NCBI GenBank assembly: GCA_001247695.2
Contig: LGRX02033526.1
Location: forward strand, 1-64,000
Length of the DNA: 64,000 bases
Reading direction: 5' to 3'
Source: Cymbomonas tetramitiformis
Taxonomy: Eukaryota > Chlorophyta > Pyramimonadophyceae > Pyramimonadales > Pyramimonadaceae
Part shown: piece after piece, positions 1-64,000 of the stretch
Numbering within the stretch: the first letter of the stretch is position 1
How the letters are laid out: every line of letters starts with the position of its first letter
Translations under genes and position numbers: made by a program
The notes under the pieces: model-generated
What the model was told of the DNA's origin: nothing
What the model saw: only the letters and a program-made list of their open reading frames with translations
Database searches by the model: none

Positions 1-118
1 AGCCATCAACTATGAGATCAACACGCCCGCAGCCGCAGCAAGCCATCAACTATGAGGTCAACACGCCCGCAGCCGCAGCATACCATCAACTACGAAATCC
101 ACGCACCCGCAGCCGCAA
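1..118. repeat. Three tandem 40-bp units
   Basis: Units begin at 1, 41 and 81 and share a core of ccatcaactaygargtc followed by acgcccgcagccgca. The first two are almost identical and the third is more diverged. Related single units occur at 60101-60132 and 60820-60915, next to the same G-run motif. The array is therefore probably part of the 3' untranslated region of an LTR element rather than an isolated satellite. Confidence 0.85.
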
Positions 119-182
119 TCACACGTCAGCATCAACAATCACGCTCATACCGCCACGCCACACCCACTTCTTGTCTTGCCAG

Positions 183-560
183 CTGATGTCTCCCAATCCA
201 TACGCCATCAGCTGGGGGGGGGAATATATTTAAAAAAACCTGCCCTCCAATGCCGCACCCACATCTCAAACCCAAAATCCCTCACAACACCCCACACTCA
301 ACCACAACAGAGATACACCGCCATTTTAGCACCCAGCAATACCCCACGCCCCGCCAGCCCCTACATTGCCGCCCCTTGTTCATAATCGCGACAGCTGTCA
401 CAACAACAACACGCTTAGAAGGGGTCCCTCGGGCACCCCTGAAAGGCCTGTCAGACCCCCCATATTTAGTCACGCTACCGCAGCCCATGTCAGACCCCAC
501 CGCATTTGCCCCCATCGCGCCCGTCTCAGCCGTCAGCAAACGCCCCAACCATGACCCCCT
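183..560 (+). mobile_element. LTR-like end with polypurine tract
   Basis: The sequence cagctggggggggg around 209-222 is followed by an A/T-rich run and a C-rich stretch. The same order (tccc, ccatcagctg-like motif, G-run) occurs at 60920-60957 and 61280-61317. A second shared motif, cataatcgcgacagctgtca, lies at 381-400 here and at 61456-61475. I infer the 3' polypurine tract and LTR of an element of the family at 55-61 kb. No target duplication can be defined because the rest lies outside the window. Confidence 0.55.
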
Positions 561-976
561 TTTTCAGTAACTGTCATTCCCCCCTCAGTCACGGTCCTAC
601 CCCAGTTCATTGTCCGCTCGAGCGCCCGGAGCATATCACGTTCACCCTCCAGCTCAGATCTCCCTCCCAGTATAAATCATGCACGACGCCTCGCCAAGCG
701 CTACATCGACGTCGCCGCGACCAGCCCGTGCCGATCCGCGAGCACCGCAGAGCGTCAAGCACGACATCACGCGAAGTGACATCACGACATGACCACACAT
801 GACGTCTCGGCGATGCATGACAGGGCAAACGCAAGCGCGCGTGGACACCAAACGCTGCTGTCACTGGGAACCAATGGTCACAGGGCACCCGAAACGACAA
901 TGGCATTCACGGACTTCCACTATGCTCGCTTGAGTATTTAGCTAGCTCCTGCTTTCGAAAAGAGATCCGAACCTAG
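561..976. other. No recognisable gene
   Basis: Mixed-composition DNA between the LTR-like repeat and the truncated gypsy element. Short acatcacg-type direct repeats occur near 764-800. No coding segment with family features was found. Confidence 0.5.
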
Positions 977-1029
977 ACAAACTCTGCATCATCCTTAAGG
1001 AGACGATTGAGCGGCTCGGCAATCTTGGA

Positions 1030-2589
1030 TTACTTTGGCATAAATCTCCTAAACTGGCCGACCATGCCCAAGAATGACCGAAGAGATGACTTGCCATCTT
1101 TAGCCATACGGCGTAGAGGCTGTTTACCAACGGTTGGACCATATGACACTGGAGGCTGGATAGCCATGACTGCACGGATTCTGTCTTCGATGATGGATAG
1201 GCCTGCCTCTGAGATATGGTGTCCGATAAAATCGATGGATCTGACGAACAACTCAACCTTAGAAGGCCTGATGTAGAACTGATGATCTCTGCAGCGCTGT
1301 AAGAACTGTCGAACATGCTTCACGTGGCTGTCAAAATCTGGACTGTACACTATGGTGTCATCCATGAAAATGACCAAGAACTGATCGATGAAGTCAAAGA
1401 ATGCTCGATTTCCAACACGTAGAGCGGTCACAGGAGCGTTAGTTAACCCGAAAGGCATCACTGTCCACTCATATGAACCGTATCTGGTACGTATCGCTGT
1501 TTTGTGAATGTCATCTGGATGTATAAGAATTTGATGGAAGAACTGATCAAATCGGCTAAACCATCGTGCCCCCTTAAGCTGTTCAAGAAGGGTATCGTGA
1601 GGTGGCAATGGATACGTGTCCTTTATAGTGATGTTATTAAGGGCTCGATAACCACAGCACATCCTCCACTTCCCCCCTGGCTTAGGAGCGAAAATGATTG
1701 GACATCCATATGGTGATGATGACGGACGAAGGATACCCAACTCGACATATTTGATGATCTGTCGTTTGAGCTCCTCCATCATAGGCACTGGAATAGTACG
1801 AACTGGCTGTGATGGTGGCTTATGCCCAGGTTCAATGTTGATGCGATGATATCCACCTTCAAACCGTTCTGGCCTATGGCCAGCTGGAATATCCTCCTGG
1901 AAAATATCTGAAAAGTCTTCTCTGATTAGATCACGTGCTGCTGTGACCTTTGGGTCTTCCATAGTGGTGTCTGAGTCTGCTGATGCCATGACCAGTTCAC
2001 CATCGACCTCTGAGAGAAAAAAACGATAAGCTACGGCTTCTTCAGCCGAACCACTGGATCGTATACGTCGTAGGTGCTTCCTCATAGTGGTGGCACTGAC
2101 CAATTCCATTTCAGGAAGGTCATCTGAACCTGGAGTCTGTTCAACTCTGGACAGAACTGTACGAACACTGGAACCTGATGCGTGTTTCCTGGTGATCGTC
2201 ATATTCTCGGACTGGAAGTCAATGTGTGGATTCCTTCTTTCCAACCAATCCTGTCCCAGGATGACTGTGAAGGGTTTCATGTCAATGATATAGAAATCTT
2301 CTGTATCCTTATACTTACCCAGCGTGAATGTAGCATTGGGAAGATAGGATGTACAGGGTAATTGGCTTCCTCCAGCCAATCCCACTGAGAATGATGATGA
2401 GTCTGTTGGTGATATACCAAGCTGAGAAGCGAACTGTCTGTCGATAAAAGACGATGTAGCTCCTGGATCTACCAAAATGTGAGTACTCTGTACATATACT
2501 TTCCCTTTGTACAACAACAGCTTCTTCTGTGATTTCAGCTGTGCTGTCTGAGACCGCATCTGTGCGATGTGTTCTGAGGGAATATCCAT
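1030..2589 (-). pseudogene. gypsy protease-reverse transcriptase, C-terminally cut
   Basis: 519 residues. An aspartic protease comes first: ILVDPGATSSFID near residues 37-49, where proline replaces the usual S/T of D-S/T-G, then VILGQDWL. A Ty3/gypsy reverse transcriptase follows, with SPYGCPIIFAPKPGGKWRM, a YRALN box, TYPLPPHDTLLEQL, and the polymerase FMDD box near residue 410 (VIFMDDTIVYS). It ends at SFLGMVGQFRRFMPK with a stop, after which the RNase H start is still readable in the same frame until a second stop near 980. Irregular residues (CGYRALN for VDYRALN, FDQFFHQI for the usual LxSGYHQI) suggest decay. Catalytic Asp residues are present, but without RNase H and integrase the copy is not autonomous. 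Confidence 0.92.
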
Positions 2590-2678
2590 CTGTTGGAACT
2601 GTAATGTCAGACTGGAAAGGACTTCTTCTGAGATACTCTCAACCCGGCCACTTGCTTCAGTGGCATTTTCAGGCTGAT

Positions 2679-3179
2679 TTATCTTGGGGGTGCCCTCATC
2701 AATGGTACCTGTGCAGTACCCGGAGAGTTTCCCTGAGGAGCTGGAGCTGATGCTGGAGCTGGAACTGGAGCTGCAACTGCTGCATTGATGCTCTGCTGAT
2801 TCTGTAGCTCCTTAACCAGGATGTTGACTGTTTTTACAAGTTTGTTAGACTCATTTTTAGCACCCTGATTATTCTGCTGCTGTTGTCCTCTGTTCTGATT
2901 ATACTGACGAAATCCAGGATTGGGAGCTGGAGGCTTGCCTTGTATGGCATTTCCTTCTGCTGTGGTGGTGGCGAAGCAATCATTTTTGATGTGACCAGGA
3001 CGACCACAACGCTGAGAGACAATTCTGGGGAGGATTTGCTGCTGCTCCTTTTCCTTTTCCTTTTCCTTTCCCCTTGCCTTTTCCTTTGCCTTTTCCTTTA
3101 TTCCTCTGGGAATTCTGGTTGGCATTCTGATTCTGGTTGCCTCGATTCTGATTGGATCTGTCATATGGCTTATTGCCAC
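2679..3179 (-). pseudogene. gag tail with zinc knuckle, shifted frame
   Basis: Only the part after about 3010 is likely coding. It reads CGRPGHIKNDCF, the second half of a CCHC zinc knuckle. The first Cys (PQNC) lies in the upstream gag frame, so the frame change falls inside the knuckle. A Gln/Asn-rich segment follows, then an Ala/Pro-rich linker (PAPASAPAPQG) leading to the protease-RT ORF. This could be a programmed gag-pol shift or an inactivating indel. The 10-nt spacing between the two Cys codons does not fit a clean CX2C, which favours an indel. Confidence 0.6.
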
Positions 3180-4086
3180 GGCCCTTGTCCTTGTCCTTTC
3201 TGACTGGGCCTCCTGACTGTTCCTTCTGTCCCCTATAGTGAAGGGTTTCTGCCTGCTTCGAATGAACTACATAATTCAAATCGAGCAGAACCTGTGTGGT
3301 CTGTGCCCACGACAGGTTATTCCTTTCATCCTCTGTCAGAAATCTGAGATGAAACTGTTTCCGAAGGTCTGATTCCATATTACTGATGAATCTGTCCTTT
3401 ATCAAGGCATCATCCTGATCAACTGATGCTAGAGCAGCCAGTGATGTGAATGTGCGGAGATAATCTGCAAAGGTCTGGTTACCCTGATGCAGTGCCATAA
3501 GGTGCTTTTTGGCAACTGATCTTTTGTGTGGATTACCAAACTGGCTGAGGAATGCATTTCTGATATTTTCATACGTGGCATCTGGCTTTTTGGCCACGAC
3601 CTGAAAATAGTGTCTGTCATTGTTCTGAATGAGTGTGAGGAAGACTGTAATACGATCCTTCTTATCTGGCACACCTGGATAGGTAAACTGAAAGTATCTG
3701 TCTACTGTTTCTATCCAAATCTCAGCATCCTGTCCGATCTTGTATTCCTTAGGTGGATTCATTTTTACCTTTGGAACAAGTGCGGATGGAGCTGGTGCTG
3801 GGGGTAAATGACCATCATCAGGGTCTGTGAATACCGGTGGAGCACGATCCTCTGAATAATCTTCTTCTGGCTCCTGTGGTTCTGTCTCTGGGTCTCTGTA
3901 TCTACTCATGTCGGGTTTCATACGACTGATATTGTCGAAATACCCTATCTCATCAAATCTGGTCTGGGTATCAGCGTAACCAGTAAGCCATTTAGGTATT
4001 TTAAACCGACTGAAGGCATCATATGAGCCTAAGATATCAAAGAACCAAGTAGATGGATCCGGATTAATAGCTGGCACTTCTGCCAT
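2980..4086 (-). CDS. gypsy gag polyprotein
   Basis: 368 residues starting MAEVPAINPDPSTWFFDIL. Residues about 100-230 look like a retrotransposon gag (capsid) domain: WIETVDRYFQF, a hydrophobic helix block, then FLSQFGNPHKRSVAKKHLMA and QTFADYLRTF. The C-terminal part is basic and low-complexity (asparagine/arginine, then KG repeats). The ORF runs out of frame within the zinc-knuckle region, where the next cysteines and histidine are read in another frame. The A/G-rich KGKGK tract at 3050-3105 is a likely slippage or indel site. It lies upstream of the protease-RT ORF of the same element. Confidence 0.88.
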   Translation of the reverse strand: MAEVPAINPDPSTWFFDILGSYDAFSRFKIPKWLTGYADTQTRFDEIGYFDNISRMKPDMSRYRDPETEPQEPEEDYSEDRAPPVFTDPDDGHLPPAPAPSALVPKVKMNPPKEYKIGQDAEIWIETVDRYFQFTYPGVPDKKDRITVFLTLIQNNDRHYFQVVAKKPDATYENIRNAFLSQFGNPHKRSVAKKHLMALHQGNQTFADYLRTFTSLAALASVDQDDALIKDRFISNMESDLRKQFHLRFLTEDERNNLSWAQTTQVLLDLNYVVHSKQAETLHYRGQKEQSGGPVRKDKDKGRGNKPYDRSNQNRGNQNQNANQNSQRNKGKGKGKGKGKGKGKGKGAAANPPQNCLSALWSSWSHQK

Positions 4087-4128
4087 CTATAAGACAAAAC
4101 ACAACACCAACAAAAAACCTTCAACTGG

Positions 4129-4168
4129 TTGTGTGTGTGTGTGTGTGTGATATATATATATATATTGT
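4129..4168. repeat. (GT)n(AT)n microsatellite
   Basis: A run of gt dinucleotides passes directly into at dinucleotides. A second at/gt run occurs near 5015-5048. Confidence 0.9.
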
Positions 4169-4330
4169 ACATGTATTATTTTTGTACATTGTTATAATGA
4201 GGTGATGTATATATATATGGTTCCACCTTCTTCCCCCCTCAAGGAAGTGTGAACTCCACAGGCAGTTGTCAAGTGCCTTAATACCTCATATATGTAGCAT
4301 GCTGTCCTTTAAGGAACTTATACAGCTCAT

Positions 4331-4396
4331 ACAGTTCTAGGGTTGCTGCCCTACAGTTCTTGGGTTGTTGCCCTACAGTTCTTGGGTTGTTGCCCG
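4331..4396. repeat. Three tandem 22-bp units
   Basis: The unit acagttctwgggttgytgcc plus two bases repeats at 4331, 4353 and 4375, upstream of the gypsy gag. Confidence 0.85.
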
Positions 4397-4652
4397 ATAT
4401 ATTGGTCATAACTGTGCTGATTTCAGCATGACCTAAATGCCAAACACAGAGTGTTTCACTATTATATAGCGGCATTTTAGGGTGTATTGGGTTACAGTGA
4501 CCCTTATCACCTACAGTGACATTAGGGTGTTACATGGTATCAGTAACACTTAATTGTATCAAATTAAAGCAGTATGAACATTTTTTTTAAGGAATTGAAG
4601 CAAAACTGCATTTAATATGTCACTGTATATCACGTGGTATTTAGGAGGTATG

Positions 4653-4972
4653 TTACACCCCTAACACACACATGTGATTTTCAGGGTGTTACAGGGTGTT
4701 ACAAGTGCTGTAATATTTTGGGCATATTTATCAATAGCTGAATAATTAGATCAGCGAAAAAAATGGAACCCAAATTTTCATTTTGAAATCATGCGTGTGA
4801 GTTTTTCACGCATTTAGTTACAGCCACTATGTACACCCCTAGGTGTTACACACAAGACTTTTAGGGTGTTACATGAGATATGAATGTGCACATAATATTT
4901 TTCAGGTACCTTAATAGGTATAACATGACATTCCGTGAAAAAATGGAGTCCAAATTTCAATTTTGAAATCTC
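4653..4972. repeat. Diverged direct duplication, 178-bp offset
   Basis: The segment starting tacacccctaacacac at 4653 and containing tttcattttgaaatc near 4777 is echoed at 4831 (tacacccctaggtgtt) and 4955 (ttcaattttgaaatc). The motif agggtgttac recurs many times between 4480 and 4875. This is probably decayed LTR or leader sequence of the gypsy element. Confidence 0.7.
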
Positions 4973-5099
4973 CCGCAATGGGATTTTACCCATTTTCACC
5001 ATTTCTGGCCATATAATTATATAATTATATATATATGTGTGTGTGTGTTTTGTAGGGTAAAAGCTCATTTAGGGTAGATGAGAGATTCCTTCATCTGTC

Positions 5100-5328
5100 C
5101 TAAGGACAATGATAGAATACATACATATAACATATATGGCAAATGATCACGAAGGGCATTGTGCAGTCATGTGGGACAAGTATTATTTATTAGTGGTAAT
5201 CAGATCAAGTTTGATCTGAAGCCAGGCGCTGCAAACTGCAACATGCTGAAAGTAATCCTAAGCTATTGTTGCATTGCCAACGAAGTATTGAAAACAGAAT
5301 AGACAAAGTATTGGAAACAAGAACAGTA
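5100..5328. other. No recognisable gene
   Basis: Noncoding by inspection. It lies just 3' of the AT-hook exon of the minus-strand integrase gene and may contain its 3' untranslated region. Confidence 0.4.
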
Positions 5329-7937
5329 TCATGTGGCCTTGCGCGGGCGTCCACGAGGACGAGGTGCTGGATCTTCTGCAGTGCGTTTAGCCTGTGAAAC
5401 CCAAGCAAGATAAAAAAGTCAACTAGTCAGTGGATGGAAGGTGCATACATACGGAGTCTGCAGCGCGAACCGTAGCACGCGCGCACGGTCGGTAGTCCCA
5501 ATAAGGAATTGAGCAGTGAGGTGAGGAGTGCGCACCTTAGCGCGGGCATTAGCCAACCTTGTGTAGCAAGGCTTGCAACAATTCTTGGCATGCAGGCGGT
5601 CCACCTTTTTCTTGCAAGAGGTGCACACTGGAGCATCGGGACGTAAAGCAAGGTCAGCTTTAAGGTCTTGTACGCGACGCTCCTGGGCACTGTATGCAGC
5701 ATCCAGCTTAGACTTGTCTTGAGATTGAAGAATCTCTTCAAACTGGGGCACAGGCGTGGTACCACGGCGGCGGAATAGGGATAAGCGTTCAACCTTCACG
5801 GTATCCGGAAGGGAGTTGCCCCACAGGACATCACGAAGGCGGGCTGCGGTCTTCCCCACAAAGTCCGACAAAATGTAAGGGGCCGGTGTTCGCAAAGCCG
5901 AGGAGCTTTGAGGTGGTGACTGAGATACGGTCTGGACCAGTACGCCGGAGCAAGACGGCATCGCCAACCTGCAAAGTAGTCGACTTACCAATTTGCTTCC
6001 CATCATAACGATCTTGGCATTTGGCTTGATGAGCTTGATTGAGCCTCTTGACGAACAGCACGAGCTAGAGCGACACGGTCCTCGATGTTTATGATGGTTG
6101 CTTGGGGTTAAAGCGTCAGCAGAAGCAGATGGCGTCTCCCCAAGCTGAGTGGCCAAGCAGGATGCCGGAGCTCGCCCATACCGGAATTCGAAGGGAGAAA
6201 TTCCGGCAGGAACATACAACTGCGTGTTGGCGATTGCGATGCTCATCTTGCACGCCTCGAACGGGTGGAGACTTGGGAACTGGGTCAAGAGAGATCGGAC
6301 CCGAGCATGGTGAGGGGCATGTGCTCGCTCAACGCGACCGTTGGCAGCAGGATCACGAGGGGGGATGAACTGGATGTTCACTTTGTAGACGGCGGCGATG
6401 ATCTTGAGAAAGACCGACCCACAGCACACAAAGTGAACACAAAGATAGAGAATATATAGTAGTGGCATAGAAAAGCAAGCTTCGGGGTAAGGGGCCGTGG
6501 TTATAATAAAAGATACTAACCCGTGTCCACAAGGAATAAAGGATCATGGAGCAGGGATAGAATTGTGTGTTCATCCCAACCAGCCTCCATGGCACTGGAT
6601 AGGAAGAAACACTCGTCGTCGTTTTCCGGGTGCCAAGGTAATGGTGACAAAGGGATAGAAGAAACACGCGGAACGGCATCGTGAAAGTTGCGGTAAGTAG
6701 TGCCATGGCGACAGGAGGCCTGCAAATTGGTACGATACACAAAGCGCAAGATATGCGAACGCGAGAAAAGGTAGACTGTTAACGGACCTTAAGCAAGTGA
6801 GCAGCGAAGGCAGGACCATTGTCACAACGGACAATTGTAGGGGCGTCGTACTCATCCCATGCTTCCATCATGGAGGCAGCCACAACGTACAGCTGCAAGC
6901 ACAAATAAAATGATGACGACTGAGAACAAACATGAAATGCACATATCTTGCTATGCACATAAGGGAGCCCCGCACCTTTTCGGTGTTAACATTGTGCGCT
7001 CGTTGCCATCCTCCTGGGCTCTCAACGACGTGCAGAGTAGAGTCGGAGCCCTCGTTGGAATCCGTGTAGTCCCAACTTTCTTCTCGCTTAAGCTGCGAAG
7101 CACGTATGGCGGTGACCGTTTTGATGGTCTTGGGCCGCTTGTTGATGACGCAAACTGGACACTTGCGGATAATTTCGGTGACGAACGGATCGGAAATGTT
7201 GCCGACGTTGTGCGATCGAAGCTGGTACCTGCAAAATAAACGTCACTGTGTGTCGATGAGAAGTGGAGGGCCAACATATGTAAAGGACCGGAAGGAAGGA
7301 AAGGGCGTGCGTAGGAAAGGAAACCAAAGGAAGAACGCACATGACTTTATCGCGTCCACAACATCCTTGCACCAAATGTATGGCCTCCACGACAAATTCG
7401 GCATAGTCAGGTGGACATAATAGCAACCAACCAGAGTCAGTGCGACGTGCCAGCGGACGTAATTGTTGTAGGAACTGGTGTAGATAAGAAATGGACTGGC
7501 GGGCAGTTTCTTTATCGATAGAAGGTGAAGCAGGATCGGGTTCCACAATAGAAAACTCCGACCATGCCACACGACCGCCCCCGTATATGGTGGCAGGAAT
7601 GCTCTTGGCATAGTTTCGTGAGGTCGACGATGAACTACCTTCGCTAATATGCTTATGGATGTCCGCGTATTGCGCCGCCTTTAAGACGCCTAGTATTCTA
7701 ATTCGAGACATGTGGCAGGAGTCTGTTGCGCTAGCCACCACTCTGATGTTGAGCTGCGTCGTCGAGAAGACCGGCGAGGACGAATGAAGAAGGAGGGAGT
7801 GCCCTCAGGAAGAAGAAAGCGAGAAGATGAGACAGGTTGGTGACAGTGTGAGAATCGAACTTGCAAGCAAGTATAGCAGACGCACGAAAATTGAGGGAAG
7901 AGTTCACTTATCGGTTTCTGCCACGGAAGAGGTATAG

Positions 7938-8851
7938 CTGGCAATTTACCGGGTAAAGGATTTTGGCCCTTGGTAATACCGGGTAAAATACCGGTAATAC
8001 TTTGAGTGGTATTACCGAGGTAATACTATTCTGGGATTTTTGGCAATGATCAAAACGATCATGGGGCATCACGTGCACATTATTCTTGGGAGCCATACAA
8101 GTGTGCTCCTAGAGGCTTTGATGTATGCGCAATCGATCTAAGAAGGTGGCTAGACCAAATTCGAATGTTGTCGCCACCGAAACGAACAAAAACTACTTTT
8201 CAGAAAGTACAGACAGCCGCCCCGATTTTGGGGATTGGTTACATGCTGCACTCTCGGGTGCCGTCACCTGCCGTACAAATGTGCTCCTAGAGGCTTTGGT
8301 GTATGCGCAATCGATCTATGAAGGTGGCTAGACCAAATTCGAATAACGTCGCCACCGAAACGAACAAAACTACTTCTCAGAAAGTACAGACAGCCGCCCC
8401 GATATTCGGGATTGGTAATACCCTTACCCGGTATTACCAATGGTAAAATTTGGTATTTTGACATGGAGGACGGTCAGAGTGTCCTAAGAAGGGTGAATCC
8501 ATGACGGATATCTCTCGTGTTGCCACGCAGGGATGTACTCGCGTTGTGAACTGTTTAGACTTCGAGCACGTCTCACCCTCTCACGGAATGGGGATGTTGG
8601 AAATCGTCCTGGCGTGACGGCTGAGAAGCCGTCGATTTGATTTTTCCCATGGTAAAATGGGTAAAATCGATGGTAATACGGGGGTAATACCCGGTAATAC
8701 CCATACCCGGTATTACCAATGGTAAAACTTTTTGGTAACGTGCGGTAATACCCCCCTGCACTAGGGTAAGGACTTTTTGGGGCAAAGTAATACTTGGTAA
8801 AATACTGGTAATACCTATACCTAGTATTACCTTTGGTAAAATTCGTGCCAG
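7938..8851. mobile_element. Palindrome-rich MITE-like insertion
   Basis: The ends are imperfect inverted repeats (ctggcaatttacc at the left; the complement of the right end reads ctggcacgaattttacc). The body is studded with ggtaatacc and its complement ggtattacc. It contains a direct duplication of about 150 bp at 8103 and 8281. Coding-like sequence on the minus strand stops at one edge and resumes at the other, so it appears to have inserted into the integrase gene. No exact target duplication could be fixed; ctat occurs on both sides. Confidence 0.6.
8103..8423. repeat. Direct duplication, 178-bp offset
   Basis: gtgctcctagaggctttg at 8103 and 8281 each starts a stretch of about 145 bp with only scattered differences, ending with acagacagccgccccgat. 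It lies inside the MITE-like insertion. Confidence 0.85.
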
Positions 8852-9171
8852 CCATAGGAAGAGGAGACAGCTTCCTCTTTGGCATGAAGTGTAGTGTTTC
8901 GTTGCGCGATGCGTTTAGGCCTGCGCAATCGCTTCCTGGGCTGGAGATAGTAATCGATAATTTGCTGAGTGGCGTATATTTCTTCGGCAAGTTGGGCGAG
9001 ATAGAAACCCGGGCACAGTTGGTCTGATCTTTTGCAGGAGCTGAGAAAGGCTTCGTGTTCTTTTGGGTCTGCGAGTCTTTTGGGTTGGGGCATAGTGCGT
9101 GGTCAACGCGAAAGCTGAGCTTCTGAAATTTGAACGTTGCACTCAAATGCACGTTATTAGCTTAGCACCTA

Positions 9172-9322
9172 GCTTTTTCTCTAGATGTCACCCTGCTGAA
9201 AAGCGGGCTGAGCCCCTTTGTGGGCGCCCTATAGTAGAGGGAGTAGCCCCTGGTATTTTCACTAGCCTGCTTTGCAGAGATACCGCACTCTCAGGACTTT
9301 GTCCCCTTTGCTAGCGTAAATG

Positions 9323-9356
<34 letters not shown>
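9172..9356 (+). mobile_element. SINE-like dispersed repeat, copy 1
   Basis: About 150 bp starting tttttctctagatgtcac and ending in gtaaatgttttattattatt with a long (ATT)n tail. A second copy in opposite orientation lies at about 13000-13110 and continues at 16454 after an LTR element. A short length, a simple 3' tail and dispersed copies suggest a SINE. No clear tRNA A and B boxes were recognised, so the class remains open. Confidence 0.6.
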
Positions 9357-9361
<5 letters not shown>

Positions 9362-12300
9362 TGTTTGCAGATAATAATTACTACAGTACATGTCAGCTGC
9401 TTTTATCCTAGAGATAATTGAAAAACATGAGCTGCAACAATATGAGCCATAAGGTTTGCAATCGTTATAACGTTCGCACTGATTTGTAATGTGTGTAAAA
9501 TCGTTGGATTTTACTCAGTCCGTAGCAACACGTTAGATCATTTCAATATCTGATAATGCAGACGTCAGACCGCCGGCGATTCAGATTTTGGAGAGTATTT
9601 TTTCCATTTCAACTATATCTATAGTTGAAGTTCTAGCTTTATCTCCCGACCGAGACCCTCCGCTCGGTTCGGTCTGTCACATAACCGACGTGAGTTAAGT
9701 GGCACAACATCTTACTAGTACCAAGTATGTGCTGCAAGAAGAAAAAGTGAATCGTGCCACGTGCCATGCAGACATCTGCTTGCATCGGCACTCGTATCGG
9801 CTTCAATTGGATCCGTTTACCATCAACGGTGAATGTTACGATATATTATCTTTTAGACGGTCAGGAAAGAGCATAAATGTGAGCGATCACGACCGAGAAG
9901 CACTTTTCGACTGTTCAAGATGGTCCGGTCGATCGAAACAGTCGCCCAATGGAAACTGTTATTTACGAATATTACTCATCTACCCTATAACATACATACA
10001 TATATATATATATATATAGCAGTGTGTGTGTTATGTGCATCTTACAGAACTCATGTAACATATCTCACTTTTACACATGATATTTTTCATGGCATTTTCG
10101 TGAAGACATGTGATGGTCAACACATGGGGTTTTGCTGATTGAAACCCACGACCATGCAAAAAGTGGTGATAATGTGTGTGTTATCAACAATGACTTATAG
10201 TCACTGACTGATGTCTGTAAGATAGTTTTTAACTTACTTAGGACTATCAACTCCATAGATGACCTTTTCAGGCGAGATTACTCCTTGGTTCTGTCGCCTG
10301 TCTTTGGCAGTTGATCGCATTGCAAAGTCTCACGAGTGAGTCTGCTGGAGATCTGCTTTATATCTTTGAATCTATGATAGTTCTCTGGGTGGTGTTGCCA
10401 CCCGGATACTAAGTAGTCGGAGCAATTGCTCATAGTATTTCTACTATCTACTTTGTCAGATATCATGTTGAATTACCGATTTACTGTACACAGTATGCAC
10501 TGAATTGTGATCAGGTTTCTGATTCAATTGTCATAATGCATAAGTAGATAATGTAGTTGCTCCAGCGATTGTGTGGGATGCATGGACAGTGCTCAACAGT
10601 GACCAACTGTTATTTGAGCACTGTATACTGCCTTCGGGTCTGGAGATATCTCCATCCAGCCCTTCAGCAGGTTGTTTGATCCTGTCCCATATGTATCGCC
10701 ATCGCTTGACATCCAACACGCACATGTGTTTGTTGGATGGTATCTATGTATCATATGTTGATATAATACTTGATCATTACACTTAGGAGTCAGTGTAATG
10801 TCAACATACATAATGATGTCAGTGACTTATGTATTGTATAGGTACTTTCTGATTTAGTACACTATACCAAATTGATTTATCACATAAGATGATACCACTA
10901 ACAGCATGTAGCTAACATGATATATATCAACTTGGTTAGTGTATGTAATCCTGCATATCTCATCGTGAATGACGAGTTGCTTGGTATATTTCACACATGG
11001 CTCTGGTGAGTATTCCTTTCATTGATCAACAGTAGAACAGTATCCCATCCCAAATCCTACGGCAGGGAATACTGAGCTAATTACTGTCTTAAGATCATGA
11101 TCGGCACCTTATACCAAGCGGGGTTCGTTTATAGTTTAGACTTGCACAACATGTATGCGTATGTGATATTTAATGCAATATCTGGTATGTATGTATATGC
11201 ATGCCAACTGTTATCGTGATCAAGTTGGCTGTATACATGTGTGCATATGTCAATGTATAACATGGTGGAATCATGCTGCATGGTATTGCTGCATGGTATT
11301 GTGCTGCATGGTATTGCTGCATGGTATTGTGATGCATGGTATTGCTGCATTTGTGATGCATGGTATTGCTGCATACACTTGGTATATTCTGTATAGATGG
11401 CGTATGCTGCATATGTGATGTGTGCTGAATAGTACACACACATATGATTGCACACCATCAATATTCATCTGATGTCATATTATGTGTCCGACTGCAAACT
11501 TTGTATGTACATTTGCCAGTAATTGAACAAACATCATCTTTGTATGTTATGTGTGCGTATCACAGATATTGAATAGCGTGCTGCATATATAAATTATGCA
11601 CCCTCATCGCGCGTCATCTGAGCATGATGAAATCATAGCAGGTGTGCGTATATCCTGACAAGCTAAATCATCGTATGCGCGTAGACGAGCGATTTTTGCA
11701 AACCATTTGCAATAACGAAATTTTGATGCGTGCGCTGCACTGAACAATTAGTGCGGATAGCGAATTATCACTGTCGCTGATGTATGCGCTGCGAATGGTG
11801 AACATCTCTGTCGCCGGTATGTGTGACATATGGTACGAATGCCATCGCGCGTACGGATCATACAAACTGGTGACGTTTTGATCATTCGCGCGTCAGTATG
11901 TCGCATATCGTGCAACCCTGCGAATGATAACAACATATGTGTGCGATCTGTATGCGGTAAGCACACCTTGTCGCTGTTATCCTCTGACGGCATTTATGCG
12001 AGCGAATACGTTCGCGACGGTAATTCCTCGCGCACTCCGTTCGCTGTTGATTCTGCAGCGGATGTTGTTATTCGATATATGGTCGTATATGTGCGATCGC
12101 TGTCGCCTGCATGTATGCGCGAACACCGCGAACCTGTTACATACAAAATATACAATATATCTCTATTGCTGCACTGCACACTTATGTGTCCTCGTTCGTC
12201 GTGTGGACGAGTAGAATACCACTGTTAAGGCTCGCTATGCAAGCGATATGTATGGCACGGCTATTATTGAACGACAATAGCACACGCAGAGTATTGTGGG

Positions 12301-12767
12301 TATGAGTGCAGTATTTTCTCCAGAAGTGCTGCTCGAGCTCAATGCTCTCTCATATACGCCAATGCCCCCACACTTCTCAAGCGTTACCACAATTGGGTTG
12401 TGAACCCGAAGGCATTGGGTGAACAACAGTATCGGCTGATCGAATAAGCCATATGATACCCGCATGGTGTTCAGTTCATGCTTGAAGCGAAGACGAGTCT
12501 TCTCAGAACACTTCGGTTCTTCAAGACTTGTCTTGCTTCGCCATCTCGATGCCAATACCTGGCCTCTCGATGACAGGTGTCACTCACCTTAAGTGGATGA
12601 CAAACATTATGACTGTACATGTCACAGTCGACCGTACTAACGACTGTATGTCATTATAACATATGACATGACACGAAATGGCATGACATGTATGTCATGT
12701 ATGACACGTATGACATGTATGACACATATGTCATCGGTCATATCCCTGACAACCAAAGAGTAACGCG
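9357..12767. other. Gene-poor A/T-rich region
   Basis: No protein-family signature was seen on either strand. It holds an (AT)n run near 9998-10017, the atggtattgctgc minisatellite (11271-11380), and a long imperfect hairpin near 12482-12543 with arms around aagacgagtctt and aagacttgtctt. A cluster of short atgacatgtatg repeats spans 12640-12735. Short open frames here look random. Confidence 0.6.
11271..11380. repeat. tgctgcatggtat minisatellite
   Basis: The 13-bp unit tgctgcatggtat recurs about seven times, interspersed with tgtgatgcatggtat variants. Confidence 0.85.
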
Positions 12768-12972
12768 GCCGCCAAAAGTCCGGCGAAGAAAGCGGGAAAA
12801 GCGGAAAAAGTGGAACGCAAATCGCGTCAAGAAAGCGGAGAAAGCGGTTAGGTTAAAGCGGCGCCGTAAGCGGCGAAAGCGGTGTTAAAAGCGGACGTCC
12901 AGAAATCGTTGAACTAAAGCGGATCGAGCAAAGCGGTCGTAAAGCGGAATCTTAAAGCGGATAAAATCGCGG
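12768..12972. repeat. AAAGCGG heptamer cluster
   Basis: The word aaagcgg or a one-base variant (gaaagcgg, taaagcgg, taagcgg) occurs more than a dozen times in about 200 bp at irregular spacing. In one frame it encodes a Lys/Arg-rich peptide, which is a by-product of composition. Confidence 0.8.
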
Positions 12973-12989
12973 GGCGCGAAGTGAATAAT

Positions 12990-13110
12990 GATAATAAAAC
13001 ATTTACGCTAGCAAAGGGGACAAAGTCCTGAGAGTGCAGTATCCCTGCAAAGCAGGCTAGTGAGAACACCAGGGGCTACTCCCTCTGCTACAGCGCGCCC
13101 ACAAAAAGGG
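12990..13110 (-). mobile_element. SINE-like repeat, copy 2, split by LTR element
   Basis: Reverse complement of the 9172-9356 repeat: it runs from ataataaaacatttacgc to cgcgcccacaaaaaggg. Homology resumes at 16454 with aagggctcaacccgc, matching the rest of copy 1. The LTR element at 13111-16453 therefore inserted into this pre-existing repeat. Confidence 0.8.
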
Positions 13111-13282
13111 TGCTGAATATATCAGCTTGACTGTATATTCGGAGTGTGGTGCATCAGAATAATCAACCGGATGAACAGAATACCGAGTCTTCCCGTTATA
13201 TGTTCGGGGTCTAGGGTTCCGGGACCGGTGACAGTCATACACCCTAACTATAGGAATGACAGTCGGGGCGTCACTTCCAGCA
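13111..13282 (-). repeat. 3' LTR (172 bp) of gag-only element
   Basis: Direct repeat partner of 16282-16453. For the minus-strand element this is the 3' LTR. The purine-rich stretch ctaggtggtgtg on the minus strand just inside it is a possible polypurine tract. Confidence 0.92.
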
Positions 13283-13530
13283 CACCACCTAGGGTGGTGA
13301 CTGGCAAACTAGGTGGTCACGGAACTGAAACAAACACCTACTCAGCTTCGGTGGAAATAAGCATCCTACAGGGGAACCTGTCCTTTCTGGCAGGGTAACC
13401 CCCGAAACTAGCAGTTAGTGAGGCATAGTGCAGAATACGGATACAGTTAAAGCCCTAAACTAAGCCCATCTTGGGGCAATCCGAACCAACAGCACAACAG
13501 GCTGGAGGCAGGCTAATCTCAATTGCAACT

Positions 13531-14001
13531 CTAGCCACTTTGAAAGCGCCCGGGAGAGCCGGTGCCACTGTCACAGCGCCCAGGAGAGCTGGTACCACTG
13601 CCTGTGAAATCATGCGTAGAGCAAATTGAGAGGATTGGAGATGTGTCGATGTCGCCGCAGGCAGTTGCACCGGGCGCAATCGGTCCTGCCCGGTGTTGGA
13701 TTGAAGAAGAAGAAAGTGCATCCCCGGTCCCACCGCCCCAGGCGGGTGGCTCGTAGTCCGGTGATGGCGGAGCACCGCCCGGTGAGGGCGGCGCAGCAAT
13801 AATTGGGGCTGCCTCAGGCGGCTGCGGGGGGCCCGGGAGCCATGCCCACCCGTACCCGTACGCAGTACGGTACCAGCTGCCGTACCAGCCTGCTGGTTGG
13901 TAGTAGAGATTCGGCGGAATGGCTGTGGGCGTCAGCACACCAGCACCACCGACCTCGCCGCCGGTGCGCCCCGTTGCTGAAGATGCTGGCGCCGGGAGCA
14001 A
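13531..14001 (-). CDS. Overlapping Pro/Gly-rich ORF, uncertain
   Basis: 156 residues in another frame overlapping the last 70 nt of the gag ORF. It is rich in Pro, Gly, Tyr and Ser (NLYYQPAGWYGSWYRTAYG). No domain recognised. It could be the real 3' extension of gag after a frame change or non-coding 3' sequence of the element. Confidence 0.35.
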   Translation of the reverse strand: MLPAPASSATGRTGGEVGGAGVLTPTAIPPNLYYQPAGWYGSWYRTAYGYGWAWLPGPPQPPEAAPIIAAPPSPGGAPPSPDYEPPAWGGGTGDALSSSSIQHRAGPIAPGATACGDIDTSPILSICSTHDFTGSGTSSPGRCDSGTGSPGRFQSG

Positions 14002-15890
14002 TCACGTAAAGGGGCGGCAGTTGCACAAATAACGAACAACAGGCAGACTGCGAGAGATGTGAGGGCAGAGAACCCGAAACCCATCGGCGGTCTGCCGCAT
14101 CCCAAGGGCTGTCTCGGCGGCGGAAGACACTCGCCCTCGTCCTCGGAGTCGTCCGCCGTCACGGAGACGGAGTCCACGGGCGCGACGGGGCCCATGTGGT
14201 GCATAGCAAGCGCTGGCTCCGTTCCCGCGATGTCCAAGTTGAACGCGAACTTGTCCATGAAGGCCGCGTGTGGTTCGTGCGCGTGTAGCGCGCTGATGGG
14301 GTACATCCCCTCGTCGGACACCACCGACTGCGGAGCGGGGGGCGGTGCCGGCGGTGGTGGCGCGTCCAGAGCGTCGTCGCGGACCTCGTCGTGAATCTTG
14401 AAGTTGTGGATGTTCGTAGCATCACCAACCGCGTAAACCCCGAGGTGGGTGTTAGCGGGCTGGCAGTACCCCAGGTACTCGTCGATGGTGTCGGGCACTC
14501 GCTCCTCGGCGACAGCGAAGGAGAACGCGGAGGCGGTGTCGTAGAGATCAGGTTTGCCGTCTGCAATGCAGCAGACGGCGTCGAAACGGACGGCGTCGTC
14601 TTTGTCCACGGCGTTCTGGAACATCACGGCGAGCATGTCGTTCTCGCTGTCCGCAATGCTGAAACCGTGTGCCCCAACACGTCCGCGTGGCCCGCCGTGC
14701 GGGCAGTCACGATGCCAATGCTTCTCCGCCGTAGCGGAGCATGTCGGGTGTCGGCACAACGGGACGAACGTACCGGTGGGCTTGTGGAAAGCCACCTTAC
14801 CCGAAGACTTCCCACGGAAGTTCTGCGGGAAGTTGCCGTGCTCAGGGAGGGGCTTCGCTGCGAAGCGGACGCCGTCACCGTGTCCACCGCGTCCAATGGC
14901 GTTCTTCTTGTCGTTGCGGGGCGTGTAGCCCTTCGTGTCGTCGAGACGGTTGTGGAGCGCCTTGATCTCCTTCTTCATGTCGTAGAGCTGGTCGCGGAGC
15001 TCGCTGAAGACGGTCTTGTAGTCCTCGTCGTCGCTCTGCCCAGCCAGGGTGAGGGCGGAGAACGTGCGCGTAGCAGGCGGGACGTGCGAATCCGTCCCGT
15101 GTTGTGCGTGGCACTCACGGGTCCATTGCTGAATGGTGGCAAGGGACTCCGCCGCACGTTGGTCGTGCAGTAACAGACGGTTGACCACCGGGGCGTAGAA
15201 GACCGGGTCGAGGGACTTGATGAAAAGGGACTTGACCTCCATGTCGTCGAGAGTGCTCTTCCGTCGAGCGGACCGGAGAGCGGCGTTGGAGGCGGCGATT
15301 GCCCGCGACGGGTCGAACTGGTTGATCTTGATGGCCAGAAGGTCCGCGGTGCCCTGGAAGGGCCCGCCCGAATCCAGGAGCATCCTGGCGATCTCCAGCA
15401 ACACCCGCTTCCCATCAAACGGGTGTGCCTCCGCTGAAGACTCCATCCAGTCTGCCGCGGGCGACACCGGAGCGATGATGAATTCCAGTGTCGAAAACAG
15501 CAGTTTGTTCGCCTCGGCGCGAACGGGCAACGCGGCATCCTCCAGGTCGAACAGAGAAGAAAACGCGGACTCCTCAGTGACGAAAATGTCCCGTAATGCC
15601 AGTACCAGACGGGCGAAAACGGAGCTGACGTTCGACTCCGTACCGTCAAAACGGCCATGTTTGTCGTCGTACACCTTCTTGATGACGAGTTTAGCGGCAC
15701 GCTCGTCGAAGGATTCTTTTGCTAGACGCTTGACAGCGTCGAGGAACAGTGCCCCTGCTGACTGGGCAGCCGGGGCAGCCGTAACCGTAGGGGTGGCCGG
15801 AGTGGTCGCATGTCGAGCTGCGGCATCGTCGAAAATTGTAACTAGTGAGCGGCGTGCGGCCGCGGTGTGAGATCTCGTATAAGTACCCAT
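13932..15890 (-). CDS. gag-like protein of non-autonomous LTR element
   Basis: 652 residues starting MGTYTRSHTAAARRSLVTIF. Residues about 40-280 are helical and gag-like, including VKSLFIKSLDPVFYAPVVNR; the same LDPVFYA motif occurs in the ORF at 62.3-64 kb. A coiled-coil-like stretch follows (FSELRDQLYDMKKEIKALHN), then a basic segment and a Cys/His cluster (CRHPTC, HWHRDCPHGG) that could bind zinc like a nucleocapsid knuckle. The C-terminus is acidic and proline-rich and ends with a hydrophobic segment (FSALTSLAVCLLFVICATAA) resembling a membrane anchor. The ORF is intact, is the only sizeable product of the element, and reads away from the right-hand LTR. Confidence 0.85.
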   Translation of the reverse strand: MGTYTRSHTAAARRSLVTIFDDAAARHATTPATPTVTAAPAAQSAGALFLDAVKRLAKESFDERAAKLVIKKVYDDKHGRFDGTESNVSSVFARLVLALRDIFVTEESAFSSLFDLEDAALPVRAEANKLLFSTLEFIIAPVSPAADWMESSAEAHPFDGKRVLLEIARMLLDSGGPFQGTADLLAIKINQFDPSRAIAASNAALRSARRKSTLDDMEVKSLFIKSLDPVFYAPVVNRLLLHDQRAAESLATIQQWTRECHAQHGTDSHVPPATRTFSALTLAGQSDDEDYKTVFSELRDQLYDMKKEIKALHNRLDDTKGYTPRNDKKNAIGRGGHGDGVRFAAKPLPEHGNFPQNFRGKSSGKVAFHKPTGTFVPLCRHPTCSATAEKHWHRDCPHGGPRGRVGAHGFSIADSENDMLAVMFQNAVDKDDAVRFDAVCCIADGKPDLYDTASAFSFAVAEERVPDTIDEYLGYCQPANTHLGVYAVGDATNIHNFKIHDEVRDDALDAPPPPAPPPAPQSVVSDEGMYPISALHAHEPHAAFMDKFAFNLDIAGTEPALAMHHMGPVAPVDSVSVTADDSEDEGECLPPPRQPLGCGRPPMGFGFSALTSLAVCLLFVICATAAPLRDCSRRQHLQQRGAPAARSVVLVC

Positions 15891-16281
15891 AGTGAAATGA
15901 CTGCAGAGATAGGGTGAGGTAGAAAATGCGAGGCGAGACCAACGGCGTGGGCGACGGCTAGCGAGTTGCGGCGGGTCGTCGAGGATAATCAGGGAAACAG
16001 CAAATTGTGCGCGGTCGTGTGGGACGAAAGGACGTGATCAATGTCGTACGGTGTACCGGAGACCAGAAACAACAAAATCCAGCCCAACGATACTTCACGG
16101 AAAATAAACTGTCGTCAACGCTACCCAATCATGTCCAATCAACCGCGTGTCCGTAACTGAGCCATACCGCCCGTACCGAAAGTCTCTCTAACGCGGGTCC
16201 CTCACCCCATCTCAAGCGCCGGTGTTTAGCCAATCATGGCCAAAGTCGCAGTGTAAAATTAAGCGTGCGTGGTACCAAACC

Positions 16282-16453
16282 TGCTGAATATATCAGCTTG
16301 ACTGTATATTCGGAGTGTGGTGCATCGGAATAATCAACCGGATGAACAGAATACCGAGTCTTCCCGTTATATGTTCGGGGTCTAGGGTTCCGGGACCGGT
16401 GACAGTCATACACCCTAACTATAGGAATGACAGTCGGGGCGTCACTTCCAGCA
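16282..16453 (-). repeat. 5' LTR (172 bp) of gag-only element
   Basis: Partner of 13111-13282 with one visible substitution (cggaataa here, cagaataa there). It should hold the element's promoter: the minus strand contains an acatataac TATA-like motif. Confidence 0.92.
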
Positions 16454-16504
16454 AAGGGCTCAACCCGCCGCTTATCAGCGAAGTGATCTTGCTAACGGGA
16501 AGCG

Positions 16505-18142
16505 TAGTGAGGGTCCATAACCTGATGAAAGACGTAATACATATATAATATATTAGTCAAGCCAAAGAGCGGGAACAGTCAGGCGCTGAAGAGACGAAGG
16601 CTAAGATGAGATAATAAAATACAGTGAGTCGTGTTTTATTATCAGCGCCAATTGTGGAATGCTGGCTGCCTATGTGGCACCTTGGGGCGAGGCGGGGTGA
16701 AACAGGAGAGGCTGCTCAACCCCACCTTACAGGGTGGTGGTGAAAGTCAGTGTGCCCATGAGAATCACTGTTTCATCACTTTGTCTGTATATTACTGTTC
16801 ACGTCCCCCCCCTTTTTCCCCCTTCGCGCCTGCGGCGCCAATTTTCTCCCATTAGCCCTTTTTTTCTCCCTGTACCTGTCATCGGACGCAAATCCCAGGG
16901 TCCGGCACCAGGGTCTTGTGCGCTGACGGGGGGGCCGCGACCGAGCCTGAAAGCCTGAAGTGGGCGCGTGTCCTGTCGTGGCGGTACAAGCTTGTAGTCG
17001 GGCCACGCGACCATGCCACGCGACAGGGTGGGGCCACGTCGACGTCACCCAATAAATATTGATTTCTTGCCTCAAACCTTTATCCGCTCGAACATCCTCT
17101 TACCCGATCTCTGTTGATCTTTGTGACCACCAGGTCACCAGCTCAACACGGTCATCTCTCGTCTCACGTCTACAGTGTCACGTATGTTCATCGGCATCCC
17201 GGTATCGTAGATCGTACGGCATCGGTATCGGCATCGGATCTGAATCGTGTGACAATTGACAGACGAGGAGGAGGAGAGCGAGAGTGACACTGCACTGCAT
17301 TTCTTTCTCAACGGCATGGTTCACCTCGTTTGTACATCAGATCACGTTCTTGTTGCACGCGACGATTGTCGTTGAGAGCAGCCAGGAAAACTCTTGCAGA
17401 CCTCTCGAGGTGCTTCGTCTTCACAAATGGATATTAGCTCCCAACACGCGCGATCAATGGCTTTCAGGGCAGTTGCACAAAAAATTGGAGCGAGCGCAGT
17501 GCCATCCTTGTCTCGCCACCGATCTCTTTGTCCTAGAAGGTATATGCACAAAACGGGCGCAAAAGTCACACAACCCACATCCCAGGCCTATGGATGCTCA
17601 CCTCCCCCGACGCACAATGCGCGAGCACTTCAAAGAAATAACGCTTGAATTTTGCGTTCTTCCCGTAAATTTCTCTCATAATTCTTCTCAGATATTTAAA
17701 CGGCTGATCTTTCGGTGTCCATTTTGTTTTCTGTCGATACTTTTCAAACTTAACTTTCGCATATCCTATCACTTCCGCGCAGTGCGCTGCTGCTATGCAA
17801 TTACAAGGGCGAAGCTTGTTTGTATATGTCGGAGCTCTCTGTTTGTGGTTGTTCACTCGCTCTCACCGTCGTGACAAAAAACTTTTGTTACACTCACTCA
17901 CTGGGCGCTTTCGTTTCATACTCGTCCTTTCGGCGCCGTATCTCCAGTCGATGTGCATAGATTCTGCTGTGAATGGAATCTGAGCTGTCAATATCGCACT
18001 GTGACGAAGTGCCTAGCTCATGTGGATTGGCCACAGTTCGCCTGCCCTTTCACCTTCATAAGCCACTTGCGCTCAACTCTTCTTTTCACTGATCTCTCAG
18101 CATCCCAGAGGTCGCTTACACGCTCTCTTTGCTTTCTAACAG
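16505..18142. other. No firm gene; possible decayed minus-strand gene
   Basis: Several minus-strand stretches look coding (about 17810-17590 with FEKYRQKTKWTPKDQPFKY, and 18200-18020 with NISQIGVSRRTVRKQRER, helix-turn-helix-like). Junctions could not be fixed and the family is not recognised. The first exon(s) of the prolyl-tRNA synthetase gene should also lie in this interval on the plus strand. An in-frame stop at 18090-18092 shows the next exon must begin after it. Confidence 0.4.
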
Positions 18143-27292
<9,150 letters not shown>

Positions 27293-30117
27293 ATATGCAG
27301 CGCTGTTCTATAGAAATTACTGTATACAATGTCGTGACATGATTGCGTCGGGCTGCCCCTATTGAGCAAAACTGTACAGGGTGTTTAGTTTGAGCAAAGT
27401 CAATCCCTCTTACAATACCACTGCTCTTTCACTGGAAGCAGACTTGATCTAGATGCGACTTCTCATCATTCTTTCGCAACATTAGAATAAATGTTGACCG
27501 AAAGTCATTGCTATTTTGATTGTTGTAAAATGCTGCACTATTCCCCACTGTTTCACTCGGCATTGTTGCTGCTGTTTGGTTTGGAGCCGTTCGGATAGAA
27601 TGACGGAATCTCACTTTGTGACTCAAAGACATTAGGAGTCGAGGGAGTTGTGTTACGCTCCAAATATAAAAGTTCGCCAAATATGTCCACTGCGTCCGTT
27701 CATTTCGATCTGGCGATCAAATCCGAGCGACTTATGTTGTAAATTATGTTGTATGTGAACTGATATAAAAGCCCCCCTCACCAAGCATACCCCCGTAAAA
27801 AATATATACGTACTTCGTACTAATCGAATTTATATGAGTATTCACTCTGGCATACCACCACGCATTGTGCGATTTGTACCGAGCAACAGAGGCATCCAGT
27901 AATCAAACCGGAACGTGATAATCACGCGACGCGTGTCTTGGCGCGCGGCGGATGCACCGTATGAAACACACATAGGTATGAGCGAAGGTCGCTTCATAAT
28001 CAGATTATAGTATCATGCATCACGAGATGTTTCGTACACGCATAACAAATATCGTGTTGTGAATACATACATGTAGGCAGTCGTTTTGAGAACGCGTACC
28101 CTAGAAAATACATTTTTTGAAGTAGCACTTGCGCGTGATCGTCAAAAACAGATCGTTCACTGTGAAATATTCCGGCAATAGTCGCACTGATAATTTACAA
28201 ACAAGTCGGTACTGTATTTATGATAGTTGTATTGTATCTATGTCGTCCTGAGCTGAACTTTGGATCCAGCTTGCTGATCGTGTACACACGGCGAATGATA
28301 CTGGGCTGTATGCATCGATAGAAGATGAATATATAGCACATAAGCTAAGGCCGTTCATGGCATTGCGCCATGTCGTGCCGAATATTGCAAATGCGCCGTT
28401 GAGCCATCCTTGCCGAAAGCCAGCTGTGGCCAGCTTCCCAAGGATTTCCTACTATTTAATTACACTCTGGCTTACTACAAAGCGACTGACATGCACCAAG
28501 CAACAGAGGCATCCGATATTACACGGACCGCGACTTACATGTACACCGGGCGATACCACCGGCACACATACACAACGCTTTACCCTATATTTCCTACTAT
28601 AGGGCACGCGATATTTCTTCCATTTCGCCTGTCCACCGCGTTGATTTGAATGCCCTGAAGCGAGCGGCAAGGAATGATAGACAGCTTACTATTTGCGAAT
28701 TGCGAGAAACTTTATTTGACCACATCTGCGATTCGGATAGACCAGAATCGGCTTTTATTTGCATGGGCACTTGGGGACTAATAAGCGGTGCCCACGAGTT
28801 CCGATCGATTAAACATATTTCAAAATAAAATTCAAAAGCTGTGCAATCACCACCGCCACTTTTGTTAGGGACCTGCGGAGGCCAAAAATAACCCAAATAT
28901 GCAGAAAATGCTCTAAATGGCGAAAATTCGGACGACTTTAAAACATCGCCATTTTTATTTTGAAATATCGATTTTAACGTTGGAAATGGTTGATTTTAAC
29001 CATCTCAGTCATCCAATGTCGAAGACTATCGAGAAAAAGTAGCCATCGCATTTTTTAAAATGATAATAAACAATCCACGTCAAAGGTTAGTCTATCTTAG
29101 TCGCGGATGTGGTCATGTGTGTTTGAGCGCTGCTTGATCCCTGATACGATCTTCGGTCGCGCGAGGCGGGGCGACATGCTAACGTACTTTGCGCATCATG
29201 TGGTTGCCTGCACGGATGAGCTGCGTAGCAGCAAGAAGCGGCATCACAACATTCACTGCAGTATTTTTCGTCCGAAACAAATCGTTTGATGTTTAGATTT
29301 CTTAATGTTTTAATATCAAATAATTTAGATATAGGATAATTTAGATAACTGACAGCATTTAGACGCCAGTAAGAAATACATAGCGTAGCATTAGCGAGAC
29401 AGTTGACGCAGTACCAAGCTACTGTTTTTGTCAGCTTCTTTTATGGTTTGTTTGGCATTTAATTGAACACATATATGCTCCTTATCCGTTGCTCTCGGAT
29501 GCTTTATGCATGCATACCATGCTCCCCGTGTGCGCATGGCTTTGCGCATGCCATGTGGTAGCATTAATAGTACGGTATATGGCACTTCATTTCATCGCTG
29601 CACTTGGACACATCCGAGTGCTGTTCAATTGGCACTAGAACAAGCTGAGATTTCCTTGATTGTTATTCATTAAGGGATATTAGTGTACACATCCGATAGT
29701 GAAAACGTCACTGCGATTTTTCCAGTTTTCCGAATTTTGAAAATGAAAAGAGAAAGATCGGCACAAGCAAGAGAAGAAAAAGGAAAGAAAACTCTAGAAG
29801 TCAATACTCAACATTGGCCGGTCTGGATATATGCGTTTGGTGCTAGCTAGGGATGTAGAGAATAAACGCTGCTAAAAATGAGTTTATTGGTTCATGAGAA
29901 CTTGAGAAGGGCTAGTCACCTGAAGACAATCACGGCATAAACGCTGCCAAATTTTTTATAATTTATGTGCAAGTTTAAAAACGGCTTGCCGTGTGTCGTT
30001 GTAGTCGCTGTGCAATTGCATATGTGTGCACCGATGTTGAAGCATGCAGTGAGCATGGCCATCCAAGACCCGAGTGTTACCCTGAGCGCTCCAGGTTCGT
30101 GATCGTTCTAGTACCCG
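27293..30117. other. Intergenic, no recognisable gene
   Basis: A/T-rich DNA after the synthetase stop. No domain signature on either strand. Confidence 0.6.
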
Positions 30118-30210
30118 GAGCGTTCCAGGATCGCTCCCATACTTGGAGCGTTCCGGGATCGCTCCCATACTTTGAGCGTTCCGGAATCGTTCTCATAACT
30201 TGACCGAAAC
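30090..30210. repeat. 28-bp tandem repeat
   Basis: Three units of ggagcgttccaggatcgctc plus catactt, flanked by related gatcgttc and gggatcgatccc palindromic words up to about 30285. Confidence 0.8.
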
Positions 30211-30290
30211 CGGATCGATCCTGTAAAAAACTTCCCTCCCGGGATCGATCCCGTCCAGGATCGCGAAAAGAACGATCCTGGAACGCCTCG

Positions 30291-30524
30291 TCATTTTCCA
30301 GATGTCTGACATCGGTACGTTAGGGGTGGAATCATAAATCCCGCGTGGGAAGGGTACTCCTCCTCGTCCGCTAGGATCATGTCGGCCACGGTGCTGCCGT
30401 CGTCGTGAGGTTCCAGCAAGTACTCGCGCACTTTGTCAGCCAAGACTTCCGAAGTACAAACAATAGTGTGCAGCGCAGTATCGAACAGGGACCTCTTGAT
30501 CTTGTCGACGCCCTCGATTGACAT
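30291..30524 (-). CDS. Unrecognised ORF
   Basis: 77 residues starting MSIEGVDKIKRSLFDTALHT. Acidic and coding-like in composition (VADMILADEEEYPSHAGFM). No family recognised and no splice partner identified. It could be an exon of a larger gene or chance. Confidence 0.3.
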   Translation of the reverse strand: MSIEGVDKIKRSLFDTALHTIVCTSEVLADKVREYLLEPHDDGSTVADMILADEEEYPSHAGFMIPPLTYRCQTSGK

Positions 30525-31683
30525 CTTTTACGCTTTGCTGGCCTCGTTATTGAGCATGTCATAAATTTGACTGTGTTGCCAAACATACGCAGGAATGTTC
30601 TTCTGTTGTGGGAGTCGATGATGGCATGTCACACTGCCTTTCATGCATTCGTTGTGTATCATTCCAGTGCTGGTTGTAGCCCTAGTGGTGTCCTTATTCT
30701 GTTTCGAGTCCCCTTTGTGTTTTCATATCCTAATGCATGGTTCATACAACCTGATTATAGTGTATTTTCTGCGTAATTGTTTCGGCAATGCATATGTTGA
30801 TCTGCATGCTGCTTTAAACAGACTTTTCAAGTTGTTAGTTAGTCACGTTGCAGACTTTTCAACCCGGGAGATCACAATGTTGACAGTTGCTCTATCAAGT
30901 TCAAAGGGCGAGCGACCATAATTAGAATAGACCAGAACTAGATGGGATTAGCCCAGCAAATGTAGACTCTTCACAAAAAATGTAAGACATGGCATACAAA
31001 TTGTTCCATTGCATTGTTCATTTTGTCAAACTCTGGAATTTTGGACAGCAGCAAACTGAACATTCAAAATCACCGTGAAGCTCTAATCAACTCATTGGGA
31101 AATTGATACCCGAGTCTCGTTATTCCACCCGCCGCGTCATATTGGGCATCAAGTCTGTGTGTAATTACCTCATGCAACTTCTCTCACGGATGGAGCAGCC
31201 TCACCAGATAATAAGTCCCCAAGTACCGGCAGCTTACACACCAGCCCGTATAGGCAAAGCTCTAAAATATGCTATGCACATGTTATGGGCTATACTATCA
31301 TCTCCTGCAAGCCCATGAACCGACCTGATACTGGAATACCAGCTGTCGTTTCTGATGCTCTGTGAATTCTTCTACCTCGTGCATTGCCGTCAACTGTACG
31401 CCCTCACAGAACCTCCTTTTGTGTGAACCTCCTCCAGTTGTTTTAGAATATTTCATCACATTCAGATCGTTCCAAAGAGCATGGCTAACTGGAAGACACA
31501 CTGCTGTTACTATTGCCTCCGAATCGTTTACACTTGCAGCGCAGCTACGGAAATGCATGCTCAGGGCGTAAGCGATGGAGAAGTCCTTGGGGCTATGCAT
31601 GCGCCAATGGCATATGAGAAGTAAGTTGTGACTTTGTGATGACAAAACACACTTAGAAAACTTTAATCTATGGGCCATGTGAC
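30525..31683. other. Intergenic, no recognisable gene
   Basis: No supported coding sequence or notable repeat. A minus-strand open frame at 31678-31298 is unremarkable. Confidence 0.5.
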
Positions 31684-32284
31684 TCTCACTTCCTCACCTC
31701 CGGGGACATCACTTGTATGCACGAGCCGTGTGGCGCTTACCTTGCGCTTCCTCACTTCCGGGGACATCACTTGTATGCACGAGCCGTGTGGCGCTTACCT
31801 TGCGCTTCCTCACCTCCGGGGGACATCACTTGTATGCACGGTCGTGGCGCTTACCTTACGCTCTTCCTACCTCCGGAGAGAAATCACTTCATGCACGAGC
31901 CGTGGGTGGCGCTTACCTGCGCTCCTCACCGGGGACATCACTTGTATGCACGAGCCGTGTGGCGCTTACCTGCTCACCGGAGAACACTCTGTATGCACGA
32001 GCCGTGTGGCTTTAATTTTGCGCTTCCTCACCTGGGACATCACTTGTATGCATCGTGCCGTGTGGCGCTTACCTTGCGCTTCCTCACCTCCGGGACATCA
32101 CTTCTTGTATGCACGAGCCGGTGGCGCCACCTTGCGCTTCCTCACCTCCGGGACATCACTTCTAGGAAGTGCACGAGCCGTGTGGCGCTTACCTTGCGCT
32201 TCCTCACCTCCGGGGACATCACTTGTATGCACGAGCCGTGTGGCGCTTACCTTGCGCTTCCTCACTTCCGGGGACATCACTTGG
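31684..32284. repeat. 58-bp satellite, about ten copies
   Basis: The unit cttcctcacctccggggaca followed by tcacttgtatgcacgagccg and tgtggcgcttaccttgcg repeats with indels. The first two copies are offset by exactly 58 bp (31689, 31747) and later copies vary. Open frames cross it only because stop codons are rare in the unit. A short coding-like tail follows to 32466 (LQHLKTRTFNAAPHRGVMN) but has no recognised family. Confidence 0.9.
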
Positions 32285-32466
32285 CTCCGCAAGCCCCCCA
32301 CCAGCAGCGCCTCCAGCTTCAGCTTCGGCCAGAACAGCTCCAGCACCTGAAGACCCGCACATTCAATGCAGCACCTCATAGGGGGGTCATGAATGCTGGC
32401 CAGCACTTCACAGCCCAGCAAGCACGCGCAATGGCCGAGGCGACCCACACATGGGAGCGCGTGTAA

Positions 32467-33440
32467 TATTGGGTATGATGTTGGTGGGAGTGTGCAATAG
32501 GTTGCACCGGCCGTACAGGACTGGCAGAAAGACTGGGGGGGCAGTAGCGCCTGCTGATGAAGGTCAAGGGGCAGCAGCCCTGCTGTAGGATGTGGAAAGT
32601 GCCTGCTGTGCAGGGTGAGGAGCAGTGGCATTTGTGCCAGCAATACCTTGCTGTGGCAAGCCATACCGTGACGATTGAACATGAAGTTATGTTTATTTAC
32701 TGATCGGAATAATGACGGCATGAAGGCGCACATGACGAGTTCATCTGGGCATGTGGTGTTACGGTGGCAGTACGCATACTCAGGACTTGATCGGACGGAG
32801 CAGTGTGCTCTATTTAGCAAGCAACCTTGCTGGCAGTTAGCAGTTGCAAACAGAGGACCAAAGTATATCGATCCAGCTTCAGTCACCCATAGAAGACGCC
32901 TGCAAAACCCTAAAACCCTGGTATACAAGCGCACATATTGTACTCTTGAAAAAATAGTTTCACAAGTGATTTTCTAGCTCCCCCCAGCCAACGCCCAGCC
33001 AACGCCCACCGCTGAATTCTATCGCCTTGACTGCTCCAAGAATAGCAGTTCTGGTGCCAAAAATCTTTCGGACACGTCCAAGAACTGCGAAGAGTTCATT
33101 CTGGAATTAGCGAACGAGGAAACCCAGATGTAGGTATCATGAAAGAGAATGCTTTGCCCCTCAGATTTGCGGAATCTATTCTTTCCTGAACGGGTTTCTA
33201 CACGCACACATATGAGCTATGGGCTCAAACCACCATATGGCACCGAGTGCACTACTAGTTTCCACACCAACTTCAGGTCATACCGAGCACGTGGGAGGAG
33301 TTCCCAAGCCTATTTTTGGTGGCGCGAGCAGGTAACTAGTTCCCACTGTTTCCGGGGCTGTTCCAGGTCACTTTTATTTCTGTGGGCTGTTCCGGGTCAC
33401 TCTCAAGCCGAGTAGATCCCTCTCATACACAAGATACAGG
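32467..33440. other. No firm gene
   Basis: A minus-strand segment at 33207-33019 reads plausibly (FANSRMNSSQFLDVSERFLA) and may be a terminal exon of the candidate gene to its right. Nothing else supported. Confidence 0.35.
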
Positions 33441-35188
33441 TCAGAGGGTTTGAATGCTCCAACGTACATTCGAAATGGTTCCCTGGTCGTAGATTGCATC
33501 GTCGAAACCCGAGGCGATGTGCAACAAGTCGAGGGAGCCATCCGGAAATTGACGGACCATCTCCTGGAAAAATTCATCGCGGAGAGGGCTCTCCTTAGCA
33601 AGTCTCGAAACCACATAACGACTTGCAATATGGTTGCTGCAACGATGCAACAAAGCACTGATCCCTGAGGTGATAACAACACGCTCAACTTCGAAACTGA
33701 AGCTGGGAAAGAATATCCCGCTGATGTTCACCATCTCTTGGAAGCCAATACCTGCTGATGACTATTGCATGCAAGCCGGATGCCAAAAATGAGCCAGGTG
33801 CCACACACAAATCGCCACGTGGCTTTGGGAACTCGGGTCCCAGTCAGCGGTGACACACGTTTTCGATAGTCGATGGCTTACTGGAAGGCCACCGCCAAGC
33901 GTCACCAGGGCGAGAAAAGCTGGGAAGGGTAATGACAGGTGGGGCACAGAAGCTGTCCAACGGGTGGCTCGTGCGCGCAGCTCACCTGTGTGAAGTTGTG
34001 CAAGAAGTTCACCTGTACAGCCCCCAATGCCACCGCAGCCCGCACCGGCGTCGAGCCCTTTCGAAGTCAGCACCGTCGCCGTACCCGGCCCGCCGATCGG
34101 CCCAAGCAGCGGGTTGGGTCCACGCGCCGGAGACACCGCAGCAAGCACGCCAACTAAATCAGTGACTCTCTGGCTTCCGAGCACAAAGTGGCAGACGTGC
34201 TCGCAAGCACACCCGTGGCTGTGCGCCGGCGCTGGCACACTGCACGGTGCACTTGGCCCAACTCATGCTAGTTGGCCGCAATTATCGGAAACTTCTCCCC
34301 CCCACCACCCCGGGTCGACTCGCCTCCACAGATCGCCTGTGCAATCCTCGCAAGGCACAAACGGTGCACGGCATAGTTGAGAGGAGGGGAAGGCACCTTC
34401 GATGCGAACGGCGCAAGGGAGGAAGCGTTGAAAGTGCTATTCTCTTGACTGGTCCCCGTGGCCCCTCCCTAACAGGTGAGCACCCTCTCCAAAAAGCACC
34501 CTCTCCAAAGCAAAGGTGAGGCATGGCCCAGACCACGAAAAGGACAATGCTGCAGGGCATGAGGAGCTTGGAGTCGCACACTTTACGTGTTGGCAGCTGC
34601 ATCAAAGGAACTGGCCTGGGTGAAGGGGACGCACTGTGGGGGAGTGATGCAGTAAACCTGAGTTGCGCCGGTCCACGTGGACAGGAGATTAGCGGTGCCC
34701 CTGAAACGAAAGGAACGGCCCGGTGTGTCAATAGTCCCGTCCCCTCCACAACTTCGGTCCCAGCAGCTCATAAATAGGACTCACATGGACTCCCCGCAGC
34801 CGATCTCCACGGCCACCTTGGCTTTCTTGCTTTGCAGGTAATCGCCCTGGGACGTAGTGACACAAACCGAAGAGTCAAGTCTCCAAACCAGTAAGAGAAG
34901 CAGAGTGTAACTTCGTCCAAGCTTCCGTGCACGCCTAGTCCACCCGATATCGCCCAAGCCACATATACACAGCCGCTCTGGTGCTTTCACCCCGTCGCAC
35001 CCCTAGGAGTGCCTACTAATCACGGCAGAAGTGCCCGTGTTGCATAGTCCAGGCGCTATTGAGTAGGCTGTTTCCATTTCAGCAGTCGATGCAAGCTTGC
35101 TTTCGGTTCCGTTCGGGATCACTGTAAAATGAGTAGCGCCTTTTTGCACGTTTTCTACGAAATGTGGCACGTGTTGCAAGCGGTGCAC
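33441..35188 (-). CDS. Candidate multi-exon gene, unknown function
   Basis: Several minus-strand segments look like exons. One near 35170-35020 reads HFVENVQKGATHFTVIPNG. One ending 34785 reads SKKAKVAVEIGCGES with a strong gtgagt donor, and rejoins in frame to 34700-34658 (MGTANLLSTWTGATQ, donor gtttac). One ending 34013 is Gly-rich (ARGPNPLLGPIGGPGTATVL, donor gtgaac). One ending 33468 reads LLHRCSNHIASRYVVSRLAK with donor gtacgt. Only the 34785/34700 junction is convincing. No domain recognised. The ends and exon set are tentative, and the segments may belong to more than one gene. Confidence 0.4.
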
Positions 35189-35299
35189 TTATCCGAAGAA
35201 AAGATTCTCGTGAAACACACTCAGCCACCACCCAGCCCTGATAGGTCAACGAGAATGAACTGAAAGATGGTCCGTCAAGTTATACCAGGTCATTCAAGC

Positions 35300-36227
35300 T
35301 GGTTAGGGACGGAATAGGCTCGGGGCACTGATTTTCCGCAATTTTGTCGATGGCCGCGGCCCATATGGACGAGGAGCGCGCTCCGCTCTGAAGGTTCTCC
35401 AGCTCAACGGTTGCAGCATTCTTCCAAGATTGAAGTTTATCAAGCTCCACCTACTCGCAAAACAATCCGGCGCTTTCAATCGCTTTTCAAGAAGAAAGGT
35501 GAACAAAGAAAACGTGCTCTTCCTTTTGTTTCCACCTATATGTTGTTCTTTGAAAGGAATGTTCAAGTCGTACTTAAACAAGAACATGCAACGAAAGATG
35601 TGCAACGCAAAACTTCAAGCCTGGCAGGAGCACACCATCTGTCCTTGCACTATCCATGCAGAGTATGGCTCACCTCTTTCCCGTTGACTTCGCCGAGCAC
35701 TTTGTCAAGCTTTTCATCCTGGGAGGGCAGTGCACAAACCCGTGAAAACTTGTGGCGGCTGGGACGGGAGCAACTTGAATAGCTAGGACGCAGGCATATG
35801 CCTATGTTCCAGGGATGATCTCGACAAAAACGACGTCAATTCGCGAATAGTACTGTATTTGTCCCTTGGTGAAGTGACGCAAAGATACCTTTGTTTTAAG
35901 CTCTTTCTTAAGGTTTTTGTAGCTCTGATCTGAAACGTGACGCTCTTCCACCAGGGCAGCTGCGGAGAAGCAACTTATCAGGGAAAAGACGAGCATATTC
36001 GGTCGCTTGGTGCTGACCGGCTGAAGAAGATAAAACAAAAAACCTGGATAGCCAAGCGTGTATTCGTCTTTACAGGTAAGTCGGAACTTGTGCCGATTAC
36101 GGCCATAGTTTAAAGAATATGGGTGACGTGTGCAGAGAAAGAGAGCACTATGGTTGTACACTCGAGTGGGCGTGAATGCGCTTGAAAAATGAATGCTCAG
36201 GGTAAAGCGCCGAGAGAGACGAAGGCT
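35300..36227. other. No firm gene
   Basis: Open frames on both strands lack family features. The minus-strand segment 35940-35802 (SDQSYKNLKKELKTKVSLRH) is coding-like but unplaced. Confidence 0.35.
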
Positions 36228-37331
36228 CTATATACCGATTGCTGCATCCTTTGCCTTCAGCGCGTCTGAGCATGGCATGGAATCCGGCCTGCAGGAAAAA
36301 TAACATAGTTAGAAGGAAATATGCAAAGGCAGGGACCCTCACAGCGAACGCAGATCTCCTTGACGTCAGGAAGGATCGCAGAGCAGGCATGACAGTTACT
36401 AGACCATCGCTTCGTATACACTTCCAAGATCAAGGTGATGAAAAGTGCAAAGTGAAGCGTGGTATAGTGCAGAATATTGCCCTGCACGATGAAAAGCATG
36501 ATGTGGATTCTGACACTACCGTGAGTTCCAATGCAACATGTGTCAGCGATTTCACCCTAAACGGGTGCCGTGATGCTCTGAACCTGTTTAACTCATCTCG
36601 TTCGAGGCGGAAATCATCACGCTCTTTTTGCGTCTTACCAAGAAGCTGTAAGATTGACACAGCAAGGACTTTATTGTAAGTAACGCGTAGAACTTACAGG
36701 AGCGCAGAAAGAGACATACAAACAGGAACACACTCCTGTCTGTTGTCAAGAAAGCAGGAACAGCGTACGTCCTAAACTAGAAGGCGTATATATCCACCCA
36801 TAGATATCACGAAAGCTTAGCCTGCTGTGATAGCAAATATCAAGCACTTTGCAGGTGTGCCCAGCGTCGTGAACGTCTTGACATACGCGATATACCAAAA
36901 CAGAGATCGAAGCAAAAGCGCAATAGTTGGCAGCACGACAAATAACGACACGTAACCCCACTATACTGTCACCATAGCATCTGCTGTGCGCCCTAGATGG
37001 AAGATTCTAACGCGCACAAGACGTTCACCTCTGCCAACTGTGAAGCCGCGGTTTTTTGCTTTTTGAGCTTTTCGCTGGCGACGCTTAACTGATCCTGGCT
37101 TTCTGTGGTCAATTTTTCAAGCCGTCCTTTATACACAGCCAATTCTTCATCTCGCTCCTTGATCATATCAAGAGCTATGCTTCGCTCCTTCTTAAGTGTT
37201 GCTATCTCATTGGCCGCCTGAGCTTGTTCAATCGCTCTTTCCTGCAGTTGTTGCTTCCTCCATTCCATGCCCGTTCCGATAAGGGCTATGAACATAAAAG
37301 ATATCAATACAGTAGTTATCAAAAATTTCAT
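36228..37331 (-). CDS. Membrane-anchored coiled-coil protein, three exons
   Basis: Starts MKFLITTVLISFMFIALIGT, a hydrophobic segment that could be a signal anchor. A long heptad-like coiled coil follows (KQQLQERAIEQAQAANEIAT, then KKERSIALDMIKERDEELAV). Exons 37331-37029, 36645-36584 and 36288-36228 rejoin with standard sites (AG|gtgaac, ttacag; acag|gttcag, ctgcag). The second exon continues the coil (KTQKERDDFRLERDELN), which supports the first junction. The last exon adds about 19 residues to a stop and is less certain. Predicted length about 141 residues. No family recognised. An open frame just upstream (37644-37354) ends 22 bases before the start and may be leader. Confidence 0.6.
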
Positions 37332-37353
37332 GGTGTCTTCAAATTCAATGGCT

Positions 37354-37644
37354 TTAATTTGCTAGATGTATGCAAGTGCGCGATGCTCCCTCACACGAGC
37401 GTGTCTTCAACTTTCGTTTGGAGCGAAACAGTTTTGTTTGAACCAAGTCGTCGAACCTTTGTCCAATACAAACCTTTAGATGGATATCACTTGAATCCAA
37501 CGGTATAAATACCCCTTCAGTAATGTTCAGAAATCGGGCCACTATCAGCGTATCACTATCAGGCCTGCTCGCCTGCATGAAATGTGATGCAGAATTTGCA
37601 GATTGAGATAGAGATTTCAGATTAGTCATCGTGCATGCCGTCAA
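37354..37644 (-). CDS. Unrecognised ORF upstream of coiled-coil gene
   Basis: 96 residues (MTNLKSLSQSANSASHFMQA near the start, then a SDTLIVARFLNITEGVFIPL segment). Coding-like in places but no family. It might be a separate small gene, an upstream exon or 5' leader. Confidence 0.3.
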   Translation of the reverse strand: MTACTMTNLKSLSQSANSASHFMQASRPDSDTLIVARFLNITEGVFIPLDSSDIHLKVCIGQRFDDLVQTKLFRSKRKLKTRSCEGASRTCIHLAN

Positions 37645-37699
37645 GATATATTACGTTGAAAATGAGGTGATCGAGCCAAAAATTTGATGGAGTGTTAAA

Positions 37700-38589
37700 G
37701 GGAGTTGAGCAACAGATATTTTTTCCATCCCCACCCCTCCAGTTTTTGAACCAGAACCGTGAGCATCAACCGAACAGCCTTTCGAAGACGTCTTGCTACA
37801 AATACGCGGTGCAAACTTTCACTTTCTGACGAGCAGGTTCCAAATGACTAGCTTATACTACCAGCTCTGCGCTGTAGAGAGTAAATCACTTTGAATCCAC
37901 ATCTGCACCCCTGATAGCAAAGCATATCGAGCCATGCAACTTCTCCAAACTTTGCCACGTATGCGTGGGAGCTGTACGTTCTCTACGCCAAGCTTACGCG
38001 AACGCACTAGAAAATTAAGAAGTGCCTCTCATATCCAGAGTGTGCACAGGTGCGAAGAATACAAATGTACCAGGTCTAGTACATCGATTTCTTGAAGCTA
38101 ACACCTAAGATCACTTGCGATGTTTTGAAAATATTATAAACTCGAATAATAACTCATCTCTATTATTCTGCTCCGGAGTTGTGATCAGTGTCGCTATTGA
38201 AAGCCGCGCTGCCACGATTTGTGCTCGAGCCCGGTGGGTTTTAGCTCGCACATCTGGTGCAGGCCGCAACACTTGCACGCGTTCAATGTAACCCATTTTC
38301 ATATCGATATTTGGACAGTTGCGCGTGTTCTCTACCACGCGTCGAGAGGAGGAATCACCAGTCGAGCGCGGGAAGCGATGGGGACACGCGCTGCGCGCCA
38401 TTCTTCGGGTCGAGGAAGCAACATGCTCATGCTTTCGTCTCCACGCGTTTTCAAGTGCAGGAAGTGCTATTTTCTCGGGCAACTATCAGAAGAAGGAGGA
38501 TCCAAAAGTTTCATGCATGCGTTCTGTCAGTTGTGTCGTGCCGAGGAACGAACATGTGCTCGAGTTTTGTGCCGCGCTTTCTTTGGGGG
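37700..38589. other. No recognisable gene; upstream region of phosphatase gene
   Basis: No supported coding sequence. The interval should hold the promoter and 5' leader of the plus-strand gene starting near 38590. Confidence 0.4.
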
Positions 38590-41500
38590 ATGAAACATGT
38601 ACACTGTGTACCATGCATTCTTTGGAGGAAACTACAATTCGTCGCATCCAGCGCTGCCCAGAAAGTTTGCTCTCGTGGATTCGTTGCTCACCCTGGCCCC
38701 TGGCTTCCCTCTGCCTGCAGCACGGGGAAGGAGACGCACGGGGACTCGGGGGAGATCATTGGCTTTAACGGCTCGCAAGCCCGTCTTCCTCGCTACATAT
38801 TCCTCGTCAGGTATGCCCTTGGATCATACGTATTTTTCTTATGATCTTCTGGCTCCGACATTGATATCAAAGCCGCGATCTCTGACGTGAGCAGGCACGG
38901 CGAATCTGAAGGCAATCTGGACCCTCTAAAATATAGAACCACAGCGGACAACTGCATAGAACTGGTGCGATTCTTTCCCTGCTTCGTCTTTAGGGATCCC
39001 CCTACAGCCAGAACTCAGGCCCCGCGCTTTCAACCGGGCCGTGCACAATTGCCTAACAGCATGTTTGTGCAGTCTATATTCATTCAATCCGGGCGCTAGC
39101 CACACGCAGCGTCGTTTTTCACCCTTCATTCAGGTTCACTTCAGGTGCTGGTGGAGCGCGTGTCGTTCACCGGCACGTAGGCTATTTCGGCCCTGTTGCC
39201 GGGTGTTGTATTCAACATCGTGAACGGCTGATAGGCGCATCACACGAGCTGTTAGACTTAGTCCTTCGTTCTGCGTCTTGCCCCACTCTGCATTGGCATC
39301 ACGGTTGAAGCACTCTGTTTTTCGCCTCTCTGTAGCGCTCGTAGTGTGGGAGCTTGCAGAGAGAGAGCCCAATTTTAGAGGCGCGTCCAGCAGCGACGCG
39401 GGGTGGGTCTGCGGCGTGGTGCGACAGACTGAGAAGGGGCACAACCAAGCCTTAGACGCAGGGAACAGGATCGCTGAATTTCTAAAGGAGAAGGTCTGAA
39501 ACCGCACATCCCTGCACCAGCCCCTCCTTTCACGTCTTGCCAACAATCTCCTCCAATTTCAGAACCTATGCATCCCCCGATATCGTCGCACAGGCCGTGC
39601 GCGGGCTGCACTGTTATGCGTGCGCAGCTGATTCGGGAAGCCCACGATGGCCACCCGGCATCTCTTCGCGGCAGCTTGGAAACAGATGCTCCGCTCGGGG
39701 AAGCCTGGAGCACAACTTTGCCTAAGGAAACGGCTTCGCCGGGCCGTGACTGGGGGACTTTTGTGGGAATGTCTTTTCCTCTCTCGTTCGAGTGCCCTAT
39801 ATCTCTCACAAGGCTGACTTGTGTTGCTCGTGAGCTTCCCACCATGTGAGCTGTCACAAGGGTGACTTGTGTCGCTCGTGAGCTTCCCACCATGTGAGCT
39901 GTCACAAGGGTTTTCCTTACCCAGTGCTTCACACACGCACACACACGCACACACACGCACGGTGTGAATACATGGTGCAGCCGATCTTCTGTGGCTACGC
40001 GGTGCCAAAGAAATCGGTGCAAGGATGAGCCACAATGCACGCTCTCCTTGTCACCGCCCTCCTGTGTCTCCCACGTGTCCTATGGCCTTACTTGGCCTCT
40101 GGCCTCGCTCCCGTTGCGAAATTTTCGTTTCGCAGGCTGAAGTGAATGCAGGAGAGGCACTCAAGGGACGAAGCAGGGGCGGCAGGGTATGACCGGTGGA
40201 GGCACTTGAGGGGGTGAGGCTGGGGCGGCAGGGTGTGGCGGGTGGAGGCACTCAAGGGGTTGAGGCAGAGATGGATTTGTGCACCCATGGGGGGGTGCAG
40301 CAAACGGAGCACTTGGAGCAGACGGGGAGTGACAAGCCCATTCCGGTGTTCTTCTACTACAGTCCCTACGAGCGGTCCAAGCAGACCACCTGCGGCCTCA
40401 TGTACGGCACCTGCTCTGGTTCCCTGTCCCTTTCAAGAGAGGCGGACGCGGGGCTCTCAGGCAAGCGGCACCGGTACATGAGGCGGGGTGGGCAAGAGTA
40501 TTAAGTTCTGGAATCATCTCTGGATGAGCTCGTGAGGTCAGGGAGCTTCCTGCAGTTGCTTGGAGTTCGGAGGTTGATGTCAAGAGAGATAATGATGAGG
40601 ACATTCTGACATGCTAAAATGTTGTATGCTGCACGTTCGCCATTCAAATCGCTATAGGCATGCAATCGATGATCCTCGCCATCCAAACCGCTCTAGACAT
40701 GCAATTGATGATCCTCACCATCCAATTCGCTCAAGGCATGCAATCGATGATCCTCGCCATCCAAATCGCTATAGACATGCAATTGATGATCCTCACCATC
40801 CAAACCGCTCTAGACATGCAATTGATGATCCCGCCATCCAAATCACTCTAGACATGCAATCGATGATCCTCGCCATCCAAATCGCTCTAGACATGCAATC
40901 GATGATCCTCACCATCCAAATCGCTCTAGACATGCAATCGATGATCCTCAACATTCAAATCGCTCTAGACATGCAATCAATGATCCTATGGTCCGTATTG
41001 TCTAGATCATTCTTTAAATGCGATCGATGATCTTGCCCTCATTCCTTAGCGTACCTGACGGAGCCACCGGTGATGACATGGTACAGGAGCGCGTTTGAGC
41101 CTGAGAGTATAATTGGGAAGCAGGTGAATGCGAGCCTTACCCTTCCCTTCATGCCTTGTATGATGTCAACGTCTTTGCTGCAGGATGTGTCTGCTCCGCT
41201 CCTTTTCATCTTGCGCATCTTGGAGGCTCCCCACCGCTTCACTCCTCTTTATGAATGTTTTCCGGCTTGTTATCCAGGAACTTCACTCCTCTCATGTGAC
41301 TTGAAGTCGAGAAAGGTGACGGGCCACTGGCGGCAGGGCCGCTGCTGGCGGCAGGGCCACCGCTGGCGGCAGGGCCACCGCTGGCGGCAGGGCCACCGCT
41401 GGCGGCAGGGCCACCGCTGGCGGCAGGGCCACCGCTGGCGGCAGGGCCACCGCTGGCCGCAGGGCCACCGCTGGCGGCACCACGCTCCGGCAGGGCCCGC

Positions 41501-44262
41501 AGCGTAGGGCTCGCTCGCGGCAGGGCCTCCGCTCGCGGCAGAACCGCTCGCGGCAGGGCCGCGGCAGGGCCTCCGCTGCGGCAGGGCCTCCGCTTCGCGG
41601 CAGGGCCACCGCCGCGGCAGGGCCACCGCTCGCGGCTTTCCTTCGCGGGCAGGCCGGCAGGGCCGCTCGCGGCAGGGCCACCGCTCGCGGCAGGGCCACC
41701 GCTCGCGGCACTCCCAAGCAATGCACACTTCTTGACTCGCTCCATCTCTGATTGAACCAGACATGGGCATGAGACTTGTATCTCAAACCCGCATCCGCCT
41801 TCCTCACAGCGCTGCAACACACTTGTGGGGCTATTTGCGGGATTCGGTGCAGGAGGAGGTGCAATTACGTGAGCAAGACTTCGGTATACCCGCACCCGGC
41901 ATGCCGCCCGCCCTGGTATTAGGGTAACAAGACGCCTCGCTTCTCAGAACAAAGCAGCGGACTTCTGATATGCTCGGGCACACTTCCTGCATAGTATCGG
42001 AGAATCTCCACTTACATGATGGATCCGTTTGCTGGACGTCGCAGACATGCTTCTGATGATGATAATCTTCGGATTTTGTTTTCAGCATGAGACTCAGTAT
42101 TCACTTTGATGTGGGGAATGAGCAGGAAATTTCCAGGATGACAATCTTCCAAATTTCTGGGATGAACGACTCCGCTTTGGCCGCTTTTTCTACCGCTTCC
42201 CAAACGGTCCCCCTTCTGCCATGCCTCCCCCCCTATCCTACCCCTTCTGCCCTCTGCCATGCCCCCTCTGGCATGCAGCCTATTTTTATTTTTTTCCCCT
42301 ATAGCAATATCACCCTATGAGGCACTGCTTGGTCTTGCCCTGTAACGACTTCTGGATTACAGGTTTTTAGGGTGATTCACCACCTCCCTGAAGTTGATAC
42401 TCTTGTGGGAGAATGAGGGTACACTCCATCAGGCGAGTCTGGCTGCGATGTGTATGACCGAATCACCATATATCAAGACCACGTCATTCGTGATATGGAG
42501 CAAGTGCGTGCCCAGTTCCCCTCCCTCTCAGCCAGACCAAGCGCGCCATTGACCTCAAGCCCACTTCGACTGCTCGTGCAGATGCTCACGGAAAATGCAT
42601 TAGCCATTGCAGTTCTTCGGATGTTGCCCCTTGCACTCAAGCAACGGATGAGATGCAGCGCCAAGCAACAAAAGAAGTATGGAGCTTGGCGGCCAGTAAG
42701 CAGATCGGATATTGCACTTGACAACCGATTAACACAAGCGATACTGCACGTGTGCGCATGAGGGCTGCCTGGTGTACGTTTCATGCTGTGCCAATCTTTA
42801 AAGGCATTCAAGAGCAGCATTGTCACAGCATTGAGACGTGGTCTCAGAGGAAGGCGCGGTGGCGTGCTGTCGCCAGGGTCGCTTCCCGGAGGGCGCTGCC
42901 TTGGTGCTGGTGACCCACGGGCTTACCCTCCGCATCTTCCTCATGCGCTGGTAAGCTGCTTCTCGGCTCCACATCCTCCTCATGCGTCGGTGAGGTCTCT
43001 CCGGGCCTGGAGACTTGCAGCGAAGATGTTCCATCGGAGCGTTATGCCACGGGGCTGACATTGGATGCCACGTGGATCGAACGAGTGGGAGCCACGCGAG
43101 CGCTTTTGAGAGGGGCACGTGCTATTGGACGGTGAGAGCACTTCCGACTAGTAAAGATGGGGGGGCTACTCGGGTTGTTCAGGTACCATTGGACGGTGCG
43201 AGAATTCGAGGCACGCTCTTTGACTGCACCCCCCTCCCTCACCCCCTTCATATCTCCCATTTCCATCACCTTCTTCATACCCCTCAATCTCCTTGAGTGG
43301 TGCATTGAGGCTGCGGGGTTGCGAATGCGGGGATGGGCGGGAGTTGGGGTTGGGTGTGGATGTGGGGGGGGTGCTAGGCTATGGAGATGGGTGAGGCTGT
43401 GGGGAGGTTGCTGCATATGGGAGAGTGGGTGGATGTGAGGGGGTTGCTGAATGTGGGAGAGTGGTTGAGGCTCAGGAGGTTGCTGAATATGGGAGAGTGG
43501 TTGAGGCTGCGGGGAGGTTGCTGAATATGGAGAGTGGTTGAGGTACGGGAGGTTGCTGAATATGGGAGAGTGGTTGAGGCTACGGGGGAGGTTGCTGAAT
43601 ATAAGGAGGAGTGGTTGAGGCTGGGGAGGTTATGGAGGGTGGTTGAGGGCTGCGGGAGGTTGCTGAATGGGAGGCTGAGGCTGGGGTTGCTGAATATGGA
43701 AGGAGAGTGTTTGAGACTCTCTGGGAGGTTGCTATGGGAGAGTGGTTGAGGCTACGGGAGGTTTGAATGGGAGGTGGGTGTGGATGTAAGGATGGGTGTG
43801 GATGTTGGGTTTGCTGAATGGTGTGGATGTTGGGGGGTTTGCTGAATATGGAAATTGGTGTGGATGTTGGGGTGTGAATATGGTGAAGTGGGTGTGGATG
43901 TTGGGGGGTTTGCTGAATATGGGTGGGTGGTCGTGGCTGCGGGGTGTGCTGAGTGGCGGATGGGTGATGCCGTGTGGGAATGCTGGCTGACTCAGTCTGT
44001 GTACAACCCACCTAATGCCACGCCGGTGTTGTTGGAGCGCGTGGACATCACCGAGGAGGATGCGAAAGGGAAGTTTAAGCACACTAAGTCCAAGTATCGG
44101 ATTGCTGAAGAGGCCCAACAGCTCTGCTCCGGGGTCACCGATGCCATGTGCATGTATGCACCCAGATGCGCACCCGGACACACCAGGCTGCAATTTTGTG
44201 GGATGTTTGATCAGGGGTGGGCTGAAGCTCATGTTTACTGCTATTGCTTTGCTTGGCATTAG
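38590..44262 (+). CDS. Phosphoglycerate-mutase-like histidine phosphatase
   Basis: Histidine phosphatase superfamily member of the plant/algal PGM-like group; the substrate is not deducible. Exons: 38590-38810, 38895-38964, 39428-39493, 40301 to about 40403, about 41085-41123, 41853-41883, 42126-42206, 42433-42503, 42877-42950, 43183-43210, 43996-44262. The start ATG heads a possible targeting peptide (MKHVHCVPCILWRKLQF). PRYIFLVRHGESEGN rejoins across intron 1 and supplies the phosphoacceptor His. Then come LTEKGHNQA, VFFYYSPYERSKQT, REQDFGNFQ, RFGRFFYRFPNGES (acidic general acid/base), DVYDRITIYQDH, and VLVTHGLTLRIFLMRW with the second catalytic His. WTVREFESVYNPPNA starts the tail. The boundary between the fourth and fifth exons is uncertain. 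The intron at 43211 has a GC donor. Several introns hold long minisatellites. Confidence 0.9.
40646..40985. repeat. 39-bp tandem repeat in a phosphatase intron
   Basis: About eight units of catgcaatcgatgatcctcg plus ccatccaaatcgctctaga. Units containing ttgatgatcc alternate with units containing cgatgatcc in the first half. Confidence 0.93.
41326..41712. repeat. 18-bp GC-rich minisatellite in an intron
   Basis: Eight near-perfect units of ggcggcagggccaccgct (41326-41478) followed by a degenerate tail of cggcagggcc words to about 41712. It produces long Ala/Pro/Arg-rich open frames on the minus strand that are not genes. Confidence 0.92.
43430..43965. repeat. G-rich minisatellite in the last intron
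   Basis: Imperfect units of about 35-40 bp built on gaggttgctgaatatgggag followed by agtggttgaggctgcgg. They degenerate into gtggatgttggggggtttgc units after 43790. Confidence 0.88.
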
Positions 44263-44282
44263 ACAATCTGCCGCATGGAAAA

Positions 44283-44495
44283 TGCAAAGGGGGAATGCAC
44301 CACGTTGTGATTTGAGAGTCGAAGAGTGCACCACGATGTGATCTGAGGGTTGAACAGTGCACCACGATGTGAAGATTGCACCACGATGTGATCAGAGGGT
44401 TGAACGGTGCACCACGATGTGAAGAATGCACCACGTTTTGATCCGAGGGCTGAACGGTGCACCACGATGTGATCTGAGGGTTGAAGAGTGCACCA
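44283..44495. repeat. gtgcaccacgatgtga tandem repeats
   Basis: The word gtgcaccacgatgtgatctg, or the shortened gcaccacgatgtgaag, recurs about eight times just after the stop of the phosphatase gene. Confidence 0.88.
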
Positions 44496-45057
44496 TGCTC
44501 CACAATATTCAACGGCGATGTCCCATTTGAGCGAGGGTACATATTGCCATCCATCCGTGAAAAGGTTTTCTGCTGCGAGTGTCACAGGTGTGCCCACGAA
44601 TGGCGTGTGACGTCCTTTATGCATGGAGGTTGGTTGTGACATGATTATACCCTGTGCCCAGCGCCTTACCATGTTTTGCTTCTATCGTGCAGCACAGGTA
44701 ACTCTGACATCATCGAGAGTGGTGACGACTGGTGCGAGCTTTATTAGATTTTCAACAACATTTGCAAAACTCATTCGTAGCATTTGCGGTGTGCTGCACT
44801 TGCCTTGGTCACAGATTCCATGGTGTCACGTCTAGATTCTCCCAGCAAACATAGCATATGCCTGAGCCTTCAGCATGATAATGTCTCAGCAGCATATCGC
44901 AGTTACGGGTGTTTACTGTTTGAGCAGCTTATGTGATTTGATCTGAACAAATGGTGTGCATTGGGCATGAAACTAATTTTAGTTGTATGCGATATAATTT
45001 CAGTCATAAGTATTTCGACGAATTGGAAAGGTTTGTGTGCGTGTGTGTGTAAACTCT

Positions 45058-45330
45058 GTAACCCAGAGACCAACAGTTGTTTGGCGACGATCGGTCACAT
45101 CGTATCATCTTTCCATGCTGCTTTGCATTTGGGTTGGGAATATGTATGCGTTTGTGGTATCTTGTCACGGCCCCGCCCTGCTCTTGATTTGCTTCTCACA
45201 TCCACTGGGATGATGATGGGCTGGCTTTTGTTGGCCGATCTCATGCCGTTCAGTGTGTGTAAACTCTGTGGTATCTCGGCACAGCCCCGCCCTGTTCCAG
45301 AATGTTTCTCACATCCACTGGGATGATGGT
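45058..45330 (+). repeat. Dispersed repeat, copy 2 plus partial copy
   Basis: 45058-45257 matches the intronic repeat at 23891-24090 with few changes. A partial tandem copy (tggtatctcggcacagcccc through cacatccactgggatgatgg) follows at 45265-45330. No coding content or terminal structure identified. Confidence 0.88.
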
Positions 45331-45366
45331 CAGATGACTCACGGCCAGCCCTGCGTGCCCCAATTT

Positions 45367-45390
45367 CTCTCTCTCTCTCTCTCTCTCAGT
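45367..45390. repeat. (CT)n microsatellite
   Basis: A run of ct dinucleotides just after the dispersed repeat. Confidence 0.9.
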
Positions 45391-45399
45391 CTTACCCCT

Positions 45400-47850
45400 A
45401 TGCACCTGTCCGAGGGCCGCGTGAGCTGTCAGTCGACAGACACTCGGAATAAGACCGGAGCATGCCCCTCTTCCGCAACCCAAGCACGTACTATTCCTAA
45501 GCCCTTCTTCTAGAAGCTAAGACGAGTCCACGCGCCCAAGGTATCAGGTATAGTTGCACAGTCTGGCATATTGGCCCATAATCTTGAGTTTTGCTTAGCT
45601 CTCCTTGATCGTTCGTGGCATGCGAGTGCCACACTGGGAGACTCGGGAACCCTTTGTCGTCGTGAACGGCACTAGTAAGGAAAACCGGCAGGAGGATGCC
45701 GACGACGGTCAAGTTGTGTCATGCGTATGTACCCAGGTATCTTGCGGTATGGTAACTCCCCTTTGCTCTCTCCCGTTTATCCCGCACTTAAACCCTTCTC
45801 TCCCACCAGTCTCTCCCCTGGCTATCTCCCCCTTACCCGAATGCTGTTTCCGAGTAAATATAATTCCCCATGCGCCCCCTGCAAACGTACCGCGGGCTGC
45901 GTAGATTCCATCTGTCGTGAGTGCACCTGACAAGTTCCTGACTGCTTTTCATGGAATTCGATTCAAATCATGCGACAATCTTGGCATATCGTTGTTGAAA
46001 GCACAGTTTTGTAAACTCGGCATTTCAAGCACAATCTACAGAGGTTAGACACTGAACGGCATGAGGTGCGCCGACGAAAGCCAACCCACCGCCATCCCAA
46101 GATGTGAGAAAGTGTTCCGGAACTTTACAACTGCACTCTATCCGAGCTGGGGCACGTTTTCCGCGACCTATCTGCATGTAGCTTATTGGTCTGCAGAATC
46201 CCAAGCGGGACTTGCGTCAAAAGAGCTAGGTGCTTCTAGATGGCTCAAAAAGTTCGTGGTTGGATTCGTCAAAAGTGGATCACAATACAGTCGGATTAGC
46301 GCGTGGTGTGAGTATAAACTCGTGTCTTCAACTATACATTAAACCGATTTGTATTGTAAATTAACTGTTGCTGCGAATTTGCTAGAGTTAGCTAGCCTCG
46401 CAGATATCAGAATTTATCTTCATTATATTACATAGAGTTTGTATCGGTGCATCGTGCACCACTACCGATGAACTTTCGTCGGAGTAATGCATTATGTGTG
46501 CACTAGTAGTAAGCAGAATCTTCTTGTGCGATGTTTGTTCTAAGTCGATGTTCGTTCTAACAGTGTTTGAATGCGTGCCTTTAAGTAAGTTGCGATGGCG
46601 CCATCGAGTATGGTATGGTATGGTATGGTATGAGCCACCCTTTACCACGATCGTTAGACGTACACCACTCCATAAATTAGTGTAGTCGGGTGATACTGCC
46701 ATAAGTACATACAAATCATTTCATGGTTTTGGCTGAATCGGCGATGACGAACGTCTCATCATAAATGCGCATACCCGAGTAGGTTTCGTGTTAAACAGAC
46801 TACTTCAGAAACACAAGTTCGTAACTTTCCTTTTTATCAGAGTAAATCGACCACAATGGCACCGTTCGCCATGGTTGTCCTTGGCCTCATCGTTTCTAGA
46901 TTTCGCATCGGTTCAGTCTCAGTAATGACGCGTCTGATACAGTGCACACGTGATGTCAGGGTCACACGCTGTCACATCGCCGCATGACGTACCGATGTCA
47001 TATTATTAATATGATGGCACGCGACTGGCGCAACACGATATAAAATCCATATTTTATACTCGCCCAACCGTCGTGCCGTGGGGCACACTCCTGGAAGCAA
47101 CCCTCTAAGGTGCCTGACATGCATATGCCAGTCCTCAAGTTCTAGTCGAATATAGCTTATAGGTTTATTCCGGAGTGTGGGAATATAGAATATGGGTTTA
47201 TTCCGGGGTGTGAGTATATCCTAACACATTGGCTTACGGATAATGTGTGTGATAGAACTGAGAATCATATTTAAACCGAAACCCCGAACGGTCAGCCGGT
47301 CACTCTTCAATCTTACGGAGCATGCTCGGACATCAGTCATTACCAGCAGTTAAAGTGTCGGAATCGGGAATAGCCGGAAGTCCGTGGCTGGGGTATGCAC
47401 AGGGACTCCCGGCTCCTACAACGCCTCCTGTAAAACAGAGCAGCCCCAAGATTGATAAATGTAAAGCGGAAATGAACGGAACGATAAAGGATCTCGGATT
47501 GTGACGATGTTGAAGTCCATGGAGTCTAAAACCTATAATCGGTTATAAGTTGCGGGTATAACCCCGAAACGCCCGGGTTATAAAAAACCCCCTATAGCGA
47601 GAGCGGGTTACAAAAACAAGTTTTTTTCGCGTGGTGGAAAACCGGGTCATTATTGGTTGAAAGCCCTAGTTCTTATTAGGAGAACCCCAGTGATCTTTGT
47701 AATTGGGAGTGTATAGTCACACGTGTGTGCGGACGGTGGTGTCCGTCTGACGCGGCATGGGTGAAGGCGGGTTCGCACACACCGCTGCTACGGCTGCTTT
47801 CGGTGTATTCTGCAGCGGAGTAGCCGAGCGAGGACCTGGACGACGGGGAC
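45400..47850. other. No firm gene
   Basis: A tggta run lies near 46612-46632. 47035-47300 has features of a retroelement leader (ttattccggagtgtgg and ttattccggggtgtga duplicated 40 bp apart), and a 60-residue ORF sits at 47322-47504. A segment near 47620 reads FSRGGKPGHYWLK, reminiscent of a zinc knuckle stripped of its cysteines. None of this is conclusive. Confidence 0.35.
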
Positions 47851-48542
47851 CCTGACCACTCCATGCGGCGTGACATGCCCGCGTTGACCGAGCTGATGGC
47901 CAATCATATGCGCCGGGACATTCGCCAGTTGAAGGTAGCGCAGGGCAACGACGGCAAGCACCACACGAGTGGCAAGCGAAGACGGGCGGGGTACGGGCCA
48001 GGGGTGCGTTCTGTGAATAACGGTCTGACAAGGTGGAGTATAACCGTCGTAGCGGCAGGATGATCATTCCGATTTGCAAACAAGAAACGTGCAGCAGGCA
48101 GCGACTCCGCCACTGGCACGACGACGGACTGCGAGCGAGCACATCAAGGGCACATACATCAATACCGCCACACCGGCATTTCGGTGTTGTCCGTTCGTAG
48201 CCGCCTTCGAGAACGACGCACCTCGGGTGACATCCTGCTTTCAGGCAGCTCGTCTCGAGTCTAGAATCGTTCGACAATGTGGCGTTCGGGTCCGTTTGCG
48301 CGCTGGAGGGTAAGCCGCTTGTGCCCCACGACGACATCGCCGCTTACTCATTTTGCGGCGGGTTTGCAGCCGGGAGCATTGCGGCGTACCTCAACGGTGA
48401 GAAAAGCGACGTGGAGGATTGCGCCGCACAAATGGTGAGCTTAGCTGAAGTCCACGACAAAGTCACAATAACACATGATTGTCCATGCTGTGCCAGGAGG
48501 CACGACGTACCTGCTGAGACACCCATAGTAGAAGGGGTCTGA
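47850..48542 (+). pseudogene. Decayed gag-like or unknown coding sequence
   Basis: Three open stretches in different frames read as one broken protein. 47858-48063 contains MRRDMPALTELMANHMRRDI and a basic tail. 48074-48265 reads EHIKGTYINTATPAFRCCPF. 48250-48542 reads FDNVAFGSVCALEGKPLVPH and ends with a Cys/His cluster (DCPCCARRHDVPAETP). A frame change near 48255 joins the last two. Retroelement gag is a guess from the Cys/His cluster and context; no family was recognised. Confidence 0.4.
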
Positions 48543-48809
48543 TTTCGATGAGAATAAGAGTAGCGAACTATTAGGGAAATCAGTGAGTGGATGTGACATT
48601 GCCTGAGCGAACAGTTGGGGAAAATAATCTGTGAGCTCAGAGGAGAGAATGAAGAGAGGCAATAGAGTTGGTCTCTCAGACTTGGCCAGCAGAAGATAAT
48701 AACTCTTGCTGTCCGGGTTTATTATGTCTGAATATATGATATGATTCCTCAAGATAATAGAGGATAATGGACAACTCCTGGGAATATCCCTGGGACAATT
48801 TGGTATCTT

Positions 48810-49205
48810 GGGCGTGTGAGCGTCTTTTTAGCTCGCTCTCGCTCGCTTTGCGTACCTACATGCGCACTTTGGACCTGTGGCAAACTGCTTTCGGCTTTCG
48901 TTGCGACGTTCTGATATGTTTTTCTCGTGCGTTTCGGTTGTTCTGGCGACTTAACGGGTTAGCGTCCTTGAGGCGGGGCCGTTTTGGTCGTTAGTTGCAC
49001 CGGTTTCGCTCGCTCGCGCTCGCGCATGCAACTTCTGGACCTGTTGGTAACGGCTTGGATACTTCGTGGCGGGCTCCAAGGATGTTTGCTGTGAATATTT
49101 TGAGGTTGTTGGCAGCTTTTTCGGCCTAGCATCTTTGGGCGACACCGGCTTTTGTCAGCTTTTGGGCCAAAATACCGTTTTTTCGCTCGCTCGCGCTCCT
49201 TAATT
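48810..49205. repeat. Diverged repeats with ctcgctcgcg cores
   Basis: Three segments at about 48825, 49005 and 49180 start with tcgctcgctcgcgctc-like runs and continue with caacttctggacctgttgg-like sequence. An old, decayed tandem array. Confidence 0.6.
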
Positions 49206-49947
49206 GCGTATTCTGGCTCTGCAGCACATATTGGGGGGGAGAGGATATGGCTGGTACCAACTTAGCAAATTTTATGCAAATTTTATGGACTATCTGCAAC
49301 CTTTCCAACTTGCATCTAACAGTGGTTCACCTTCAAACAGCTTATTTCTTCGAAATATGTGCTGCGATCTTGCCTTTTTGAGTCAAAACCTTGAGTTTTC
49401 CGAGCCTTGATTACACTCAGTCAGCTTCAAATATGGACTTCTGGGCGGTGGAAATCCTTTATTTTTCTTAGTATGAATAGTTTCTGGAGCTATGGGACCT
49501 TGCTGAGTTTTTTTGGTTGCAGCATCTTGACCTCAGCCCATACTTAGGCACTTAAAATCTGTGTCGCGGAGCCCTGGCAAAATTTTGAGAAAATGGACAG
49601 AAATGCAGCGAGGACTACTTTGACACCACTAGAGAGCCCCTTTCAACATTATTCTCAACTCCAATAGTGGTGCCAGCGACCTCAGCTGCAGGCAGCAAGT
49701 GTACAGTACAACCCCTTTCTGGACTCCTTAACACTGTGTCTACTTTTATTCCCTGTTGAATAAAAGTAGACATTTTTCATCGATTTTTCAAACTTCGTGG
49801 AACCGGCTGCAACTCTTCCTACTGAAACTGGACAACCTACTGCAATATTTTCTGCATCAACTGGCAGCTTCCTGGACTTGTAGCTCTTCCACTGCAACCC
49901 TAAAGCTGCACCCCTCATATTCTGGTGAGCCACAGTGACCACCAGCA

Positions 49948-50945
49948 TATGGCCATACCCTTTGGTATTGGCGACACGTACAACCGACAGTGGTGGAAAC
50001 AGGGCTTTGGCAAGTGGGTCTACAGTACCCTTCTAGACCTCTTCAGCAACCTGGCATTTCATTTGGCGGCTTCCCTCCTTCCCCTTCAGTGTCCCCCACT
50101 ACGTCGGACGACGAAGAGGACCCGTTCACACTTCCTGAGGGTTTCCAGCCTCTACCGTTACCTCAACTTCCACAACAGAACTAGCCTGCCTACTTCCAGA
50201 TATGCAGCCGCCCTACGACCCATACGCCGTACCCCCGTCTCCATTCACCTTTCCACCCTCACTTGCTGCTGGCTCCTTTCCACCCTCCACCACCGGACCT
50301 GCAGCACTCATGGCCCCAGGACAGCCCAGTCCCCTGCCATATCAACCACCTCAGGTCCCCCTCGCAGACCCCCGCCTTACTCCACTCAGCCCTTACCCAC
50401 AGCCACATCCCTCAGGAACCGTCCCGGTGTACCACACCCCAGCAGCAGTTCCTGGACCGGTCCCCGCTGTACCATGGACCTGGTCTGGGGGTTTCCCCTT
50501 CGGGGGGGTTCCCTCCCCTTACGCCCCTGCACTTCACTCCCCGGCTCAGACGCTGCCAAGGACTGCTAGGAGTGCTGTGGAGGCGGCACGCTGGCTGCGT
50601 CAGGCTTGCAGGTGGGAGCTCAGGCCACCTATGGTGCTGGAGGGGTGCTCGCAGAGCGCCCCGGCACGGGCTACCCAGCAGGGGCCTTTCATACCACTGG
50701 AGGGGTGCACGCAGAGCACCCCGGTGAGGGCTTCCCTGCAGGGGCCCACGCGACGAACGCTGGAGGGGTACAGGAGGATGAGCCGGAGGAGGACGAGCCT
50801 GTCGCAGACAATCCCTGCCCTCACGATGAGTACCTGAGAGCAGGGGGGCACAGTGACGTAGACCCCGACAACCCATTTGGCCGTAGTGCTGGCGAGGAGT
50901 CTGCGCGTATGAGTACGAGGCGGACCCCAACGACTACGACGAGCC
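49948..50945 (+). pseudogene. Proline-rich, gag-like coding remnant
   Basis: The sequence reads as a protein rich in Pro, Ser and acidic residues: SPTTSDDEEDPFTLPEGFQP near 50090, then a Pro-rich domain (50202-50600). A Gly/Ala repeat segment follows in another frame (50620-50870; AERPGTGYPAGAFHTTGGVH). Finally YEYEADPNDYDEPYILGK lies just before the palindromic array. At least two frame changes are needed. Composition resembles gag of algal LTR elements, but no capsid or zinc knuckle is visible. It may be a 5' remnant of the element whose 3' half is at 55-60 kb. Confidence 0.4.
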
Positions 50946-51640
50946 CTACATTCTGGGAAAATCAGAAGACGCGTCTTCTGAACGTCTTCTGAACGTCTTC
51001 TGAGACGTCTTCTGGACGTCTTCTGGGGTCCAGAAGACATCCAGAAGACATCCAGAAGACGTCTTCGGCGCGTCTTCTAATGTCTACCATCTTCTGGTTT
51101 CCAGAAGACGTCCAGAAGATCTTCGGGGAAGACATCCAGAAGTTATCTTCTGGACGTCTTCTGCATGTCTTCTACATGTCTTCTACATGTCTTCTGAATC
51201 CCGGAAGACGTCTTCTTGATATCTTTTGGGCGTCTTCTGTACATCTTCCCCGAATATCTTCTGGACGTCTTCTGAAACTCAGAAGATGGTAGACATTAGA
51301 AGACGCGTAGAAGACGTCATCTTCTGGATGTCTTCTAGATATCTTCTGGAACCCAGAAGACGTCTAGAAGACATCTTCCGGAATTCAGAAGATATACAGA
51401 CAGAAGTCATGCAGGAGACGTTCAGAAGATATCTTCGGGACGTCTTCCCGGAAGATCTTCTGGACGTCTTCTGGAACTCAGAAGATGGTAGACATTATAA
51501 GACGCGCCGAAGACGTCTTCTGGATGTCTTCTGGATCCCAGAAGACGTCCAGAAGACATCTTCCGGAATCCGGAAGATGTACAGAAGACGTCCAGAAGAT
51601 GTCTTCTGGATGTCTTCTGCAACTCTACCAAAAGTCGCTA
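50945..51640. repeat. GAAGAC/GTCTTC palindromic array
   Basis: About 700 bp made almost entirely of ccagaagacgtcttctgg-like words in both orientations, many forming perfect local palindromes. Similar words reappear at 52200-52262 and, in a ctgagtgtctt form, at 55078-55120. Both strands read alike (EDVQKTSSGRLL), so open frames here are artefacts. Confidence 0.9.
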
Positions 51641-51741
51641 TACGTATGCGTTCAGGTTACACGCATGCAGTTCGCTGGCAGGATGATACAAATGGAACAA
51701 AGAAGGTTGCAGCACTCAGGTTTATTTACAAAGCTATTTAT

Positions 51742-52820
51742 TTACATATTTACTGTTTCAATCATCAGCATCGTCTTCACTAGCACTAGAAAGGATTTCG
51801 TCCCCCTTCGGAGACCCCGCTTCGGAGTTGGTGGTTTCGTATGCCCGATGCAAATTCTCCTTGAAGATGGGGCGGAGGTGGCTGGTGGGAACCACCAGGC
51901 TCCACTTTGACTTGTCCCCGAAGGGGTAAGTCTTCTCTTCCATCGCAGCCAGAAGTTGGGACCCAAGGCCACCCGGCCCGGCGATCTTGTCGTTCGCCTT
52001 GAGGGCCTTGCCGTACAACTTCGTTCTCCAACCCGACAAAGGCCATTTGCATGCCACTTTGCCAGGCGGAGAAGAGCAACTGGGCGTTCTCAAAGGCTAC
52101 GTCTTCCTTGTCGACGGCCAAAGAGAGCACCTGGGTGCAGTCACACAAAAATTTACGATCAGCTGCAAATGTCACTTACGTGATTAAAGAAACTAAATAC
52201 ATATCCAGAAGACGTGCGGAAGATACCCAGAAGACATATGTGATATCTTCTGGATATCGTTTATTCAAGGGTTGTGCTTGCAGAACCATACCTTGATGCC
52301 ACAATAGTCGCCATTCAAGTGAAGGGCGGTGGCCGACTTCCGTTTCGCTGTAGCCGACTTCAGGCCATGGGCGGCCTGAAGTGGTGAACCGGCTGTGTGC
52401 GTTATCACCCCCGTGAGAAGGGGCATGTCCGCGGTCCATGTCGCGGACTTCCCCTTCTCGTGGTAGTACCCCGTGGGGCGTATCTCCGGATCGTTCACCA
52501 GATCCTCGAGCACGCAGTACAATACCACGTGGCTACCCACCTCAAACCCCTCTTCAGCCTGCCCGTCCCCGTCCTCCTCCTCCTCCGCCACCGCCTTCCC
52601 CTTCCCCTTCGGGTCCTCCGCCACCGCCTTCCCCTTCGCCTTCGGGTCCACCGATGCCGCCTTCCCCTTCGCCTTCTTGTCCTCCGCCACCGCCTCCGCC
52701 ACCTTCCTAACCTTATTAGAGCTGCCCGCCTTTTTTTCCAGCTCCTCGATCTGCGTCTTTGTCTCCAACTCGACCTGCAAGCATGCCGCCACTGAAACAG
52801 TGTCCACTACCCGGTGGTAC
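51742..52820 (-). CDS. Unrecognised two-exon gene, probably decayed
   Basis: The upstream exon, from about 52785 to 52265, starts after an aggcatgcttgcag-like acceptor with ELETKTQIEELEKKAG. It contains three DPKAKGKAVAE-type repeats, an acidic patch and a C-terminal domain ending GIKVWFCKHNP. A second coding stretch (52175-51758) reads FAADRKFLCDCTQVLSLAVD, FENAQLLFSAWQSGMQMAFV, then after a frame change KANDKIAGPGGLGSQLLAAM to a stop. A short palindromic GAAGAC patch (52200-52262) separates the two. No family recognised. Confidence 0.4.
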
Positions 52821-53010
52821 ATGGGGATGTACCCAGGAGGGTCTGGGTACATAGCGATGTACCCAAGCTGCACGATGTGTTTCAATGACTAAATTCATTA
52901 CTCTGTCATTAATACATGAAAATATATTATCTTAAGACCCTCCCCAGGGTGCCAATATATCGCAGGGCTAATTTTGACTCGATAGCATATCCACTCGTGA
53001 CGTTCCGAAC

Positions 53011-53905
53011 CAAGGCATGGTATCGAAACGTTTCGACCTTATCGATAGTTTTCGATAAGTTTCGAATGAGTATCGATCGATATGAATACGTACGATGTCA
53101 ATATCAATCGATATGAATAAGTACTGTGTGAATATCAATCGATATGAATAAGTACGATGCCAATATCAATCGATATGAATACGTGCAATGTTGATATCGA
53201 TCAATATGAATAAGTGCACATTATTTCCCACTTATCGATGTATTGATATATCAATATGACCTGAGTGCACACAACATTGCAAGCAAGTACACACGGCAAT
53301 GAGAAAATAATAATGAATTAGACCATACAATGCTATCTAGAACTCTACTGTGTTAAGGCATGCCATCATGGAATGCTCAATTGTGCCTTCGGTAAGGCCT
53401 TTCCTTAAGTCACACTAACGCCTAAACGGACTTCTGGCATGTTCTTGCGTGCACGTTGGCCCTGTCTGCGAGCACGACCCATGGTGGATGGAGTTGGTCT
53501 GCTGGATGAAATTTAATGTGACGGTGCGGTTGCGGCTCATATATTATGGCCCCCCTATGATGCTAGGCGGTACGTATACCGGGATCTGAATATGATGTGT
53601 TTTCGACCAACATAAATCCCATATTTGGGCAATCTAAGATCGATTAATCGATCTGAGTATCGATTAATCGATATGGCCAATCGCGGTACTTTAATTTTGT
53701 ATGATCGATCGATATGAATAAGTGACCTGGAGGTATCAATCGATATGAATAAGTCCCCAAGGGGTATTCGATCAATATGAATAAGTGGTCCAAGGGTATC
53801 AATCAATATTCAATATTTCGATATGTACCAAATTCATATCAATAAATAAGAATTAATCGACATATTGATAGTATCGAAAATATTGAATATCGATACCATG
53901 CCTTG
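53011..53905. mobile_element. Non-autonomous hAT-like element
   Basis: A perfect 16-bp terminal inverted repeat, CAAGGCATGGTATCGA, occupies 53011-53026 and, as its complement, 53890-53905. The flanks ttccgaac at 53003-53010 and 53906-53913 form a perfect 8-bp target duplication. Eight-base duplications and CAAGG-type termini are typical of hAT transposons. There is no transposase. The interior carries two arrays of atcaatcgatatgaataagt. Confidence 0.93.
53060..53215. repeat. atcgatatgaataagt array inside hAT-like element
   Basis: Four to five units of about 37-39 bp containing atcaatcgatatgaataagt. A second array with the same core lies at 53700-53800, near the other end of the element. Confidence 0.88.
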
Positions 53906-53913
53906 TTCCGAAC

Positions 53914-54091
53914 TCGGCAAACTCAACTTTTCATAGGGGCAATGTACGAGATACCGGCTGCTTTAACCGACATTTTGAGGATCAAGGCGACCTCGGATGA
54001 AAATTGTGATAAGACACTACGGAAAGAGCAGGTCGAGAACTTGACAACACGGGTCCTCAAAATTTCAAAGGGCCGTCGAGGAGGCATGTAA
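53914..54091 (+). repeat. Dispersed repeat related to 58170-58315
   Basis: From about 53960 to 54090 the sequence aligns with 58180-58312 (shared words include gacctcggatgaaa, aagacact, cttgacaaca and cgaggaggca). Both copies keep an open frame (TDILRIKATSDENCDKTL here), but differences fall mostly at amino-acid-changing sites, so there is no sign of protein conservation. Confidence 0.75.
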
Positions 54092-54544
54092 TATAAGCAA
54101 AATTCCAGTCATAGTGGTAGAATCGGCCTTTTTTTGGTAAATTCTAAGAACACATCTAACGCCATGACGTTTGAAGCTGAAACTTTTGGATGAAACGCCC
54201 ACCCAATGAATGGCACTTGCTTTTTAGGGTACTACATGATGCACGCACGTTAGATTTGGCGATGATATTGTTTAAGGAGCACATATGAGGCATCCCCATC
54301 GATGCACCCAAGGGACGTACCCAAAAATATCGACTTTTCATTTTCGTTCCGGCGGCATACGGCGGTAGCCGGCGTTTGAGTACACGTGATCAAATAGCCG
54401 GCATGCGCGCATCCGCTTATGAGGAATCGGTTTAGGGTATTGTCAAGACATTTGCCCAAGACGGGCGTGCTCCACTTCCAAGCGGACTTCACCCGCATCA
54501 TGGTGGAGCGGGTTTGCGACGGGCGGCTGGACCCGATTCTTAAT

Positions 54545-54923
54545 TAACGTATCGGACCAAGCGCATGCGGCTGCGGCCTTCAAGGAGGAAGTCCTGGCCT
54601 GCAGCGACGATTACGACGTTCGTGATGTGGGCAGGCGCCTCAGGAACATGATTTGCGATTTTCGATTTTTTTGGAGGTATGGGGTGTATACCTGTGTGTC
54701 GGGGAGGGACACCGAAAAGGGAAAGTGGGTTTGGCACGCCTCCCGGACCGCCCACCCATACTACCGCAAGCACTCCGACGCCATTCGGGCGTTGGTCATT
54801 GAGACCGACGCCCGATCCAAGTACCCATCGCACGAGCAAAAAAAGGCAGCGTTGCTCAGCATCGACGGGTTGGTGCTGCACGAGCTGCCCGCCCAGGCCT
54901 TGGACGGTGAGGCGAAGGATGAG
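54545..54923 (+). pseudogene. Unrecognised coding-like segment
   Basis: One open stretch reads AHAAAAFKEEVLACSDDYDV, RRLRNMICDFRFFWRYGVYT, TAHPYYRKHSDAIRALVIET and SIDGLVLHELPAQALDGEAK, ending at a possible donor gag|gtgggt (54924). A shorter stretch upstream in another frame (ADFTRIMVERVCDGRLDPIL, about 54481-54540) probably belongs with it. No family recognised. It lies next to repeats and may be a transposon remnant. Confidence 0.4.
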
Positions 54924-55300
54924 GTGGGTACGTTAATTAGCTTAATTAATTTCTGTTTCGCCTGTTTTGTTGTCTCACCAAGAAGACGTCACCAGGACAC
55001 CTCAGAGACGTTCTGAGGGTATTCTGCACCTCTTCCTTAGTTAATAGGGCTTAGCTAGTAGGCAAGTATGACTGAGTGTCTTCTGAGTGTCTTCTGAGTG
55101 TCTTCTGAGTGTCTTCTGGTATAACATACTAACATACGCCTGTTGTCCACTACCCGGCCTTGGGTACATCACGATGTACCCAATGTATGCAGATTTTCCC
55201 GTGTCATTTGTGCACCGATCGCGTCCCCCGCGGTTTCCCCCACCGCCTCCGCTCCCCTCCCCATCCCTTGCTACGAGCCACTTGATGAAGTTTTGGATGA

Positions 55301-56413
55301 AGGGACATCCTGGACCCCGGCCGCACGGAGCAAGACGCCGCAGACGACACCGCCTCCGGTCACTACCCCTGCAACGTGCGTGGAGAGCCCATGAGGGCGT
55401 GGCCCACCATGATGTCCTTCCCCGACTCTTACCAGTTCAGGGACGGCAGGAAGGGCACAGTCTGGGACCACGCCACACAGCAGTGGGGCCCTCCCACGCC
55501 CGAGGAGAAGGAACGCGCTATGGGGTTCCAGACCGGCGCCACTCAAGGACCTGGCATCTCGGCGCGCGAACGAGGAGAGATGCTGGGCAGAGCCTTCGAC
55601 GTCCGATGCGTGTCCCGCTTTCTGGCCGTGTGCTACCTGCTCAACAGAGCAGAAGCCCCGCGGGTACGAGTCGAGTCAAGACACTCCATCGCCGAACATG
55701 TCACGCCCAGGGTCGCCACCTACCACAGTGACAGGAGAGAGGAGCTCCCCGTGGACCCGCCAGAAGCCGTCGTGACCCAGTGGGCCGCGATGCTCAACGC
55801 CATCAAGCGGGCGGCACGGTTGGAGGCGTCCGAGCTACGGCAGCTGTATGGGCCAGGCGCCACTGCCTCACTGATAGGAGCCGCATATCAGGCACCTCCA
55901 GAGTGTAGCGGTCAGCGGCCCCACGACAAAACCGGGCTAGGCGCTACGCCAAACGAGGACGCACCCACAATGCACGACATGCCCACTTCCCTTAACACTC
56001 CCATACAGTTCGTGCCCGCCAGTGGCCCCGCACCCGCGTTCCACGCAAGCGCTCAGAGCCAAGACCGCGCCCCTCACCACAGCATCCCCAGCGAGAAGGT
56101 CGCCCGGGCCCTCAGCGCTGCAATCGGGTCGCGCGAGGCGATCGAACCCTACGACGACGAGGCAATGCTGCGCTGGCTGAAAGACGAGCGCCACGGCGAC
56201 CCCGCCCTTCATCCGGCTGCCAGCGCACGAGCACGGCACTACGCGCTCGAGGGGGAGACCTTGATCCGCATCCTGCCCAACGGGGCAAGGCGACCGGTGC
56301 CGCCAGTGGACCAGCGCCGCCGCATCGTTCAGCAAATGCACGAAAGGTGCGGGCACTTTGGCCGCCGACGCACCGCAGCCATGGTAAGAGACGCGTTCTA
56401 CTGGCCCAAGCTA
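55301..56413 (+). pseudogene. C5-DNA methyltransferase tail fused to integrase finger
   Basis: In frame from a stop at 55298: LDPGRTEQ, NVRGEPMRAWPTMMSFPDSY, then PTPEEKERAMGFQTG and ERGEMLGRAFDV. This matches the end of cytosine-5 methyltransferases (the E-E/R-MGF segment of motif IX and the R-x-LGxA-x-V segment of motif X). The catalytic PC and ENV motifs lie upstream of the preserved part and are missing. A linker of about 200 residues leads to WLKDERHGDP, then HERCGHFGRRRTAAMVRDAF-YWPKL, the histidine half of a retroviral-type HHCC zinc finger. The frame stops at 56414, exactly where a MITE is inserted, and continues at 56757. Confidence 0.75.
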
Positions 56414-56754
56414 CAGTAATCACTCACCCTTTAAGAAAACCCGGCGCATGCTGGAAAACAGCCAGCTTTTTGGGGGTGGTACCGAAGTTGTCGAGAAAAG
56501 CTGGCTGGTTGTTTTGAGCTATGGAATCCTCGAAAATAAGAAATATGGGTGCTGGCGCCGCAGGCGGAAAATTTTGAAAATGTCGCCTTTTTAAGTGTTT
56601 ATCATTGGACTTTTAAGAGAATTGCTGGCTGATTGAAAGAAAATACTTGCTAATTCTTACCGATTCCATAGGGCGCTGGCGCTGGCGGATACGCAAGTTG
56701 GTGGAATTAGCTGGCTGACCCCGTCTCGGTTTTCTTAAAGGTGAGTGATTACTG
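56414..56754. mobile_element. Tc1/mariner-like MITE in the integrase
   Basis: 341 bp with 26-27-bp inverted repeats starting CAGTAATCACTCACC (one base extra at the left) and flanked by TA on both sides (56412-56413 and 56755-56756). TA duplication and CAGT termini are typical of Tc1/mariner non-autonomous elements. Removing the element plus one TA brings the HH and CC halves of the integrase zinc finger into one frame, showing it inserted into an intact coding sequence. No coding capacity. Confidence 0.95.
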
Positions 56755-56756
56755 TA

Positions 56757-57506
56757 CACGACACATGCACCGACGCCGTGAGCAAGTGCGACGCCTGTGC
56801 CCGTTACCGCGCCAACTTCGACAAGCACGCCCCCCACCTGAACCCACTGGAGGTCAAAGGCATGTATTATCGATTCTCCACCGATCTGGCGAAAATGCCG
56901 CGCAAAGCCAAAAACAACTACCAGTATGTCATGGTGATCGTGGAGCACTTCACCAAATACGCCTGCCTCATCCCACTTCACACCAAAGAGCCAGCGGAGA
57001 CCGCCCAGGCATTCGCCCTCCACGTAATCGCCAGGTTCGGGTGCCCAGCGGAGGTGGTGAACGACAACGGCGGCGAGTGGGAGAAGGATTTCGCACAGCT
57101 GCTCAGGGACAATCTGATCGACCACCGCACCACTATGGCGGCCAGCTACCTCGAGCGCGCCGAGTACGTCAAGAGGGCCACCATCATGGCCGGCAGCAAC
57201 ATCGCCATAGCCCAGCGCCGCCAAACCGAGCGATACGCACAAGTGCGCTCAGGAAAGTACCTGCCCAAGCAGTTCAACTTCCGCGTGGGCGACTTCGTGT
57301 TCCTGAAGCGCAGCGCGAATCACGGCCTGCAGCTCCACACACGAGACCCCATACTTCAAATCAAGGAGCTGCCAAACGATAGCACCGCCGTACTGCAGGG
57401 CCGATGCGGCAGCACGTCAAGGTATGTTTTACGCAAGGTCGACTTTACACAAAACGTGCTCACAATACGTGCAACGTACACTGCTCGCAGATGGCTACTA
57501 TCCCGC
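56757..57506 (+). pseudogene. gypsy integrase core
   Basis: Begins HDTCTDAVSKCDACARYRAN (the Cys pair of the HHCC finger). The core then shows the first catalytic Asp in YRFSTDLAKMP, a strand YVMVIVEHFTKYACLIPL, and the second Asp in VVNDNGGEWEKDF. The expected PQxNGxxER segment with catalytic Glu is replaced by SYLERAEYVKRA. About six or seven residues are missing, so the Asp-Glu spacing is about 30 instead of 35 and the enzyme should be inactive. An SH3-like tail follows (FNFRVGDFVFLKR, DPILQIKEL). The frame is lost at the next insertion near 57509. Confidence 0.9.
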
Positions 57507-57508
57507 AG

Positions 57509-58549
57509 TCCTTGTGGGAGGACCAGATTTGAATGTGGTCCTCCCACAAGGACCTATTTTCAAATAATTTAATTGGGCATGCCAACCAAAATTGGAGGTG
57601 CGTCCAATGAAAGGTGGTCTATACAGGGTCTATACTTAGTTAGATGATGCCTGGTTTGGCCTGGATCCACCTCATATATCTACACCGATTGCATTTGTAT
57701 ATGCATCCCTCGGATTTTTCAAGTCAGAATTTTTCTAATGTTAAAAATCACTCAAAACAACACCTTATCTTCAATATTTCTTTGCTGATAGTATATGTAG
57801 GCTGAGCATGCGTCCAAGGATTCAGCAACACCGTAGCATTGTGTACAATCATGTTTACAATAGAACACACGTTGATAACCTCACACTGGACATATATTTG
57901 CACTCAACTCGACATGTCCTATCATTTTTTGTCAAATATCAGAAAATCTAAGGATTAATTTGGCTCTGATGTGATGTCGTGCATGCTAGATTGAGTGCGT
58001 GCATGGCACTTCCACACCAACCTCTCGCTACGGTCGGCATATTATAGACACACTACTTGAATTTTTTAGCCATCTACATGGCCATAATGTGCAATACTTT
58101 GGCGTGCATGCATCGTTGAAGTGGAAGAAAGACAATTTCATTTTGGGAGATTTAAGGCATTTTCAGTTTTGACACCCGGTGCTTCTTCAACCGATATTGT
58201 GAGGGTCAAGATGACCTCGGATGAAAGTTTTGACAAGACACTGCAGAAGGAGCAGCTCGAGATCTTGACAACATGGGTGCTCAAATTTTCAAAGGACCTT
58301 CGAGGAGGCAGTTAGCTTGAGTAATAGCCTGGTCCTTGTGGGAGGACCAAGGTGTAGTTCGTGATTTTTGTGAAATCACATCCCCAAATCACACCCGCTA
58401 AACATGACCCTAAAGTCACTCTAGGGACGAACCCGTGCAAATGATATTCAATTGACAAATCAATATCATGAAAAAATGCTTGAATATGCTTTAACGGGCA
58501 AGCTAGCGACCAATATAGCCATTGCGAAGTGGTCCTTGTGGGAGGACTA
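57509..58549. mobile_element. Insertion bounded by tccttgtgggaggacca repeats
   Basis: The 17-mer tccttgtgggaggacca occurs at 57509-57525 (plus), 57536-57552 (inverted), 58333-58349 (plus) and, in a slightly changed form, from 58533. The first pair forms a perfect hairpin, and 57536 with 58333 gives inverted termini enclosing about 810 bp. The polyprotein reading is lost at the first copy and resumes after the last (CHLPDINPTITYN from about 58582). This looks like one or more nested non-autonomous elements. No target duplication could be fixed. Confidence 0.65.
58170..58315 (+). repeat. Dispersed repeat related to 53914-54091
   Basis: About 130 bp aligning with 53960-54090. Here it sits inside the insertion bounded by tccttgtgggaggacca repeats, so the repeat family travels with or was captured by such elements. 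Confidence 0.75.
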
Positions 58550-58581
58550 GCAATTTGGATAATAGCCACAGATAGTCATTT

Positions 58582-59463
58582 GCCATTTGCCCGACATCAA
58601 CCCCACCATCACCTACAACCTGGATGTCAACGAAGACGCGCGGTGTCAAGTATGCAAAAAGCCGATCGCCCCGCCAGCATCCTTCTTTGCGACGACTGCA
58701 ACCAGGGCTATCACCTGGCGTGCCTGCAGCCCAAGCTGACGCGAGTCCCTACTGAAGAGTTCTGGTACTGCCCCCGGTGCCTAGGCCTGTTGCCCGACGA
58801 CGACCTCTCCCCACAATACCTCACTGCCTATGAAAACAGGGGCAAACAGCTGGACGGAAAGCGCGCCTTGAAGGTCATCGATGGGATACCTTACGAGGGC
58901 ACCATACGGTGGCTAGGAGCCGCAGAGAGGCCATACGCGCTAAAGTGCGAGTACGATGATGGGGACACAGAAACCTTCACTTTGGCAGAGCTGCAGCAGT
59001 ACCTGTTACCGGACAACGCGACAGCCCCGCAAAAGCAAGCGGTGGCCCAGCCCCAACTGGAGGCAGAGCGCGCGCTGCACACTGCTTTAGCTACCATCCC
59101 CGACAACATGCCCAACGCGGCGGCCACACCCACACCGTTTGACAGCCTACCCGACACCTGGGACCTCGGCGACAGACAGCAGAGCATGCTGCGCGCAACG
59201 GCCACCCTCCTGCCGGGGCACTGGGACCCCGCCCACGTCACCAAGCTCAAGCAGCACATACGCCAGCAGGCCCAGGAGCTCCTAGACGCAGCCGCTACCA
59301 ACGCCAGCACCATCAGACACCGCCACCCGATCATGACTGACGCGGAGTGCCAGCGCGTCAGCGCCAAACAGTGGGGCACGCAACTGGTGGTCACCACCCC
59401 TTCCGAAATCGAGCAGTTGGCAACACACATCACCTGGCATCCCGCCCGCGGACAGGGTATGTG
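58582..59463 (+). pseudogene. PHD finger and Tudor-like module of gypsy polyprotein
   Basis: CHLPDINPTITYN leads to a C4HC3 PHD finger: CQVC (58644 on, one frame), then CDDCNQGYHLACL, then FWYCPRC in another frame. A one-base deletion-type shift near 58670 splits the finger. PHD fingers read histone H3 tails. About 40 residues on, KVIDGIPYEGTIRWLG and YALKCEYDDGDTETFTLAEL give a Tudor-like barrel signature (DG-Y-G-I ... Y-DGD-E ... T-EL). The rest is helical and ends near EIEQLATHITWHPA, where the frame shifts into the next domain. In chromoviruses a chromodomain often sits after the integrase; here a PHD-Tudor pair takes that place. Confidence 0.8.
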
Positions 59464-59918
59464 ACCCCTACGCTGGCACTGGCGCCATCGAAGCAGCCCT
59501 GCACCCACACAAAGTGTACACACACTCCTCAGACATCAACCCCGCCATGGCCACCAGTACCCCAGTTGACGCATTACAGCCCAGCAACGTCAGACGCATG
59601 ACCAGCTACAACGTCGTCGTCACCAGCCCCTCCTTCAGAGTACTGGACATCGCCCTACCACTGCTGACGGTGGAAAGAGAACTGACATGCGCCCAACCGC
59701 CCATGTACCCTTACTTACACAACGTGTTCGACGCACACCCAGCCAGACGAAGCTGGTTGTGGAGACTGGCCACCGCACAACGCATGAGCATCTTGCTCTG
59801 CAAGCAGAAGGGTCCACTCGGCAGACGCAACGTGTGGCTGATCATAGCCGACATCGCCACCACCACGCTGCAACGTAGGCTCAAGCCGCAAGCAGCAGCG
59901 TGCGCCATGGCCTTCTGA
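59436..59918 (+). pseudogene. Second methyltransferase-like domain
   Basis: Continuing after a frame change: RVCDPYAGTGAIEAAL, then THSSDINP, then YNVVVTSPSF, then LGRRNVWLIIA and a stop at 59916. DPYAGTG fits motif I of S-adenosylmethionine-dependent Rossmann methyltransferases. SDINP supplies the acidic residue at the end of strand 2. TSPSF sits where amino-methyltransferases carry a (D/N/S/T)PP(Y/F) motif IV, with Ser replacing the second Pro. It is separate from the cytosine-5 enzyme upstream. The target (DNA, RNA or protein) cannot be told from sequence. It closes the polyprotein; the 3' repeats follow. Confidence 0.6.
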
Positions 59919-60100
59919 CAGCAACCCACCACCTCCCTAACCGCACGGAAATTCCTCTACGTCAGGCGCCTAACAAGCCTGAGCCCCATTTATCCCAAGA
60001 CCTCCACCCCGCATCACCCCCCACCCCAACGCAACGCTCCCCAGTGACCCTAACGCAACATTGCCCGCAACCCCAACACAACACGCTCAAAAAAATAAAA

Positions 60101-60158
60101 ACACCATCAACGCAACACGCCCACAGCCACAATGTCTACTAACGTATTCTACTAATTT
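60101..60158. repeat. Diverged copy of the 40-bp 3'-end unit
   Basis: accatcaacgcaacacgccc acagccaca resembles the units at 1-118 and lies just upstream of the insertion at 60160. Confidence 0.55.
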
Positions 60159-60159
60159 T

Positions 60160-60782
60160 TGGGCGGGTTAACAATACCTAAGGGCGATATTCGAGCACTC
60201 TAATATCCATAATAATTCGAGATATCGCATAAAACCCATGCTTGGCAATGTTGATTGTAGTTAGTTTTGTGTGTGGAAACTTTAATTTCTGCTACTTGGA
60301 TGGGTATACCGGGCTGAAATGGCGTTCAAAGTTAGGGCGGGTTGGCCCGAAAATTACGGCGGGTTAACCCCTAACTTCGTTTATTGTTGCTCCGCGTAGG
60401 CTACGTGGTGGTCCCAAGGCACTAAGTGACAATATTTGAAGGAAGTTTTATGTTTTGTGACCTTAAGTTTCGATCTAGAGCACTTCCCTATCGGTATAGA
60501 CCAATCCTCAGCCCAAAATGTGTGGCGTTCTGCCAACTTTTTGGGGGTAATTTTGAAGGTTGATAAACGCCTGTTGTTCCTACTTTTTGCCCGAAGTCGA
60601 TTACCAATCCTCAGACCAAAGTGTCTGGAGTTCTGCCAACTTTTTTTGGGTAATTTTGAGGGTTGATAAACGCCTGTTGTTCCTACTTTTTGCCCGGAGT
60701 TAATTACGCGCGCGATATCGTAGAAATGCCTAGGTATTGGTAACCCGCCGTAACAACGTGTTACGGCGGGTTAACCCGCCTT
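60160..60782. mobile_element. MITE-like element with GGCGGGTTAAC ends
   Basis: The left end ggcgggttaacaatacctaa and right-end sequences cctaggtattggtaacccgc and gttaacccgcc form nested inverted repeats. A further internal cggcgggttaacccc occurs near 60358. The sequence separates two parts of the 3' repeat region of the gypsy-like element. No convincing target duplication. Confidence 0.6.
60501..60706. repeat. 103-bp tandem duplication
   Basis: ccaatcctcag starts both copies (60501 and 60604). They share ttctgccaactttttt-like and gttgataaacgcctgttgtt segments with about ten differences. Confidence 0.9.
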
Positions 60783-60818
60783 TCGCAAAATAGACAACAA
60801 CCGCTTCGGACAAGCGAC

Positions 60819-61570
60819 TACGAGATCAACGCGCCACCGGAAGCACTCGGACCAACGACTACGAGACAGACACGCCCGCCACCAAAAGCACTCAAACCAT
60901 CAACTACGAGACCATCTGACGACTCCCCACCCAGTGCGCCCTCAGCTGGGGGGGGGACGTTCCCCAAAGCAAAAATTTTCCTTCCTCAACAAGTCCCGCC
61001 GCCCACTATCTCCGCCGCCCCGCACACCCGCAGCCCAAACATCCCACTCCAGTTCTCACCCGCGCACCCAAGGCGCACCACTCCCCACAACGCAGCCCAC
61101 AGTCCCCCACCCGCCGTTTACAAGGACCAACGCGCCCACCACCACAGACACCCAGACCACCCGCCACGAAATCATCACGTTCACATCCACGCCCCGACCA
61201 CCGCCACCACCCTCTCTTCCCCGCTCGCCCGCATACCACGCCGCAACGCACATACCCCACCCTCCCTGTCATAACCAGCTGAAAGCTCCCCATCCAGTAC
61301 GCCCTCAGCTGGGGGGGATATAACTAAAAGAATTTCCCTCTCAACAAACCTCGCAACCCAGCATCGCTGCCCCGCACACCCGAAGTCCAAACAGCCCATC
61401 CACTTCTCACCCGCGCACCCGCAGCACGCTACCCGCCAGGACACAGCGCGCGGTGCATAATCGCGACAGCTGTCACAACTACGAACGCCCCAGACACAGG
61501 GGGGTAGGGGGTAGGGGTCCCCCTGCCGCCCACGACGGGGTCTCCCCTCTGTCCCCACTCAGTCATGCCC
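60819..61570 (+). mobile_element. Tandem LTR-like repeats with polypurine tracts
   Basis: Two copies of tccccayccagtrcgccctcagctg plus G-run (60923-60956 and 61287-61317) are each followed by an A/T-rich run, ctcaacaa and a C-rich stretch with ccccgcacacccg and tctcacccgcgcacc. The second copy also holds cataatcgcgacagctgtca (61456), shared with 381 at the left end of the window. I read these as two LTR-type units, possibly a nested or tandem insertion. Boundaries are approximate. Confidence 0.5.
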
Positions 61571-61594
61571 CTCTCCCCCCCACGCAATTATACC

Positions 61595-62337
61595 TATTTT
61601 CCTCACTCTGTGGCACCCACTTTCCCCACTCAGTTATTACCATCTTTCCCCACTCTGTTACACCCACCTTCCCCACTCAGTTATTGCTGAAATCTGTATA
61701 GGCAGCCCTGACTGGGAGTCCCGGTCAGGCCCCTATGACAGATCCCTAGGACCAACACTGGACTGTTGACTGATCTGTAGGTTCGTACTGTGACACACGC
61801 TGTGTCACAGGTAGGCTAGACTCCGAGACCGTCCGAGACCGTTCCGGGTATATCTAGCTTAGGGTTTATTTATCTTATACAGTTTATCCACACGAGTACG
61901 GGACTTTCTGATATCTAGTGTACTTGGATATTCCGGTAGGTCGTGGCCCCATCCACGTTTTCATTCCACTTGCTATCTTGGCCATGATTGGCTAAGCAGC
62001 CGCTTGAAGAGGTGGTGCGCACTTGCGCGTTTGGGTGCGACTAGGATTTGGACATGATTTTACGGTAGACGTCTTTTGCGGCTGCGAGTCATGGGCACCG
62101 CGCGTTGCTATTGCTCGGTTGTGGCAATGTTCATTTGCGTTGTTCTGCCTGCACTGATCCCGCTGGTTTACGTATTTTGGGCTGGTGCTCCGGACGCCTT
62201 CGACCACATCGACATTTGCAAGTGCCCCACGCTCTTTTCGCCGCTCCGCACGTTCTGCCGTTACGTCATCCCTCCATTTCCGCCACAACACCCAAACGTG
62301 CTACCGCGCATCATCTTTTCTCTGGCTTTCAGAAGAA
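61595..62337 (+). other. Possible LTR and leader of the right-hand gag element
   Basis: Three ttccccactc-type repeats lie at 61618-61685. TGCTGAAATC at 61685 resembles the TGCTGAATAT start of the 13-16 kb LTRs, and a tttatcttatacag TATA-like region lies near 61869. No second copy lies in the window, so the LTR call is tentative. An alternative in-frame start for the following gag at 62076 would add a hydrophobic N-terminus. Confidence 0.35.
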
Positions 62338-64000
62338 TGGCGACATCTACACGAGCTCGTAAACGCCTATTGAAGGACTCCGACTTGGACGCCTCTATAC
62401 GGCTTATAGATGCGGTTCGGGACACCCCAACCGCTAGCACCCCGCCTGTGGTGCCCCCTAATCCTTCCAGCAACTCCGACGCCGCTGTCGCGTTGCGGAA
62501 GCATCTCGTTGACCAACACGCTGCGGTCGACGTGGTCTACAAGGGGAGACTACATCGGGCTTGGGCCAAGGGTATCCGCGAGGATATCCTTGGTTCCAAG
62601 AAACATCATTATCGTGGTACCGACGACACCGACCGCCTCTCCGAGTTGGTGGTGCAGCTTCGGACCGAGTTTGAGTCCGCTGGACTGGACTTGACCCCCT
62701 TTGACCTCGACGACCCCACCTCTTTGGTTATCGAGAAGGTTAATGGACTGCTCTATGACGTCTTGGCCCTCGTCGTGGAGCGCAACTCTGTGGCCGACAC
62801 CTGGCTTCGGGGTACGGACTCTTCGGCTGACCGAGATGGACGTCGTGCCCTCGTCGACATCATCAAGGGGAGCGTGCCGACAGGTCCTTCGCGAGAGCCA
62901 CCAGCAGGAGCATGCGGCGCTTCGTTATCCCGCAGGCGTTGACCCGCAGCCGATCTTGGCTCGTGAGCAACGTCTGGTGCGGGATAACCGCGCTCCTGAC
63001 TGGCAGCCCACCGACGAGACCCGTAAGTTGTCCCTCTACAACCGCCTCGACCCCGTGTTCTACGCGGCGGTGAAGGTGCGGTACCCGCTTGCGGGTGACC
63101 TTAGCGGGGTCACTCTCCGCTCGCTCCAGGCGCTTGTCGTGGCCATCTTTCAGGCCTGGGCGCAGTCGGATGATGGGGCGGCAGTGCGTGAGAAGCAGAC
63201 ACTGGGGGCGGGCGGTAAGCCCTCCGCCCTTGTCACGTCTTCTGAGTACGCGGTCCTTCTCGACGAGATCGCCGCCTTGAAGGCGCTTGTGCAGGGCAAT
63301 CGTGCGGGCGCGGCTCAGCGGCAGCAGCAGCCGCAGCCGCGCGGTAAGCAGCATCCGCGAGGCCATCGAGTGGGTGTGCACCCGGCACCGTCTGTGGGGT
63401 TCGACAGGGACAGCATGAAGGCCAAGCCCCTTTGCCACCGTTGCCGCAAGGCGGGCAAAGGGGACGCCTATCACGCGTACCGCGACTGCCCTCTTGGTGG
63501 GCGCCAGCATTCGTCGGCCACGGCAGCGGCCTTCTGCATTCCTATTGAGGAGGAGGATGCGGAGGGTCTTCACACCCTGGCACTTGTGCAGGTTTTCCAG
63601 GAGGCTGCGGATGATGGACCGGAGGCCTTCGCCCGTGCGGCTTCGGCTTATGGTCCCCCCGCTGTGCTTTCCGCGGGCGGGATTGGCGGCATCGACGTGT
63701 CGGCCTACGGATTCAGCGTACCGCCTCCGCCTTCTGGCGGGACCGACGACGAGGACATCTTGCGGCGGCTTGATGCCCTCACCTCTGAGGTTCAGGCCGC
63801 CCAAGAAAAGGTACATTACACTCACGCATCCTTTGTTCCTGGGAGTGCGGTTGAGGAGCATGCATCGGCTCTGGTGTGTGGCCCTGCCGCTGCGGCGGGA
63901 ATCACACCGGAGGGGCAGGTTCCGGCAGGTGGTGCGGCGGCATCGGCATCCGCCGTGCCGGCCCCTGCTATGCCTGTTTCGCAGGTAGAGGATGTACAGC
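62338..64000 (+). CDS. gag-like protein, frame change, runs off window
   Basis: Starts MATSTRARKRLLKDSDL and is open to about 62880 (ending RRALVDIIKGSVP). The protein continues in the +1 frame (QVLRESHQQEHAALRYPAGV) and stays open to the end of the window. It shares with the 13.9-15.9 kb gag the order of a helical domain, LYNRLDPVFYAAVKVRY (LDPVFYA in both), a basic Gln/Arg region and a Cys/His cluster (CHRCRKAG, YHAYRDCPLGG). The two are therefore gag proteins of one superfamily. The shift could be an indel or a programmed event. No pol domain is reached before the window ends. Confidence 0.75.

What the first reader, a model, noticed from the sequence alone, without database searches (positions are those of the whole stretch)
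55301..59918. Retrotransposon encoding a chromatin-modifying cassette
One plus-strand gypsy-like polyprotein remnant carries five chromatin- or DNA-related modules in order: a cytosine-5 methyltransferase C-terminus (ERAMGF, MLGRAFDV), an integrase, a C4HC3 PHD finger, a Tudor-like DG-Y-G...DGD module, and a second Rossmann methyltransferase-like domain (DPYAGTG, TSPSF). An element that can write methylation, read histone marks and integrate could set its own chromatin state or target site. Cytosine methyltransferases captured by retrotransposons are established in the literature; the combination with PHD, Tudor and a second methyltransferase is the part worth checking for novelty.
Basis: partly seen in the sequence, partly recalled or inferred. 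Interest (0 to 1): 0.88.

Follow-up and report, generated by a model that had tools for sequence, protein, structure and literature searches.

The report
Alga retrotransposon with chromatin-modifying toolkit
This is a broken copy of a 22-kilobase Ty3/gypsy-type retrotransposon from a green alga (likely Cymbomonas) whose intact copies carry, in one protein, a predicted DNA cytosine methyltransferase, an integrase, a PHD finger, a Tudor-like domain and a second methyltransferase-like domain, so it would likely mark its own DNA and read host chromatin when it inserts.

Summary
The window copy is dead: cut off inside the C5 methyltransferase (C5-MTase), hit by two insertions, with a 267-bp integrase deletion and frame breaks. 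Intact relatives in the same 852-Mb genome (inferred Cymbomonas tetramitiformis) settle the anatomy. 23 of 67 scored copies have a 2208-2209-aa open frame. The one read through runs RT - RNase H - DNMT3/DRM-like C5-MTase - H2C2/DDE integrase - PHD - Tudor-like - second MTase-like domain. In open copies every module shows purifying selection (median dN/dS: C5 0.10, PHD 0.00, Tudor 0.02, MTase-like 0.12; linkers 0.22-0.31).

A DNMT3 inside a gypsy Pol with DIRS-like repeats is already published (KnitGypsy-Dnmt3, Klebsormidium, PMC5890265). New here are a prasinophyte host and the PHD-Tudor-MTase-like extension. The second 'methyltransferase' passes no curated cut-off and its motif IV lacks the second proline, so catalysis is open; no footprint of self-methylation was found.

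The terminal repeats are split (A1-internal-B1-A2-B2). The B|A joint GACA-GC-TGTC did not vary, while the A|B joint carries 0-4 extra bases. This suggests integration of a two-LTR circle by a DDE integrase.

The parts
55301..55655 (+). C-terminal part of a DNMT3/DRM-like C5 cytosine methyltransferase (target-recognition region to motif X, RGEMLGRAFDV); the catalytic half is missing here
   Evidence: DRM2 E 0.008; intact relatives carry motif I VIELCAGLCSG, IV GTECQDLS, VI IECV, VIII RAHRLRNYW; profile of relatives hits only DNA methyltransferases (DNMT3, DRM) at E < 0.2
55656..56302 (+). Linker between C5 domain and integrase (median dN/dS 0.25 in open copies)
56303..56412 (+). Integrase H2C2 zinc-binding domain, broken at its 3' end
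   Evidence: PF17921 E 3.2e-9
56413..56757 (.). Inserted short DNA transposon (terminal inverted repeats CAGTAATCACTCACC.../...GGTGAGTGATTACTG, TA on both sides; Tc1/mariner-like by recall)
   Evidence: sequence; gap in alignment to copy C2295
56758..57415 (+). DDE integrase core and C-terminal part, with 267 bp missing at 57134/57135
   Evidence: PF00665 E 4.1e-10; alignment to C2295
57416..58568 (.). Inserted DNA not aligned to the element, with several CCTTGTGGGAGGACC-type repeats
   Evidence: gap in alignment to C2295; sequence
58644..58783 (+). PHD finger (C4HC3), frame broken between its first and second cysteine pairs
   Evidence: PF00628 E 1.3e-9; frames; UHRF2 PHD E 5.3e-11 for the intact copy
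58856..59011 (+). Tudor-like module (PTM/DIR17-like), best Pfam E 9e-5 in a relative, below cut-off; borders approximate
59012..59359 (+). Linker with conserved 'LMPGPW/LLPGHW' (median dN/dS 0.31)
59360..59918 (+). Second methyltransferase-like domain (motif I DPYAGTG, TSPSF, DAHPARR, KGPLGRRN.W), frame break at 59443-59445
60948..60956 (+). Polypurine tract (G9), first of two; the second lies in 61236-61335
   Evidence: the same tract lies directly before B in the intact copies
61236..61468 (+). Second polypurine tract and repeat part B1, ending CATAATCGCGACA
   Evidence: pieces aligned to C2295 23766-23862 and 24006-24054; B-end found at 61468
61465..61474 (.). Palindromic B1|A2 junction GACAGCTGTC (predicted integrase attachment site)
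   Evidence: 369 exact copies of the 26-mer CATAATCGCGACAGCTGTCACAACTA in the genome, 0 in the reversed control
61471..61481 (+). Start of terminal repeat part A2 (TGTCACAACTA...); its further course and 3' end were not aligned in the window

Best explanation
The window holds a dead copy of a 21.7-kb Ty3/gypsy-type retrotransposon whose intact copies fuse a DNMT3/DRM-like predicted C5 methyltransferase, a DDE integrase, a PHD finger, a Tudor-like module and a second methyltransferase-like domain in one selected polyprotein, and which would likely methylate its own cDNA and use the PHD-Tudor part to steer insertion into chromatin. Shown: the domain order, the open frames in many copies, purifying selection on every module, and split terminal repeats A1-[PBS position-internal-PPT]-B1-A2-B2 with ends TGTC...GACA. 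Inferred steps: (1) reverse transcription from the PBS just after A1 and the polypurine tract just before B makes a linear cDNA with B-A repeats; (2) its ends are joined to a circle with two repeats, leaving the variable A|B joint; (3) the integrase cuts the palindrome GACA-GC-TGTC at one B|A boundary and inserts the opened circle, which gives the split repeats; (4) the PHD-Tudor tail behind the integrase binds histone H3 tails, in the role that a chromodomain has in chromoviruses; (5) the C5 domain methylates the cDNA or the insertion site, so that the new copy looks like host DNA or is kept in a tolerated chromatin state; (6) the second MTase-like domain binds S-adenosylmethionine and modifies, or merely binds, nucleic acid or protein.
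For: Intact polyprotein: RVT_1 E 1.1e-18, RT_RNaseH 1.9e-28, H2C2 6.6e-15, rve 1.2e-10, PHD 2.1e-10 in one frame; Ty3 RT-RH E 1.2e-70, foamy virus integrase E 1.3e-20, UHRF2 PHD E 5.3e-11. C5: of 36 PDB sequences matched by the profile at E <= 1, 33 are named DNMT3 or DRM2, 2 'DNA methyltransferase' (4onj, best, E 2.9e-6, and 4onq; DRM by recall) and 1 is unrelated (eIF4G, E 0.78); motif strings I, VI, VIII and X are identical in 9 of 9 open loci, IV differs in one residue outside its core in 2. Selection: median dN/dS RT/RH 0.05, C5 0.10, integrase 0.03, linkers 0.22 and 0.25 (the 9 of 30 loci that are open throughout); PHD 0.00, Tudor 0.02, MTase-like 0.12, linker 0.31 (12 copies). Ends: B1-GC-A2-B2 in 6 of 6 copies where that stretch was fetched, B2 ending in GCGACA before flank in 5 of these 6 and in 2 more; A1 start directly after flank in 4 left ends; the 60-base flanks are unrelated (ungapped identity at most 0.30 among 4 left, 0.35 among 7 right). 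A2|B2 joint read in 7 copies with 0, 0, 0, 1, 1, 2, 4 extra bases, two of them with G as in the polypurine tract, and one copy using the upstream duplicate of the tract; B1|A2 joint unchanged in 6 of 6 and in the window copy. A1 is followed by TGATTTTGAAA in 3 of 3. A1/A2 identity 98.15% over 2653 aligned bases, 176 gap columns apart (C2295), and 99.26% over 2570 (C2904). PDB matches of the PHD include complexes titled with unmodified H3 (5hh7, 3t6r, 3zvy, 4q6f, 5t8r).
Confidence: 0.6

Rival explanations
1. The second methyltransferase-like domain is not a catalytic enzyme but a degenerate S-adenosylmethionine-fold module used as a binding or structural part of the polyprotein.
For: Motif IV is SPxF-like with x = W, R, S, A, I or C, without the second proline of (D/N/S)PP(Y/F/W) enzymes (motif by recall); no curated family cut-off reached and no PDB sequence match.
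Against: A motif-I-like [DEN]-P-[YWFC] (glycine kept in 15 of 16), an invariant Asp at the motif II position and an invariant Ser of SP are kept among 16 aligned sequences, many at 25-43% identity; dN/dS 0.12.
Confidence: 0.45
2. The split repeats are made as in DIRS/PAT elements, by a tyrosine recombinase supplied in trans by another element, and the DDE integrase is used differently.
For: The repeat order A-internal-B-A-B is the DIRS order given in PMC5890265, which notes the same repeat structure for KnitGypsy-Dnmt3.
Against: No tyrosine recombinase family in the two long frames of the copy read (other frames not scanned); ends TGTC...GACA and a 4-bp repeat GGGG in C2904 fit a DDE integrase; integrase median dN/dS is the lowest of the segments in that set, 0.03.
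Confidence: 0.2
3. It is a Ginger-type DNA transposon (gypsy-like integrase with PHD finger; by recall), not a retroelement.
For: The window alone shows integrase and PHD but no reverse transcriptase within the element.
Against: Intact copies encode Ty3-like RT and RNase H in the same frame, and have a polypurine tract and terminal repeats.
Confidence: 0.01
4. The accessory domains are chance passengers picked up once and now decaying.
For: Many copies are broken: 44 of 67 scored places lie in a shorter open frame, contig ends included.
Against: 23 of 67 places have the full 2208-2209-aa frame; the modules are under purifying selection; a Tudor-linker-MTase-like protein with the same order exists in an unnamed JGI sequence (P0030 vs P0006, E 1e-35).
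Confidence: 0.03

Closest known systems
KnitGypsy-Dnmt3 of Klebsormidium nitens (de Mendoza et al. 2018, PMC5890265; sections 9 and 11 and passages read)
   Same: Gypsy-type Pol with a DNMT3-related domain under purifying selection (Ka/Ks < 0.2 there, about 0.10 here), and, by the legend of its Fig. 4, DIRS-like repeat structure with gypsy domain composition.
   Different: A prasinophyte (Chlorophyta) host instead of a charophyte. The words PHD, Tudor, chlorophyte and prasinophyte do not occur in that main text, so PHD-Tudor-MTase-like is not described there; its figure and supplements could not be seen and its sequence was not compared.
SymbioDIRS-Dnmt3 of Symbiodinium (same paper, passages read)
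   Same: DNMT3 in the Pol polyprotein and A-coding-B-A-B repeats.
   Different: Tyrosine recombinase instead of a DDE integrase; DIRS-type RT.
Chromoviruses (Ty3/gypsy with a chromodomain behind the integrase; recalled, and noted for Cymbomonas in PMC10675990, passages read)
   Same: A histone-reading module behind the integrase core of a Ty3-like Pol.
   Different: PHD plus Tudor-like instead of a chromodomain, followed by an MTase-like domain; 3-kb split repeats.
Retrotransposons with Dam-like or Dcm-like methylases (PMC5890265 and PMC6338049, passages read; the latter says Ty3/Gypsy and DIRS elements with DAM or DCM occur in green algae among others)
   Same: A methyltransferase in a retrotransposon, in green algae too.
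   Different: PHD and Tudor are not mentioned in PMC6338049; Dam-type domains belong to another family.
DNMT3/DRM C5 methyltransferases
   Same: Profile matches these; motif order I-IV-VI-VIII-X not rearranged.
   Different: TECQ for PCQ/PCN and ECV for ENV.

Membership tests
Ty3/gypsy (Metaviridae-type) LTR retrotransposon | Ty3-like RT and RNase H upstream of a DDE integrase in one Pol | tested here: met
   RVT_1, RT_RNaseH, H2C2, rve in order; Ty3 E 1.2e-70
Ty3/gypsy (Metaviridae-type) LTR retrotransposon | Two complete direct LTRs flanking the internal region | tested here: not met
   A1 at the left, B1-A2-B2 at the right; A1 is followed by TGATTTTGAAA, not by B, in 3 of 3
Ty3/gypsy (Metaviridae-type) LTR retrotransposon | 4-6 bp target-site duplication | tested here: inconclusive
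   GGGG in C2904, none in C2295
DIRS/PAT (YR) retrotransposon | Split direct repeats A1-internal-B1-A2-B2 | tested here: met
   right side in 6 of 6 copies, left side in 4; both sides in one copy: C2295, C2904
DIRS/PAT (YR) retrotransposon | Tyrosine recombinase instead of DDE integrase | tested here: not met
   rve/H2C2 present; no recombinase family in the two long frames scanned
KnitGypsy-Dnmt3-like elements | DNMT3-type domain in a gypsy Pol with DIRS-like repeats | tested here: met
   description in PMC5890265
KnitGypsy-Dnmt3-like elements | Common descent with the Klebsormidium element | not tested
   no Klebsormidium sequence was fetched
C5 cytosine methyltransferase (DNMT3/DRM clade) | Motifs I, IV, VI, VIII, X in order with catalytic Cys and Glu | tested here: met
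   VIELCAGLCSG, TECQ, IECV, RAHRLRNYW, RGEMLGRAFDV in 9 of 9 open loci
C5 cytosine methyltransferase (DNMT3/DRM clade) | Canonical PC and ENV residues | tested here: not met
   TEC and ECV in 9 of 9 open loci
PHD finger | C4HC3 zinc ligands | tested here: met
   PF00628 above cut-off in window and in P0003, P0004, P0007 and the intact copy
Tudor domain (PTM/DIR17-like) | Profile score above cut-off | tested here: not met
N6A/N4C amino-methyltransferase | Motif IV (D/N/S)PP(Y/F/W) | tested here: not met
   SPxF-like in relatives; only sub-threshold profile matches
Chromovirus | Chromodomain at the integrase C-terminus | tested here: not met
   Pfam at E <= 0.1 finds PHD, no chromodomain, behind the integrase
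Ginger DNA transposon | No reverse transcriptase | tested here: not met
   RT and RNase H present

The most novel reading that the evidence does not exclude
A gypsy-type DDE integrase inserts a two-LTR circle rather than a linear cDNA: it opens the circle at a palindromic attachment site inside the repeat (GACA-GC-TGTC), which explains the DIRS-like split repeats of DNMT-carrying gypsy elements, while the same polyprotein reads H3 tails through PHD-Tudor and modifies DNA with a C5 methyltransferase and possibly a second, new type of methyltransferase. The element would thus carry a complete write-and-read chromatin system to its insertion site.
Probability: 0.35. Interest if true: 0.88.

Novelty: new variant of a known kind. 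Interest (0 to 1): 0.72.

Why it matters
Captured DNMTs in retrotransposons were reported in 2018, with their role called unclear (PMC5890265, section 11). Here a family in one alga keeps a C5 domain together with a histone-reading tail and a second MTase-like domain under selection; the repeat junction occurs at 369 places exactly, though these were not all checked for the cassette. The question 'what does a transposon want with a methyltransferase?' can thus be tested in one alga by nanopore methylation calls and insertion-site chromatin maps. The repeat joints also give a sequence-level argument for integration of circular cDNA, an idea set aside for retroviruses (by recall), in elements with a DDE integrase.

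Tried and rejected
Ginger DNA transposon: considered because the window shows integrase plus PHD without RT; dropped when intact copies with RT were found. A first reading of the repeats as ordinary B-A LTRs with a truncated 5' LTR was dropped when further right ends showed the same B1-A2-B2 order with different flanks. A split of the copies into two subfamilies (alignment extents 61-405 and 61-313) was dropped: fetched copies of both sets are nearly identical in the 3' modules. A first dN/dS run used only 4 loci because loci on the minus strand had not been turned; one search replaces it.

Literature: 20 of 21 listed; 12 of 21 listed; 10 of 33 listed. One search returned no paper; among the listed titles none is on a PHD- or Tudor-bearing DNMT retrotransposon. 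The 8 papers on split direct repeats were seen as listings only. PMC10675990 and PMC6338049: passages. PMC5890265: passages plus sections 9 and 11. The library lacks most subscription papers, so absence there is weak.


Full report
Source. The nearest named proteins to the window's element are from Cymbomonas tetramitiformis. The window's own assembly (G000, 851.7 Mb, 25,745 contigs) has contigs of the same lengths as those listed for two of these proteins (23,710 bases for P0015 and C20795; 64,912 for P0008 and C23350). I therefore take the window to be Cymbomonas, a prasinophyte green alga.

What the window holds. The coding part from 55,300 to 59,935 is collinear with an intact copy elsewhere in the genome (C2295) at 81-91% DNA identity, and further pieces match up to 61,481. 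In order: the last third of a C5 methyltransferase, a linker, the integrase zinc domain, a short transposon insertion with inverted termini, the integrase core with a 267-bp gap, a second insertion, PHD finger, Tudor-like module, linker, second MTase-like domain, two polypurine tracts, repeat part B1 and the start of repeat part A2. The copy is dead.

Intact copies. A search of G000 with a relative (P0014) scored 67 places with the C5 domain; by hand count 23 of them lie in an open frame of 2208 or 2209 aa (the tool says such counts are lower bounds). In copy C2295 the frame reads RT - RNase H - C5-MTase - H2C2 - rve - PHD - Tudor-like - MTase-like. By sequence the RT-RNase H is closest in the PDB to Ty3 (E 1.2e-70), the integrase to prototype foamy virus (E 1.3e-20), and the PHD to UHRF2 (E 5.3e-11). 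Upstream, in the same frame and behind one TGA codon, lies a second long frame, contig bases 9573-16553, with a weak aspartyl protease (E 0.012), three cysteine-rich repeats and stretches that look like membrane segments by eye.

The C5 domain. The window's frame matches DRM2 weakly (E 0.008). A profile of seven relatives hits 36 PDB sequences at E <= 1: 33 named DNMT3 or DRM2, 2 named DNA methyltransferase (DRM by recall; best E 2.9e-6) and 1 unrelated. Motifs I, VI, VIII and X are identical in the 9 loci of 30 that are open throughout, and IV differs in one residue outside the core in 2. Two substitutions are odd: TECQ where other enzymes have PCQ/PCN, and ECV where they have ENV (canonical forms by recall). 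The catalytic Cys and Glu stay.

The PHD-Tudor-MTase-like tail. Among 14 copies read over it, 12 are open; 12 of the 14 had been chosen for their long frame, so this is no frequency. The PHD passes Pfam's cut-off, and its PDB matches include entries titled as complexes with unmodified H3 and some with H3K4me3. The Tudor module matches PTM/DIR17 Tudor below the cut-off (best E 9e-5 for P0004). The last domain has motif I (DPYAGTG), then SD-I-N-P, DALQP, TSPxF, DAHPARR and KGPLGRRN.W. A profile search found 19 proteins: 3 close ones (58-65% identity, one named Cymbomonas) and 16 from unnamed ENA, JGI and other sequences at 26-41% identity (environmental by inference). Across 16 aligned sequences the Ser of SP is invariant and the Pro nearly so, but the residue after it is W, R, S, A, I or C. 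One of the unnamed proteins has Tudor-like, linker and MTase-like parts in the same order (P0030 against P0006, E 1e-35), so the pair Tudor-MTase-like is likely older than this family. I call the domain methyltransferase-like and leave catalysis open.

Selection. With pairwise Nei-Gojobori counts on open copies (a choice that favours young copies, with pairs not independent), median dN/dS is 0.05 for RT/RNase H, 0.10 for C5, 0.03 for integrase and 0.22 and 0.25 for the two linkers (9 loci; 32-35 pairs with dS > 0.02 per segment), and 0.00 for PHD, 0.02 for Tudor, 0.12 for MTase-like and 0.31 for their linker (12 copies; 49-64 pairs). The linkers serve as built-in controls: the accessory modules are held by selection nearly as firmly as the replication enzymes.

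The repeats. In C2295 the element runs from 5,325 to 27,065. A 2.65-kb repeat A1 opens it (TGTCACAACTA...), followed directly by TGATTTTGAAA (PBS position; not compared with tRNAs). At the other end a G9 tract is followed by B1, the dinucleotide GC, A2 and B2 (...ATAATCGCGACA). Six of six copies whose right side was fetched show B1-GC-A2-B2; B2 ends exactly at GCGACA in five of them and in two more copies, and four left ends start at A1; the flanks are unrelated. This is the split-repeat order of DIRS/PAT elements, but with a DDE integrase. Two joints behave differently. B1|A2 (GACA-GC-TGTC) is the same in all six and in the window copy (61465-61474), and the 26-mer around it occurs exactly at 369 places in the genome with none in the reversed control. 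A2|B2 reads TTCCAT|ATATATAC with 0, 0, 0, 1, 1, 2 and 4 extra bases in seven copies, in two of them with G as in the polypurine tract, and in C22734 B2 begins at an upstream duplicate of the tract. A joint that varies at the polypurine and PBS ends is what end-joined cDNA would give; a joint that does not vary and equals the chromosomal ends is what an integrase site would give. Hence the model of an inserted two-LTR circle. It is an inference: only two copies were read at both ends, and only C2904 of them has a target duplication (GGGG).

Does the element mark itself? The genome gives no clear sign. CpG observed/expected in C2295 is 0.91 in the coding part read and 0.99 in A2, and the window copy has CpG transition rates close to those of other sites (0.110 against 0.082 and 0.090; 0.051 against 0.060 and 0.058). 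Methylation without much deamination remains possible; direct base calling is needed.

What is known. De Mendoza et al. 2018 (PMC5890265; sections 9 and 11 and passages read) described DNMT3 in the Pol of a gypsy element of Klebsormidium with Ka/Ks < 0.2, whose repeats are 'the same as that of a DIRS retrotransposon', and named cDNA methylation as one possible role for DNMT-carrying DIRS elements. The present family fits that description in another division of green plants and adds PHD, Tudor-like and MTase-like modules; PHD and Tudor do not occur in that paper's main text. Whether the two are one lineage was not tested. PMC6338049 (passages) states that Dam- and Dcm-encoding Ty3/Gypsy and DIRS elements occur in green algae among others. 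A survey of the Cymbomonas assembly mentions chromodomain gypsy elements, and the word methyltransferase does not occur in its main text (PMC10675990, passages).

Verdict. The C5-in-gypsy part is known; the chromatin-reading and second MTase-like parts are a new variant; the repeat joints add a testable mechanism. Functions are predicted, none measured.

Noticed in passing
window 379-414 (+): A second copy of the palindromic junction (CATAATCGCGACAGC|TGTCACAACAACA) from a more diverged relative lies at the left edge of the window; 179-235 also matches the repeat region.
   Followed up: partly
window 1030-2811 (-) and 2980-4086 (-): Another retroelement with protease and RT in one frame (RVT_1 E 7.2e-29, RVP_2 E 3.4e-10) and, upstream of it, a gag-like frame (by eye).
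   Followed up: partly
window 62058-63999 (+) and 13932-16037 (-): Long frames that look gag-like by eye (zinc-knuckle-like Cys/His spacing); no Pfam match of weight.
   Followed up: no
L033/L031 (C2295:9573-16553): ORF1 of the intact copy is over 2300 aa and, between a weak protease and the RT frame, has repeated Cys motifs and hydrophobic stretches that look like membrane segments; an envelope-like role is possible.
   Followed up: partly
G000:C4246:14633-20336: Three exact B|A junctions at a regular spacing of 2839 bases, i.e. tandem terminal repeats, as circles with several LTRs could leave.
   Followed up: no
window 53040-53220: Tandem 31-base repeats of TATCAATCGATATGAATA type, also scattered at 53.7 kb.
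   Followed up: no
window 54423-54930 (+): A frame of about 170 aa shortly upstream of the broken element, without Pfam match and without match to the relatives' proteins or the intact copy.
   Followed up: no
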